Part shown: piece after piece, positions 1-64,000 of the stretch | Position numbering within the stretch: position 1 is the stretch's first letter | How the letters are laid out: each line of letters opens with the position of its first letter | Assembly (NCBI GenBank): GCA_020740775.1 | Contig: JAHEWK010000036.1 | Coordinates: 1 to 64,000 of the forward strand | From: Ilyonectria destructans | Lineage: Eukaryota; Ascomycota; Sordariomycetes; Hypocreales; Nectriaceae | DNA length: 64,000 bases | Direction of reading: 5' to 3' | Translations under genes and position numbers: made by a program | The notes under the pieces: generated by a model | Seen by the model: only the letters and a program-made list of their open reading frames with translations | Told to the model about the DNA's origin: nothing | The model's database searches: none

Positions 1-20
1 CACGTTAGATCAAGCGCATC

Positions 21-598
21 ATGCGCGTCCGTACCCGTCCGGGCGCGGACGGAACCGCTTACTACAACACTCTCAACCTAAAGCGGGGTGCCAATTGTGA
101 CGCGGCCTTCCACCATCTGTACGGCAACTTACGGTCCGGAACGGACGCGTGCGGCCCATGCCAGAGGGGTTTGGGCCCGTTCGACAGCTGCGTTCAGATC
201 AATGGTGCCTGCGCGAACTGTCGCTACAACTCCGCGGCTAAGCGCTGCACTCTCTACGGTACGTACGCCCCCGTTTGCCCCCGTTCTTCCCCGTTCTAGC
301 CAGTTCGCTCCCGTTCTGACATATTTTTTTAGTCAAGGACGGAGATGCTAAGCCTAGGGGTAAGAAGCGCGGCCGTAAGCGTAAGGCCCTTGATGATGAC
401 GATGACATTCTTGACGCCATCCGTTCCGTCCCCCTCAAGCACCTCCGTACGCTCGCGGACGTCTTTAATAAGGTCGCCGACGATGTTGAGGACGAGACTG
501 GTATGTACATCCCCATCCATCCCCGTACGGGAGCGTGCAGGCCCGTACAGCTTTGAACGGAGGGCTAACTTTTTCCAGATGAGTCTGATTCTGATTAA
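21..598 (+). CDS. Small Cys-rich DUF3716-type protein of element 1
   Basis: A 141-residue protein read from three exons, 21-258, 333-500 and 579-598, joined by introns with GT...AG ends. ATG 21 is the first Met after an in-frame TAG at 6-8. Residues about 40-80 carry the Cys pattern of fungal DUF3716: ACGPC, then GLGPF-SCV, GACANC and a final Cys after a short basic stretch. This pattern suggests metal binding. It is followed by a lysine/arginine-rich nuclear-localisation-like patch (GKKRGRKRK), an Asp run and an acidic tail ending DESDSD. Function is unknown. Its place beside an integrase and its basic patch suggest a DNA- or chromatin-binding accessory factor, which is inference. The exon boundaries fit well; the family assignment is from memory of the motif. 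Confidence 0.7.
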
Positions 599-984
599 GT
601 CATTTTCGTTGGCGTTCAGGACAGTATACCCCGCGACCGGCCCCGTCTGGCTTCGCATGGTCGGTTGGCATCACGTTTTTGGAAAGGGTTTTTGACATAC
701 CGTTCTTGTCTGCACACTTTTTTTCTTTTTGGGGGGGGGGGATGGACGAACAGGCCTGTTCGGGAATGTGAGCTCCTCCTGTTCATTCATAACCGTTTTG
801 GTCTTTCGGTATTTCAGATAGTCCGGCTCCGTACGGGGGGTTTCGCCACCGTACGGCCCAGAAATGGACCTTATACTCTTTATTTTTCCTTCCCCTACGC
901 ATTTGATTCTGTCTTAACATTTTATTATTTATTCATTGAAATATCTTCTATACGCCCCCGAACGTCCCCGAACACGCCGATCTA
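599..984 (+). promoter_or_regulatory. Upstream region of the element 1 integrase
   Basis: 386 bp between the DUF3716-type gene and the integrase start. It has no coding potential I can support. It holds a run of ten G at about 731-740, A/T-rich stretches at 885-950 and several CCGTWC-type motifs (for example at 828-856). Presumably the integrase promoter, by position only. Confidence 0.35.
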
Positions 985-2651
985 ATGCCACGACAGAGGA
1001 TCGATCTCGAGCCCTACCGAGAACAAATCCGTGGGAAATGGCAACTACGCTGGACGAACGCGGCCTTATGCGAATGGCTCCGGACGGATTTGAACGTTCC
1101 CGTTTCCGATACTACCTTGAAGCGCTTTCTTCGAATCTGGGGCTTCCAACGTGAGGGCCGTACGGAAGTGACTGACGCCCTCCGGGACCGTTTACGCTTC
1201 CACTTCTTCGAACACTACCTTACGGACGAACGGTTGCTCCAAGTGCTACAATCTGAGGGGTTTTCTATTACCCAAAAAGGCCTCGTACGGCTACGGCAAG
1301 AGATGGACCTCCGAAAGCGGCATACTCGAGAGGAAAACATTACCCTGCGAGAACAAGCCATCGGTCGTATCGCCCAAGCGGTTGATCCAACGCGCCGTTT
1401 GGCAGGTTACGGGCGTGAATACCTCCGAACGGAGCTGCGCCAGCAAGGATTCTCTACAAGCCGAGATGTCCTTTACTCTGCCTACAAAGAAGTCCACCAA
1501 AGGAGCTTCCGAGACCGGCTGGACGAGTTCAGACGGCGCCGTACGGGCTGGACCTGCCCTGGGCCTAACTTTATCTGGTCTATCGATGCGTACGATAAAT
1601 TAAAGCCGTACGGCTTTGAGATCTACGCTGGGATTGACGCCTACTCGAGATATATCCCTTGGTTTTTCGTTGGCTTTAATACGCACACGTCTATCGGCGT
1701 TGGCCTCCAATACCTCTCGATCATTCGCGAACGTGGCTTTACGCCGCGGATTATACGGGCTGATCGTGGGAAGGAAACTCCGGTTGTTGCTGGCCTCCAT
1801 TGGTATCACTCGAGTCACACCGGGCGCGAACGGATACAACCGCTCACGGGCGAGGCCGTACCGATCAAGTTCAAGGACTGTTTTGTATACGGCAAGAGCA
1901 TCCACAACGTCAAGATCGAGAGCTGGTGGAATCGTCTTTGTAAAGGCCGTTCGCAGTTCTGGCGGGTAAGATACTATTATACGCCCCCGAGTACCCCTAA
2001 ACACCTCCGTACTGACATGTTTAGACGGTCTTTGGAACCCTACATACAGTAGGGCTTTTCGAACCCAGTCATATCTACGATCAGATTGCCCTTCTCTATA
2101 TATATATGGAACCCTTAGATACGGACCTGCGCGGCTTCGTACGGGTATGGAATAACCATTACATCCGTAAACAGCCCAACCGACCTCATGTTGTCCCTGG
2201 GGTCCCGTACGTCCTCTTTCACCACCCCGAACAGTCCAGTACGGAGGATTACGGGGAGCCAATCATTCCAGCCGTACTAGAGGAGATGGAGGAGCTTCTT
2301 GGTCATAGATCATTCGATCTATCGTTGTATCTCTCTGCCGAGGTATTGGCGCTCTGCAAGTCCGTACTCAGCCGTTCGGTCAGGGATGGGAGCGAACAGC
2401 GCCGTGTAAATGGTGTCGATATTCCTCTTTATCGCTCGTACATTTACTTACGTGAACAACTTGAGGATCACTATAAATCCGGAGTCGACCCACGATTACA
2501 CCTCCAGGAGCCGCCAACTGGAGGTATTCGACATCTAGAGGACGAGCTGAGGACACGAGGATTTGATCTGGACGGGCATGTTCGTGGGGGAACGGACGAT
2601 TCCGATAACGAATGGGATGTAAATTCGGAGACAGGGTCAGCTCGAAACTAG
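985..2651 (+). CDS. DDE integrase/transposase, element 1
   Basis: Two exons, 985-1965 and 2025-2651, with a 59-bp intron whose removal restores frame; 535 residues. The N-terminal ~115 residues look like helix-turn-helix units (MPRQRIDLE start, repeated DTTLKRFLR-type helices). An integrase-like catalytic core follows from about residue 190: D201 in WSID, D260 in RADRG and E312 in KIESWW, spaced 58 and 51 residues. The conserved run GF-IYAGIDAYSR marks the core. The C-terminal ~200 residues are of unknown fold with an acidic end. It would cut and join element DNA in the nucleus. It is clearly related to the integrase at 47.2-49.1 kb, with the same 58-residue D-D spacing. No catalytic residue is missing, so it may be active. 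This is not a Tc1, hAT or MULE type core. Confidence 0.85.
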
Positions 2652-2654
2652 CTA

Positions 2655-3896
2655 TCAAGCGAGGTCTGTAGTCTCCAGAAAGGCCTGTTCAGAACCTTTC
2701 GCGTGCGAACGTGTACCCTTGAATACTTCGAAGGGGTCGGACTGCAAAGGGTTATCCCCAAAGGGATCTTCGCAATCGTCGTCTATACTACATCCTTCAG
2801 ATGTCCGCCGAACAGGCTTGTCCGTCCCGTCCTTGACCTTTACCCCCCGGACGGGGCCGTTCATCTCCGCTTTGACTGAATCCTGTTGAGTTGACCCGCT
2901 GGCCTCGGCCTTGACCGGTATGGCTACCTTCTTGTTGACCTTCTGTACTGGCCCATCCGCTTCCGTTTTGATTCGTTTGGCTGTTGAAGTAGACCGTTTC
3001 TCGACCTTGACTGTAATACTAGCCAGTGACTCGGACGTATTGCGCTTACGTCCTTGTGGCTGGGCCAGTACGGTCCTTTTCCCCTTCGTACTGACCCTTT
3101 CATCCCGTTCTGGTTGTTCGGCCGAGATGCCAGTACGTAGGTGTAGGCGGATTTCCGACCGAGGTAGAAGTCCTGTCTGCAACAGGAATGCCCATAGCTG
3201 AGTGGACTCGTACGCCGCCTCACAGAACCGAACGTTCAAGTTCAGGCTTAGTGGCTTCCCATCGATAGGAATAGCTGTCCACTCCCGTTCAGCTAGTTTC
3301 GCCCACTCCCCCGAGTTCGAGAAGAACCGTTTGATGATGGCGGACATCAACTGCTGGTGTGTATCCGTTTCCAGGGCCGTACTGAACTGTACGGCCATCG
3401 GAAACCTATGTACGGCCATGACGTCGAACCACTCAAGAGTCTCGATACCACCAGACTCGGCCGTACAGTAATTCCCAGCGTACAAGTACAACGAAATCCC
3501 GATCTTACGGGGCTGCATAAGCTCCGTACTACTCCGTTCGGCCTTACTCTTGTCGTTCTGAATGCTAGTCTGGCGGGCTTTATCAGCTTCTCGAAGAGCA
3601 GAAGAGAAAGCGGTTGCGCCGGCTCGATGAGTAGACACCGCGGGCGACTCGGCGTTTGAGGCGTACAGTGCCGGTTGGGGGCGTTCGGTCGCTTTAAAGG
3701 CCTTTCGGGTTCGGTCGGGTAGGTTCTGGAAGTCCACCTCTTCAAGGTCATCGTCATCGTCAGAGGAAGTGTTGGAGGGCTTGTCGGCTAGGAGGGTGCC
3801 ACAATACGGACAGGAGACCCAAGAGGGGTTATCCCGTAAGATCGTGGCATGTTGAGTACGGGCCCGGCCGGGGCAGTACAGAAGAGTTGGGGCCAT
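2655..3896 (-). CDS. CPYCG-finger protein of element 1
   Basis: An uninterrupted 413-residue reading frame convergent with the integrase; the two stop codons are 3 nt apart. The N-terminus has a Cys at residue 8 and CPYCG about 25 residues later, a likely zinc knuckle (pairs C-P and CPYCG). A Ser/Asp-rich linker follows, then at roughly 145-265 a folded-looking domain beginning RKIGISLYLY. The C-terminal 150 residues are Lys/Glu-rich and disordered, with repeated VKAE/VK-DG-type stretches. The counterpart at 46.0-47.2 kb shares the finger, the linker style and an RKIS-type domain start. Function unknown. Its fixed partnership with the integrase suggests a mobility cofactor, which is inference. 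Confidence 0.75.
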   Translation of the reverse strand: MAPTLLYCPGRARTQHATILRDNPSWVSCPYCGTLLADKPSNTSSDDDDDLEEVDFQNLPDRTRKAFKATERPQPALYASNAESPAVSTHRAGATAFSSALREADKARQTSIQNDKSKAERSSTELMQPRKIGISLYLYAGNYCTAESGGIETLEWFDVMAVHRFPMAVQFSTALETDTHQQLMSAIIKRFFSNSGEWAKLAEREWTAIPIDGKPLSLNLNVRFCEAAYESTQLWAFLLQTGLLPRSEIRLHLRTGISAEQPERDERVSTKGKRTVLAQPQGRKRNTSESLASITVKVEKRSTSTAKRIKTEADGPVQKVNKKVAIPVKAEASGSTQQDSVKAEMNGPVRGVKVKDGTDKPVRRTSEGCSIDDDCEDPFGDNPLQSDPFEVFKGTRSHAKGSEQAFLETTDLA

Positions 3897-3945
3897 AACG
3901 AATTATGATAGATCTAGGACATTGCGTTAAATGAAGAGGGATAAA

Positions 3946-4017
3946 TGTGCGAGCGGCCCGTCTGGGGGCGAACGGCCACGTAAATGCTCGTCCGCGCCCG
4001 GACGGGCCGCTCGCACA
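3946..4017. repeat. Hairpin near right end of element 1
   Basis: A perfect inverted repeat: 17-bp arms at 3,946-3,962 (TGTGCGAGCGGCCCGTC) and 4,001-4,017 around a 38-nt loop. It lies where the GWACGG motif density ends. The segment 3,989-4,006, overlapping the right arm, is the exact reverse complement of 34-51 near the left side. It could be a terminal recognition structure. Confidence 0.7.
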
Positions 4018-4020
4018 CAT

Positions 4021-5282
4021 TTTCAAATACCTTTAGGTAGTAGGGTGTACATGGATATTGATTAATCCATATACTCAGGGGGGTCGGCGGCAAGGGTGGT
4101 GTGGGGTGGGGTCCCTGTATTGACGAAAATGGATGGAAAATGCGTTTTGACCCAGTGCTAGATATAGCCTTCCGTAACCAGCCCCGCCATTACAGGTAGG
4201 TGGCATGCAGAGTATCCCCTATCCGGCGCGGTCGCTCGCAGTAACACGTACCTCAGCAAGCCAATTGAGATGCTCGTAAACACGCTGGTCTCTGCGTAAG
4301 AATCATATTCATACTAGTTACGATATAGTCACCGAATCTACCGTGCTGAGAGCTTCCGTCTGGTATCAATTCCATCATGATCAGAGATATATTCCCGAAT
4401 CGTCGATTTACCGTCGAAAGACCGATATCAGTGACGTGGCGCAGTCAGCCTATGGTTACCGTCAATACGAGAGAACCACCCAAAGCCCAGATTAAGCCAA
4501 GTCCAGTCCGCTTGAAAGATGTTTGTCTCTCAAGCATTTTCGTCCACTCTCGCTGTCCCATGTCATATCGGGTTTATTGACGAAGACGGGAGTCCGCTGG
4601 TCTCGTGGACCTGCGCCCGAGCCAAAATACACCCCTGGAGGGATGTGCCAGCGACTTCGCAGATCCCCCGCAAACCTTCACGTGGAGGCTCAACTTCCGA
4701 GCCCCCCCCGGTTCAACCTTACGTGCGCAAGCTGAAGAACGAACTCAAGAATCAATTTTAATCAGACACCAGGCTGGCGCGAGAAGAGCGCGAAACTGGC
4801 TCGGGTGGAACAGTGTAACAACGATCCAAGGTTATTCGTGAGGCATGACAGGATGTTGGCCGTCAGCGGCCGGTCATTGGCCAGCGGGCTGTGAGCAGAG
4901 CCAAAGTGGGAAGTCGAAGGTGGGTCCAAGTTGTGGGCGCCATGCGGGCAGTTTCACGGTGGCCCTCAGACAGAGGAATCGGTTGGTTGCTGAGCACGGG
5001 GAGTGAGATCTTAAATGAGTTGGGTCACAGATGGAGGATCCAACGCCTCCAACGATTGGAAGTAGTTGGTTGATTACGCACCCTGCGGCTTGGCCCGAAT
5101 GGCTACCAAAAGTTATGTCTGGGTATTTGTACCCATCCACTCTTAAGTGTCCATAGGTAATGGTCGGAGAGAAAGTCTGCTACATAATCTCTGTGCCCAC
5201 CACCATCGAAGTCGCCAGACAATTCTCTCCCACCATGCTCTGTCATCACCACTCCTTCTGTCTATTTGCCATCTCCTGAATC
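4021..5282. other. No gene recognised
   Basis: About 1.26 kb between element 1 and the hAT relic. Only short, overlapping open frames are present, in several frames at once around 4,380-4,840, with no recognisable domain. I see no tRNA, array or clear inverted repeat. Confidence 0.5.
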
Positions 5283-6272
5283 ATGTCTTCTATCATGGAT
5301 TTCTCTGAGACTGCCAGTGCTATTGGCAGCGCCAGCCACCTGGATGATTCTGAACTTACAGTGGCCGCCCGTGCGCTGACACCATCGTCTTCGTCAACTA
5401 CTAGCATCTCCCGCCCAAGGACATCTCCTATTTCGGAGTATTGTCGAATAGAAGAAGGCAAGAGCATTCCGGCAGCCTGGGTCGATTCCAATGGAACGAA
5501 ATGGTGGTATTGCCAGCCCTGCTTCGACAAGAAAAGAGAGAAGAAATACAATTACTCAGGTGGATCGTCCACCATCGTCAATCACTTGCGCAAGGAGCAC
5601 AAGATTCTGATCTCTGGGAGACAAGAAATCCGGCGGGAAGTCACGCAAAATCGTCTTGGAGGCATCGCTGCATTCCTGGCCAATGAAACTCTACCCTCCG
5701 CCAAGAAACGCAAGGCGACGGCAGAGGCAGATGCACTTGACCAAGCCACCCTGCGCGAGCTGTACTGCCGCTACACCATCGCCTGCAGTCTCCCCTTTGC
5801 TCATGTTGAACAGCCTGCCTTTCGCGACTTTATCCGGTACATTTGCCCGGCTGCGGATGACTTCCTCCCGAGGTCTGGTGATACGGTTAAAAACGACTTA
5901 CAATGGGGCTATGACAACAAAAAGGAGTTTGTAAAGCGAGCTCTGCAAAATGCCCTTTCCTCGATCCACATTGTTCTCGGCAATTGGACATCGCCAAATT
6001 GTTTGGGCGTAATAGGATTCACAGTTCAATTCGTTACCGAAGATCACGGCCTGCAGTCCCTTGTGGTGAGGATAAAAGAATTGGAAGGACAGCACAGCGG
6101 CGAGAACATGGCAGAAGCCGTCATGGAGTTCATACGAGAATATGGAATCGCATCGAAAGTTGGATACTTCATGATGGATAATGCCAGCAACATGAACACC
6201 ATGATCGACAAAATCTCCGACTACCGATACTACATACGATCTCAGGCTGGAAGATGGAGTCGCCTTCGATAG
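5283..6272 (+). pseudogene. hAT transposase, N-terminal fragment with BED finger
   Basis: A 329-residue frame. Residues about 50-110 form a BED-type zinc finger (YCQPC ... NHLRKEH). This is followed by the region typical of fungal hAT transposases: NWTSPN-LGVIGF and then GYFMMDNASNMNT, which holds a catalytic Asp. The frame then ends in unrelated residues at 6,272. The second half, including the C-terminal dimerisation domain, is missing, so this is an inactive relic. The sequence beyond 6,273 gives no continuation in any frame. A separate hAT C-terminal scrap lies at 50.2-50.5 kb but belongs elsewhere. Confidence 0.8.
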
Positions 6273-6392
6273 TGGGAAGAGTAACAGCGATCGAGGAATC
6301 AAATATGCTGCTCTTCGAGTTAGAGTATTCGATCTAGCTACATTACTATCAACTTCCAGAGTTAAAATATTTACACCGCAATTCTCTCCCTC

Positions 6393-7618
6393 CTATCTTA
6401 ACTTGGCTAGTTTTATATTATACGTACCGGATGGAACCTTTCGAACGAGAACTTTCCAGATCATTAACAGCACATAATTAATAAGGTACAGAGCAGCGAC
6501 CAGGCCTATTGCTCCCAAGCCGAACCAAGACCACGGTCGATCTCCCAGCCACATTATAGCTTTAGCATCGTCTCGGTGCCAAGTGCAACTTTCGAGGTCG
6601 GTGATGTATGGTGCCAATTCAGTTCCATTGATAACTTGGACTGTTGGCGAGCGTATTAAAGGTTGCTTGAGCAAGTAGTCCTTTACCATCAGAGTTATGA
6701 AGAACGGTCCGGACGATATCATGATGGCAGCGTAGGGTAGCAGTCGAGCCCAGAGCCGAGTTTTACCGTAAAAGAGGGGTAATTTGTTAATGGCTGCTGT
6801 AAAAGCCGGATGTCCCGCGGATGATATCATAAAATCGTTGCTTATACCAGTGGGTAATGTTGATTTGAATATGGCGTTGTGTATCGCTGTACCAGACTCG
6901 ACTTGGTCGAGAGGGAAGATCTTATTACACAAGGTATCCATGTCGAGGTATATTCCACCATAATAATGGAGAATAAAATAGCGAATAGAGTCTGCACGCT
7001 GGATAGGGAAAGGGTAGTTATCCCAGGTATCCAAGAACCAGGGGTATTTAGAAGAGATAAAGTCGCGAGCCGAGGCATCAGTCCAGAGCTAGAACAATTG
7101 GCGACGTTAGAAACTGGTAGATGTGCAATAGAGCCCAGCTGGGTAGGGGAAAAACCGTCTTCAAGTGAGCATACCTTGTACTCGAAGTCTGAATACACTT
7201 CTTTGCAACTCTGTTGCGAATCGACCCACTTGTGTGGAATCGTCTCGTTGGCACATGTTTGGTGCAAGATTCGCGGTATGTTGTGTCGGTCGGAGTGACG
7301 CCCTCCTCCCGGGGTATCATTGCGAGATAAGGCGACTCGAGCACCAAATAGGTCTTCATTCCTGCGCAACAGGGTAATGAGCGGATCGAGGGAATAGAGC
7401 AGCAGCCAAACGAGCATCAAGTCCACCAAAAGCAGGTATACTGCAACCCTTCTCAGTCTCAGGAATTGTCGGTGGCTCGCCAGACACCACCAGCCAGATG
7501 CACGTTCACATCCTACGAGGTCTTCGTCGTATGGTGCCTCGCAGTCGGCGGTTCCAGTTCCAGTTCCAGTGGTCCACTGGCGGGGGTACTGCCAGACGGT
7601 CGTCATGTCCAACAGCAA
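6393..7618 (-). CDS. GT32 mannosyltransferase, SUR1/CSH1-like (MIPC synthase type)
   Basis: Two exons, 7618-7175 and 7088-6393, with an 86-bp intron; 379 residues. There is an N-terminal membrane segment around residues 55-72 (VYLLLVDLMLVWLLLY). The glycosyltransferase begins at IPRILHQT and contains WDNYPFPIQRADSIRYF and the DXD motif in IYLDMDT. A C-terminal hydrophobic stretch (about 335-360) anchors it. The family transfers mannose from GDP-mannose to inositol phosphorylceramide in the Golgi. All expected family motifs are present and the gene looks intact. ATG 7618 is the first in frame; ATG 7606 is an alternative. Whether it is the MIPC enzyme or a related GT32 cannot be settled here. 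Confidence 0.85.
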
Positions 7619-8590
7619 ATAGAGGTGCGTGCCAATAAATCTAACCTGTGTGCCAAGACACTACTGTGCATACCAAAAAGCCGATGTGCCATTGAGAGCT
7701 GGCCTATTTCCGACAGTCCTCAATTTAAAGAGTGAATGAAACTCGTCGTTGGGCATGCCGTCGTCATTCCCTGCGCTTGCTGCGCCGCTACGGCGCTATG
7801 GGTGCTGCGCCCCAAAGCTTAGCATCCCGTGTCTCCATAACGTTCGAGCCTGCAACCGGAAGCGGGGTGGGACCTGCACGAAGTATTCGTACTTCGTACA
7901 GTACATCCAGTACACAAACGCGATCATTCCATCCCTTGCAGCCTTTCAATTGTATCTAGCTCTTCACTGTAGCCTGTGAATTGTATTCTAGCGCTCAATT
8001 GCAAGCCAGGGGCTTTGGACACTGTCGACAAGGAGTCCAGGGGATCAATGCATCTCTTGGAGAAAGACAGCACCTTCAAGCTTGAATTCCTAGTACTGGT
8101 TCTCCAGGCCTGTCCCGCACCGTCAAGTGGAACTGGGCGTATTTCCACAAGAACCCTAGGGCCACAATCAAGGCCCTCCCCACAAGGAGGCAGTGCAATG
8201 TACCAATACGAGTTCTACCTCGGAATTGGTCGGACCTCCGACTCAGCAGCAAGCATAAGAGGAAGTTAATTGAAACAGCACCTTCAACTTCCCTCAAGAG
8301 CTCGCTGGATCATATCAGAAGGACGTGCGTCCCATACGCTAACAAGTCACACACCATGTGGTAGGACTCCAGTGTCCAACTCGACCGGATAGAAAGAGCC
8401 GAGAGGCTGGATTTGCAGTCGGCTGTCCCGAAAGACCGTGACGCAGCGCTTGAAAAATGGGGCTGCTGAGCAGCTGCGCAAATCTCCAGCGCACCACCAT
8501 CACAGACGATCCCTAAGTGATTGCAACCCCGCTCCTGCATACCGCTCCTCAAATATAACCCCGAATGCTTTTATTCCACAACGTGCGTTA
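7619..8590. other. No gene recognised
   Basis: About 970 bp upstream of the GT32 gene. Short open frames occur on both strands without recognisable domains. Part of it is presumably the GT32 promoter, being directly upstream on the minus strand. Confidence 0.45.
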
Positions 8591-8765
8591 TGGCTAACGG
8601 TGACGTCATTACGTACAACGTTGCTGCGTTCGTCAGCGCTTTATTCCTTCTCGAGTTCGGCGCAGAAAGTTCGTCGACCATACCGCTATCGTCGCACGAC
8701 GTACCAGAATCCCCGACACAATAATTGCGCTTCTTACAGCTGGCGCAGAATGGGAAGAGGTAGGT
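8591..8765 (+). pseudogene. Truncated copy of a CaCA (Ca2+/cation) exchanger gene, exon 1
   Basis: Starts MANGDVITYNVAAF and continues LLEFGAE, close to the first exon of the exchanger at 36,284. One base is then missing near 8,668. In the shifted frame the match resumes (FVDHTAIVARRT ... LLTAGAEWEE) up to the same intron donor position, followed here by GTAGGT. No sequence matching later exons is found. This is a decayed first-exon duplicate, diverged well beyond a recent copy. Confidence 0.85.
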
Positions 8766-9840
8766 TTCAAGAGGCTCAACATTGCTTTTCCCTGCTGATA
8801 AGCACGGATCAGAAGCTCATTTACTCCGTACTCCGCTTCTGATCCGTGCACCACTCCCTTGCAGATCACACCCCGTAATTCCACATCCCATTTCCCACTG
8901 CTACAACGACCACACGATTCCGGGAAAGCTTCAGGTGGCTTTGCTGATCGTTCGGTAGTGTCTTCTTGGGTCGGTTTGGCCTGCCATGGTCTTTTCGTGA
9001 TCACGCCCCCTTTTTATTTTAATTTTTTAATTTTTTTAATTTGCTTCAACCGAGCATCTCCGGATTGTCGGCGACACGTCTGTTGTGACGCACTGTGTAG
9101 CAGGGGGCAGGGTGGTCGTTGCTTCCTAAATGTACCAGGTTCGTGCAACCAGTGATTGTCCAGCCGAAGAGCCAAGCCCGGCCTCTTCTGGCGTATCTCC
9201 ACTGAGACCCAAGGACCAAGGTATCTTAGTAAATTCCAATGTAATTTTTTATGAATTTCTACTGATTTTGTTAAATTTCCAACCAAAATACGGAGTAATA
9301 TCTCATATTTATTGTGCTGACTCCATCTCCTAACAGGACGACCCCCTGAAACAGTACTGTTTTAGGGTGGGGCGCGCTAACTAACTTTTGCCAGGCAACC
9401 AAGTATGATGCCAAGAAATCCATCAGCACCTTAAATATGAGCCAAGACCAGCCTCCTCCGGACAGGGGGGAATCGCCGATCACCACACGGGGCTTGGGGC
9501 ATTTTGGCGTAGCACAGCCTTACTCGGTCTGTTACGTGGCAATTGTCCTTATGCAACTACTGGGATGCGCTGCTGGATCCAACACTGGAGGTATTGTTGG
9601 ATTCGCTATCGGCGTATTCGATCATGTCTTGATCTCGGATCCCTCTGGCCCCCCTCCATTCCTAGAGAGGGGTTTTAACCCATCTGGATATCGATGTATC
9701 AGAGGTTTATCTATATCCGGCGTATTATGCCGCCACACAAGGAGTCAATCTAACAGGTATTCATTATAAGAAATATGCTCCAGACAACATCCCATGGAAG
9801 CAGGCATCGTTTCCAACCCGACCGACAAAACTATAGAACG
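8766..9840. other. No gene recognised
   Basis: About 1.07 kb. It contains an A/T-rich stretch at 9,005-9,045 and an open frame at 9,437-9,769 without a recognisable domain. Nothing I can support as a gene. Confidence 0.45.
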
Positions 9841-10724
9841 ATGTCAACTGTCAAGGAAAACCCCAGGAAGCGGGCGAGGGCAAAGGCCCCTCGAGTGAGA
9901 ACTGGCTGTAAAACATGGTATGCCAAGCAAACAATTTGTCATCTCCATCACATGATGGCTTCCGCTAACTGGGAATCGATAGCAAGTTCGTGATCCTTGG
10001 CGCAACTTACTGGCATTTCTAATTTGCGTTCAATAGAATCCGCCATCTCAAGTGCGACGAAGGGAAGCCTCACTGTCGCCGATGCGAAAAGGACAGCCAT
10101 GTGTGCGACGGCTACGAAGTCATCCAAGCACGCAAGTCCAAAGCCAGGAAGAGCGAATCCCCCCCCCAGGAATCACAGACCCTCACAATACGGCACAGAG
10201 AAACCACCCTGGCCCCAGCTTCGCCTCCCAGACTGATCGCCGATGTCTCCCAACTGCCGACGGGAATGGATCTGTTTCACCATTTTCGAACGTGTACCGT
10301 TCAAGATCTCGGAACTGCTTTGATGCTGGCCAAGTTCCCGCATTGGCTCAGACTGCCCTTCCAGACACATGCTGATGATTCGGTATTAGTCTGGCCGTCT
10401 CAGAAACCCCAGGACAGACTCGCTTCCTGGCCACAGCCTCCGAGCGCTGTGTCCCAACCCGATTCTCCGTCCTGGCTGTGGTCGTCCGCTTTCCCTTACC
10501 TCGAGGATGATTCGCCTCCCGACCGTGCTGGCTCATGCGATCATGACTACGCTCCGCAGCCCTCCACCAGCCATGGGCTGTACTTTACTCAGCGGCCCCT
10601 GAAGCAGACCGACCTCAACCCACAGAATCCTTGTCGCAAGGCCTGCCTGCAGTGGCCCATTGTGGATTCTAGTTTGGTGGTGGAGCGGGTAGGTCCTGAG
10701 TGCTGGGAAAACCCGAGCTCATGA
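9841..10724 (+). pseudogene. Zn2Cys6 transcription factor, truncated
   Basis: The first exon from ATG 9841 reads a basic start and RVRTGCKT, the front half of a fungal Zn2Cys6 finger. The second exon from about 10,037 supplies IRHLKCDEGKPHCRRC and the final Cys (HVCDGY). At the junction the expected 'TC-R' codons are not restored: the visible GT...AG splice makes a TGA, so the finger is interrupted. The frame then runs through a linker to a stop at 10,724, giving about 240 residues where such regulators usually have 500 or more. The middle regulatory domain is largely absent. Best read as a broken copy. Confidence 0.7.
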
Positions 10725-11444
10725 CTCAGGGCCAGTCGCGTTTCCGCATGCCAACAACATTTTCATAGAAGACATTCACAAAAGCTCGGCGAAATAGAGA
10801 TAATAAAATGTGCAGATATATCTTCTGCCCAGTCAATGGGATCAGATCGTTCCAGTATCAAGACGTCATCCAAATTTCCCTCTCTCGCCTTGGCAGATGA
10901 GGAGATGAGATTTATTGCGCCCGGGAACCTCACAGGACCATCGCCTTGGCAGGGCGACCACTGAACACTGTGCTGGTTGAATGACCAAATGACTGAGAAA
11001 CGGGATCGGAACCTTACTGTCCGTATCGTCCCGCATCGGCGCCTGGAGGGTAATGATGACGCTGCACGACTGCCCAAAATTAGGTACCGAAATCAATTAC
11101 CCTCATAATAATCGAGAAATATTCAAGAAAAACAAAAATTCACAGGTGTAATTTTACCTGATCAATACGCTGGAGGGCTTCTAGAAAAACTATTCAAAGC
11201 CAACAAGGATCCACTTTCTCCATCCTTTCCTTCCATGACCATATCACACAAATCCAATCATGTCCGCAAAAAGCCAAGTTACCCAAAATAACCCCACCAC
11301 TACCCACGCCAAAGTCTCTCAGAAATCATTTAGGCTACCGCCTGTTGCCGCCGACTTCGATCGCAGCCAATTCTTCTTCTTCCACACTTCCTCTCATCAT
11401 ACGCCTTCTCCTCCCCTTCTAAACACCACCTACACGACCTCATC
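10725..11444. other. No gene recognised
   Basis: 720 bp between the Zn2Cys6 relic and the GTP cyclohydrolase relic. A minus-strand frame at 10,763-11,077 and a plus-strand frame at 11,260-11,511 lack recognisable domains. The segment from 11,200 probably corresponds to the former 5' region of the cyclohydrolase gene. Confidence 0.45.
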
Positions 11445-12000
11445 ATGGGTCAATTTGACGCACCCGAGCCCAAGAAGCGACCCCTCGACACGGCTAGCGT
11501 CTCGGGCCTGAAGATGCCTCTACCGTCCCCGCGCCCCTTACCAACCGCCGCGCTACCGCCTTCAAGAAGCGTCGCAACAGCCTCGGTAAAGCCGCCCGCG
11601 ACCCGCGCGATGAGCCCGCCGCTAAGAAGACCAAGCTGCCCCCGGGCCGGCGGTCGCCTAGCCCTATCACTGACTTCGACGGACTGAGCCGGCCGAGCAG
11701 CGGCACCCGGAGCCGCATTGATGAGGGCCCGGAGCCGACCGAGAAGCGGCTGGAGAAGATGCGCGGCGCCGTGAGGACGCTGCTCGAGTGCGTGGGCGAG
11801 GACCGCGACCGCGAGGGCCTGCTGGCCACGCCGTCGCGGTATGCGAAGGCGCTGTTGTTTTTGACCAAGGGCTACCAGGTCAATGTCAAGAATATTGTCA
11901 ACAACGCGCTCTTCTACGAGGGACATAATGAGATGGTCATTGTTAAGGACATTGAAATCTGTAGCAAGTACCATCAAGGAATCGGCGCAGATATAAAACC
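11445..12000 (+). pseudogene. GTP cyclohydrolase I, frameshifted and truncated
   Basis: The intact enzyme makes dihydroneopterin triphosphate from GTP, the first step of folate and biopterin synthesis. Here ATG 11445 starts a typical N-terminus. A missing base near 11,512 shifts the frame to an early stop at 11,687, while the homologous frame continues (AFKKRRNSLGK ... RGAVRTLLECVGEDRDREG ... VNVKNIVNNALF ... MVIVKDIEI). Homology stops at about 11,965, just before the Cys-His-His zinc and active-site segment, which is absent. The sequence then runs into the 3' end of the convergent methyltransferase gene. It cannot encode an active enzyme, so a functional copy must lie elsewhere. Confidence 0.85.
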
Positions 12001-12021
12001 TGTCTACCAACAAGACAGCGG

Positions 12022-13506
12022 TCAAGGTTTCCTCCCCCAAATAAAATAGACCGGAAGATACAGATGGATTGATGGATTCTTGAGGTCATTCTTCACCTTG
12101 GCCATGAACACCTGGATTTCAATATCGCTCCAGCCAAGCACGCGTGAAAAAACTCCAGGAGTGTAAGAGTCAATGACTTGGAGCTCCTGAATAGACTGGA
12201 ATGTCCCAATCTCCTTCAGCCTCGGATCTTTAGGCCACGAGCCAATTGGTATCTGTATTCCGTCATTAATATTGCCATTTCAGAGTAACACAGCTTGTGT
12301 AGGATACTTTGAGGGTTACTAACCTTGTGAATTTCTTGTTGGATATCCACAAACCCTGCATCTTTCAATTTTTCTTTCCATTGGGGTGCACAATCCAAAG
12401 GTTTGCCAAACTTTGCCGCGCCCTCACATATATTCTTCATCCAGAGCCGGGCATCTGTGGCCGTTTCAGCCGTGCCATCATCGGAGACGAAGTGTGTATA
12501 AACAGCCTGCAGCTCAATGTATCCCCTAGGGACCAAGTGCTGGAAGGCGCGTTGGAATAGCTTATCGTCGTTGGTGATACATCCTTCCAATTCCCGGGCA
12601 TGGATGAAGTCAAATGGCGTGCGATATAGCCATTCCGATTCAAAATCATCGACCTCAAATGTACAATTGGGGGGAGTCCTGTTTGACAACTGTTATTAAA
12701 ATCCAGCACAGTAGCAGCGAGGGACCCTCTGTACCATTTGGGTTGTATGGGGCTTAAATCCGTCCCGAGTACTTCTGCGGATGGATATTCACTAGAATCG
12801 TCAGAAAGAGGTCTGTATGGGGCCGTATTGGACTCTCACTCTGCAAAGTCCATTGCCCAGATACCAGTCCCAGTACCAAGGTCAAGTACACGCTGGGGAT
12901 TGTCGCCAATTGGAGCAAGGTGCAGCTTCCCTCCAAGGACCAGACGATATATGTGATGCCCTAAATCCATTCGATCCTGTTCTTCTTCGTCATTTGGCTA
13001 TAAACGATTCATTTAGCTTTTTATTTTATTTTAGCATCCGCCACAGATGCTCTTTGGGACGTACCACCAAGTAGGCGCCTTCGCGAAATGCATGATAGCG
13101 GCGCCCGTTCTCGTATCCAAATTAAACGGGCGATTACCTGTTAGAAAGGTTTCCAAGCATCACGGGCAGTTGGTGCATAACCTACTTGTAGTTTATAACG
13201 CTCGAGTTTAGAGACGACATATAGCTGGCAGATCCTTCTCTAGAGAAACTGTCAGGCAAGGTTGGTCAGGATTGTGTGTCAAAGGACTCACGAGGCATGG
13301 TGGGCAGAATCGTCATCCTGCAACGTATCCAGCAAAGCATCCTGGAAGAAAACTGAGTCAACATTTACTGCACATTACTTAGTCAAGCGGCTGCTCACAT
13401 CCACCTGCAAAGGGTTCTCAGCTAATAGTTCCTGCAATTGCGTTGGAGTCTGCGGATCCAGAGTCTGCGGGTCTGGACTCGGCGCTTGGGCCGTTTCTTG
13501 AGCCAT
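12022..13506 (-). CDS. LaeA/UMTA-like SAM-dependent methyltransferase
   Basis: ATG 13506 opens MAQETAQAPSPDPQT; splicing several short introns gives the family order. In order: NYK-YENGRRYHAFREG, PNDEEEQDRMDL, motif I VLDLGTGTGIWAM, then DFADEYPSAEVLGTDLSPIQP, FDFIHAR, and a C-terminal IPIGSWPKDPRLKEIG and VFSRVLGWSDIEIQVF, stop at 12,022. These proteins methylate small molecules or act like LaeA in secondary-metabolite control. The splices DFA-D/EYPSA and QPK-W/TPPN restore frame exactly. One junction is odd: before YENGRRY (about 13,127) I see GGA, not AG, at the acceptor. The gene may therefore be impaired by one splice mutation, or use another path. Confidence 0.75.
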
Positions 13507-13656
13507 CTTTTGCAGGACACTCTTGAAAGTGGCAAGGGAAAGGCAATGAGGAAGAGAACAGTGCCGAACACCCGCCTCTTATTCTCTTTCCCCACCCCCA
13601 CTTTGGCCAGTTGTCATGCGGCCATGCTATTCCTGATTAGTATACCATGCAGTAGG

Positions 13657-14397
13657 TCACGTGTCAAGTTCCCTGAGGTATTTGCTGAGTTGTGTGGCAT
13701 GCTCGCGCGTCCCTTTCCACCACTGCCGCGATATGCCGCGGCTCATGCAGTAGTTCTTAAAGTGGGCCTTGGGCGACGCTGACGGTTCCGCGCCCACGAA
13801 GAAGACCTGGGGCCTTGGCATCGCGAGGAGGTGGTCGATGTCTGGCCATTCCGGCACCAGGACTGAGTTCTTTTGCTGTTGTTGCTGACGCACCGCCGTG
13901 TACAGCTGCACGGCGTGCAGGACGGCGCCAGGCTTGGCGGCGTACCTGACGCCGGTCCTGTGGAACAGCACATGCGCGTAGTGAATCCATAGACCGCAGA
14001 AGAGTGGGTTGTGCAGGAGAAGGGATGAGGGCCGACTTGCTCTCTCACTCATCGCCGTTGAGAACTGTCCGGGAGGCCGTAAATATGTCCATGCCGTTCA
14101 TCTTGACAGTGGCGAACTCATCGTGCACTAGCATGCCCTTGGTTCATCCAACAGGGTGATGTCGGACACTACCTCCAGCAGCGCCGCCTTGTCCTGCGCC
14201 CACCGCTGGCGGTTATCCATGGTCTCTAGATGTGCTATCTGCGCATCGTACCATCCGAACTTGCCATTATAGGAAGGCATGTGTTGTGCGGTATACGGTC
14301 CACTGTCAAGACTCATGTCGCACGACACCCGAGACGAGCTGTAGCCCCCAACAACGTTGACAGCGACGTTCTGTTGAGCCAAGTACGATACCTTCAC
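13657..14397 (-). pseudogene. DUF6604-like fungal protein, C-terminal remnants
   Basis: Two minus-strand pieces. 14,397-14,128 reads YNGKFGWYDAQ then RWAQDKAALLEVVSDI. 14,052-13,657 reads LLLHNPLFCGLWIHYAHVL, TGVRYAAKPGAVLHAVQLY and ending KAHFKNYCMSRGIS. The order and wording resemble the C-terminal half of large fungal DUF6604 proteins, whose function is unknown. The N-terminal half is absent and the two pieces lie in different frames with no clear joining intron, so I call it a remnant. The family name is from memory and moderately secure. Confidence 0.5.
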
Positions 14398-14571
14398 GCC
14401 TGACTGAAGAGGACGGAGACGACGTCATCTACCTCGGCACGCACCCGAGACAAGTCAGGTTCAAGAAACGACAGGTCATAGATTGGTACATATGTGCAGT
14501 AGTAAACAGAGTACGTATATCACTACATGAGGATATAGACCAGACTATCTACAACCCAAATTACTTTCTAT

Positions 14572-15066
14572 TCAACTAGACCCTCCACCACCACCACTCT
14601 CCTCGCGTGGTGGCACATGTGTTTTCGCTAACCAGTCCTTCGCATTCTGGCTTCTGGCCCACGGCACAAACTCCAGAATATTAACTTGCAAGTAATAGAT
14701 CTTCTCCGCCAGCTTCTTCCGCTCCTTCTTTAAAGTCCCGTGCTTCGGTCTCGTCTCTCCTCGTCGCATGCCCATCGCCGTCGCTTCCGCGATATCCTCC
14801 GCGCTGGGCCCGCGCCAGACCTGACGCACATTGCGCTCCGTAGACTTCGCTGATCCATCGGCGATATCACCGAGCTTGGCCAGCGCAATCACATGTGCGA
14901 GAGCGAAGGGATCGCAGGGCGTCGCCAATATGGCGTCGATTTGTGCGGCTTCGATCACGCGCTGGATGCCTAAGAGTGTGTTGTTTGGCGTCGGCTCGAG
15001 GCCGATGATTGTTGATAGTGTAAGGCCGATCTCGAGGCCGATGATCGTTGCTAGATAGCGGCGCAT
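14572..15066 (-). CDS. Hypothetical protein, 164 residues
   Basis: A single uninterrupted frame with ATG at 15,066. The N-terminus is mildly hydrophobic and contains a repeated IIGLE motif (residues about 8-24). An Ala/Arg-rich middle and a basic stretch (KKERKKLAEK) follow, then a Gly/Ser tail. I recognise no domain. It lies 175 bp upstream of the DUF6604-like remnants on the same strand and could be a detached N-terminal part or an unrelated gene. Confidence 0.35.
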   Translation of the reverse strand: MRRYLATIIGLEIGLTLSTIIGLEPTPNNTLLGIQRVIEAAQIDAILATPCDPFALAHVIALAKLGDIADGSAKSTERNVRQVWRGPSAEDIAEATAMGMRRGETRPKHGTLKKERKKLAEKIYYLQVNILEFVPWARSQNAKDWLAKTHVPPREESGGGGGSS

Positions 15067-15565
15067 GGTTTGTAGGAGGCGATGAACAGAGATATTGGGG
15101 TCATTAATTGAACTAACTATATATGCTCTCTTGGCGTGGTGAGGCTGATAGATAACACACGGGGTGGCGATAGGTTGGACTTCGGACGTGTGGTTTCATT
15201 GAAAAGTTCTGAGATACCGTTGCGTGGGGATAATCAAACTTAAATATTTGACAACGCCCGTCCACCTGCACCACCGTCTAGTGTATTTTTTGACTGGCAC
15301 TAAAATGAAGACCCAAAAAAATTTAGAAGGGAACGTAAGGCCTAAGGTGCCATATCCACGAGAAGCCAACTGGCTATCCCAAATAAGCGCCGTTCCAACT
15401 GCGCTATGCAGAAATTGCCCTCTCGCTCGATCATCACTGCCTCAAGGAAAAAATATGTCGCGGAAGATCCGATTAACTGACCAAGAAAATTTGCCCCGAA
15501 ATGTCCAAGAGCCGGAAGACTGGAAGGTTCGGCTCGGCTAGTAAGATGCTCAGAGCTCAGAGCTA
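15067..15565. other. No gene recognised
   Basis: About 500 bp. An open frame at 15,224-15,541 has no recognisable content. I looked for a tRNA at about 15,340-15,440 and did not find A and B boxes. Confidence 0.45.
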
Positions 15566-15865
15566 ATGCTCACGCGCCAGGACTCCTCGGGACTGGCGCA
15601 AGAAGGTAGGCGTCCGGCGCAAGCACTAATGGGTGTCTGCATATGTGTCGGCAAGGCACTCGCCTTAGCGGGCGATGACGGAGCTGTCCAGGATCTCATC
15701 CACGAGTTCTACACATCCGGCGATTTGAGTAAGCATTTCCGCTGCAAACACTTGTCGAATCTGCGGGACGGCGACAAGATCCAGTGCCAAGCTTGCGACA
15801 AGTCACTCGACTACAGGCAACACCTCCAGAACCATGCTCTGCGAGTGCACGGAACCGTGTTTTAA
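15566..15865 (+). pseudogene. C-terminal fragment of a C2H2 zinc-finger protein
   Basis: The last ~55 residues read DLSKHFRCKHLSN then CQACDKSLDYRQHLQNHALRVHG and stop. This has the spacing of the C-terminal fingers in fungal proteins that keep degenerate C2H2 repeats. The first finger lacks its Cys pair (only the His part remains). The first 45 residues show no domain, and no upstream exon is visible. Probably a transposed tail of a larger gene. Confidence 0.55.
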
Positions 15866-16428
15866 GCTGCACTTTCTGGTTTTCTGTTTCAACACGCTAC
15901 ATTGAGTAGAGTAGATTATAATGTAGAGAATCCTTTGTAACAGTGTCCTGCCGGCCAAGCCACGTCACGTACCCTCTCACCCTTCGGGTGACTTAATTCC
16001 ATTGCTAGCAGGAGCCCCATTAAAGTCCCTAGTTCCGTTTTCCCTTTGTGCGCACGTGAACCAAAAATCCTGGTGAGGGTTCATGGGCTTAAATATTGAG
16101 TGCCTCTTATTCTACGCATCTTCAGCTGGCAGAGCCATTTTAGACACTATCATAGAGCGCAAAATATACTAGATTTAATGCGTTTTACTGACTAGTAGTT
16201 GAGGAAATAGGCTTACGGGCCATCCCAGCCTCTTGTTTCAGCCATCTGCGTGGTGATGTCTCCTTTATACCCTAAATAGAAGGATAGATCAGGTCGAGTC
16301 TGCAGCGGGCGGCCAAAAGCTGCCCCCTTCTTCCTTCTAGGTTTCGCTGTGTCTTCATCCGCTGTGTCTTCAGACTGGATATTGATCCATCGTCGCCGAT
16401 GCGCAAATGGCCCCATTGTGAGCCCTCT
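15866..16428. other. No gene recognised
   Basis: About 560 bp downstream of both the C2H2 fragment and the convergent kinase gene. Only short frames are present. It presumably contains the 3' ends of both transcripts. Confidence 0.45.
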
Positions 16429-18682
16429 CTAGCCGATGACAGCTCGGGCGCCTTTCTTGCCCAACACACCCCTCTTCTTGGGTTTCGGGCTGTTGTTCCG
16501 CCCTTTCTTGCTGTTCAGGAATCCAAACATGCCGCCTGAGCCCTCATTCTCGCCCTCAGCGGCATTATTGGCATCCGTCGGTAGGGTCGCATCCTGGCGT
16601 GCCAACTCTGACCAGCTACCACCTCCATCGAGGGTCACCTGAACGCCCCCAGTGGGACTTGTGACTCGTTGGCCCGCGATAATGGGGTGGTGGCGGTTTG
16701 GGAAGTCGTGCTGGTACCAGGGGGGAGGGGCCGGCATGGGGGTAGTCTCATCAGTCGTGATGGCCTGAAGAGCGTTGTCCGGGTCGGGTTGCGCCTCATC
16801 ATCAAGGCCTTGGGCGGCTTCAGTGATCCTGTTGGGGTTAGCACAGGGGCTACAGGTCAAAAGGATGAGCCACCTCACTTCTTGTATGCAGCCACAGTGT
16901 AGTCAAACGGCCGAAAGTCGGTCTCAATCATCCGATGTAGCTCATCCTCGCGAATCTCCTTATCGGTCGCATCCTCTTTTAACCGCTCTCTCGGCTTCTG
17001 GCGTCTTGCTCGGGCCTCGAGCGGCGCTTCCTCGAAGAGTAGTTCTTCCACATCGTAGGTGGCGTCGAAGTTGGTTTTGTGGGAGGAGGGAACAAAGATG
17101 GGCTCGATCCGCTTCTGCTCGAGGAGCTCAAAGTCGAAGACCTTGAAGAATTTGTGATTGGCGAAACTGTCCCATGTCGAACCCATGCGAGTGTCTCGGT
17201 TGGGGTCGAGGGCGGAGCCGATCGCATGGAGGCAGGCGAGCGACACGGGGGGCTGGGTGACCGGGTACTTGGGGTTGGCGGTCTGGATTTGCGAGCTGAC
17301 GGAGCCTTTGGAGCCACCGTCAAAGGGTCGCTTTCATCGAGTCAGCCCTGCTTATCTAGCACACAGAGGGGGTCGAGAGCGATATCGTCTGCTCAGAGAG
17401 AAGCGTGCGGCCATTGAGGCGTACCTTGTTGTAGATGCACTCGTAGAACAGAACACCCAGTGACCACCAATCCGCCCGGACATCATATCCCTTTCCAGCA
17501 TATACTTCGGGGGCAAGATAGGCCCGAGTACCGGACTTGCTCGTCAGAATCCTGCCAGCGACGATGTCCGAGGCAACATTCTAGCTCACGGTTAGCAAAT
17601 GCACACCTACAGGGCGGAGACGGCAGGAACGTACAAAATCGGTCAAGTGGACGTGGCCATCGGCGTCGAGAAGGACGTTGTCGGGCTTGATATCTTTGTG
17701 GATGATGTTCCGGCTGTGGATATACCTCAGGGCGCAACCCAGCTCGGCGATCCAGAACCCAACCGCCTCCTCAGTGAAGGTCTTTCTGGAGATGTGGAAC
17801 CGCAAATCACCGCCAGTCATCAAGTCGACCACAAGGTACCTGTCGCTGCGTGTAAGCCACAAGCATGGCACTCCTCGGCATGGGATTGGTGGGGTCGTAC
17901 ATGTACTCGATATCCTGGAAGCTGTATCTCAAGTTGCAAATGAAGGGGTGGTTGACATATTCGAGCATCCGCCGCTCGCGGATGATGTTTCGTACGCTCT
18001 CGGATCGTACGACTGCAGTCATGGCATGGTGGTCAGCGTAGGAGCAAACACATTGCGCAACCTAAGGAGACGGGGCTTTGAGGCAGAGGGAGGGGATGTC
18101 GTCGAGACGGGAACCCTGGGACAGGAGTCGAGGGGACAGGTGGGACGGAGAAAAGAGCGAGTCGGTGGCGTACCTTCATCCTTGCGGATGTACTTGAGGG
18201 CAAAGGACAGGTTGGTATCCTTGCGCTCGACGATGCGCACCTTCCCAAAAGCGCCTCGGCCGACGACTCTCAACAGGCGGAAGTCGTTGAGGTTGACTGC
18301 GGCGGTGGGAGTCAGCGTGTGTTCGTGAGCGAGGTCGGTCTGATCTGGCGGTCTCGCTGCTGCGATGCTACAATCTCAATTACCCCTCCGCGGGGAAAAG
18401 TAGGGGAAAGGGGGAAAAGAGGGGGGGGGGGGGGGGGCCCACGGAAAGAATGCCGCACGGACGACGCCGCACCACGCAGGACAGACGTGGGTGTTGATTT
18501 GCGTTGAAAAAGTGGAGCACTCCTTTATATCGTAATTGATATATTTCACACTGTGACACCCACAAACAGTGGGAGAGACCCAAGAAGGGTGGGGGCGGTG
18601 GGACTCGCGGGCAGGGCAAGAGCGCAGGGATTCACGTACCTTCGCCATTGAGGTCGACGGGCTTTCCTTGGCCGTTGCCCAT
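16429..18682 (-). CDS. YANK/STK32-type serine-threonine kinase
   Basis: ATG 18682 opens MGNGQGKP, a likely N-myristoylation site. After a long first intron (which contains a run of 17 G) the kinase domain reads [13 protein letters not shown] (glycine loop), FALKYI (lysine), [55 protein letters not shown] and [19 protein letters not shown]. The DFN in place of DFG is typical of YANK kinases; HKD in place of HRD is slightly unusual. After PFDGGS and a C-lobe, the AGC-like tail reads [25 protein letters not shown] and FRPFDYT. The last splice adds a Pro- and Lys-rich tail ending 16,429. All junctions restore frame. It likely acts at membranes; its substrate is unknown. Confidence 0.85.
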
Positions 18683-19778
18683 GATGATGGTCTCGATGCA
18701 GAGGGCGACGTAGAATTATCGTGATCGGTAGCAAAGCGCGATGCTGGAATTTGTGGCCAGGGCGAGCGACGAGCGAGGGTGGAGTCGGAGCGCCGTGGTA
18801 GTAAATCACAGTGCACTGTAGGGGCGTGGCGAGAGCCGGAGAGGTGAGGGAAAGACCAACTCAGAGCACTCGATTGCCTCTGAACGCGAGGAAGCATCAA
18901 TCCTGTCTTTTGATTTTGCTTCCTCGCGTTATGTCTTATATCTAGAACTGACCTATACTGTCCTCACATTGATTGGGGGCAGTTTGCAGCGTCGACTACC
19001 ACCCTCTAGCCAAACACTCTTGTGGGGATGCGGGCGTATCTATCTCTCGACCACGGAAGTTCCCGTGTGGGAATCGCTGCGTCTCCAGAAATCAAAGATC
19101 GGCCTCGACTATCCATTCAACTTAGTCAGGTCTCAGTCTCCAGGATGCCCTGCGTCAGGAAACCCGAGTCAGCCTGCCGTGGTTTTTAGAAGCCTATGGA
19201 CAAATGGGGTTTTTGCTCTGTCAAGCGCAGCCTCTCTGCCCCCCAAGCATCCCGATAATTAGGATTAACACTTGGCATATACCAGCACGGACCAAGAGCA
19301 CATTGCCTGGGAAATTCATCCCATCTCTGTGCGAGTGACCCCGGAACGCTAATTCAGGGTCAGCCTGGAACATGTTATGCTTCTGAACCGCTTTGCTTGT
19401 CTTGGATGGGTGACGGTGCACGGATATCTTTTGCTTATTGCGGACAAGTGCCACCATGGCGCTAGAATACAGACTTCACTAGCCTTTCCACAAGTCCCCG
19501 CATCAAAGGCGTCGACTGTGTCTCCAACAAAGCTGATTTGCATTTGAGCCCTGTGACCTGCGTTGGTTAGGGTGAAACGACGGAATCTGCCGAAGTGTGG
19601 CTTGTTACCGACTTGGCTTTTCTTCTATTCTGGATCCCGCATCTGATCAACAAACCTTCTCCCTCCACACACTCTCACAGGTTCCTACGTACATTCACAC
19701 ACTCACGCTCGACGCTCACGCAAACACCTCGTCCACGGCCAGCGGACCACAATCTCTCATGTCCGTCCTGGCATCAAT
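18683..19778. promoter_or_regulatory. Shared upstream region of kinase and FlbC-like gene
   Basis: About 1.1 kb between two divergent genes. No convincing coding frame. C/T-rich stretches at about 19,655-19,740 lie just before the FlbC-like ATG, as in many fungal promoters and 5' leaders. Confidence 0.45.
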
Positions 19779-21002
19779 ATGACCACGAGTCTAGACACGA
19801 TGCAACAGCGGTGCCAGCCTCCGTTGAACTTCGATTACCAGGCTCCCTCTCAGCAACCCGCCTTCTCGAACCTGTGGTCGTCCTCCTCGCCGCCTCAGCC
19901 TGGGACTGGGAGCGGTCTGTTCGTCGAAAACCAGCAGCAACCTCCCGTGAAGCCCAGCGTCATGGCTGGAAAGCCGCCGCAACAGGGCCGCCGCGCGAGC
20001 ACTAGCAGTGGTTCGTCGATGGCATCCTACGGCTCAATGCCCGTGGCCGGTATCCACGAATAGCAGGGCTTACTCAATGTCCTAGATCTCTTGAGCATGA
20101 GCCGCATGCAAACTACTTCGGCTGCTTACGCAGACCCTTCCTATACCACAACTGCCTCTCCCCCCAGTGGTCACTTTGCACCGATCTCTGCGGCTCCCTA
20201 CGACACCATGGGGTATGCGCCTGCCCCAGTGCGGGCAGCCACCTTGAGTATGGCTCCCGAGGCTGACTCGTCTCGGAGCCAATCGTGAGTTTTTCTCTGA
20301 CTGTTTGGTCAACTCGACTGAGACAACTATCGGTTGCCCGACCACGCCGCAGCTCAAATTGTTGATATCAATCCCAGGTCGCTTCAGGATGAGCGGAGAG
20401 GCTTTGCTGATGCGCTCGATGCCAGCCATGGCATGCTCGCCATGAGCCACGAAACCCTTCGGAACATCTGCGGCAACCGCAACAATCGGTCGTCCGTGGA
20501 TTCCTCCGGCTTCCCCTCGACGCACTCGACCATCTCCACCAATTCTTCCACTAGAAACTTCAGTTCATGCTACCAGGGAGACTCCGTGTCCGATTATTCC
20601 ACCGCCGGTTCAGACATCAAATCAGTCAATTCACGCACTTTGCCTCGGCCCCAGGGCTTGATTAGCTCCCAAATCCCGCCCGCCCCCCAGTCAATGATGG
20701 GCCAGTTCAGCCCCAAGGCGTCGTCCAGTACACAAAAGAAGCACAAGTGCAAGGTCTGCGACAAGCGATTCAGTCGCCCAAGCTCGCTGCGGACTCATTT
20801 GTACAGCCACACTGGCGACAAACGTACGTCTCCTGGGAGGCCACTTATATTTTTGCGACGTAATTTTACTGACGATGACGCAGCATTTGCGTGCGAGGCT
20901 GAAGGTTGTGGGCGGCATTTCTCCGTGGTATCTAACCTGCGACGCCATCGAAAGGTGCACCGCCGTTCCCAGGCACGCTCCGAGGACCACCATTCGGACT
21001 AA
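19779..21002 (+). pseudogene. flbC: FlbC-like C2H2 regulator with premature stop
   Basis: ATG 19779 begins MTTSLDTMQQRCQPPLNF. The reading frame is Ser/Gln/Pro-rich and is broken by TAG at 20,061-20,063, after which the same frame continues (MSMSRMQTTSAAY). A first intron (20,285-20,352) has good GT...AG ends but leaves the next exon one base out of frame. The tail is intact: KHKCKVCDKRFSRPSSLRTH, then after a second in-frame intron FACEAEGCGRHFSVVSNLRR, two C2H2 fingers. FlbC activates conidiation genes in Aspergillus. The stop could be a CAG-to-TAG change at a CpA site. Either a decayed second copy or the organism's only copy in a mutant state. Confidence 0.7.
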
Positions 21003-21669
21003 ATTAAATTTGAGCCCATGAAATGTGTCTGGGATGTCTCGGGCTTCCCCTGCACGCTTGCGTGTGGAAGGTCTTAAAACGGGCGTCTGAGGCTGTCTTC
21101 AAGAAGTGCTTGGAAGGCAGTAGTCCACTCTTCCGTGAGGGCTGGACCACGCTGGCCAGAAGACGCAAATCAGGACGGTATCGTGACATGGTTTGCCAAA
21201 GTGAGGGAGCAACTCGCTAAGTTTGCAGATCACAAAGTCCGACACGGCGAAGGCCATTGGCTCTGCCCAACAAGCCAATTCAGGGTTCCACAGCGGACCG
21301 CAAGCTTGACATTGGCTTCACGGACGACCCCAAAAGAAGTCCCAATGTCACTGGTCACAGATCCTCGTGCCGGGTGAACTGAAGTGCAACCCTACCGCCG
21401 ACACTGCTTCGGATTGATGAAGTGCGCGCTTGTTGTATAGCAGGCCGGGCGACGATTTGCTGGAAAGCCCATCGCGAAGGAGACCCGCAGACACCTCTCG
21501 TCATCAAGGACTCTTGGCAATATACAGAGCGCGAGGAGGAGGGCGATTTTCTGCAGGATGTGACTGATAAAGGTGTGGTCAATGTGGCCAGACACTATTA
21601 CCATCAGATTGTTCAAGTCCGCGGTATTGATGACAACGTTCGAAACAGTGTTCGAAAGGGACTACAACT
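21003..21669. other. No gene recognised
   Basis: About 670 bp between the FlbC-like gene and the MITE at 21,670. Short frames occur on both strands, none with a recognisable domain. Confidence 0.45.
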
Positions 21670-21908
21670 TGCAAGCTAAGTTGGCCACAAAAACCTGGAA
21701 CAGCATCAGTTTTAGCAGCAAAAGAGGAGTAAAAACGTTAGTGCAAGAAGTACCCCTCATAGAAAGTCTTCTGCAGCTAAAATCGAAATCTTAAAATTCC
21801 CTTCGGCTCTTCTTCGGTTAACAACGACGCACCAATATACACACCAATCTGATATTGTTCCAGACTTTTGTGACTTGTTCCAGATTTTTGTGGCCAACTT
21901 AGCTTGCA
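21670..21908. mobile_element. MITE, 239 bp
   Basis: Terminal inverted repeats of about 24 bp, starting TGCAAGCTAAGTTGGCCACA, at 21,670 and ending 21,908. Inside the right end a 16-bp motif (TTGTTCCAGA-TTTTGTG) is repeated in tandem with one change. Noncoding. I could not identify a certain target duplication. Confidence 0.75.
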
Positions 21909-21942
21909 AAGTTGGTTCGCCATGGAGCTTGCTCCACATGAA

Positions 21943-22452
21943 TCAACGGGTAGACAACTCAAGATATTCAACCTCCGCTATTCTCGGAGCACCCAAGGCG
22001 CGGAAGAGCCTCAGAGTCTTTGGTTCCTGATAGTAACAAAGCGCCACTCCGCGATTTCTCAGGTACTTGGTGACCATCTGATAAACGTCATCGCCCTCGG
22101 ATGTGGAAACCTTCACCTCAATCTCCATCAGGTGGTGCGACCGGGCTACAACATCGTCGAACACCGCCTTATATCCTTTGATCCTCAGCTTCCATTTCGT
22201 ATTTAAGTACGGGCCAAATGCGACAATATCCTTCCAGTCAATACTCCGGTAATGCTCAGCGAAGCGGACTTGTTCATCACTCCAGAGGCTCGTCCCACGT
22301 ATAGGGGATAGCTTTGCGCAGGTGTAAGAGGGCTTGTCGCCGTAACGATCCCAAACGCAGTCTGCTGTTTCTGGGACATTCGAAACTGCCTTTGGGAAAC
22401 GGACCTTGATCAAGGAGATCTCTTGACCCTTCCTGGTTTTCGTCCGGAACAT
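21943..22452 (-). CDS. Hypothetical protein, 169 residues
   Basis: An uninterrupted frame, ATG 22452. The middle reads [21 protein letters not shown] and [16 protein letters not shown], the tail [15 protein letters not shown]. The composition looks like real protein, but I do not recognise a family. No upstream exon could be joined with confidence; the 5' flank towards 22,600 is open for a while without a clear start. The 239-bp MITE lies just beyond its stop. Confidence 0.4.
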
Positions 22453-22761
22453 GAGCCCTTGCTGGGCCCCTAGGAGTACAGAGATCGAGGCGCTTGAGGA
22501 TAAACTGGGCCAGAAGGTTGTTGAGGGAAATGGGGGTGGATGGTCTGATGATGGCGTTGAGGGATTGTGAGGCTGATGCTGGCGGGATATCTTTGATCCG
22601 CTGTGGCGTTTGAGGCGTTCTGTATCACCGTAGATGGCATCTACGTTGATAGATAGGGTCTATTTCTATCAATTCAACTTCAGGTCGGCTTAGTAAGTCA
22701 TCTATTCTATCACTGTTGAGGTGGTTGTGGATAGAAGTGGGTAGATGCAGACCCCTGACTC
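22453..22761. other. No gene recognised
   Basis: About 310 bp. It contains short, partly inverted TCTATC/GATAGA words at 22,650-22,735 and leads into the AATCG repeat cluster. Confidence 0.4.
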
Positions 22762-23215
22762 AATCGATTGAACACTCAATCGAATCGCGATCGGGGAGCT
22801 CAACGCCAATCGAGTCGCCCCCAATCGATCAGACCCTCAATCGAATCGCGATTGAATCGATCGTTAAATATAGTGATTACGTAATAGAGGCATAGAATAA
22901 CCAGCTACGATATGTCCATGGCGTGGTCGGTGAAGTCAATCAAGAACGCTGGAACGGGCGGACGAGAGTGCGGCTAGGGAGGCCATTGGGAGATCTATCA
23001 GGGTAGTGGAAGCTCGGGAATCCAGATTGCGAAGAGATTTGCGGAGCCGATAAAACATAAAATTAACTGTGGGTTCTTTCCCCCCCTGGTTCCCGATCAG
23101 CCCGATTCAACGCAATCGACTGAAGGCTCAATCGAATCGGGATCGCGGAAAACCTGATCGAATTGCGATTGAATCGGACTCTCAATCGCCGATCTCAGTC
23201 GCCGACTACCTCGAC
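22762..23215. repeat. AATCG repeat clusters
   Basis: Three related direct copies of an about 32-bp unit start near 22,762, 22,821 and 23,111. The unit begins CAATCGA, then has CTCAATCGAATCG and ends GCGAT or GGGAT. Inverted pieces (GCGATTGAATCG) lie at 22,845 and 23,166. The copies flank an about 250-bp unique middle. This resembles subterminal repeats of a small transposon, but I see no terminal repeat that closes it. Confidence 0.6.
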
Positions 23216-23532
23216 CAGTTGATCTGGGGACCACCCTGCTCGAGGCAAGTTGCATCTCATAGAGCCCGCGATTCACCGTTTCTGGACCTCTCGGATCCAC
23301 ATCCTTGCTACTAGTTCCCCCATGTTTGGGTCGCTTCTTAATTGGTATTGGCTGGTTTCGCTGACTTTATCTCTCCACTCAGCGCGAGAAGTTCGTCTAC
23401 AAGCCCAATATCGGCGACTGTGCCAGAACCGCAGAACTGATTCAGGGCTACAGGCAGACCTTTCTTGCTCGCCTCTGCGAGCAGGCTCGGCGTTATGGTG
23501 ATATGGTCACACACATGAATGAAGTCGCGAAG
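23216..23532. other. No gene recognised
   Basis: About 320 bp between the AATCG repeat clusters and a small palindromic MITE. No convincing coding frame. Confidence 0.4.
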
Positions 23533-23659
23533 CAGTGCTGGATAGACACGCGTGTTGTTTCATACTGTTTCATATGAAACTGAAACTATACTGGCGTCCG
23601 GTTTCATGAAACTGAAACTCACCCCAGTTTCAGTTTCATAGCGTGTCTATCCAGCACTG
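23533..23659. mobile_element. Small palindromic MITE, 127 bp
   Basis: Perfect 19-bp terminal inverted repeats CAGTGCTGGATAGACACGC at both ends. The interior is built from alternating GTTTCAT and ATGAAAC words, so the whole element can fold on itself. The CAGTG start is hAT-like. The flanking 8 bases do not match, so the expected target duplication is not visible. Confidence 0.75.
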
Positions 23660-23807
23660 AACATATGAAGTGACGTCGTCAATTCAGTCCAGAAGCCTCA
23701 ACTATGATGAAGTAGCCGACGGCTGTTGTAAAACTTGGCATTAGACTCCAAGGATCGAGACAGTAACAACCGAGGTTTCGCATTTGTGATAGTCTCTAAG
23801 GAACAAT

Positions 23808-24983
23808 CTAGCCTAGGACCAAGACAAGCCCTTCTCTAAGGCTCTCAATAGTCTTTTTGGGAAGCGGGTCTTTGTTGTCGAAGTTGAATTGCTTCCTCTC
23901 CGCACTGCTCCAGGTGGTAATGTCCAATCCATCACCTCCAATCTTCCTCCTATGTGCCCCTCGGAATGCGTATCCAGGTACCACAGAAGTTCGTTTATAC
24001 TCTGCGAAGGACCTCACCCAACCCCACGGGTCCTTTCCGTTTCCCTTTGGCATCGTGGGTTCGATGTTCTTGGAGACATTCTCAGTGTCGGGAATTGTGA
24101 TGTTTAGTCGGTGCGCGATCGCCTGAAGGTAGAGATCAAAGTTGCCAGCCCAGAATTTGAACAGCTTAGCTTTTAATTGGCGGTTCCCCTGGATTAGGGA
24201 TACATCCCGGAACATGGAGGCCATGGCAATGTACATTGCAATCATCCAGCCAACGTTGTTGCTGTGCGAGTTGCCACTGAGCATCCCATCGCTCTCTAGA
24301 GCCGCCAGCGCTGCGAGCACCATTCTAGCAATCTGAGACGCGGTCTCGCTGATTAGCTGTCCGTCGTCGGCCATAAACATGAGGCTACCGTCGCCCACCC
24401 TCACGAAAATAGCCATGGCCTCGACGACTGACCAAGCCTCTTGCCACTTCTTGTTCTTGAATGCATCGTCAAAGTCCAGTAGCAGGTTCTGCACCACTTC
24501 GAGCGCCCCATAGGCCGCGTGATCGTTAAACGTATACATAGCAAAAAAGTCGGGCGTGCGCAAGTTCATCATATTTGCTGCGCAATGGTTACGCGCAAGT
24601 CCCGCCTTGGAAATTGTGTATGGATGAGATGGGAGCTCGGAGAATTGCTTATTGCATGGGCACGTCCTGCCCTTGTCGCACCGTACCTTGTCTTCAGCAT
24701 CCGCGTTGTCGTCATCCTCTTCTTCGTCCACGTCTCGGATAGGGTTACAAATGCATACAAATGCATATACCTCCTCAGAGTTCCTAGTCGCTTTCATATA
24801 TTCGATGTCCAAATTCTTAGAGCCTGAGACTTTGGCCCAGCGCGTACTCCTATTTTTGAAGCCAGCTTCAAACTGCTCGTCGTTGTCGTTGCGTGGTTCA
24901 TCGCTAGACTTAGCCTTCTTTGCGTTGTTTGGCCTGCCAACAGGGGAGTTGGCAGGTACGAGGGCTTTGCGTTTGGGAGGCAT
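23808..24983 (-). CDS. Hypothetical protein, 391 residues
   Basis: A single long frame. The N-terminus is basic and Pro/Lys-rich (MPPKRKAL, PNNAKKAK). An acidic Asp/Glu tract (DEEEDDDNADAED) precedes a Cys cluster RCDKGRTCPC at about residue 105, and the rest is helical (NHCAANMMNLRTPDFFAMY, LLLDFDDAFKNKKW). I do not recognise a named domain. The long intact frame and protein-like composition support a real gene. It sits just left of a TTA-flanked inverted-repeat element and could be repeat-associated, but nothing shows this directly. Confidence 0.6.
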   Translation of the reverse strand: MPPKRKALVPANSPVGRPNNAKKAKSSDEPRNDNDEQFEAGFKNRSTRWAKVSGSKNLDIEYMKATRNSEEVYAFVCICNPIRDVDEEEDDDNADAEDKVRCDKGRTCPCNKQFSELPSHPYTISKAGLARNHCAANMMNLRTPDFFAMYTFNDHAAYGALEVVQNLLLDFDDAFKNKKWQEAWSVVEAMAIFVRVGDGSLMFMADDGQLISETASQIARMVLAALAALESDGMLSGNSHSNNVGWMIAMYIAMASMFRDVSLIQGNRQLKAKLFKFWAGNFDLYLQAIAHRLNITIPDTENVSKNIEPTMPKGNGKDPWGWVRSFAEYKRTSVVPGYAFRGAHRRKIGGDGLDITTWSSAERKQFNFDNKDPLPKKTIESLREGLVLVLG

Positions 24984-25092
24984 TCTGTAAATCTAATCAG
25001 GCGATGCTGAGTTGAAATTTTCGGGTCGACTCCATGTGACGTGGGGAAACTTTTGAAACAACAGCCATTTGTACAATCACATGAATAATTTA

Positions 25093-25705
25093 CCTCAGGC
25101 ACTCAGACCCACACACTAGCCGAATAAGCGCTACGCGCACGTGATTCTGTGTGTGGGCCTGAGAGATTTTTGGCACAATTTGGTGGCCCATCCCTAATGA
25201 TACATACATTTTGTATGTGTCTCCAGCTGTAAATTATGTATCCCCATCTGTTACGCCGGACCGATTTCAACAAGAGAATTACAACGCGTCATATCACCTT
25301 CAATGCAAGAGAGAACTTCAAAATAGCTATGCACGGAAGATCTATAACGTCTCGGCTACCGATTGAATTGAGTTTCATTTGGATATGATGCTTCGTTGTT
25401 GAGATATCGCGGTCGATGCTGGGCGTGCTGCGCTACTTGCTCTGCGCAGTCGACAATTCGCCCGGAGCTCTGACGAAGGTGGCGGCGTGTTGAAGGCTCG
25501 CTCATAGAACGGATGGACGAAACCGGTGATGTAGATGTTTCCATTGTACGTTTCGGCTTTGTTGAATTGTATATAGGGACGCTGTTATTACGTTGTTCTA
25601 TGATGCTGTTTGTGTCAAAAATCTCTCAGGCCCTCTGGGAGCCATTACCCCTTTAGGGAAGGCGTCGCGCTGTGAAGCGCGCCCAGTGGGTCTGAGTGCC
25701 TGAGG
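25093..25705. mobile_element. Nonautonomous element with TTA target duplication, 613 bp
   Basis: Perfect 20-bp terminal inverted repeats CCTCAGGCACTCAGACCCAC, with a second inverted pair further in (GGGCCTGAGAGATTTTTG). It is flanked on both sides by TTA, a 3-bp duplication as in PIF/Harbinger elements. A 62-residue minus-strand frame (25,544-25,356) inside may be the leftover start of a transposase, but shows no domain. Confidence 0.8.
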
Positions 25706-26271
25706 TTAGCTAACCATAGAAATGATAATCACATTACGCGCTGGTGCCCCATCCCGGTTTTATTACCTTACTGTGCTCCCAACCTTGCCTCCTCCGGCCC
25801 CCGCCCCCCCAACGTGCGCCCTTTATCTCCGCTTGCAACTGCGGGTGATGAATAATGCCCACTTTTAGCCCTTCCGCCCGTCAACCACCTGGAGCGAAGC
25901 CCACAATATACCTTCATTTTCCCTAACCCCTAACCCCTCTTTATGCGCAAGTTTACTAGATTTCCGTTCACGCGATCGATCCCAGCAACCCCATATATGC
26001 CTTAACCGTCCAAGATGCACAAATATTATCCTCCACAAAGCTCAAGCCCCTATGGCCTCAGTACTGGCAAGACCAATCTTGTGCAGAGAGCAAGAAGCAC
26101 AGCAGATTCGGAGTCGGTTAACTCCGACTCTTCCCAGCCAGGTTCGTCCGTTCATCTTTCCGCCCCGATGCGTCCGGTTTTACTGTTAAAATCTCATAAT
26201 CTCTCATCGAACTACGACGAGAGAACTGTATTATTTCTATGTTATAATTTATTAATTCTATATTTATAATT
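25706..26271 (+). other. Mostly noncoding; possible short frame
   Basis: A frame at 26,015-26,269 (84 residues) starts MHKYYPPQSSSPYGL and is Ser-rich, without a recognisable domain; it could be the first exon of a lost gene. At 25,920-25,938 there are two and a half telomere-like CCCTAA units with an extra C, too few to call an array. Confidence 0.3.
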
Positions 26272-27592
26272 TTACGGCACAGGATCTAGACCAGAGCCAC
26301 GACTGCTCACAGAACCCTCTGCACCTGGCCTAGACACCTGGGAAGATTCGGCATAGGCGCCTTGAATCTGCACGGAATAGGGTGCTTCGTCGAGTAACAT
26401 GTCGGTGTCTGCATGACTAAACCCACGTGTTGCCTTTGTTGCCGAAGCCCCTTTTGCGTCCATGACATGCATTTCCACAGTGGTAGTGACCGTTGGCCAA
26501 GCCTTCGATTTGGGGCGTTCTCCTCCATCTTGTGTTTTATTCGCCAATGTAGTATCGCCAGCTCGGGTTGCTCGGGATCTCGTGCCGGTATTGGTATTGT
26601 AGTCGGATCCGTGAGAATGTCCTGATTGCCGAGCGATCTTGGCGATGAGGCTGGCCATGGACATTTCGATGTTGAGTTTGACAATGTAAGCGAGCGGGTG
26701 AAACTGCATGTACCTGAGACGGCAGACGCCACGGTTAAAATCTCCCAAGCGGCAGGATTGACGGGGACATACACAAACGTGTTTTTCAAGCTCATCATAG
26801 AGACAATGAGAACATCCATGCTCAGGGAGAAAACGATGATGAACATGTTGAACTTGACCAGGTTGTCGTATTTGCTTAGTCCCAATTCCACCAGATTCGA
26901 TCGGACGATGCGGATGAAGAGAAAGTTGAGACAAGCATCGACAAGGAGGTAGATGATCTTTTCACAGCGATCCCATATCTCGTTGATGTGTATATACGAC
27001 TCGGAAATTTGTAGCCGGGCGGGAATCCAGATACAGTAGACGGAAATGTTGATAGCGGTGATGAAAGCTGCGACGCCATATTTGACTCGCCAGACGAAAG
27101 TCCGGTCGTGCAAAAGGATTGCACATCGGTTGACAATAATTTGCAGGAGGAACTGAACCTGAAGGGCCCATAAAGTAACTTGAGTGGAAGAGCGATGTTA
27201 GTTTAAGAACAGACCTGGATACCCAAGATGTGTGGGTTAATAGACGTACGGATACAAAAGTAGAAGGCGAAACTGCATGCGATGTTAGAAAGACACAACA
27301 GATGGATGTATTCTCGAGACACTTACCTAGGCTTAACGACGCCCAAAATGTACATGAAGCAAATAATGCCAAACCCAAGACAAACGGAAATCTCGCCCCA
27401 TATCATCCAGATGTATGGGTTGCGCAGCAGAGCAAAACCGCGTCGACGATAGGCGCTGGCGGTCTGCTGGATGGCCGACCATGCCGTCAGCCAGCCGATG
27501 CCCAGGGTGAAGCCCCAGGCAAGAGACGCAATGATCAAGTCATTTGTTGTCACTTCCTCCAGCACAAAGTTGTCAGGGAGCAAGGTGAGCAT
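26272..27592 (-). CDS. Multi-pass integral membrane protein
   Basis: Read from ATG 27592 through about four exons to the stop at 26,272. Exon 1 has TM-like stretches (LIIASLAWGFTLGIGWL, GEISVCLGFGIICFMYIL). The next two supply FYFCIRTSINPHILGIQ and ALQVQFLLQIIVNRCAILL. A long exon holds GVAAFITAINISVYCIW, IIYLLVDACLNFLFI and FNMFIIVFSLSMDVLI. The last splice, at 26,7xx, gives MQFHPLAYIVKLNIEMSMA and a Ser/Thr/Gly-rich cytosolic tail. About seven membrane spans in all. This is a widespread fungal family without a known function. Introns near 27,180-27,330 were placed by frame and GT...AG ends, and the small exons are the least certain part. Confidence 0.65.
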
Positions 27593-28204
27593 GCTGGAAT
27601 GGCCAGCGGCGTATCACGAACAATGAAAGGAATGAGGGCAAGTTGGCGCTGCGGACGGACATGGAAGCTGGCGCAAGAAACGAAAAAAGTAAAGAACAAG
27701 CAGTGTTATAATAGGTAAGAACCAGATCTCGAGGGGTCAGGGGTGATGAGAAGCCTGCTTTTTCGTCTCGCACGTATCATGTACACCGGTCGGACCCTCT
27801 TGGCCCGAATCTCGCGAAGGCGTGCTCCGCAGGTACTCTTTGGGGCTCAAGCCTCCTTCAAGCCCTCCTCAGGCCACTCCATGTGGCTGACTCGCGTGGT
27901 GCAAACACTATTTCTGCCCTACTGCGGTGGCTGCCGCCTTGTCCGTTGTCTGTGTGTGTGACATTATGTGTGTGTCACTCGAGTTTGCCCCTTGTCGCAG
28001 CAGAACGTGGAGACGAAATAGCGGGTCCCCACATCCCGGAGGCTCCATAAGGAAAGCCTGTGTATTGATACAGAGTAGTTGGCATGCACGCATGAGACTG
28101 CAAGACATGGCAAGCCCTAATTTGGTTACCCGACGTGCTAGCCAGTGAATGAATGGGATCTGCACAGCGCTCATCTCACAGCCAAGGGCGCTAGGGGTTC
28201 AGCT
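27593..28204. promoter_or_regulatory. Upstream region of the membrane-protein gene
   Basis: About 610 bp with no convincing gene. A GT-rich stretch (TGTGTGTGTGACATTATGTGTGTGTC) lies at about 27,950-27,975, described here only by its words. Confidence 0.35.
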
Positions 28205-28479
28205 TACGAAGGTTGCCGGTGTATGTTTTGTTAGTTGGCCCCACAGGGCCAGGGCCCCTTGAGAGGTCTTCAGACAGTACGGAGTACGAAAGACGGATTG
28301 ATGAGAGCTGCTGGCATAAGGACCTACAAAAGCTAGCCGGTCAGCCAATAAGAGCACGGCATACACCTTATGTAAGCAGCCAACCGTGCCTCTTAAAGGA
28401 TTTACACTGTAAAATGAGCTATCAAGGGGCCCTGGCCTTGTGGGGCTAACTAACAAAACATATGCCGGCAACCTTCGTA
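28205..28479. mobile_element. MITE with very long inverted repeats, 275 bp
   Basis: Terminal inverted repeats of about 57 bp with a few mismatches, starting TACGAAGGTTGCCGG and running to CCAGGGCCCCTTGA. The arms make up about 40% of the element. The interior is noncoding. Target duplication not certain. Confidence 0.8.
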
Positions 28480-30164
28480 CTTAGAGCACCGCGTAGTTAT
28501 GCTTGGGTACCTCTTTGTGCCCAAAGAGATCTTCATTCACTAACTCGAAGCATAAAGTTCACCGAGGAACGGGTTTCATCACGGGGGGCACCTAATCTGG
28601 CGGCGCCAAACTTGCGTAGCATGGAATTTGCCACTTGTCAGCTTCGTTTTGGTTTGAGCCTGGCTGAAGATGGCTTGTGTCTCTCCATGTGGTAGTGCAC
28701 ACGTTTCTATTCCTGAATCCTTCTGTCGCTTGGGCGTTTTTCAGACCCTTGAACATTTTGTCGACCCTTGGACCCTTGTTTTGTCGTCATGACGCAATTA
28801 CCGATTGACGTAGAACTGGTGATGGATCTCCAGATCCTGGGTTGGGATGGTATGCCAGATCATTGTTGAATCCGATGAACGCATCAATGTGGGTCTCATG
28901 GTCCCTATCTGTCAGGGCAAACCTGGTTACGGGTAACAGACAGACCAGGCTGCAACCAAACCATACTGCAGACCAAGCGGCAGATCCATTGATCACCCGG
29001 ACTCCAAATCTGTCGATCTGGCTCGGGGCCTACCGACACTGTACCATCCGGATTAGCATCCGCATCCCGAGAGCCTAGCACAGGGGGTTTGATACGAGGC
29101 TTGAGTCGCGTCCCAAAACCGCACGGCTTAGCTCATGTGTTCCTCTACACAGCAGCTTCTGCGCATGCATCCTTGGCATCTTCCACGGCGAGAGCCTTTC
29201 CGGGTAGAACTTGAGACCTTATTCATCGCAGAAGTTCGTCAGCAGAACCGCGGTGATTGTGAATGAGGCATTCTAGCCGTTTTGCGAGCCACCATTTCCA
29301 ACACCCCCGTGTATTAGTCAAGTAGCGTCATGACCGGATCTGTGCCACCCTCGAGCCGACATCTTCCCTGCTTTCCGCTGCACAGAAAAACCTCCGATCT
29401 GTTGGATTATCGTTGACACTAGACAAGGGGAGTCATGTCCCCCACAACAGACACCGAGATAAGTTGCGTTGCAGCAAGAGGATCTCGACCGCGTTGATTT
29501 AACATGAGCATGTGGAACGCGTACCCATTTTGCACCACTAGCCTGAACATGGCGCGAACGCCCGAAATATGACATGACAGCACCGGTAGCTGGACCCAAA
29601 AAGCAGTTTAGGGTAGTCAGCGCCGGCACTGAGAGCCGAGCTGCGGACTTGCTGACCACCGTGCCATCTCTAGCCTGGTTGGTATACGACGCCGTGGCTG
29701 ACAGTTGGTGGTTTTAACCACATCAAGCTGTCGATCCGACGCCTCATCACAGGCTCCCACTTGACAGATAGTCGCCAACCGCCCCTGACTCGGAGATGCT
29801 AGCCGAGAGAAGTAGCGAATGGCAATATCGATCCGACCATGACTCGGGTCTTGTGTACTGGTGGGCGCCTCTAATCCGGGGCCCCCGCGGTCGCTCCGCT
29901 CCCTGGGGGGTCACTGACTCGCAAAAGGTGCCCTTGATTCGCAAAATTCCGGTACCTCTGACCAGCGCCAATTTGTTAGGACTGCGAAGTCACTTTATTA
30001 TAAGGATGACCGTGATGATTTTGACCGGGGGAATATCATGTATTTACAAAGAGTGATAAAAGTCAAGTTGACAACTCAATCTTCTTCCTCTTTTGGCACC
30101 GTAAATTCGCCCTGACTAACTTCAATACAGTCTTCAGTTATGATTTCCAAGCCGTCAGCTTCTA
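28480..30164. other. No gene recognised
   Basis: About 1.7 kb with short frames on both strands and no recognisable domain. It has the look of decayed repeat DNA leading into the Tc1/mariner relic. Confidence 0.4.
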
Positions 30165-30585
30165 ATGTCAGCAAGTTGCGCGGTTATCAGCGATAACGGA
30201 GATTCTGACATCGGAGAGACATCTATTTCGCCGTTGTTAACCTCTCAATTTAAGAAGAAGAAGAAGCGTACGTCGAAGGTATGGGATCGTACGCGCTTCG
30301 GAAGGAATCAGATTGTCAGTCGTGTTAGAAGCAGTAACCTGCAGTGGACTTGATGTGGACCTGCCGCCTTACTCTGCAGACATGAACCCTATTGAAGAAG
30401 TTTTTGCAGAGGTAAAGAACTTCGTTAAGAAACCCGGACCCGAGTTGATTGAGCTTTTTAAGAAGGATTTTATGGCTTTCCTTGCAACATGCGTTGAGAT
30501 TGTGGGCAAACGAGACTGCAGTGCCGAGGGCCATTTTCGTCACGCTGGGATCACCATTGAGCAGCCTCTGGAGCAGATGTCATAG
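30165..30585 (+). pseudogene. Tc1/mariner-type transposase, C-terminal relic
   Basis: The frame at 30,313-30,585 reads VDLPPYSADMNPIEEVFAEVKNF, the conserved end of the DDE domain of fungal Tc1-like transposases, where the Glu in NPIEE is the third catalytic residue. It ends with a short tail. The N-terminal DNA-binding part and the first two catalytic Asp residues are missing. The frame at 30,165-30,353 (Lys-rich) is joined only by a frame change. Inactive. Confidence 0.75.
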
Positions 30586-30628
30586 ATTTAAAGTAAGGCA
30601 AAAGGCGGTACACTCTAAAGTACCTCTA

Positions 30629-31075
30629 CTTCATTGGCCCAGCTCCTAATGTCTCCAACCCATGATCTTGCAATCCCAAGTTTAACACCTTGAGCAACAT
30701 AGGAATCAGCATTCTGATCTGCGTAGACGTGTCTTAGATCAAGGCATGCGTCCATCGTGATCCGACAAGCCTCCCGGAAGCCCGCTTTCCAGGTTGGGTC
30801 ATTAATTTGTGCACAGTGCCACTGACAATACGCTCCGGGAGCCTTGTCCCTCGGCTTTGGAATACGAAGATCGTCCGATCGCTTTGTTTGCGCGACATCC
30901 TAAGTCTCTGAACTTGAGCCCAAGTATCCTTACATCAAGGCTTGGTTATATGGCCCAGGTAAAACATTAATGATCTTGATTGGACGCTCGCCTCCGGAGT
31001 CAGAGGTTTTTCGTTTTCGCTTGCGCTCTGCACTCTCCCGCTCCTTGGCATAGATGGTGGCACATCCTGATGTGT
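30629..31075 (-). pseudogene. Unidentified gene fragment, last exon(s)
   Basis: A minus-strand frame from about 30,900 to the stop at 30,629 reads RIPKPRDKAPGAYCQWHC, FREACRITMDACLDLRHVY and ends SWANEVEVL. It looks like genuine protein and is preceded by a possible splice acceptor (CTTAG). Upstream on the same strand (about 31,060-30,950) a basic stretch ERKRKRKTSDSGGERPIKI could be an earlier exon, but the visible donor does not keep the frame. No ATG is found. I do not recognise the family. Confidence 0.35.
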
Positions 31076-31162
31076 GTCTAGCTGATTGCCTTCCTCAGCG
31101 TATTGTACATATTCAATTTAATTCATCACTGGCAGTTTTTCCTAACACCCTCTGGAGCTTCT

Positions 31163-31792
31163 TTATAATTGCAACATGAATATTAACCCGGCCCCTGCAG
31201 CAGCTATGATGGACACAGCCAACTTCCCAGCGCCACCGGTAGCGGAGTCGGTGGACGACGACGCACCACTCGTGGAAGTAGATTTAGAAACTCCAGTCGT
31301 GGCTGGCTTTGTAGCCTCGACCTGAATGTCTGAGACTATGGCCGTGGCCGAGGCCACGTACGAAGTGGATGTGAAAGAGCATTGCGACATGATCTTATCG
31401 ACATCTATTACTTGACTGTTAGCTATCTACATGTAGCCATACTCGAGCGTGCTATTTTAGGAGTCCATACCTTCTGTCGACTGGCTATTTTGGGACATGC
31501 AGCTCGCGCAGAGCGCCATCACGACAGCAACGTCGAAGCTGGTATTCGTACAAATACAGTTTGCCTCGATAGCCTCTTCATCAGACTCGTCGCTTTCGCG
31601 GAGGCGCAATTTCCTTCTTTTGTCATTATCGTTGTCGGCCTCGTTGGGGTCGATATCGCATGTATTGGTAAGATCGACAATAGGCTGGCAGATAGTCGTG
31701 CATGCCGATGGTACATCGTCTGCACGGAGCTCTTCTGCCAAGACAGCAGGAATGACTGCAGCCAGGCCAGCGAGAAAAAATGTGGGATGCAT
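31163..31792 (-). CDS. Secreted GPI-anchored Cys-rich protein
   Basis: Exons 31,792-31,471 and 31,404-31,163, intron 66 bp; 187 residues. A signal peptide (MHPTFFLAGLAAVIPAVLAEE) is followed by a Cys-containing region: ACTTICQPIVDLTNTCDID, then CICTNTSF and ALCASCM. A Ser/Thr-rich stalk (SKSTSTSGASSS) and a C-terminal hydrophobic tail (LAVSIIAAAGAGLIFMLQL) follow, typical of a GPI-attachment signal. Cysteine order is reminiscent of small fungal cell-surface proteins near the CFEM group, but I do not claim CFEM. Expected to sit on the plasma membrane or wall. Confidence 0.75.
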
Positions 31793-33175
31793 TGGGAAAA
31801 AATGGGGTAGAGTGTTGATAAGACTCGGACTGTTGATTGATCTGAGTTGATTGTGATATCGAGGGTACCAACTAGAGAGAAACTACATCCTTTTATACTC
31901 AACCTAACATGTATGAAAGTTAACAGCCTTTGGGACATGCCACCGTTCGAAAATCCCAACTAGCCAATAGTAACCGGCCTAAATCATATTACTGTTGACA
32001 ATGGCCCCGGCCTTGTTGGCAATGTTTGAGCTATTTCAAGTCTTGAAACGATACAACATCTAAAAATACCCAAGTCAACTGTAATCACACAGAGGATAGA
32101 TAGTAGGAGGTACTAATTGTCGTCCAGGCATGAGCCAGCCACTACACCATTCTGTTCCGTCATCCCCTGACGTTTGAGATAGTGTATCATGAGCCTCCTC
32201 GCTGAAAGAATGCTAGAGCGTCGGTGCCCCTGATCTTTTTTTCTATTTCTTTTTAGCTGCGCTAGCACAAGCCTTTCACTACATTGACTAATTCTAAAAC
32301 GTTCGCTTGAGCTAGTCAAGTGCCGAAACGATGGCGCTCAGACTACCCAGCAGCTTAGTCAAGCTAACAAAGGGATAGTACTCGTCGCACCGTCGTTTGA
32401 CCCCGCGAAACATCCAGGACATCAAACAACTAATCCTAACCGAGCTAGCATTGTCGCCAACAGAGCGGCTAATCGCTCAGAACATCTCGAATACGGTGCT
32501 CTACTACATAGTCGCAGTAGGGGAAAGGTTAGAACTTCTTAATGAGGCAACAATCGAAGAACTATAATCTCGGAACTGGTCAGGAGGCAACAAAAACAGC
32601 CAAGGGTCCTGGTAGAAGCTTCAGGCTATTGCAACATGAGGCTATCGCAGCATTGACTAGCCTTATCCATGCTAGAGTGAACTTCAAACCCGTAAGGCCA
32701 TTCCGCTGTGCCAGCTCTCAACGCCTCAAACACCCATGCTAGATTCGACTAACCACTTTCAGTGGTTGTACTCTAATTTTTCTGCGTCCAAAGTTGCAGT
32801 GCGGCTGAGGGTGTTACAGTAGACGAACTCGCAAGGCTTGAGTTACTGGAAGCACCTCCCGGATACAAGTCATTCGACGCTGGGGTAACAAGTTGCTAGA
32901 GGAGGCAGGAACTATGGTATGCTAAGCTAAGGATGATCTAGATCGATACAAGGCCGTTCGATGAATGTGCTTGGATCCTGCCAGAATGACGCAGCGCCAC
33001 GCGGCCCACACCGCGCCACGATATCCTCACTTCTTCACTGCTGTTGAGTAATAGTAAGCTTGAGAATCGGTTCCGTCCGGGTTGTTCTCGTTCTCAACTC
33101 GCTATTATCGGTAGCATATTCTTTTTTCCTCGTAGTATCTCCCTGGACTTGTAATGCCCCTCTCGTGCCGCTCAG
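31793..33175. other. Intergenic with one transposase scrap
   Basis: About 1.4 kb. Upstream promoter of the GPI protein, then decayed repeat DNA holding the Tc1-like HTH scrap described separately (32,391-32,567). No other gene seen. Confidence 0.4.
32391..32567 (+). pseudogene. Tc1-like transposase N-terminal HTH scrap
   Basis: About 58 residues in one frame: RLTPRNIQDIKQLILTEL then SPTERLIAQNISNTVLYYI and a stop. The pattern is that of the first helix-turn-helix of fungal Tc1/mariner transposases. It has no start codon and no DDE domain follows in frame. About 1.8 kb from the DDE relic on the same strand but in the wrong order (C-terminus first), so it is probably from another copy. Confidence 0.45.
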
Positions 33176-35658
33176 TTATCCGTCCAGATCTATCGGACCC
33201 GCGGCCACAGAACCAGCACCCGGGTCTCTCATGCAATAGTCGAAATTTCCATCCGCATTGTTGCCCCAGTACTTGGGAAACTTGATTTCGGGACCAACGC
33301 CACCCAAAACGGTGTATGTGAGGAGAAATACAAGAATCTGCGTGCCACCATCGAGCGCAGCCGCCAAGACATAGTTGTACTTTATGAACCAGTCTGGCTT
33401 CCATCGACGGAGCCAGAATTGGCTTGCGAAGCCGATGGCAAAGTACGAAAGCATGGAGGACGAGATCCCAACGCTGAGAATTCCCGCGTAGGCGAGGATA
33501 ATGGGCGTGTTAATCTTAGAGAAGCCGATTCTCGGATATGCCCGATGAAGTGTATGGAAGATGAGCGGCGGGAGGAAGCCGAGGAGAAGACCGATGGGTA
33601 CGAGCCCATAGCGAGAGCCTGGGGAGAACATTTCCTTGGCTAGAGCTCCCCATGCGATTGCCTAAGGAATTAGTTTCAGTCTATTATAAGCAGCAGGGGT
33701 GGATGACGTACTTGGGAATTGAACTGCTGAATGTTTTGACCGGACCAGATATTAGTACCCTGGATGGACAAGAGAATGTCTCTCTGGTTGGTGGTGATTT
33801 CGACCATCATGATATAATTAACAACAGCGCCAACCAGAGTACCAACGACCTGGGCGCAGAACGTCGCTTTCGGCGGGAGCTTTGCGTACTGCCCAAACTT
33901 TAAGTCCTGCACCATACTGATGCCCTGAATGACCGAATTATACCCAAAGAGGGTAAAGTACATGTTTGCAAGCGGCTGGCCGGGATGGAGGTAACCCCCA
34001 ATCATCTGCACGATCGGCTGCACGTTCCCCTGGTATCCCGTAAGTGCGACCTGCGCGCCGAAAAAGAGGATAAAGGTTCCAGCCACGCCGAGGCTGGTGA
34101 AGAACCCGTACCAGGGAAGAGTCGACTCTGCAGCGTATATGGCAACGACACCCATGATGACGGATAGAATGAGAATACAGGCGTACCACCAGCTAGGGCA
34201 TTCAGGATATGCCAGCATTAGTTGGTAATGGGGATCTTTTTCCTCATCGATATCTCGGCTGCTGTTGTCTCGAGATTGCCAGAATCTCAGGTTCCATGAC
34301 CGTGGCGAGAGCAGCTGCCGAAGGCTGTTAGGCGAGAGGAACGAGTACCCAGTCTTGAGATCATCCCAGTTCCAGAGCAAGAGATGGCTAACGGTTGCAG
34401 TGACAGCAAGGTTGGTCGTAAAGAGGAGCATGGCATAAGTCCCCGCAAAGAAGGGAATGCCCTCGGTTTCCAGTGCAGACGGCAGCAGAACATTCTCGTC
34501 GTTGAGGATTTCCGTCTGGTTATACACGACGTAGTTGGAACTCGTCGAGTTTTGAGAGAACAGAAGCTGGGAGAGGAATGGAAAGTCTCGAGCTTGCCAT
34601 ACATTCCCGTAGTAGACGCCGAGGAACAGGAAGATGCAGATGATATACCCAGCCAGGCTGTTTGTCAAGGTCGCGAGCGGCGTCCACAATGGCTTGCTGG
34701 AGATAAACTGCCAATCCAACCCTAGCGACAGCACTCCAAGTCCTTCGTTGCCGTTAGATCCGCCAAAGATGTTGGTGAAGACCATGCTATCCTGCTTCGC
34801 CAAGCAAAAGATGCTGACACCGGTCAGAATCGGCATGACGTACTCGGGTAGGACCTCCCAGACGAAGGCGGCAATGAGGATCCACCAAAAGAAGCGGAGG
34901 CGGTTCCTTGTCTCCCTGCGGTCGCGATGGAGTGTCTCCAGCAAGGTGTTCATCGGCAGGAGGCTGGGCCATACCATCTTGGTGGGATACACTAAGACTC
35001 GGCGCAGTAGTCCCGCAAAACCATACCCGACACACTGCGAGGAGACAACGAGCAGGATGGAGATGAGGACGTTTGGCGCTCTGTCGTAGAACAGCCTCTG
35101 GACGGCAATGACCTCGACGGCTAGGGCAGTCTGGGCCCCCGACGAGGCGATTACAACCATGGCTGCGTGTTCCTTCATATTGAACGGGTGAGGATTGAAC
35201 CACCGCCCGATGAAACCTGTTTTCGGAATAACCCACTCCAGGAAGGTGCCGAAAATGTAGCTCAAGAGGGCGAGGAAGATGTTGGACACGTCCAGTGTGA
35301 CGGGGCGAAAGAAGTAGATCGTCTCCATAATGGCACCAAAGATGCCCAGGCCAATACCTACGAAAATGAATATCAGTAACGCCGCCGACGATTTGGGAGT
35401 GGACTCACCGATGAACCACATCCGGAAGGTCCATGGATTGAGCGAAGGGTCGTCGTCGGCATGGATCACCTTTGTCACCAAGTCTTTCTCGTCTTCGATC
35501 CTGTCTGGCCCGTTGGACCACATGGACCCATCGTCCGAGAGGCTTTCGGCCTCAATAGAAGCCTGGACTTTCTCAGAGGAGTCGTGAGAAATGCCTAGTC
35601 GAGTCAAGGTGGTTCGAAAGAAGCCGGGTTTGGCTGGAGGCATCCGGAGAGAGGCCAT
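33176..35658 (-). CDS. Oligopeptide transporter (OPT family)
   Basis: Three exons, 35,658-35,409, 35,357-33,712 and 33,661-33,176, introns of 51 and 50 bp; 793 residues. The first intron happens to be in frame. A cytosolic N-terminus with an acidic stretch is followed by DPSLNPWTFRMW and about 14-16 membrane segments (for example LLYSYIFGTFLEWVIPKTGF-like spans, GFAGLLRRVLVYPTKMVWP, PWYGFFTSLGVAGTFILFF, PIVQMIGGYLHPGQPLANM). The C-terminus contains IKFPKYWGNNADGNFDYC. These are the usual OPT landmarks. It would import small peptides or peptide-like siderophores with protons across the plasma membrane. No break seen. It shares a divergent promoter region with the exchanger at 36,284. Confidence 0.9.
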
Positions 35659-36283
35659 CTGCTCGACTTGGACTGCGTTTTGGGGGAAATTTTATAAAAT
35701 AAACAGCGCCGGCGCTGAAGTGAAGAGATACGGGAAGAAAAGGACAAATTAGATTGACTGCTTGCAGCGAGTCAGGGTATTAGTTGTTCAACAACCGCAT
35801 CAGTAACATATATATCCGGGGTCCTGCGTCTTAAAGGAGGCCCAAGCAGACTGCTCCAGGTCATCATTCTCTCTATAATGACAAACCCAATGTGAGAGTT
35901 ATAGCGATATCTATTAATAGAAGGTGTACGTCTTCAGTCTGAATCTGCTGCACGCAAACAGAGAAAGCCGTCCCCGAAGTGCATCAGGTTTGTTTCCACA
36001 CAAATACCCCGCGATAGATATGGTTAACGGCAACTCAACTGTTGAAACGGCCCGGCGTTTTACCAAAAGCAACGCAACCCCCCCTAGTTCCCCAGCCGCC
36101 GCTAGCCAACCCCACCAGTCCTGTCTCATCTAACACGTCATCCGCGACGGTCAAAGACTCGCGCACTGCTCGAAGAAACATTTGGACGGGTTCCCAGTTT
36201 GACATTCGACATACTTCACCTCAAACCGCCTATTTAGCCATCTTCATTCATCGTTATCCTGATACCCATCCCCATCCGCTACC
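35659..36283. promoter_or_regulatory. Divergent intergenic region (OPT / CaCA exchanger)
   Basis: 625 bp separating the starts of two divergently transcribed transporter genes; both promoters must lie here. No coding frame of note. An ATATATCC stretch is seen at 35,810. Confidence 0.45.
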
Positions 36284-37519
36284 ATGGCGGACGCTGATGT
36301 GATTGTTTACAACGTTGCCATATTCTTAGCGGCCCTGTTCATCCTCGAGGTTGGGGCCGATAAATTCATCGATCACACGGCCGTAGTTGCGCGTCGTACT
36401 GGGCTTCCTGAGACCGTCGTTGGGCTCCTCACAGCCGGCGGGGAGTGGGAAGAGGTAAGCGTTCAGCGTACTTTATTGCGAACTGCCGCTAATGCAACGT
36501 AGCTGGCAGTTGTTATCGCGTCCCTGGCGCGGGGCCGCTCTTCCCTAGCCATGGGTAACGTGATTGGCGCCGCCATCTCCAATATCTTGGGCGCCTTCTC
36601 GCTCGGCCTGCTATCCTTTGAGACCGGGAGGGCGGCCCAATTTGACAGGAGCGCGCGGATATACTCGCTGGTGCTACTCGTTCTGACGACCTTCGTCATA
36701 CCAATTCTCTATTTTCCCACGCATGTCATCTGGGAGGTGTGCGGTCCTGTTCTCATCGCCACGTTTGGAATCTATCTTCTGCTCGTAGGCCTGGCCATTG
36801 GCCAAGGGATCCTTACGGCACCGGAAGATTCCGACAGTGATAGCGACAGCGACAGCGACGCAGAGAGTGAAACTGACGTTGAAAATGATCGCAACAGCAG
36901 TTCTGATGCAAGAATTTCCGCGAGCAGAGCGGAGGCTACAGAGACAGATCCGCTCATCAACTCTCGCGTGCCAAAGGTGAGAGCTGCTAGGCCAGACCAC
37001 CACCCAGAAGCCACACCTCAACCTGCTCCGTCGCGGCGCCGCAGACGCCACACTCTCGGGTACCATGGCCTCTACCTACTATTCGGATTCATCGCCATCT
37101 GTCTCGCCGGCTACATCCTCTCCCAAGCAGCGGCAAATATCACGGACCAGGTTGGCATCTCGGACGTTCTATTCGGCGTTGTCATCCTCGCCATCGCCAC
37201 CACGCTGCCTGAGAAGTTCATCGCTGTCATGAGCGGCTACCGCGGCCACCATGGCATTCTCGTCGCGAATTGCGTCGGCAGCAACATCTTCCTTCTGTCG
37301 CTGTGTGTTGGCATTGTCATGGTTGACACTACGGGTGCCCTGGATGGAGGCAACGTGACGATACCAGAACTGGTGACTCTTTGGGGGTCGACGCTAGGTT
37401 TGACCCTGACAGTCTGGTTTGGAGCTAGGTTTTGCCGCTGGATTGGCGTGGCTATGTTGGCTGGCTATGTTGTTTTCATTGTGCTTGAGGTCACAGTTAT
37501 CCACCGTGTGGCGAATTAG
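36284..37519 (+). CDS. CaCA-family cation (Na+/Ca2+ or H+/Ca2+) exchanger
   Basis: Exons 36,284-36,454 and 36,503-37,519, intron 48 bp; 395 residues. Two blocks of membrane segments each carry an exchanger repeat. The first has EVGADKFIDHTA and ASLARGRSSLAMGNVIGAAI; the second has SDVLFGVVILAIATTLPEKF and HGILVANCVGSNIFLLSL. These contain the acidic and polar ion-binding positions of the alpha repeats. Between them is an acidic Asp/Ser loop (DSDSDSDSDAESETD), probably cytosolic. It would move Ca2+ or another cation out of the cytosol into a store or out of the cell. A decayed copy of exon 1 lies at 8,591. Confidence 0.9.
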
Positions 37520-38440
37520 ATGAGGTGTTGCTTTCGCATGAGGACGCGGCCGTGATTTCAACATCTCCCGTTCAAGACGCTGCGCTCCTTTCAGGGGGCT
37601 CAAGCTCTGTGATTTTGAAGCGCTGACAGGATTAGAATGAAGGGTTTGCATGGTTGTGGTCCCCTTCAACCTTGACACGACAGGGGTCTATCCAATGGAA
37701 CAGGCGTGGTAACAGTACATAGACGAGAACTACCCAATGATACAACATGGGCCTGCGGAACATGATACCAGAGGCTATTGGCCTTGGTAAATACCGTACA
37801 AATACGGAGGGCCCATTCAAAAGTCTTGTCCAACGCTAAATGCGCCACATCCCTCAATCCTTGTCGGTTACATGTGATACAAGGTGCAGAATCCAGCCAC
37901 AGTAAGTTAGCTGCTACACCACCTACAGCTTTAGGGGCTGTAGGGGGACCACCATATCGCATAGTGAGTGTAAGGTGCTATAAAATTAGCAGCCTTTAGT
38001 GGACAAGATCCCAGAGGAAGTACTTGATGTACTTGGCCCAGCCACAGCCCTGAGATTACCCATTTTGAACTAGCGCCAGGACAAGACTTTTGAAAGGGCC
38101 CTCCGTACCGCTACATATTTTCAACTTAGAAAACGAAACATAATTGGTACTTCCAGTATAAGGACCTTTTTTTTCCGCACTCTCCCTCACAGCCCTTAGT
38201 GCCTCCGCTCACCTCGTTGAGCAATTGATAGACCGCTCATGCACCAGTACACAGTCTATTTCAACGTTCGCACTGTCTTTCAGCCACACTTGGTCAGAAG
38301 TGGACTAGCTGGCAATTTTTCACAACTGGAAAAGCGGAACCCAGTTTCGGTTTTCACTGTATCGTTGGACGTGATATTACCGATTTTTCCTCTTTGCACA
38401 TGCCACTATTCTCGGGGCATCAACCGGCTGTTCAGCGGGC
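37520..38440. other. No gene recognised
   Basis: About 920 bp. Short overlapping frames only; the 3' end of the exchanger transcript must lie at the left. A run of nine T occurs at about 38,167. Confidence 0.45.
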
Positions 38441-38682
38441 GATGGTCGCCGCCACATGGCTTCCGTCTCGCCGTGTAATTCGCCATGGGGAGCGTCCACG
38501 ATCTGGACCACAGTCCCCTGCAGGGGTTCCCTTGCCAAGTCCCCAAGTCTAGACCTATCGGCAGGATTCAACCCCCTGCAACCCATTCGTCATATGTATC
38601 GGATGACGTACAAAAGTACCGGCTTACCCTTGGACAACCAACTGTGGATCGGCATCCGGAGTTCGCCTTGGCAATCGTAGAA
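38441..38682 (+). repeat. Inverted repeat, left arm
   Basis: Matches 41,868-42,221 in reverse orientation with scattered mismatches (shared words: CACATGGCTTC, TCTAGACCTATCGGCAGG, ACCCATTCGTCATATGTATC, CTGTGGATCGGCATCCGGAG). This arm lacks about 115 bp present in the right arm. The pair brackets a bHLH gene. Noncoding. Confidence 0.8.
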
Positions 38683-39793
38683 AATCCAGTATGAGCACCG
38701 GTCGGGCTGGGGGCCATAGACCGACGGGTAGTACAGACTACCTAGCGATGTGATCAGAGTGTTAATTGATGGACAAACCAACGATGGTTCAGAGTGACAT
38801 TCTGGCCAAAGTCCTGATTACGTACTGTCAACATTAGCTCTCGTCCATATTTAGGGCACAGTTCTCCCCATTTGAGCCATCTGACGCCCTGTGATTCTTT
38901 CTCTCAGCATTGCTCCCGCAGTATTACCGGTACTGTCGAGGCCATATCTGACCTGACCAGCCCTACGTACTGTACGACGCACGTCAGGTCCTGCGGGGAA
39001 GAGGGAAAACGTAACTCAAAACGATGAGATGTCGTGGTCTACCTCTGCTGACAATAAGATGCTGATGATTGGCTGAAACAAGTGTGGCTGAAAGGGTCCA
39101 GAACTTGAGCCCATCGTTCGATCGTGCGATTCGGAATCTGAACAACCATGAAGCTAACTGGCGGCAAAATGCTGCATGATGAATACTACGTCGAACAGAG
39201 CAGCATCCCGTCCTGGACCGCCCAACTTATTGCATCAGATGGAGACTGGTCCTACGTAGTATTCCTCGTGACTCGGCCATGGCCGTTGTAATCAGCCCAT
39301 ACATTCATCAAGGGGTGCTGCCACTAAGTTGCTGCCGGACAGTGTTATCCCCGGCATCCAGAAATACTTCAACGCAAAGGTTATATCAAGTCCCTGAAGA
39401 ATCATGGTTCTCGCCCATCAGGCCATCTCACACGTAATCGATTCTCCAGACAGCGCAAAAATCACTATTGAGGTCACACCGACCTTATCTCCCGCACGAA
39501 AATGGACGCTACGATCTGTCCTTTTGACCTGGTCCTGTCCTGTCGCACAAGCGAAAATGTAGGTGCCATGAATCCTCTGTCACTGAATGTGCAAATCAGC
39601 CTACCCAATCACATCCCCCCCCCCCCCCCCCGGCCCAAAAGCATCCTGCTCCACATTCCCCCAAAAGCCGACATCCCTGTGGCGCTCTTGCATAAGTTTC
39701 CGTGACACATCATGAGGTATCCAGATCGCTGGAACAAACCGTGGGGCATTGTCATCTTTCAACTTGAAGTACATGCTCATCGTTTGTTAGGCT
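38683..39793. other. No gene recognised
   Basis: About 1.1 kb upstream of the bHLH frame. It holds a run of 18 C at about 39,617 and no supported coding region. Confidence 0.45.
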
Positions 39794-41036
39794 GTGGCGT
39801 CAGAAATCAGTCACTTTCCACCTGCGTGGGATCAATCCATCCCCAGATCCGACTATTACTCCAATAAGGCACCATTTTACGAAAACTACTATGGGAAGGA
39901 CCCCCCGGGCCTTTTTTTCGATGACCCTGCACAGTCGCCTTTCGAGAGCACAGCCGTTTCCTCTCCAGAATCTGACTGCATCTCATCACCCATTCTGGAT
40001 GTAGAGATGGCACTGAATTTCTGTATGTCACACCAAAATTACTTGGAACTCGCAGTCGTGACTAAACCCAATGGATGTAGGGGATACGTCAATGGATATT
40101 ATGGAGCCCATTCCTTGGGACCTCAGTCTAGATCAACCAACATATGGTGGTCCTCCCACGTCAGACCTGTCCCAAGATGTTCAAACTGTTTCCGATTATA
40201 CCCGCACAACAGCCTACCGACAACAATCAGACGCATTTTCTCTAGGGACAGTAGCGAGCAATCCCTGGGCAGAGCCTGGCCCAGACGAAGCGCAAGAAGA
40301 GGACCATACCTCGAGCTCACGACAAAAGCGAACCGCCCGATCTCGACGACATAAAAGAGATAACAGAAAGTCTTCAGAAACATCCCTTGCTGGCAGTGCC
40401 AGAACTGGTGGTGGCGCTCCCTCGGTATCGGACGCTGCCAGTCCCAGCCCCACGTCGCAGGACAGCTGCGCCAGCATTGGGTCCGAATCCACTCCGATGG
40501 CTTCTACAGCATCAACAGCTTCTAGCCGTCAAGCAAAGCTCAGAAGCGCGTCTCGTACTTCGAAGAACAGCCATTCCCGGCCAAACGATACCCCCAAGGA
40601 ACGCCGAACGCGCGCCTCCCACAACCTCGTCGAGAAGCAGTATCGAAATCGTCTCAATGCCCAATTCGAATCCCTTCTCAGCGTCCTACCAGAACAACTT
40701 CGCGTGGGGAACAATGGAAATGGCGATACTGACGAATCGGAGGGGAATGACGCGGGCCGCCGTGTGAGCAAGGGTGAAGTTCTGGAAATGGCTCGCAAGC
40801 ATATACAATTACTGGAGCAAGAGCGCGCTGAGTTGGAACGCGGGAACGTCGAGCTTCGTGGAAACCTCCGACGGCTAAAGGGATCTGCCTCTGATGGTAC
40901 AGTGTCCTCGTCGAGCCAGGAAACTCCGCTCGATTTTCAAAGCCGATGCGGATGGCGAGAAACAAGCCGACGACCAAGACACGAGTTGAAAACGAAGGAT
41001 CGCCAAGAAACAGAGAATGACTGCGCAGGAACATGA
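39794..41036 (+). CDS. bHLH transcription factor, start codon unclear
   Basis: Exon 1 to 40,022, intron 40,023-40,080, exon 2 to 41,036. The splice gives FWDTSMDIMEPIPW. About 390 residues: an acidic N-terminus, a long Ser/Thr/Arg-rich middle, then the bHLH domain, with basic region ERRTRASHNLVEKQYRNRLN and helix 2 SKGEVLEMARKHIQLLEQER. This is of the fungal SREBP-like/Myc-type class that binds E-box DNA. The frame upstream of GTG 39,794 meets a TAG six bases away, so no ATG is available unless an upstream exon exists. GTG may be a mutated ATG (MASEISHFPPAW). The gene lies between two inverted repeats. Confidence 0.7.
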
Positions 41037-41867
41037 TGGAAGATTCCAAACCATCCGTTGGCAGCTCTGGAAGGGAAAACCCGTTGGCACTGGATGACCG
41101 TTTTCCATGGTACCTCAGGCATAGAGTCCAGGCCATCCTTCTTACGCCATCCTTCTTAGGTCTTCCTCGACTTTTTGGGTTCTGGCAAAGGTAGCACTGG
41201 CGGCAATGCGCTTGTTTCCCTTAGTGTTGTAAACCTCCACCGCGGTCACTCCAGGGGGGTCTAGCTAATTAAAATGCGTTAAATCAAAGGTACATAATAT
41301 CCTACATAATTTATATGGTGATAGTAAGTCCCAACAATCCGGATTGTTATAAATTGCTACCTCATGTCGCATTAACGAATTGATCATGCAAATGAGTGCC
41401 GTGTCGTTGGTGTTGTCTTCGGCGCTGACGAAGCCAACTGAACCGAAGAAGGCGTGTAACGTGACACAATCTTGAAATTACAAGCAAAACACCGCCACGG
41501 TGCCGGCATAGTGCATCAAACAAAGATTGCGTACCTGATTGGCAGCGCTGCTGATGCCGAGAAAACCCCCTCCAAACCCGGAAATCAAGCAAAGGAATCA
41601 CGCCACCATTACGCAAAAGTGGGCTGATCCCAGACCCGTGACATTTGAGGCGCCAGCATTATTTCTTCTAAATTCTATTACCAGCATACCGAGGTTCATT
41701 CATTAGGGAGTACTCCCCGTCGGCTTATGGTCCCGGCAGCCTGACCGGTAGCGAGATCGGGCCAGCGTTCATCCCATTGGATTTCTCATGAAGAAAAGCC
41801 ACTTGGGGAGAAAAAAAATCCACTCATGATGCACGCACCCAAACCAATTTGTCGGGGACGATCGACA
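41037..41867. other. No gene recognised
   Basis: About 830 bp downstream of the bHLH gene. Short frames only (41,362-41,616 minus strand has no domain). Confidence 0.45.
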
Positions 41868-42221
41868 AGGTAAACTCCGGATGCCGATCCACAGTTGTTT
41901 GTCCAAGGGTCTAAGGGGGTACTTTTGTACGTCATACGATACATATGACGAATGGGTTGCAGGGGGTTGAATCCTGCCGATAGGTCTAGACCCGGGGATT
42001 TGGCAAGGGAAACCCTGTAGGGACTAAGCTACAGGCTTTGTACCTTCTATGTAAGCATTTACCTGCAATTCGGCGACCTTATGATTCCCGGAGAGCTTAC
42101 GGAGTAATGTGCAAGGGCTTTGAAGGGGGCAGGTCAGGTGTGCGGGGCTTGGGGCCAAATCGCGGATGCTCTCCACGGCGAATTACAGAGCGAGATTGAA
42201 GCCATGTGGCATCGACCATCA
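41868..42221 (-). repeat. Inverted repeat, right arm
   Basis: Reverse-orientation partner of 38,441-38,682, longer by about 115 bp at 42,030-42,150. Conserved words include GGGTTGCAGGGGGTTGAAT and CCGATAGGTCTAGACC. The longer arm probably is the fuller copy of a noncoding repeat family. Confidence 0.8.
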
Positions 42222-43076
42222 CACTCTGCTATCGACATTTGCAAGAGAAAAGTCTACGGATCGAAATACGTGTATGTAGAAAGTCGAGGTATCTGATCTT
42301 CTCTCCTCTTGTTTTACCCACAGCTCCGGGCGTCCTCTACTTGATTTGAACTTCGTACTGAGCCATGGCTGCGGGAATGATAGCTCGTGCTCACCTGTAT
42401 TTTTACACGTCATAAAGAATTACCTCACTTCCATTGCAATTGACGGCAACTCCCGTCTTTAAGGGTGCCCCGTGATACGATTCCCCCACGATGCAACGGT
42501 TTCAACGGAAGTGCCCGTCTTCCATCATGGTTTCTGGATCTTCTTGACGTCGCGCCACCACGCGATAGTGTGAGTTACCTCGGGGCTGTGATAGTTAAAA
42601 AGAACTAGGTGAGCTGGTGCAGGGTCTCGACCTGTGCAAGCATTGGGGGAGAACGAATGGTATGTGCGTGTATGTATACTTACTGCATTATTATCTGGGT
42701 GTGGAACGACCGATGCCCTGGTGTGCGCCCCGTCTACCATGGCTTGCTCCTTGCGTATGTACACCGAGAGAAGAGGTTGAGAATGGAAAACTTTCGATGT
42801 TTTAGCGTACCTCCACAGTTACACCTACACCATCGCTCAAACATCACCATGCATAGCGCATCGCACCACCAGCTCGCCCAGACTCATTCTAAGATCCGAA
42901 AATTCAAATCCTTTACGGCTAATATTGCTATAATTGAGCGCTTGGCACCATTGATTCTGCAGCTGTCTCATTCCCACCATCGGCCACGTCGCGCACCGCT
43001 CGGTGACACTATTCCAGCATTTTCACACCCTTCCTGCTTTAGCGCTTATCCACCTCTCCTTGTCCTTGACTCGAAA
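42222..43076. other. Upstream region of the CBM21 gene
   Basis: About 850 bp. Frames at 42,525-42,805 on both strands have no recognisable domain. Presumably promoter and 5' leader of the following gene. Confidence 0.4.
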
Positions 43077-44445
43077 ATGATGTACACTCCTCCATTGAAT
43101 CCATCGCCATGCCCCTCGTCATCTGAGACAGTCCATTTGGATTCACGATGGCCTTTTGCAAACGAAACCCCGACAGTCTGGGAACCAATCCGTCAAGAAT
43201 CTCCCGCAGGCGCTAAGGGAATCTCGGACCCATGAATCATCTGTGACACCGCCCCCTTCGGATATCGTGGCAGATCTGAGAGCATCCTGTGATGCCCCTC
43301 ACAAACCCGATGATGCAGTCCTTACCGAATCCGAAGACGAAACAGAGGACTGGCGACAAAGCAAACAGAAGGTAATTCGCAATATGTCTGGCGAGTTGGT
43401 CCGGCCCATACTACGCCCGCCGTCTCGTCGGCGCATTGCAAGCATGCCAACCAGTCCCACCGCCACAAAGTCGGTTAACTTCCACAGCCACTTGGAAGAG
43501 ACTCTCAATTTTTTTCAACTTGATTGTCCCCTTTCTATCAGCACTGGGTCGCGACCCGGTCGACTCGATAAGAGCAACAGGGAACATCCCATGTCCCGAC
43601 AAGGTGCAGCGGGTCAGTGGGAGATGGTTACGCCCAACTTCCCACGACAGAGCGGATCGCGCGAGTCCCAATTTGTGTATATCAAGAAGTTGAGGTTATT
43701 GGACGACCACAATTCCATGCAAGGTTTGGTGGCTGTCCGGAATGTGGCATTTCAAAAGTCAGTTACCTGTCGCTTCACGTTTGACAACTGGAAGACGACC
43801 TCGGATGTCGCCGCAGCATACAGCGATGGAAACGCTTCAGGAGAAGCACCTTCGGGCTACGACTTTTTCGTCTTCACGATTGAGCTCACCGACATTGTCA
43901 ACCTCGAATCCAAAATTGCCCACTTGTGCGTGCGCTACACTGTCAATGGCCAAGAGTATTGGGACAACAACTCTGGCCACAACTTTCAGGTCTGTTTCTT
44001 CAAGAAGACTTTGCCACGGGATGACAATGTCCTGGCTCAGTGTGTTCCATTGCAGTCACGTAATGGAGTCCCCAATAATGCCACGGTGGTGAAGCCCACG
44101 TATAGTCCCTTTCGAGGGTTGGACCTCGCAAAATGTTACAGCATCAGCGCATCACTTAATGCAACGGTCCGAGCTGCCAAACCCAAAGCTTCTAGAAACG
44201 ACAACTCGGGGTCTATGAACACTACGGTTGGCAATCTCAAGTTATCTTCTCGTTCATTTTCGCAAAAGTCGACAAAGTCTGACATCAGTGCAGGCTGCTC
44301 CGAGTCAAAGTTCACCATCTCAATGCGCAGTGGCTCCGACAGATACTGCTCCCAGCGTATGCTGACAGCACACACCCTCCTTGGCGACATCGACATGTAC
44401 GACAACTTAAACACAATACCCTTTCGTCCGTATGGGTTATGTTGA
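43077..44445 (+). CDS. CBM21 glycogen-targeting subunit of protein phosphatase 1
   Basis: The main frame is open from 43,099 to 44,445. Near residue 100 of this frame lies KSVNF, an RVxF-type PP1-docking motif, followed by SHLEETLNFF. The CBM21 domain reads LLDDHNSMQGLVAVRNVAF, TCRFTFDNWKTTSDVAA, FFVFTIELTDI and VRYTVNGQEYWDNN, ending near the QVCFFKK segment. The Ser-rich tail shows no further domain. Such proteins bring PP1 to glycogen to activate glycogen synthase. There is no ATG in this frame: the only good start, ATG 43,077 or 43,080 (MMYTPPLNPSP), is in another frame that ends at 43,235. A frameshift or unrecognised intron lies between 43,100 and 43,235, so integrity is uncertain. Confidence 0.75.
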
Positions 44446-45652
44446 ATGATGGATCGATGGTTTCACTTTTGCCACTGGCTGTATTTCTAATTTGTGTTCT
44501 GCTGCTACTGGCCGTATTCGATGAATAATAAATGAAGAAGATAGATCTTGGGTCGGATGGATTCGATATAATTAACAGAACAGAGGAAGTGTATGAGATT
44601 CGCGATGTGGCATGCGCTTGCAGCGAAATGGCGGGGATTTGGGGTGAACGAAAATGACCTGGTTTCCCACACACTTCACTCAAAATTCGTTCTTGAGTTT
44701 TGTAAATAAAACGAGCGATAAAAGATTATGAAGGGTCTAGGGATTAGATTGGAAGGAACATATTTGAGGTCTTTATCCAATGTGTCAAATTCCATTCTCA
44801 TCTCCACGATGAATTCGTCTTCATCAATACGCTTGAGAGATGCGACCGCCTTGCAATACCCTGAGACCTCGACGCAATTCCTTGGGTTGGGTGCATCTTC
44901 GGCTATGCTCCACCTGAGACGTTTTCATCTTCCGGGTGGGGTAGAGCGACCCATAGAGGCACTCCAGCGCACGACATCGGGCCCTGCAAAATGCGGGCGG
45001 AGTAAACTGCGTAGAAGAGTGTTGTCGCTTTCGACACTCCTCCTCGCTCTCCTTTAGTCGTCATGATTCCAGACTCCTCAACCCGAAGCACGAGATCCTG
45101 ACCCTCCGCCAACACCGCCAGGAGGACCCCGCGTTCCTCCTCCCCAACCCAAACCGCCGCCTTCTCCTCCGCACACGATCCGTGATTGCGAGATCTGCGT
45201 GATTGGGGGCGAAGAGAGGAGTGGAGGGGAATGTGATGTGATGTGATGAGTGACGGGACCGCACCCAGCCAGGTCAGGCCCACGCTGCACCCACGGGGTG
45301 TGTACTCCAGTGGAGATGATTGGCGCTTGAACGGCGCCGCGGCGGGTTTGGACCGTTGGATAGCCTGAATTATCGGGCGTGTTACATGTAACTGGCCTGG
45401 GGAGGATGGCGGTTGAAGCGGGTTTCCCGGGGCAAGGGCCAAGGGGAGTTGTTTCCGGAAGATTTGTCGACGGAGTTACGAGTGAGGAGAGTGGTGTTTG
45501 AGTCTGGTAGTGCGAGCAGCTCGTGATAAGCTCGTGATTCGGCGAGGCAGCTGTCTAGCGGCGATGATGACAGGACTGACGGGCAAGATGGATGCAGGGG
45601 AGACGGCAAGGCACATGGTTGAGCTGGTACCCGTTGGCATTGTGGGGCAAGC
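44446..45652. other. No gene recognised
   Basis: About 1.2 kb up to the left end of element 2. A 179-residue minus-strand frame (45,442-44,903) and others overlap without a recognisable domain or conserved start; I do not call a gene. The segment just after 44,445 must hold the 3' end of the CBM21 transcript. Confidence 0.4.
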
Positions 45653-45682
45653 CTACGGTCGCACATTACCACATGGGTGACA
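45653..45682 (+). repeat. Left terminal inverted repeat of element 2
   Basis: 30 bp, identical to the reverse complement of 49,711-49,740. It begins CTACGGTCGCACATTACC and ends GGGTGACA; AACC follows after one mismatch. Confidence 0.9.
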
Positions 45683-45706
45683 TAACCCTTTTGGGAAGCC
45701 TCAACC

Positions 45707-45892
45707 ATGTGGAAATACTTAGTAATTTTGTGCCCCCCTTGCAAGACTACACGCACTATCCGGAAGGTATCTCTTCATTTAGATGGCATCCCCACCAGGG
45801 AATATGTCGTGATAATTCCTGGTGACGCGTCACAATTCTTCCACTCACACATCCATACCAGCGTCAATACCCAGCGCATCGCCACCCCATAG
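45707..45892 (+). CDS. Small frame inside element 2
   Basis: A 61-residue frame, MWKYLVILCPPC then SLHLDGIPTREYVVIIPGD. It sits between the left TIR and the CPYCG gene, about where element 1 would have promoter sequence. It has a CPPC pair and some basic residues but matches nothing I recognise, and it is not a DUF3716 protein. It may be chance. Confidence 0.25.
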   Translation: MWKYLVILCPPCKTTRTIRKVSLHLDGIPTREYVVIIPGDASQFFHSHIHTSVNTQRIATP

Positions 45893-45978
45893 CTGTTATG
45901 GGCTATCCCCATCCATTCCCTAAGTAAGCTCGGGTCTATCCATCATGAGATTGTGCGACTGACCTTGTCTTGTACGTA

Positions 45979-47230
45979 GATATGCCCGATCATGTCCTAT
46001 CGCAGACATGTCCCGATGTTCCGAAGACCGTGGCCCCTAAATCGTACCAACGGAGCCACGATTTCATCCGCGATAGCTACCCAGGGTCGAATCTGTGTCC
46101 ATATTGCGGGAGACGTTGGCCCACGAGTATCTCCATCCTCGACAGCTCGCCAGTCCCGTTTCGAGACGTTGAGACAGCTTCCACCTCCTCCGCTATACAG
46201 TCTATCGACCTAACAGCCTCTGATCGTTCCACGCCCTCACAGACGATCTTCACCGGCTCTGGAGACGGCCCTGGCCGTATCCTCGCAGCATCGCGGCCTC
46301 CGCCGTGTATCGAGATGCCAAACTTACCCAGAGTCGGATCGCGAGGGGCATGAGGGCGAGCTCGTCGAAACTCAGTGAGGCTGTGGCTAAACAGAGCCAA
46401 AACAAGAGCAGACGAAAGATCTCGATGCGCCTCACCGTCTTCCTTGCGAGGCCTGACCCATGGGAAACACTAGACGAAGACGAGGAGCCCCAGTGGTCTT
46501 TGGCTAGAGAGCTGCTGAAGGTCGCTTTGCGCCCCTTCGTCGACGAGGAACCATCTTTACCTGTCCACTTCTGGTTCGACAGCATCTTCTTCCCTCAGTT
46601 CAAGGACAAGCCTGCCCTCTCTTCTGTTCTTCAATTCGACAAGAGACTCGTTCAGAACGCCCATATTAAAGAGGGTATCACGGAGCTGAGCGACCTCGAC
46701 TGGGAGAGACAGACAGTTGCAGAGCTTTTCAGCGAGGACTGCCCTTTTCGTTTCAGTAAAACAGAGGGCAGATATCTCCTTTTCCTTGTTTTCTATGAGC
46801 CATTGCCTCCTCGACCACAAGTCCCGGCCCCTCGTCATATCAAGACACCGAGGTCAGCCGTAAAGCCGTTCAAAAAGGAGAAGGGAATCAAGAAGAGTTA
46901 GTCAAGGCCGAGGTGAAGGTACAGCCAGCCTTGTTAATCGGGAGCGAGTTCAACTCGCCCTCCTTGAGCCTCTCTCTGAGCCCAGCTCTACCTCCTTTGA
47001 GAGCTAGCGCAGAAGACCAGATCGAGGTTATTACTAGCGACGTGGACGAGACCCACGCGGGTCAGAAACGAGCTCGAGACTCTATAAGCTCAGCACTCTC
47101 GGTAGAGGCAGAGGATAAGGAGCTCTCGGCTGGCCCTGCCTTCACTGCCCATGGTCCCGCTGCTGGAACCCGAGGAGTTGATACGAGGAGGCCAAGTAGT
47201 CGGCATCCTCGTAAACAGACGAGGAAATAG
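45979..47230 (+). pseudogene. CPYCG-finger protein of element 2, frame-broken
   Basis: The first frame, ATG 45,979, gives CPD then after about 34 residues NLCPYCGRRW, matching the finger of the element 1 protein. It ends at 46,353. From about 46,221 the sister frame carries the folded domain (RRKISMRLTVFL, LPVHFWFDSIFF, ELSDLDWERQTVAELF) to 46,901. Near an A5 run at 46,873 a further frame leads on (EELVKAEVKVQPALL ... ) to a Lys/Arg-rich end at 47,230, three bases from the integrase stop. Either two indels broke the gene or short introns bridge the frames. The domain order equals that of the element 1 protein, so the join is likely genuine. Confidence 0.65.
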
Positions 47231-47233
47231 TAG

Positions 47234-49078
47234 TTACTCTAGCTCAAGGTGACCCAGGTCCCCCATCAGCTCGTCCACACTATTGATAATATCGCCAGGT
47301 AGCTCAGTTCCAGAGAGGCCATTGTTAATAGGCTCAAGGTAGTTCTGCTCGAGGAGCTGAAGCTAAAGCATTGTCAGCTAGCTTTTGAGTGCGATGGAGT
47401 ACTTTTTTACGTACGAATCTCTCTTGCCCTCCAACTGGACTCTCTGGGATGCTCAGCACCGGACTTGCCCCGCAGTCGAGATGAACCTGAATCTTGTCTC
47501 TAAGCCGTAAGTAGATTGCGAGGTGTGGTCGCTTATGATCAAGCTCCCCATCTAGCTGACCATCGAACTGAAGATCCCGGAGCTGTTGATCACACCAGTC
47601 CGTTGTTATTGGGTCAAGAAGATCGTCTATATCGATAGAATCGACAGCAGCCATCATCTGGGTAAGCCCATCTCGAGCCGCAGGCCCTAGATGGACTGCC
47701 CAGTTCTCCACTTCGCTTGTATTATACAGATCCATCGGGATCCCGGCGACGAGATGCTCCCTATTCTTCTGTGGTCGGATGCGATGGCCGTTCCACATCT
47801 CCGTGAAGTCCGCAATCTCTTGACGGATCATGGGTCCATAGAGAGCATACACCGCGATCTGGTGAGCAAGACGGTTTGGTTGGAAGAGGCCGCTATCAAT
47901 CAGCTCGTGTGAGAACGCGATCCAGCGCTGACTGACACCTTTGAGTAGCTTTTCCCACCAAGACTCGATCCGTTGGTTCGATGTGCTTGGGCCCCAGATA
48001 TGACAAGAGCTCAGTCTCGCTCCCTGCCTGTGGACTCGTTGGTTGTTATCCTCGGTGGTATACTGAAACTCTGTCTGATCAAGGTCGGCGAGAATCGCCT
48101 GGGCTCCGGCCCAAAGAGGAGTCTCGATACCATGATCCGAGCGGGTGAAAAGGGGGCGGACCCCTGAGTACGACACGGTCCGTAGAAACTGTTTGAGTGA
48201 ACTCAGCGCAGTCATGTTCCCCCTGCCGACATATATCCAGATGATGGCTCTCGAGTACGTGTCGATACAGGCGTAGATAGAGAAGCCGAAGTTCTTGACC
48301 TTCTCGTACCCATCGAGAGACCACATGAAGTTAGGCCCAGGAACCTGGAAGTGTTGAAATGAGCATGTTATGTTTTTTGAAGAAGAAGAAAACTAGCGCT
48401 AACCAGCGGAAGCTATTGACAAGAAGACATCCACATCCCAGCCACCAATGGATCGGAATAGCCATTAATCCGTTAAACGACGGATCTCAATAGGAAGTTC
48501 TTCCGGTGCTTCCAATCAGCAAGGCGTCTTTGTTCGACCCGCTTCTTCCACTCTGGGTTCGTTTGATACTCGCGATATAAGGTATTCTGGCCGACAAGGA
48601 CGCCGGCACGGATGCGGACGTAGTGGTATAGATACCCCCTGCCAAATCCTCTGATGCTTGAAGACTGACGGTCGTCTTGGAAGAGGAACTCTCTTGCTTT
48701 TTGAATAGCCTCCTGTCGTTCAGCCAGATCTCGGAAGCGCCGCTTCATGCCATGCTTCAGACGATACTCCTGTACAGTCCGCTCGGAGATCTCGATGCCG
48801 CGTCGCTTGAGATCACGGACGATGGAAGTGTCGCTATATCCGTATCGGTAGAAGTAGCCTTTGATCAGCTCGACGAAGGTGTTGGTATCAATCTTTGAGT
48901 GAAGGGGGGAGTACTCCTGGGCACCCCATTCCGCTAACCTCCTTTTCAGGGTTCTGACGTCGAGTACATGCCCATCGTCGCGGAGATGGGCACATATAGT
49001 GTCAATGGATAGTCCTTCTCGCCGCTGCTCGAGGATCCAGTCCTTGACGCGCTCCAAGTCCTTACGGGGCCTCGGCAT
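47234..49078 (-). CDS. DDE integrase/transposase, element 2
   Basis: Three exons on the minus strand: 49,078 to about 48,480, 48,344-47,415 and 47,362-47,234. The last intron is 52 bp with clear GT...AG ends and restores frame; the first is less certain (its donor would be GTCGTT). About 550 residues. The MPRPRKDLERV start and helix-turn-helix units parallel element 1. The core reads GPNFMWSLDGYEKVKNFG, IYACIDTYSRAI, TRSDHGIETP and NQRIESWWEK, with catalytic D, D and E spaced 58 and 56 residues. The C-terminal third holds PMIRQEIADFTEMWNGHR. All catalytic residues are present. It would act on the 30-bp TIRs, by inference. Confidence 0.85.
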
Positions 49079-49241
49079 TGTGCGAGACGCAGACCAGGGG
49101 TTCGAGATCGTGGTAGAGGTCGGAGTTCATACCTCCTTCCAAGGCTTCCAGCTGCAATATCCCGCCCCCTCTGAACCGGCATTATCGGAGCTTCGGCGCC
49201 GATGGAATGGCATCAACACCGATGGAATGGCATCAGCCAGC

Positions 49242-49561
49242 GCTCCTAATAGTGCAGACCGTTTGGACTATTAGTCCAGACTGCAATCCAAGATCAATAA
49301 TTAATCCACGACGGGCGTCCGTGGATTGACGACTAGGATGATGCGTCCCTTGAAACGAGCCTTGTTGATGTGGATCGCACCAGTAAATTGATCATAAATA
49401 TCCAAAACAACATGGTTGGCACAGCAACAATCACGGGTACCCTGGTTTTGTAACACCATGCCAACAACCTAGCGTACTTAGCGTCCACGCCGGGCGTCCG
49501 TATTCCCTGCCCTGATCTGCAGTCTGGACTAATAGTCTAAACGGTCTGCACTATTAGGAGC
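49242..49561 (+). mobile_element. 320-bp MITE, copy 1 (nested in element 2)
   Basis: Terminal inverted repeats of about 45 bp starting GCTCCTAATAGTGCAGACC, with few mismatches. Noncoding. Copy 2 is at 54,790-55,109 in the opposite orientation, same length and nearly identical by eye, so both moved recently. No exact target duplication is evident; nearby GGCATCAGC repeats confuse the flank here. Confidence 0.9.
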
Positions 49562-49710
49562 CCTGGCATCAGCGCCGCTTGGTATGGCATCAGCTCTGCT
49601 ACATTGAAAACAGTGCGCTATCATATCAATACTGTAGCCCCATATAAAAACGCCGAAAGCCTATGTGCGAAATAGATCCAGTCATTTTCGTACATGGTTT
49701 TGTCACCCAT

Positions 49711-49740
49711 GTGGTAATGTGCGACCGTAGACAGGAAAGC
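49711..49740 (-). repeat. Right terminal inverted repeat of element 2
   Basis: 30 bp, the reverse complement of 45,653-45,682. Ends ...GCGACCGTAG at 49,740. Confidence 0.9.
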
Positions 49741-49800
49741 CACATGGAACATCTAGGTCTGGGGTTCTGTCCCCACTTTAATTAATCATTGAAACTTACG

Positions 49801-49947
49801 GTTTCCTGGAACCCGCTTTCTGTCTCCAGGCCGACTTTGATTCGGATAATTAATCCTGGCCTAGGACTCAGATTCATTGAATCGGTAATTAATCGCCCCG
49901 GTTAATTACATCACTGCCTTGGAGACAGAAAGCGGGTTCCAGGAAAC
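49801..49947. mobile_element. MITE, 147 bp
   Basis: Perfect 28-bp terminal inverted repeats starting GTTTCCTGGAACCCGC; one mismatch further out extends them to about 31. The centre is A/T-rich with repeated ATTAAT words. Noncoding. Confidence 0.85.
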
Positions 49948-50068
49948 TGTGTTCATATCTGGCACCTCTCTGCTGTAATACCGGTATGTAATACTGGAAT
50001 GGTATTTATCAGACCACAGGAAACATCATTTCCCCCAGTCACTCCCAGTTCAGCATGCCGTAGCATGC

Positions 50069-50150
50069 CCAAATACCCATCCCCCGAATGCCATCCCCCA
50101 AATGACCATCCCATAGATGCCCATCCTCCAAATACCCATCCTCAAATTTG
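50069..50150 (+). repeat. Degenerate minisatellite
   Basis: About five imperfect copies of a 14-18 bp unit, of the form AAAT-CCCATCC(C)CC, in a row. It lies just before the hAT relic. Confidence 0.7.
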
Positions 50151-50161
50151 CACATCCGCGA

Positions 50162-50540
50162 AATGACCGAGACGCCAAGATGGGCCTATCTAGGTATCTC
50201 GACCGTTGGTACCACGACTCTCGACCACAAGGGGCGGACGATCAACAAGGAGCAATCGCCAAGGCTACAACAGCGTCACTAACAACACCAAAGGCCCACG
50301 AAGATAGCGAGTTCAAGCAGTGGGTGAAGAGTATGACGGTCAGAGCGACAGTTACAGGCAGCGAGCTCGAGCGTTATTTGCGGTTGAGCCACAGGAGAAT
50401 GATGATCCTGTCGACTGGTGGATAGCTCACCAGGGCTCTTTCCCCGTGCTCAGCCGGCTAGTTCTTGATATTTTTGCTAGACCAGCGATGGCAACTGACT
50501 GTGAGAGGTGTTTCAGCCTTGCAAGGTTGTCTTTAACATA
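50162..50540 (+). pseudogene. hAT transposase C-terminal relic
   Basis: Two overlapping frames give a decayed hAT tail. The first reads YLDRWY then a linker; the second reads DPVDWWIAHQGSFPVLSRL and DIFARPAMATDCERCFSLA, the C-terminal dimerisation domain. At least one frameshift separates them and no catalytic part remains. Confidence 0.75.
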
Positions 50541-50803
50541 GCAGAGGCTATCAATGAGCGCGGCGGAGGTAGCTCGTAGGACTAGACAAGTGCTAGCCCG
50601 TCAATCTTCAGATGAGTGAGAATCAGCCATATTTTTGTTCTCTCCCGTACTATAATAGAGAAGAAAAATACTCAACAAAATGCACTATTACCTAAGGCTT
50701 TCGCCAGTCAACATCGTTGCCCATGCCGCGTATACAGCCCCTGGTGTACCAGGAGCTGCACCCATGTCTTCACTACCACATCATCAATCTGATGTTGGAA
50801 AAG

Positions 50804-52396
50804 TCATCTCACGGGGCCGCCGCAACCTGAGCAGTGAACCTCTGCCAAGAATGTAGACCAAGCTCCTTCCTTCCCCGAGTTTTTAATCTCTACCACGACC
50901 GTTCCCTTATCCAACTTCAGCGTCGCCTCGAACGGACTCGGTAGCGTCCTGTAAGGATTAGGTTCCCGCGCTACCGTTTCGGTCTGCTTGTCCTCACGCC
51001 CGGGCTCTAGTAACTGTGCCAATGATCGGGATACGGTGGCTTCTAAGATATCCATACCCTTTGGCATCATGGCAAGTGCCTCCTGGCCATCCGTCTCCGC
51101 ATCGGAGCAAGTGAGATCGCCCTTGCAATTACTTCCGTCGACTCGCGTCCATTTCCCAGGGAGGGTGCCCTCACTGTCCTGTAGTGTATTTTGAAGCCGT
51201 TCAAGAGTGTCCCGTATGAGGCACCATTCATGAAACCACATGCCGCATATTGAGCAGCCGATTGTGCGTCGATGTGGGTTAGCAGGGAGCTCGCATCTAC
51301 AAATTGGCTGGGCAGACTATGTGGATTAGTGGTAAGCTGATATAGTTTGCTTAGAGAGACACACCGTGAGTCGTTTCTGATGACAGTCAAATCTCTGTCG
51401 CCAAAAGAAATCAGAATTGAACTCGTCATCTGAGGATTCCATCCATTGCTTCACGGATGCAGGCCCCTCGACGCACAGTACATCAATGACATCCACTAGA
51501 TTGTGTTACTAACTCATGTTGGAGCATTTATTTTGCATCACTCACTGTGGTTGGATGCTATAAGCTCATTGCGACCGTGGTATGGCTGGCGTCCTCGGAT
51601 GGATTTCTTGCCGTTGAACGTACCTGGCGGCAGTTCATCTGGCCAGTACATCCAGTAAACCCGAGCAAACACCTTATTCTCATCAGCTGCTCTAATTTCT
51701 AGGATGTAGGCGATCCAGAAGTGACTCGATTCGCCGGTCGTCTGTTCCGAGTCTCGTGCATTATTCGCTTTCTTGAGAGTTGTTTCGTTGGCCACTAGAA
51801 CGAAGTCTCCGCGCTCGAATTTCCTGTCCTTAACTACAACAACTTGTTAGTGCCTTGATAAAGGGAGTGGTCTGCGTGGTCGTACGGATAAAGCTATTGT
51901 ATCGGCTCATTTTGTCCCATTGTTGGCGGGGTTCAACCGTGTAGTAGTCGATCAACTCGTCTTGCGCTAGAGTTCCCGAAAGTGAAAAAGGGCTTTGCTG
52001 AGCCTTCGCCTTCAGTGTCCCAGCAGGAGAGCGCTTGCGCTTGCGCTGGCGGTGACCATTTTTCTCTTGGGATGGCGATCCCACCAAGCCATTGGCGACG
52101 TGCCACTTTCCCTGGATACCGGCCGCCATGACGCCAGCTGGAGTTGGACAATGATCCAAACACGCAAGAAAGTTGGGGGCAAAGTCTGCTTGAGAAGGTG
52201 GTCCGTGCCCGATATGACGTCCAATCAGCAGAAAGGACCCCTCAGGCAAGCTGAACTCCAGTGCCAGTATTGAAAGGGCCCAGGGACGTTCTAGAATTGT
52301 GAAGCACGGCTTGGAATTTTGTAATGGCGAGAATAGCATGGATTCCACGTCGCGACTCGCCACGCGACACACGGGCGCGCAATAGTCTGGCCCCAC
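50804..52396 (-). CDS. BAH-PHD chromatin protein
   Basis: The N-terminal part has a basic patch (RQRKRKRSPAG) then DELIDYYTVEPRQQWDKMSRY. A BAH domain follows: FVLVANETTLKKANN, FWIAYILEIRA, VYWMYWPDELP, and INGKKS-like RGRQPYHGRNELIASNH. A next exon reads MDVIDVLCVEGPASVKQW and FFWRQRFDCHQ. A splice at the KRLTV/CELPAN junction leads into a PHD-type finger (CELPANPHRRTIGCSIC-MWFHEWC). The start may be ATG 52,396 or, more likely, ATG 52,129 (MAAGIQGK); exon ends were placed by frame. This kind of protein reads chromatin marks in the nucleus. Confidence 0.75.
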
Positions 52397-53705
52397 CTAC
52401 TCAAGCATAAACGCAAGAAACGCGCCCCGTTTCCACTTCTAGACCAATCATATCCATTACACTCACTGTAGTAGAGTTGATTTTTCTGCCCCGCTTCGCA
52501 GGGGGTAGAGTTGGTTTAAACGACCGGGGTAGAGTTGATTTTTTTTGTCAGCCAATCATAGCTATGGCACGTATTATGTAAGGAACGCGACACAGAGAAA
52601 GGTTTCAAGTAAGGAACGGGGATTTACCTACACAGGGTATGATGGACCATGACAAAGTGAAACATATTCTGTATTATAGAGCCATTCATCTATTTCGAAA
52701 GATATCGGATTCTGATATGCAGGAAGTATGGCTTCGCTTGTGTACCTAATGACGAAAACCAGAAGCAGTAGAAGTAACTACAGCTTCTCTAGGTTATTCC
52801 ACTAGTATATTTAGGACTAGGGACGTACAGTGTGGTTATATTATTTATTTTTGGGTATTTTTTGTTATATATTTGGGAAATAGATCTGGGCAACTTAACG
52901 GCAACCTTAACAGCACAGCTTGTATATGACAGTATTTGAATCAGTATAATGCCATAGAACTGTTAGATTGGATCATGTACAGAGCATCTGATCGGGTGGT
53001 CACGTGGTGACCACCCAGGGTCCGGCCGAGGGCTCGCCTAGCCTTTGCCGGGCCCTGCCTGAATAGGAAGGCGGTCAGGAAGCCTACAACCCCTGACCAA
53101 CGCAGAGATAGCCGAGTCAAAGACACAGACAATACACGAGTGATTTCGGGCTAAGTCAACTGTTGAAAGGACCAGGTATATATACTACATTCACACTACC
53201 ATCAGAGTGGGTACCCATTACTTTTGCAGATTGTATCTCAACATCAACTAAGTGCCACGCTAGCTTTCCGACAAGAACACGATATTGGCAACTACCCAAG
53301 GTCCTCGAAGCCCAGTATATCAGCTTGAAAAGCAGGCCAGTACTCGACCTGCACCCACTCAACCAACTTCTGCAGCGATATAGTCAACTGGTAGAGACCG
53401 AGCATTGTGCCCGTACTCCCCAAGGGGAGAGGCTCAAACGTGCGTGCTTTTCCGATACCATTCCGGTCAGTAGCCACAAAGTGCCAGTCTGTGACGGTCA
53501 AGGTTCCCAACGTAGTAAACCGTAACCAGATGGGTTTATGTTGGCAGTTGTGGCGGGGCGTAACGTACTGAGCGTAGGGTGGCGAATCACGTCTGATAAT
53601 ATCAAGAAGTATTCTTGAGTAATCAAGTTGTATTGAAAGCTGAGGTAGCGAGAGTGTCTGTCTAAGGGATGTTGTGTGGTCTTTTATAGGCAGGGTCTGG
53701 GGAGC
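52397..53705. other. No gene recognised; short TAGAGTTG repeats
   Basis: About 1.3 kb. Near 52,470-52,545 three copies of GTAGAGTTG(A/G)TTT are spaced about 30 bp apart. At 53,510-53,156 (minus) a frame reading MGTLTVTDWHFVATDRNG could be a small broken gene (two frames needed, about 120 residues), not supported enough to call. Confidence 0.45.
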
Positions 53706-53826
53706 ATCTCACGATGCCCATCGTGAGATAGTGTTACATTCTCACTTGCCCGGAGTGAGATAGTGTTACATTCTCACTTGCCCGGAGTGAGAAAGTGGGT
53801 CCCGCTCACTCGCGGCGAGTGAGCGG
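53706..53826. repeat. Cluster of four CTCAC/GTGAG hairpins with a 32-bp tandem repeat
   Basis: In 121 bp there are four near-perfect hairpins sharing CTCAC...GTGAG arms: 53,706-53,729 (10-bp arms, loop GCCC), two at about 53,740 and 53,771, and 53,802-53,826 (12-bp arms). The middle two lie in an exact 32-bp tandem duplication (53,729-53,760 and 53,761-53,792). Function unknown. Confidence 0.85.
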
Positions 53827-54374
53827 AATACGTTGATCCGTGCCGTGTGGCGACATGCATTCGGTCGCGGCATGGGCTGTGACACAGTCGTGCTTGATCG
53901 CAATGATGCCCGGTCAGAAGGGGATCCTAGAAACTTGGGAGACAGGCTGACGCTCTCTGCCGTGGAAGAAGAATCCATAGGCTTGAATCCAGCTCCGCCG
54001 GCCTTTGCGATTCTTGTTGGCAATATACTCCTCTGGTATATACCTCTTGCAGCCGATCTGGACCGTTAGGAGGTCAGCAAGAGTCGTTCTCCCATATTCA
54101 GCCTTAATGGACGCAGCGTCAAGCTACTGTTTCAGCGATTTGCGCTGACTGCTAATCCCCAGGAGCGTTTCTAGCGACTGCTGTTATGCTGCCATAGCAG
54201 ATCATTGGCGGATCGCGGATCGTAGATGCTACTCACAAAGGGACTACTTGGGTTCTGAGTCAGGTGCGACGCGTCTCAACCACGCAGGCGAACAAATAAT
54301 AAATCCGCGCTACCCCTGCCGCGTTCCTGGATTATCATTGGTGCAATCAATTGGGAAAGGCGAGACTAATTTAT
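53827..54374. other. No gene recognised
   Basis: About 550 bp before the first solo LTR. A plus-strand frame at 53,833-54,069 has no domain. Confidence 0.4.
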
Positions 54375-54571
54375 TGTAACGGTCTCAAGGTAGTGTATTG
54401 CAACTAGCTAGGCCACTCTACAGAGTATACCAAACTTAAGGAAAGAAGAAGAAGAGAAAGAGAGTAGAGGAGGTCCATCCATAAATATACTCGTCATGGT
54501 GGCTTAAAGGTAAAAGTGGGCCACGAAAGGCCGAGGGTTCCCGAGGCCACCTACGGGCACAGCCCGTTACA
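54375..54571 (+). mobile_element. Solo LTR, copy 1
   Basis: 197 bp, beginning TGTAACGG and ending CCGTTACA, flanked on both sides by the 5-bp duplication TTTAT. This is the hallmark of an LTR left by retrotransposon recombination, or a TRIM-type short element. A second copy, with its own duplication, is at 61,820-62,017 in the opposite direction. No internal retrotransposon sequence is in the window. Confidence 0.9.
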
Positions 54572-54789
54572 TTTATTACCCTACACCTTTGGCTGACGAG
54601 CTCTGAATGGCCTCGGCACTCCTAGGCTGCCGCACAGGAAAACCCATAAATTACAGTATTTTAAGTAAATCAAGTTTGGGGCATCATAGACTTACTTGCT
54701 TGAAATATATTGGGCGGTTACTTGACTTGACTTACTTGATATACTTGACTTGATACTTGAATTGAGGTCAGCGCTGCATCGAGGGCAGG

Positions 54790-55109
54790 GCTCCTAATAG
54801 TGCAGACCGTTTAGACTATTAGTCCAGACTGCAGATCAGGGCAGGGAATACGGACGCCCGGCGTGGACGCTAAGTACGCTAGGTTGTTGGCATGGTGTTA
54901 CAAAACCAGGGTACCCGTGATTGTTGCTGTGCCAACCATGTTGTTTTGGATATTTATGATCAATTTACTGGTGCGATCCACATCAACAAGGCTCGTTTCA
55001 AGGGACGCATCATCCTAGTCGTCAATCCACGGACGCCCGTCGTGGATTAATTATTGATCTTGGATTGCAGTCTGGACTAATAGTCCAAACGGTCTGCACT
55101 ATTAGGAGC
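54790..55109 (-). mobile_element. 320-bp MITE, copy 2
   Basis: Inverse-orientation copy of 49,242-49,561, same length and nearly identical, with the same GCTCCTAATAGTGCAGACC ends. Noncoding. Confidence 0.9.
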
Positions 55110-55340
55110 GCTGATCGAGGGGTGAAGAAATTCCGGACCATGGGTTTGAACGGCAATCCCAACTCTGCAGAGAACACAGCAACATCTATCGGGCTCATAT
55201 CCTGTTGGGGAACAATCATGTATTGGAAGAACTACCAACCCGAGTCGTTGGAGGTCAGGCCCGGCCAGTAGACTTCAAGGCTTCTGCCCAGACCCCCGAT
55301 TAATTGCGCAACGACTTCTCTCTATTGTCCCGTTTCCCGG

Positions 55341-56560
55341 TCAATCCTCCATATCCATTTGATCAGACCGACTAGCGACGTTAGCCCAATTTGCGAGACC
55401 AAGGAGGTGGTTTGCAACCGCCACTCGCCCGTTTTTGTCTCCGATATCAAACCAGTCGGTCGAGTTGACACGTAGAAAGGAATTTGGGTCGCTGTTGGTC
55501 TCCGCTGGCGAAAGGTCCTCAAAACTCTGAGCAAATTGTTCAGTGATCTCCATATGGAAAAATTTGATGTATTTTCCAGCAGCGAGGATAGTTACAAAGC
55601 TATTCGCATGGTTAATGAAGGGCGGCAAACGTAGAGGCAGGTGCCTTACTTAGAGCCGGAGATGGGTCTGGATCTGTCATCGAGGCTCAGCGCCAGAGCT
55701 TCACCCACTATCTGAGCTAGGACATGGTCGGAGACAGTGGGGCTGCCGTCCAGAATAGTTCCCAAGTCGCGCTTCGCTTCAATGGCGGCCACATGATAAT
55801 GATTTCCGTTGGTCCGGAAAAGCCGGAGGCCGCCATCATCAACGGCTTCTATTAGCAGGGTACTGCGCGGCGTTAAGCCACGGTAGGTGAGCCTGTCGTC
55901 GCGGATTTCGAGATCGGATGCTGACTCTAGCGACTGACCATAGTTGAGTACGCATCTGGCGAAGCATTTAATCAGGTGTAGGCTGAGGTCCTCAAGAGGC
56001 GGGGTTGGATGTTTCTCTGCGTAGCCAATGCTTTCCCCCGAGAGTGACGATGGAGCATCCATAGACGGACTACTGCTAAAGTCATAGTCCTTAGGTGGGA
56101 CGTAGTTCCCGTATCGGTCAGGCTTATTACTCTGCCGACTTGGCCTTTGAGCTGAGCTGGCATCGACAGGTGCTAGAAAGGGACGGAGTGCAGCCCAGAC
56201 GTAACCAAGGCTGTCGGGGGAAGCCTCGCGAACAAGTTGTCCTTCCGACATTTTAAAGAGTTCCCCTTCCCTAGGCCCAGAAATCAGGCCGCGGATGCAA
56301 GGGCGTGACTGCATCTCGCTATTCGTTAGGAGATAGGGGACCAGGAGAGGGAGCTTCGATTTTGGGGCTTTGCACAGCACCCGACATGCGAATAATCCAT
56401 CGCGACCCCATAGACTGACAGCACTTGAGTTCTCTCCTCCTTGAAACTCCTCGAAGCTTAGCGCGTTCACGGCCTGTCTCGCAAAGTCGCTTCGCGCCCG
56501 GACGTGATCGTAGTACGCCATGCCCGAGGACATACACTTTTGACACAGACCCACAGGCAA
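55341..56560 (-). CDS. Putative PD-(D/E)XK-nuclease-like fungal protein
   Basis: Exons 56,560-55,650 and 55,599-55,341, intron 50 bp; 389 residues. The C-terminal half reads LIEAVDDGGLRLF, HYHVAAIEAKRDLGTIL, LAQIVGEALALSL and after the splice FVTILAAGKYIKFFHMEI. The acidic positions followed by IEAK fit the PD-(D/E)XK fold seen in many fungal proteins of unknown role. N-terminal residues show no domain. ATG 56,560 is the first; ATG 56,521 (MAYYDHV) is an alternative. Divergent from the gene at 56,829. Family assignment is moderate; nuclease activity is not shown. Confidence 0.6.
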
Positions 56561-56828
56561 AGCTGGCGTGGTTGTGCGTACTGGTACAAGCGGGGAAATT
56601 TAGTTCACGAAGTGGAGGCACTTTACCCCGCGTCCTACACGTCAGCACGTGATACGAAGGTGACCCATTTCGTGGATTTCGCGCTGTGTTCCTACATCCT
56701 TTGACGCGTTTTGTTATCGCCATGCCGCATACTACTCGCGAGGCAAGCCGGCTTCAGAAACACCTTGTCCAGGTTCCAGCGCGCTGGACAGATGACCAGA
56801 CCAAGTTTCTTCGGTTCTCATTCCCGTC

Positions 56829-57758
56829 ATGTCCGACAATTATGCCTACAGCAACCGCTGCATGTGGCCACGAAGACGGCCTCTCCGAAGTTCGATGGCA
56901 GCTGGCCAAGCAGCGCTTCTCTTTTCGGCACTCAGCAATTGCGGAACTCCTTACCAGCCCTACATGTCCTTTCAAATCAAGGTATGCTGACCATCGTGGA
57001 TACATGGATCTTGCTAACACTGCTCTATCTACGATGTAGTAACAACCTCATCTTCCAATTTGGTCGACGTGAACAACCCCTTAATTGTGTCGTCCTCTCA
57101 CCACGCAATGCACATCAGCGAAAAGTCCGCATTTCCGCCTTTGTCGATGAAGGATGCATACGTAGGACACGGCTGCTGAATGCCAAGTCACCTCGTCAGC
57201 GACAAGCATTAAGGCTCGATCAGTATCACCCATATATTACTGCCCTTCTCATTGCTGTAGCCCAAGCACAAGATGATAGAGAAGAGTCTGGTTATGTCAC
57301 TGTCAGTTGCCCTATTCCATTATTGCTTTATGTTCTTTACTCAGAGTCTAGCAGGCTTCCGTTCTGTTCACCCGAAATAGCTCAACGAAAGACGTCCGCG
57401 ACGTCTACCTCTACACAGCGAAGATTCCGCTCTCCTTACTCAACTTCCTCGAACGGCCTAAGTCCATCCTTCCTACATATGATCCCATTTCAGTCTCATG
57501 TGTTTCGATACCCGTTGAGCCACTCGAATCGCTTCGCGAACGTATCGTCACGGCAATGTCCAGCGAGGCGCCGGGTCACATGGAGCATCAGCGGATGGCA
57601 GTACATTGTTAGGTGTCTGTTTTGGTACGAATCGGGGTGCTCTGGTCTTAATTCTCGATATAAGACCACTTTCGCTGCTAGCCATCGGGACCATCCATGG
57701 CCTCTTTCAACAGACCTCAAACGCCGCAGTCGATAGCGTCGGCATACCCATCGTATGA
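56829..57758 (+). CDS. Conserved fungal hypothetical protein, structure uncertain
   Basis: Exon 1 from ATG 56,829 reads MSDNYAYSNRCMWPRRRP to FQIK at 56,981. Exon 2 begins about 57,040 and reads NNLIFQFGRREQPLNCVV then ALRLDQYHPYITALLIAVAQ. After a further intron (about 57,303-57,352) comes KDVRDVYLYTAKIPLSLL and PVEPLESLRERIVTA. The tail GALVLILDIRPLSLLAIG is in yet another frame to a stop at 57,758. The exon 1/exon 2 splice leaves the frame one base off as I read it, so the gene may be broken. Looks like a widespread fungal family; no named domain. Confidence 0.45.
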
Positions 57759-57779
57759 GGTAAGTGCGTGGCTCATCTT

Positions 57780-58525
57780 CTCCGGCGAGGATTTGCCCTC
57801 CGCTGACACTATAGAAGTGGGGTTGGTGTTATGTCGCGAAAATCGGACAGAGGTTCTGCTGAATCCCACCTATTGGGCCAGCGTTCTTGAAAGGAGCTGG
57901 TGGGCGCCGCCATCTCGCTGTAGGGCATGTCATCCCCTGGGTCCCTTTTTTTTTTACTGCTATCATAATCCTGTGGAGGCAATTGACCTAGTTTTTTCTT
58001 TCTTCTGCTAACTTTCATCTTGTGACTGCTAGGACACTGTGACCTCGCTCCCAACTACTCGTGCAGCTCAACGTTCATTTTCCTCTCCCTCGGTCTCTGG
58101 GTGATTCTGGAATGGAAGGCTGGTGGTGATGGGTGGTGGATGGGAGAAGATCATGAGGGTAGGTGGGTAATATTGGACAGTGTCTGGGTTGGCATCTGAA
58201 ATGCTAACGTCATATCCATTACCAGTGCTCTTTGGTGGCGGACTGTCGCTGGGTCGCGCGATTGGCCGGAGTCCTGGAGCAAAATGCGGATCTTCATCCT
58301 AATCCAAAGGACGATGAATCATCCACGATGTTGCCATGACGTCATGGAAATGCGCGGAACGCGCTACGGATGGAGAATGCCAAAGCGATGATTCTCGTCG
58401 ATCTTCATGCCGTTCATCCTCCTGCTTGGGTCAACGTAGGAACAAACGTGAAACGGCGAGATACGCCGTATTACTTAAAAAAAAAAAAAAAGGTTGCCCA
58501 TCCGCTGCCAATGAAGGCCGTCACC
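57780..58525. other. Intergenic, promoter of the histidine kinase
   Basis: About 750 bp upstream of the histidine kinase with no supported gene. A run of 15 A lies at 58,480-58,494. Confidence 0.45.
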
Positions 58526-60574
58526 ATGGCAGTCGACGCCACGGTCCCCTCTATGACCGAGATCCTCGACTTTTTACCTGTCCCGACCCTCGTTGTCTCA
58601 CCGTCGTATCGCATACAGAGAGTCTCGGCCGGCTTGCTGGAGGCGTGGGGTCGCAGACGTGACGAACTTGTCGATAAAGACCTCTTCATCGCCCTCTACC
58701 AGGGCTCGCCGACCGAAAGATTCGATCACATCCCCCTCGTCCACGCCATCGAGACTGCCGTTGCTGCTCGAGCCCTCCGTCTGTGCCATGCCGCCTATAT
58801 CGCGGATGGTGTCTCTTGGACTGCACGCATTATACCCGTCCACAGGGATGGCCAACTACTGTGCCTGTTCTTGGAATGGGACAAAGCCGAACTCTACGTC
58901 ACAGTTGCCGATGGCGGAATGACTCAGAGCTGGCTACCTATCGACGATGCCTTCCGCATCCTCGTTCAAGCTGTCAAAGACTACGCCATCTTCCTTCTCG
59001 ATACTCGAGGAAACGTGGTGACCTGGAATACCGGAGCAGAGCTAAACAAGGGCTACAAGAAGGAAGAAATCGTCGGCAAGCACTTCTCCATCTTCTACGG
59101 TGAGGAAGATATCCGGTCCAGGAAGCCCGAGATGGAGCTCGAAATCTGCTTGCGCGAGGGCAGGGTAGAAGATGAGGGCTGGCGCTACCGTAAAGATGGC
59201 AGCCGATTCTGGGCCAACGTCATCATCACAGCCGTCTATAAGAATGACATCCACGTCGGCTTCGGCAAGGTCACTCGCAACCTTAGTGAGCGAAAAGAGG
59301 CGGAAATGCGGCTGATTACCGCCTACGAGGAGAGCACCAGGTTGAAGAATGATTTCTTGGCTAACATTAGCCACGAAATCCGTACGCCGATGCACGGCAT
59401 GCTCTCCGCCTGCTCGCTCCTCACTGACAGCCGCCTGACCGAGGACCAGCAGGAGACAGCCAACATAATCGAGGAGTCGGGTCGTGTCCTGCTGCAGGTT
59501 ATCAACGATATCCTCGACTACTCCAAGCTTGCGGCAGGCAGTTTTTCCATCAACAACGACACAGTTGATGTCGCTACTGTCATGACTTCAGTCATGAGCA
59601 GTGTGCAAATCACTGTACAACCGGGAGTGTCACTGAGCTTGGTCCTGGCACCAGACCTGCCGAAGTTAGCAGAAGGAGATCCTCTCAGGTACCGCCAAAT
59701 CGCTGAGAACATTGTCGGCAATGCCGGAAAGTTTACCGAAAAGGGGTCCGTTTCGGTGGTCGTGTCGTTGCTCGCGCAGGACGCGGCCACATACACGATC
59801 CTGACCGAAGTTACCGACACTGGACGTGGCGTGTCCGGGGATGCCGCCCAAAACCTCTTCAAGCCGTTCACGCAGCTTGATACCACGTATCAGAAGCGTC
59901 GCCAAGGGACTGGCCTTGGACTATCCATAGCCAAGACGCTCGCTGAGCTGATGGGTGGTGACATTGGATATAAACCTAACACAGAGAGGCGGGGCAGCAT
60001 CTTCTGGTTTTCAGTCAAGCTCAACAAGCTCAAACGCCTTCAGCAGATGCACGCCGTCAACACGCAGCCAGAGCGCGGCAGCGGACTGTCGCGGCAGCGG
60101 ATCCCACAAGATTCTGACGCCGCGGCGCAGCTGACACGGTTGGTGGAGTTGGCGCCGACGGCGCGGATCCTCGCGGCCGAGGATAACATCATCAACCAGA
60201 AGGTCCTGGTCGGGATGCTGCATGCGTTCGGATTCCAGCACATCACAGTCGTCTCGAACGGCGCCGAGGCAGTCTCGACACTATCCGCCGCACCCGGCGC
60301 GTTTGACCTGATACTCATGGACATCAGCATGCCCGTCATGAACGGTTACGAGGCGACGGTCCGGATAAGGAACAGCGGCGTTCGCCTGCCCATCATCGCC
60401 ATGACCGCGTACGCACTCAAGGGAGACATGGAGCGTTGTTTGGAGAAAGGCGTGGATGACTATATTGCCAAGCCAGTGAATAGGCAACTGCTAATGAAGA
60501 AGATGCTGAAGTGGCTGCTAAAACCGGGTGGTGTGGTGCTGGCCACCAGAAGTTCCCGTGAGAACATTGGTTGA
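58526..60574 (+). CDS. Hybrid histidine kinase (PAS-HisKA-HATPase-REC)
   Basis: One exon, 682 residues from ATG 58,526, which has a strong CACCATGG context; the frame is open further upstream but crosses an A15 run. An N-terminal PAS-like region (TLVVSPSYRIQRVSAG) and a second PAS (YAIFLLDTRGNVVTWNTGAE ... WRYRKDGSRFWANV) come first. The kinase carries H in FLANISHEIRTPMHGM, N box ENIVGNAGKFTEKG, G1 DTGRGV and G2 GTGLGLSIAK. The C-terminal receiver has D in DLILMDISMPVMNGYEA and K in YIAKPV. All phosphorelay residues are present, so it is probably active. It would pass phosphate to an HPt protein. The layout resembles TcsA/Fos1-like fungal kinases; the exact group is not settled. Confidence 0.9.
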   Translation: MAVDATVPSMTEILDFLPVPTLVVSPSYRIQRVSAGLLEAWGRRRDELVDKDLFIALYQGSPTERFDHIPLVHAIETAVAARALRLCHAAYIADGVSWTARIIPVHRDGQLLCLFLEWDKAELYVTVADGGMTQSWLPIDDAFRILVQAVKDYAIFLLDTRGNVVTWNTGAELNKGYKKEEIVGKHFSIFYGEEDIRSRKPEMELEICLREGRVEDEGWRYRKDGSRFWANVIITAVYKNDIHVGFGKVTRNLSERKEAEMRLITAYEESTRLKNDFLANISHEIRTPMHGMLSACSLLTDSRLTEDQQETANIIEESGRVLLQVINDILDYSKLAAGSFSINNDTVDVATVMTSVMSSVQITVQPGVSLSLVLAPDLPKLAEGDPLRYRQIAENIVGNAGKFTEKGSVSVVVSLLAQDAATYTILTEVTDTGRGVSGDAAQNLFKPFTQLDTTYQKRRQGTGLGLSIAKTLAELMGGDIGYKPNTERRGSIFWFSVKLNKLKRLQQMHAVNTQPERGSGLSRQRIPQDSDAAAQLTRLVELAPTARILAAEDNIINQKVLVGMLHAFGFQHITVVSNGAEAVSTLSAAPGAFDLILMDISMPVMNGYEATVRIRNSGVRLPIIAMTAYALKGDMERCLEKGVDDYIAKPVNRQLLMKKMLKWLLKPGGVVLATRSSRENIG

Positions 60575-61125
60575 CGAATTACCCTAGCCACAGCATAGAA
60601 ATTATGTCTGCTAAGGATTCAGAGATTTACTACTTGGGCGCCCGCCTTCAGCTGTGCCTGGAGACCCTGTAGAATCTGTCAGGCGTGGCTGACCATTGAT
60701 ATTCGTTAACCGTGGGGATGTGGCAGTGGTGGCAGTAGTGGCAGTGGTGGGGTCCAACCCCCTCCAAAACACCAAAATATGGCCCAACTCAGCCTTTCGG
60801 AAGGCTGGGAATAGCCTCAGTTCTGGGCAAAAGTTCGACCCTAGATACACCTAGATACATCAATTACATCAATGGTGGCCTGAAATTGAGTGTATTGACG
60901 TGTAAAATTGTTCCAGTGGAGTGAGTGTACGTGGATGTTCGTGTAGCATACACCTACATCAAGTGGATGTAACAGGGGCCCCATAGGCACACGCCTAGGC
61001 GCGCCTTCACTCGTGCATGCGTAGGCGTGCGGATTATGTCAGCCCTCAATTAGGCTCCAACACCACAACTGCAGTTCTTAGGCAACGTCCAAATCCTATG
61101 ATCCAGAACGGCGATGAATTCTTAG
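60575..61125. other. No gene recognised; short GTGGCAGT tandem
   Basis: About 550 bp. A GTGGCA(G/GTA)-type tandem at 60,719-60,755 spans a few units. No gene seen. Confidence 0.4.
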
Positions 61126-62800
61126 TTATCTACCTGAATAGAAAGCCTGCTGCGCCTCACCATCTGCCGCGGCCGCCTCCCAGATCTCACGCATACCTCT
61201 TCTACTAGACAAAAGGTTGCTTTCCATCTCCCCAGCTATCTGAGCCTCGACCCGGTCATCTTCTGCCTTGCTCCAATCTAGGTAGGCTATCATCTCCTCT
61301 TTAGTCCAATCTCTAGACCCAGTTGGCGTCGTACAGCGCTTGCCCATCTGCTTCCAGTCAAGACACCACTGGTAGCTTGCTTTGTCATACCGCAGAGGTA
61401 GACCTAGCGCCCTCCGATACTGCTGGTTAGTTTTGACACTGCCACGAGGCTGCGCCTTGTACCAATCATCTCTAGCAGTAACATATCTCTGATAGATTAC
61501 CTGCGGGTCATCATATCTCAGCGCCGGCGCTGCCCCTGCCTGCCCTGGTGATGATGCTGCCAGCACTTCCCTACCTGTGCCGCCGATGTCGACGATGATG
61601 CAGCTATCACTATCCCTGCCTGCCCCTACCTGCTCGGGTGATCCTGACGACGATGCTGCCAGTGCTGCCCCTGCCTGCACCGATGATGCTGATGATGATA
61701 CCGCCGGCGCTGGTAGTGCATGCCCTGATAATGCTGACGATAATGCTGCTGGCATTGCCCCCACCTGCGCCGATGATGCTGACGATTGAAAAAGCTCCTC
61801 GTACCGCTGAGGGCATGTCTGTAACGGGCTGTGCCCGTAGGTGGCCTCGGGAACCCTCGGCCTTTCGTGGCCCACTTTTTACCTTTAAGCCACCATGACG
61901 AGTATATTTATGGATGGACCTCCTCTACTCTCTTTCTCTTCTTCTTCTTTCCTTAAGTTTGGTATACTCTGTAGAGTGGCCTAGCTAGTTGCAATACACT
62001 ACCTTGAGACCGTTACAATGTCTTTGAAGTCATTCTATGACCTAATGCGTGGCATCTGCTGCATTTAGGTTGTGCCTTTGGCTGTGCTGCTGCCTCAACT
62101 GCCTCAAATGCACTTGGCTCTCTCTGAGTGCTTGATTGCTGTCTAGTTGAGCTGGCAGCTATCCGATCAGGTCGATGCCGAGGCTCTAGTAGCAACTGAT
62201 GAACACCATAGCGGTTGAGGTGCCAATGCGTGTGACAATGCTCTAGGCGAAGGGCTTGGTCTTGTTCTTGTAGAGCCTTAAGAGTATGGGCGCAAGGGAG
62301 CCCTTGAGATCGAGTAAAAGAGCCGGTGCAGCTAGGCAGGTCTTTTGTAAGAGCCACTTCCGTTGTTCCTCAACCTTCCGTAAAGCCTCATGAGGTATCT
62401 AGCCACGTATAGCACTATATAGTGATCCAGAGAGCTCAATTGGTATCCGCATTTGCTGGCTGGCTTGGTTGGATCGTAGCTCGGCTAATTGATTAAGCAG
62501 CGCATGCTTCAAAGTTCTCCAAGCCTCGAAGAGATCTAGTGTAGATTTCTTGAGATGGCTCTTAAGTAGCCTATGGATACCCTCAACCCGTGAGGTAACT
62601 ACATTACCAAAGTGAGGGTGCTGATCAACCCAGGCCTTGACAAGCTTTTCCTTGTACGGATCGAGCCAATTGGCCTTAATATACCCAACCTCTTTAAGGT
62701 ATTGCGGTAGGTAGCGCTTTTCAAGCTCTTGTACGCGCTGATTAAAGGCCTCTTCATGCTCAGGAAGAGGAAAAGCGCCGGCTTTTGAAGAGAAATGCCC
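61126..62800 (-). pseudogene. Mutator-like (MULE) transposase, decayed and split by an LTR
   Basis: Read on the minus strand from about 62,770. The MULE tail reads VDQHPHFGNVVTSRVEGIHR and LLKSHLKKSTLDLFEAW, a TAG then breaks it at about 62,400. A frame change leads to SWIM-type Cys/His residues (SCTGSFTRSQGLPCAHTL) and a CCHC-like knuckle (CSRCHALGHRMTSKTC). A 198-bp LTR is inserted exactly here (61,820-62,017). The frame resumes after it (PQRYEELFQ) with an Ala/Ser-rich, repetitive stretch and ends at 61,126. The N-terminus and catalytic core are missing. Removing one copy of the ATGTC duplication joins the two sides in frame. Confidence 0.85.
61820..62017 (-). mobile_element. Solo LTR, copy 2, inserted in MULE pseudogene
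   Basis: 198 bp with TGTAACGG...CCGTTACA ends, flanked by the 5-bp duplication ATGTC. Its orientation is opposite to copy 1. It interrupts the MULE frame just after the zinc-knuckle segment, so it arrived after the MULE. Confidence 0.95.
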
Positions 62801-62870
62801 AAGACGAAGTCATCTACATCAGGAGGTATTTAAAGAGATCAGGGCACGCGTACAGCGTAGCGTAAGAGAT

Positions 62871-63269
62871 GTGAAGGTTAAGGAGATCTTTAGCCATAAG
62901 AAGAAGCATTGGAGGCCCCTTTTACAGTTCAAAAATCAGGCTGACTGGTGGTGCAAGGCTGATCATCGTGTCTACCTTGACTCGGCTATGATGCTCAGTC
63001 AACGGTATGCCCTATGCGAGCTTTGGGAACAGAATAAGCTTCTTCCTGAGTGGCAGCCAGCCATGAAAATGCCCTCTTTTTATGATACTACAGTCATTGC
63101 AGAGGCTCTGAGATTCATCGTATTAGATGAGCAAGAAAGCTGTGTAAATAAAGCTCTGATGTTGAGCTACGAGGCTGACGGGCTAGAGATAACAGAGGAA
63201 GTTGATGGTGAGGATAACACCGAGGGATTCATCATGGTCAAGGGCGAAGACAGCGAGAGAGACCTATAA
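62871..63269 (+). CDS. Unidentified frame, start unclear
   Basis: The frame is open from about 62,770 and reads SVRDVKVKEIFSHKKKHW, LQFKNQADWWCKADHRVYL, MLSQRYALCELWEQNKLLP and an acidic end. There is no ATG at the left, since 62,871 is GTG. It partly overlaps the 5' end of the MULE relic on the other strand. Protein-like composition, but I do not recognise a family. Possibly part of another transposon-derived gene. Confidence 0.4.
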   Translation: MKVKEIFSHKKKHWRPLLQFKNQADWWCKADHRVYLDSAMMLSQRYALCELWEQNKLLPEWQPAMKMPSFYDTTVIAEALRFIVLDEQESCVNKALMLSYEADGLEITEEVDGEDNTEGFIMVKGEDSERDL

Positions 63270-63904
63270 TTATCATGCATTTCAATTCACCAGTTGAAAC
63301 GCTATATAATCCCTTAATTGCGTGCGAAAAATGCGACTCTCTAGCTGTCAATTCAGGGGTCGCGATGCTCCTTTAGATGCGCGCGTAAAAGTTGACTTGC
63401 AAATGCACATAAGTATGCTTAAAATGAAGTGACATCTAATCCCCTAGTAAAATGGCTGCATGTAGAGGGTACCTTATTTTTGCAATTCAACGTGACTTTT
63501 GCTAGTCAAACAGACCCCCCGTCCAGGAGGTACGAGTGGCGGGGATGGGCGACTCGCAGCCCTTCCCTAGTAGGCACTTCGTGGTCTTCGTTCATGCCAC
63601 TCGACCCCAGTCCTTGTTTTAACAAACTTGCATGAAGATTCCATCATGATGACATGCACAGAACAACGATGGAATCTAAGTCGTCACCAGGTGGGGTTCG
63701 TACATACCGTGATCGATTCGTCTTAGACATACTTCGGAGGCGAATGTGGCGAGGGTGATGTCAGTATGACGCACGTCTGTGCCGGAGGGAATATCCCATA
63801 TCGCCAGAAGCATATCAAGTAAAGGATCTCTCTTGATATTGTCATGTCAACGTCTCCTTAAATTAGCCAGTCTCCAACAGTTTACCGCCATTTTATTTGC
63901 AATC
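63270..63904. other. No gene recognised
   Basis: About 630 bp. A plus-strand frame at 63,429-63,635 has no domain. The last part is presumably promoter for the gene starting at 63,905. Confidence 0.4.
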
Positions 63905-64000
63905 ATGCATAACCTTTTTTCTCGGCGACGCCAAAAGAGTCCTTACGGCAGTTATCCAGATTCTTCTGATGATGAGGCCTATTATAGCGAAGACAGACGC
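63905..64000 (+). CDS. 5' end of a gene continuing past the window
   Basis: ATG 63,905 opens a frame that stays open to the window end: MHNLFSRRRQKSPYGSYPDS then an acidic and Tyr-rich stretch (DDEAYYSEDRR). The low-complexity, Arg/Ser/Tyr-rich start is typical of fungal proteins with disordered N-termini. Only 32 residues are visible, so no function can be given. Confidence 0.5.
   Translation, partial: MHNLFSRRRQKSPYGSYPDSSDDEAYYSEDRR

Follow-up and report, generated by a model that had tools for sequence, protein, structure and literature searches.

What kind of locus opens this stretch of DNA, and do its genes belong together? The window analysed here, 64,000 nucleotides at the start of a contig of Ilyonectria destructans (JAHEWK010000036.1, our C30), begins with a DDE integrase gene packed closely with a DUF3716-type Cys-rich gene and a gene for a CPYCG-finger protein. 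An initial annotation read these as a compact three-gene element, spanning 1..4020 and of a type not previously described, with a second, diverged copy further along the window. We asked where the element ends, what it is, whether its genes are truly associated and what the two partner proteins might do.

Ends and copies of the element

Comparing copies, as the initial annotation had proposed, moved the right border outwards: eight copies with differing flanks share an end at 4176, and the element, which we call family F1, occupies 1..4176 on the forward strand. The contig start truncates it on the left, where the window lacks both the element's left part and the 5' portion of its DUF3716 gene. 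A full-length F1 copy (C24:144467-149823; 5,357 bp) has inverted ends of about 34 bp reading TACGG..CCGTA and a 6-bp target-site duplication, and its empty insertion site is visible in a repeat, L046. The right terminal inverted repeat of the window copy lies at 4143..4176 on the reverse strand (TACGGAAGGCTATATC... read inward), and inside this end is an imperfect inverted repeat of 72 bp (3946..4017; opposite-strand self-match 80.6%) that may form a hairpin.

The element is present in many copies at different sites in the Ilyonectria genome. Those in the window and on contig C13 are identical across 1-4176 and lie at different genomic sites, which points to recent mobility. Related elements fall into eight families, seven of which (F1-F6 and F8) carry TACGG at both ends; F7 has it at the right end only. 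Of 28 copies in which both ends were read, 8 have an exact 6-bp target-site duplication (F1, 2/3; F8, 5/12; F5, 1/8); the other 20 do not, among them both F2 copies and the single copies of F3, F4 and F6. Two further F5 copies have reciprocally swapped 6-bp duplications, and 5-bp duplications occur in F3 (ATCTC), F6 (CATGT) and F4 (GCAGC).

We are therefore confident, short of certainty, that the element belongs to the IS3EU superfamily of cut-and-paste DNA transposons and that the accessory genes are part of it. The superfamily assignment is based on ends, duplication length and the DDE/rva_4 type of the transposase, not on a tree. Since terminal repeats, target-site duplication and transposase type all agree with IS3EU, the element type is already described, contrary to the initial annotation. 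Accessory genes of IS3EU elements have likewise been published for rusts (PMC12730594) and Zymoseptoria (PMC10853768), as far as the available portions of those papers go.

A two-gene core and a recruited DUF3716 gene

The three genes themselves proved to be much as first described. The transposase gene (985..2651, forward strand; exons 985-1965 and 2025-2651) starts with an ATG at 985 and encodes 535 amino acids once spliced, with a match to the Pfam integrase core rva_4 (E 1e-11); the residues D201, D260 and E312 are invariant across the eight aligned families. Searched alone against PDB sequences it gave no match at E up to 1, and an eight-family profile matched TnsB weakly (E 0.0096). This protein would bind the inverted repeats and move the element.

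Convergent with the transposase gene, at 2655..3896 on the reverse strand, is a gene of 413 codons whose product bears an N-terminal C..H..CPYCG finger (more generally C..H/Y..CxxCG). No Pfam family matched it over the cut-off, nor did any NCBIfam family, and a match of its profile to an RNA polymerase subunit P was not significant (E 1.8). The CxxCG gene is also represented by 39 database proteins, and those with a named source come from Hypocreales or Colletotrichum. With such a finger the protein probably binds zinc, and it probably also binds DNA or chromatin.

Upstream of the transposase, the 3' exons of the DUF3716 gene lie at 9..598 on the forward strand (about 9-258, 333-500 and 579-598, placed by eye; two of the joins are consistent with Ilyonectria protein P0004), and its first exons, left of the window, are seen in the C13 copy. 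Exon 9-258 encodes a true DUF3716 domain (Pfam PF12511, E 3.5e-11) with the cysteine pattern CX2CX9CX6-10CX2CX8C; searches of PDB sequences and NCBIfam with it gave no match. This product, too, is probably a zinc-binding protein that contacts DNA or chromatin.

The initial annotation held that the three genes travel together, and within this genome they do. A related integrase match lies within 5 kb of 46 of the 53 DUF3716 matches listed, in a zone that makes up 1.8% of the genome, and of 18 of the 20 CPYCG matches listed (both lists are lower bounds, at least 53 and at least 20). These counts rule out chance neighbours, and the opposite pattern, partner genes just as common away from integrases, is not what this genome holds. 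Spacing and orientation relative to the integrase are mostly fixed. The locus tags of the two partners are adjacent in Ilyonectria robusta. Two CPYCG matches are without an integrase (on C49 and C15); the one on C49 covers only the part corresponding to window positions 2820-4176 within the stretch examined and looks like a truncated copy.

The partners differ in constancy: the convergent CxxCG gene is present in all eight integrase families, DUF3716 in six (absent from F7 and F8). The second element of the window is itself an F8 copy (45654..49729, reverse strand). As first noted, it has a related integrase and a convergent CPYCG gene, both broken into several frames here and both single long frames in another F8 copy, L055; the reading of it as a second trio fails, as a Pfam search found no DUF3716 in the window copy and none was seen in L055. 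F8 thus holds two genes only, which supports a two-gene core rather than a trio. The core is the transposase plus the convergent CxxCG-finger gene, and DUF3716 is a recruited addition.

Whether that addition does anything for the element is a separate matter. It could be host cargo, captured passively and without a role: DUF3716 is also encoded away from integrases, in frames of 274, 920 and 314 amino acids that resemble host genes, F7 and F8 manage without it, and the upstream copy in F2 has lost one cysteine (the third, now tyrosine). We consider such passive capture improbable. The gene keeps one place and strand, 0.95 to 1.5 kb upstream, in 37 of the 46 near matches, and does so across families whose transposases are only 39-44% identical to that of F1; its six cysteines are invariant in nine aligned sequences, a set that excludes the F2 upstream copy. 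Our reading of DUF3716 as a recruited part of the element gives this uncharacterised domain a genomic setting, beside IS3EU-type transposases, and delineates a fungal IS3EU lineage with a constant core of two genes, for the transposase and an unnamed CxxCG-finger protein, and a recruited DUF3716 gene. A literature search found no published link between IS3EU and DUF3716, and DUF3716 was not mentioned in the papers searched; combining IS3EU with partner terms gave nothing on point among the 10 matches listed of 554.

The CGTAC word and possible roles of the partners

The F1 element is dense in a short word, CGTAC, at 11.3 per kb versus 1.6 elsewhere in the window. Its longer form CCGTAC occurs 31 times in the element against 3.0 expected, and 13 times in the other 59.8 kb; these 31 CCGTAC/GTACGG sites are dispersed over 29..3861 through genes, introns and spacers, the first at 29 and the last starting at 3856. 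It is possible, although we would put it below an even chance, that one or both of the element-encoded zinc proteins bind this word, much like VANC in the VANDAL transposons of plants. The scattered CGTAC/CCGTAC word would then be the likely target of the partner proteins in F1 and two more families, with a preference for CGTAC/CCGTACGG in F1 and for CGTACGA in F5, and binding might keep the element expressed or guide its transposition. Helper genes and a scattered word together suggest a way, open to testing, in which elements of this kind could remain active.

The word may instead be a family-specific relic of mutation or codon usage that signals no binding, a possibility to which we give similar, less than even, weight. 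Enrichment is strong in three of the eight families (F1, F3 and F5) and weak in three more (F2, F6 and F8); F4 and F7 show none. CGTAC does not exceed synonymous-codon shuffles in the integrases of F2, F3, F4, F6 and F7 or the CPYCG genes of F2, F7 and F8, but it does in both the integrase and the CPYCG gene of F1 and in the CPYCG genes of F5 and F6. Conservation is similarly divided: against L016 (86% identical to the window copy), 15 of 29 sites are kept, no better than other CpG hexamers (50%), whereas against L018 (85% identical) 23 of 27 are kept versus 49%. The F1 and F5 integrases share none of 11 word positions, so both are rich in the word at different places, which speaks against a simple relic. 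DUF3716 and the word are not strictly coupled, as F4 carries DUF3716 without the word, and F2 and F6 carry it with the word weak.

Alternatively, the accessory proteins might aid transposition itself, binding subterminal or internal sites and assembling the transposase complex, with no part in countering silencing. The GTACGG word includes the element's tip, TACGG; F5 has 8 CGTAC sites in its first 500 bp and 10 in its last 500 bp; and F7 and F8, two-gene families with the word absent or weak, keep the CxxCG gene, which suggests a need for this partner independent of the word. We nevertheless think a direct role in transposition rather unlikely: end-binding factors should find their sites near the termini, yet the full-length F1 copy has no instance of the word in its first 500 bp and a single one in its last 357 bp, and F5 favours CGTACGA over the tip sequence. 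Returning to word binding by the partners, in its fullest version DUF3716 would be a zinc domain of divergent, binuclear type that a fungal IS3EU branch has recruited; with the CxxCG protein it would bind CGTAC and, family by family, shield the element from silencing by the host, a fungal counterpart of VANC in an unrelated superfamily. We hold this version to be unlikely.

Relation to known systems

Fungal Zn2Cys6 clusters of the Gal4 type have cysteines in the order CX2C..C..CX2C..C and recognise CGG/CCG. DUF3716 resembles them in its six-cysteine order, and CGG/CCG recognition recalls CCG-TA-CGG, but its first loop is X9 rather than about X6, with few basic residues there. Pfam listed no Zn_clus match for six DUF3716 sequences at E up to 10, a search in which HMMER filters drop most weak matches. 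As cysteine order alone agrees, with no profile match, we did not place DUF3716 in that family.

Among transposons, the IS3EU/GingerRoot elements of Repbase (Kojima & Bao 2023, PMC10045372) have TA..TA termini and usually 6-bp duplications and, like those here, a DDE integrase-like transposase; the available text names no DUF3716 or CxxCG partner. The TET-carrying IS3EU elements of rusts (Kojima 2025, PMC12730594) are described in the portion available as having TAYGG..CCRTA ends, terminal inverted repeats over 30 bp, a 6-bp duplication and, as here, a partner gene that converges on the transposase gene. An alpha-kinase takes this place in the rusts, with a TET/JBP gene in between, whereas here it is the CxxCG gene, with DUF3716 upstream. 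Rust-type cargo was rejected for our elements: the sole alpha-kinase match in this genome is not near any listed integrase match, and a TET/JBP search, run without a positive control, gave none. Styx of Zymoseptoria differs, from what the available part of its description gives (PMC10853768), in being 7.9 kb long with four ORFs, including DUF3577; it also encodes GATA/CCHC proteins.

A functional parallel lies outside the superfamily. In Arabidopsis, the excerpted account of VANDAL elements (PMC5735166) reports experiments demonstrating binding and demethylation by VANC, which recognises a short word dense in its element; the likeness is in manner of working only, and here it is the dense word that the sequence shows. 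VANDALs belong to the MuDR/MULE superfamily, and their words often lie in tandem repeats. If an element protein does read CGTAC, sequence-specific self-marking by transposons would have two independent origins, one in plants and one in fungi.

Genes of the window element and its close relatives

The element at 1-4176, which we assign to the IS3EU superfamily of DNA transposons, is built around a transposase (integrase) gene that starts at 985, has a single intron (1966-2024) and encodes 535 amino acids. Its catalytic residues D201, D260 and E312, proposed in the initial annotation, agree with the spliced gene and are unchanged across an alignment of eight families; Pfam places the protein in rva_4, with weak helix-turn-helix matches under cut-off. 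The final exons of a cysteine-rich DUF3716 gene precede it on the same strand; the 5' part of that gene is absent because the window is the first 64 kb of contig C30, which starts within the element. A copy on contig C13, identical to the window across 1-4176, supplies this missing part; the exon joins were placed by eye, and two match Ilyonectria protein P0004. Downstream and convergent with the transposase, the CPYCG finger gene encodes 413 amino acids, for which a Pfam search gave no family above cut-off. Among named sequences, the element's proteins are closest to those of Ilyonectria and Dactylonectria, which makes a host within the Nectriaceae (Hypocreales) probable.

Some copies of this family, F1, bear marks of their own. 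One (L017) carries an insertion of ~420 bp in its DUF3716 gene (about 140-560), whose inverted ends are CTAGGGATGC-like and accompanied by a GTCCGTA repeat, both read by eye; the insertion resembles a short non-autonomous transposon. Three others (L020, L021 and L023) show an integrase frame interrupted by many stops and a G+C of 0.46-0.48, versus 0.53-0.55 in the window's closest copies; these features are compatible with old repeat-induced mutation, of which RIP indices gave no clear sign. Two contigs start near or within such elements (integrase matches at C29:385 and C30:964, the latter the window's own contig), and the assembly may thus have broken in repeats of this kind.

Gene association across eight families

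The initial annotation had tied the integrase to both partner genes. Searching 71.67 Mb of genome in 74 contigs, we grouped at least 120 integrase matches according to identity and examined at least one member of each of eight groups (F1-F8). Among the DUF3716 matches listed, 46 of 53 have an integrase match no more than 5 kb away, although only 1.8% of the genome falls in that range. Of these 46, those on the integrase strand number 37 upstream and 1 downstream, and the other 8 are downstream on the opposite strand. Similarly, 18 of the 20 listed matches to the F1 CPYCG protein are convergent and 1.4-2.1 kb downstream of an integrase, the exceptions being on C15 and on C49, where the match resembles a truncated copy. 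Integrase matches of at least 73% identity (n=15) have DUF3716 in 12 cases and CPYCG in 15; those of 39-55% (n=47) have them in 29 and, with the F1 query, 2; and those below 39% (n=58) in 2 and 1. The F1 query overlooked diverged CxxCG genes, which were seen by reading open frames: all eight families carry one, split across two frames in the F4 copy.

F2 has an extra DUF3716 gene downstream, in F6 a downstream one alone was found, and none was found in F7 or F8. The second, diverged copy of the trio claimed at 45,654-49,729 is indeed a related element, of family F8, with broken frames in the window and no DUF3716 partner found. Because the CxxCG gene occurs in all eight families and DUF3716 was not found in F7 and F8, transposase and CxxCG gene together form the core, to which part of the lineage has added DUF3716. 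DUF3716 also occurs in long frames away from integrases, on C4 (L098, C4:1034300-1036600), C2 (L097) and C74 (L099); these resemble host genes and are a possible source of the captured gene. Separately, two stretches of 333 bp at 49238-49570 and 54781-55113 form an inverted repeat with 99% complementarity, one arm of which falls within the F8 element.

Ends and the scattered CGTAC word

The right end at 4176 is common to eight copies whose flanks differ, and the left ends of the C13, C24 and C26 copies start with TACGGACGGCTATATCTAGCACTGGGTCAAAACG, its inverted counterpart. The full C24 copy spans 5,357 bp between GGGGGG repeats, and an empty copy of its target site, found within stretch L046, has seven G. 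GAAGAC flanks the C26 copy on both sides; the C13 flanks show no duplication. F1-F6 and F8 have TACGG at both ends; in F7 a right end alone was found. An exact 6-bp duplication is present in 8 of the 28 copies with both ends read (F1 2/3, F5 1/8, F8 5/12; F2 0/2 and F3, F4 and F6 0/1 each); F3 and F6 show a 5-bp duplication by eye, and F4 has GCAGC on both sides. Two F5 copies, 99.6% identical (L050, C38:51500-58500; L052, C16:888000-894500), carry reciprocally swapped duplications, CACTGG/CACGGG, and one F8 end pair agrees crosswise between C15 and C18. Such patterns suggest either exchange among copies or joins made in assembly, which may also account for some of the missing duplications.

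The element (1-4174) contains 31 copies of CCGTAC/GTACGG where base neighbours predict 3.0; the window's remaining 59,826 bases contain 13. The density of CGTAC is 11.3 per kb inside the element, compared with 1.64 across the remainder of the window and 1.8-3.4 at eight other integrase (rve) loci. The F1 CCGTAC count exceeds synonymous-codon shuffles, being reached in 2/1000 (integrase exon 1), 0/1000 (exon 2) and 1/1000 (CPYCG). Against whole-element dinucleotide shuffles, CGTAC z-scores are 14.9 in F5, 11.2 in F3, 10.5 in F1, 3.4 in F6, 2.5 in F8 (window copy 1.8), 2.2 in F2, and -0.1 in both F7 and F4 (5.6 kb). Synonymous shuffles across families, run on all eight integrases and on the CPYCG genes of F1, F2 and F5-F8, give an excess in the F1 integrase (1/300), the CPYCG genes of F1 (0/300), F5 (0/300) and F6 (3/300) and the F8 integrase (11/300), a marginal one in the F5 integrase (18/300), and none in the F2, F3, F4, F6 and F7 integrases or the F2, F7 and F8 CPYCG genes.

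Word sites in the F1 and F5 integrases share no positions (0/11), and both F3 sites fall on F5 sites. Conservation within F1 is mixed: window sites are retained at 23/27 in L018 and 15/29 in L016, versus about 50% for other CpG hexamers in each, and at 28/29 in the 98% identical L012, versus 91%. The full F1 copy lacks the word in its first 500 bp and has it once in its last 357 bp; F5 ends are word-rich (8 and 10 in 500 bp).

Known elements and putative partner functions

Published work already describes IS3EU, including its ends and its tendency to carry accessory genes (PMC10045372, PMC12730594, PMC10853768), and in Colletotrichum lupini it is reported to be the most abundant DNA transposon (PMC11645255). 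The kind of element is therefore published; DUF3716 has no mention in the literature searched by that word. A CxxCG profile, scored on the 8000 candidates sharing most words, retrieved at least 39 database proteins, nearly all annotated hypothetical or uncharacterized; those with a named source come from Ilyonectria, Dactylonectria, Fusarium, Metarhizium, Stachybotrys, Hirsutella, Pochonia, Purpureocillium, Beauveria and Colletotrichum. The I. robusta proteins are AUP68_15176 (CxxCG) and AUP68_15177 (DUF3716).

The partners' most likely role is that of zinc DNA- or chromatin-binding proteins. A pattern search finds CX2CX9CX6-10CX2CX8C in the DUF3716 exons of F1-F6, and the six cysteines are unchanged in nine aligned sequences; the upstream F2 gene, outside both search and alignment, has tyrosine for the third. 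In the CxxCG protein, the first C, the CxxC and the G are kept in at least 90% of 28 sequences, with histidine or tyrosine in between. A PDB sequence search gave no significant match for either protein.

In the ordinary part of the proposed mechanism, the transposase would cut and paste the element at its TACGG ends. CCG-TA-CGG is built of triplets that fungal zinc-cluster proteins read, which makes DUF3716 the favoured candidate to read the scattered word. The nearest functional counterpart to such a putative reader may be VANC of the VANDAL transposons; VANC21 recognises a short word whose density matters (PMC5735166).
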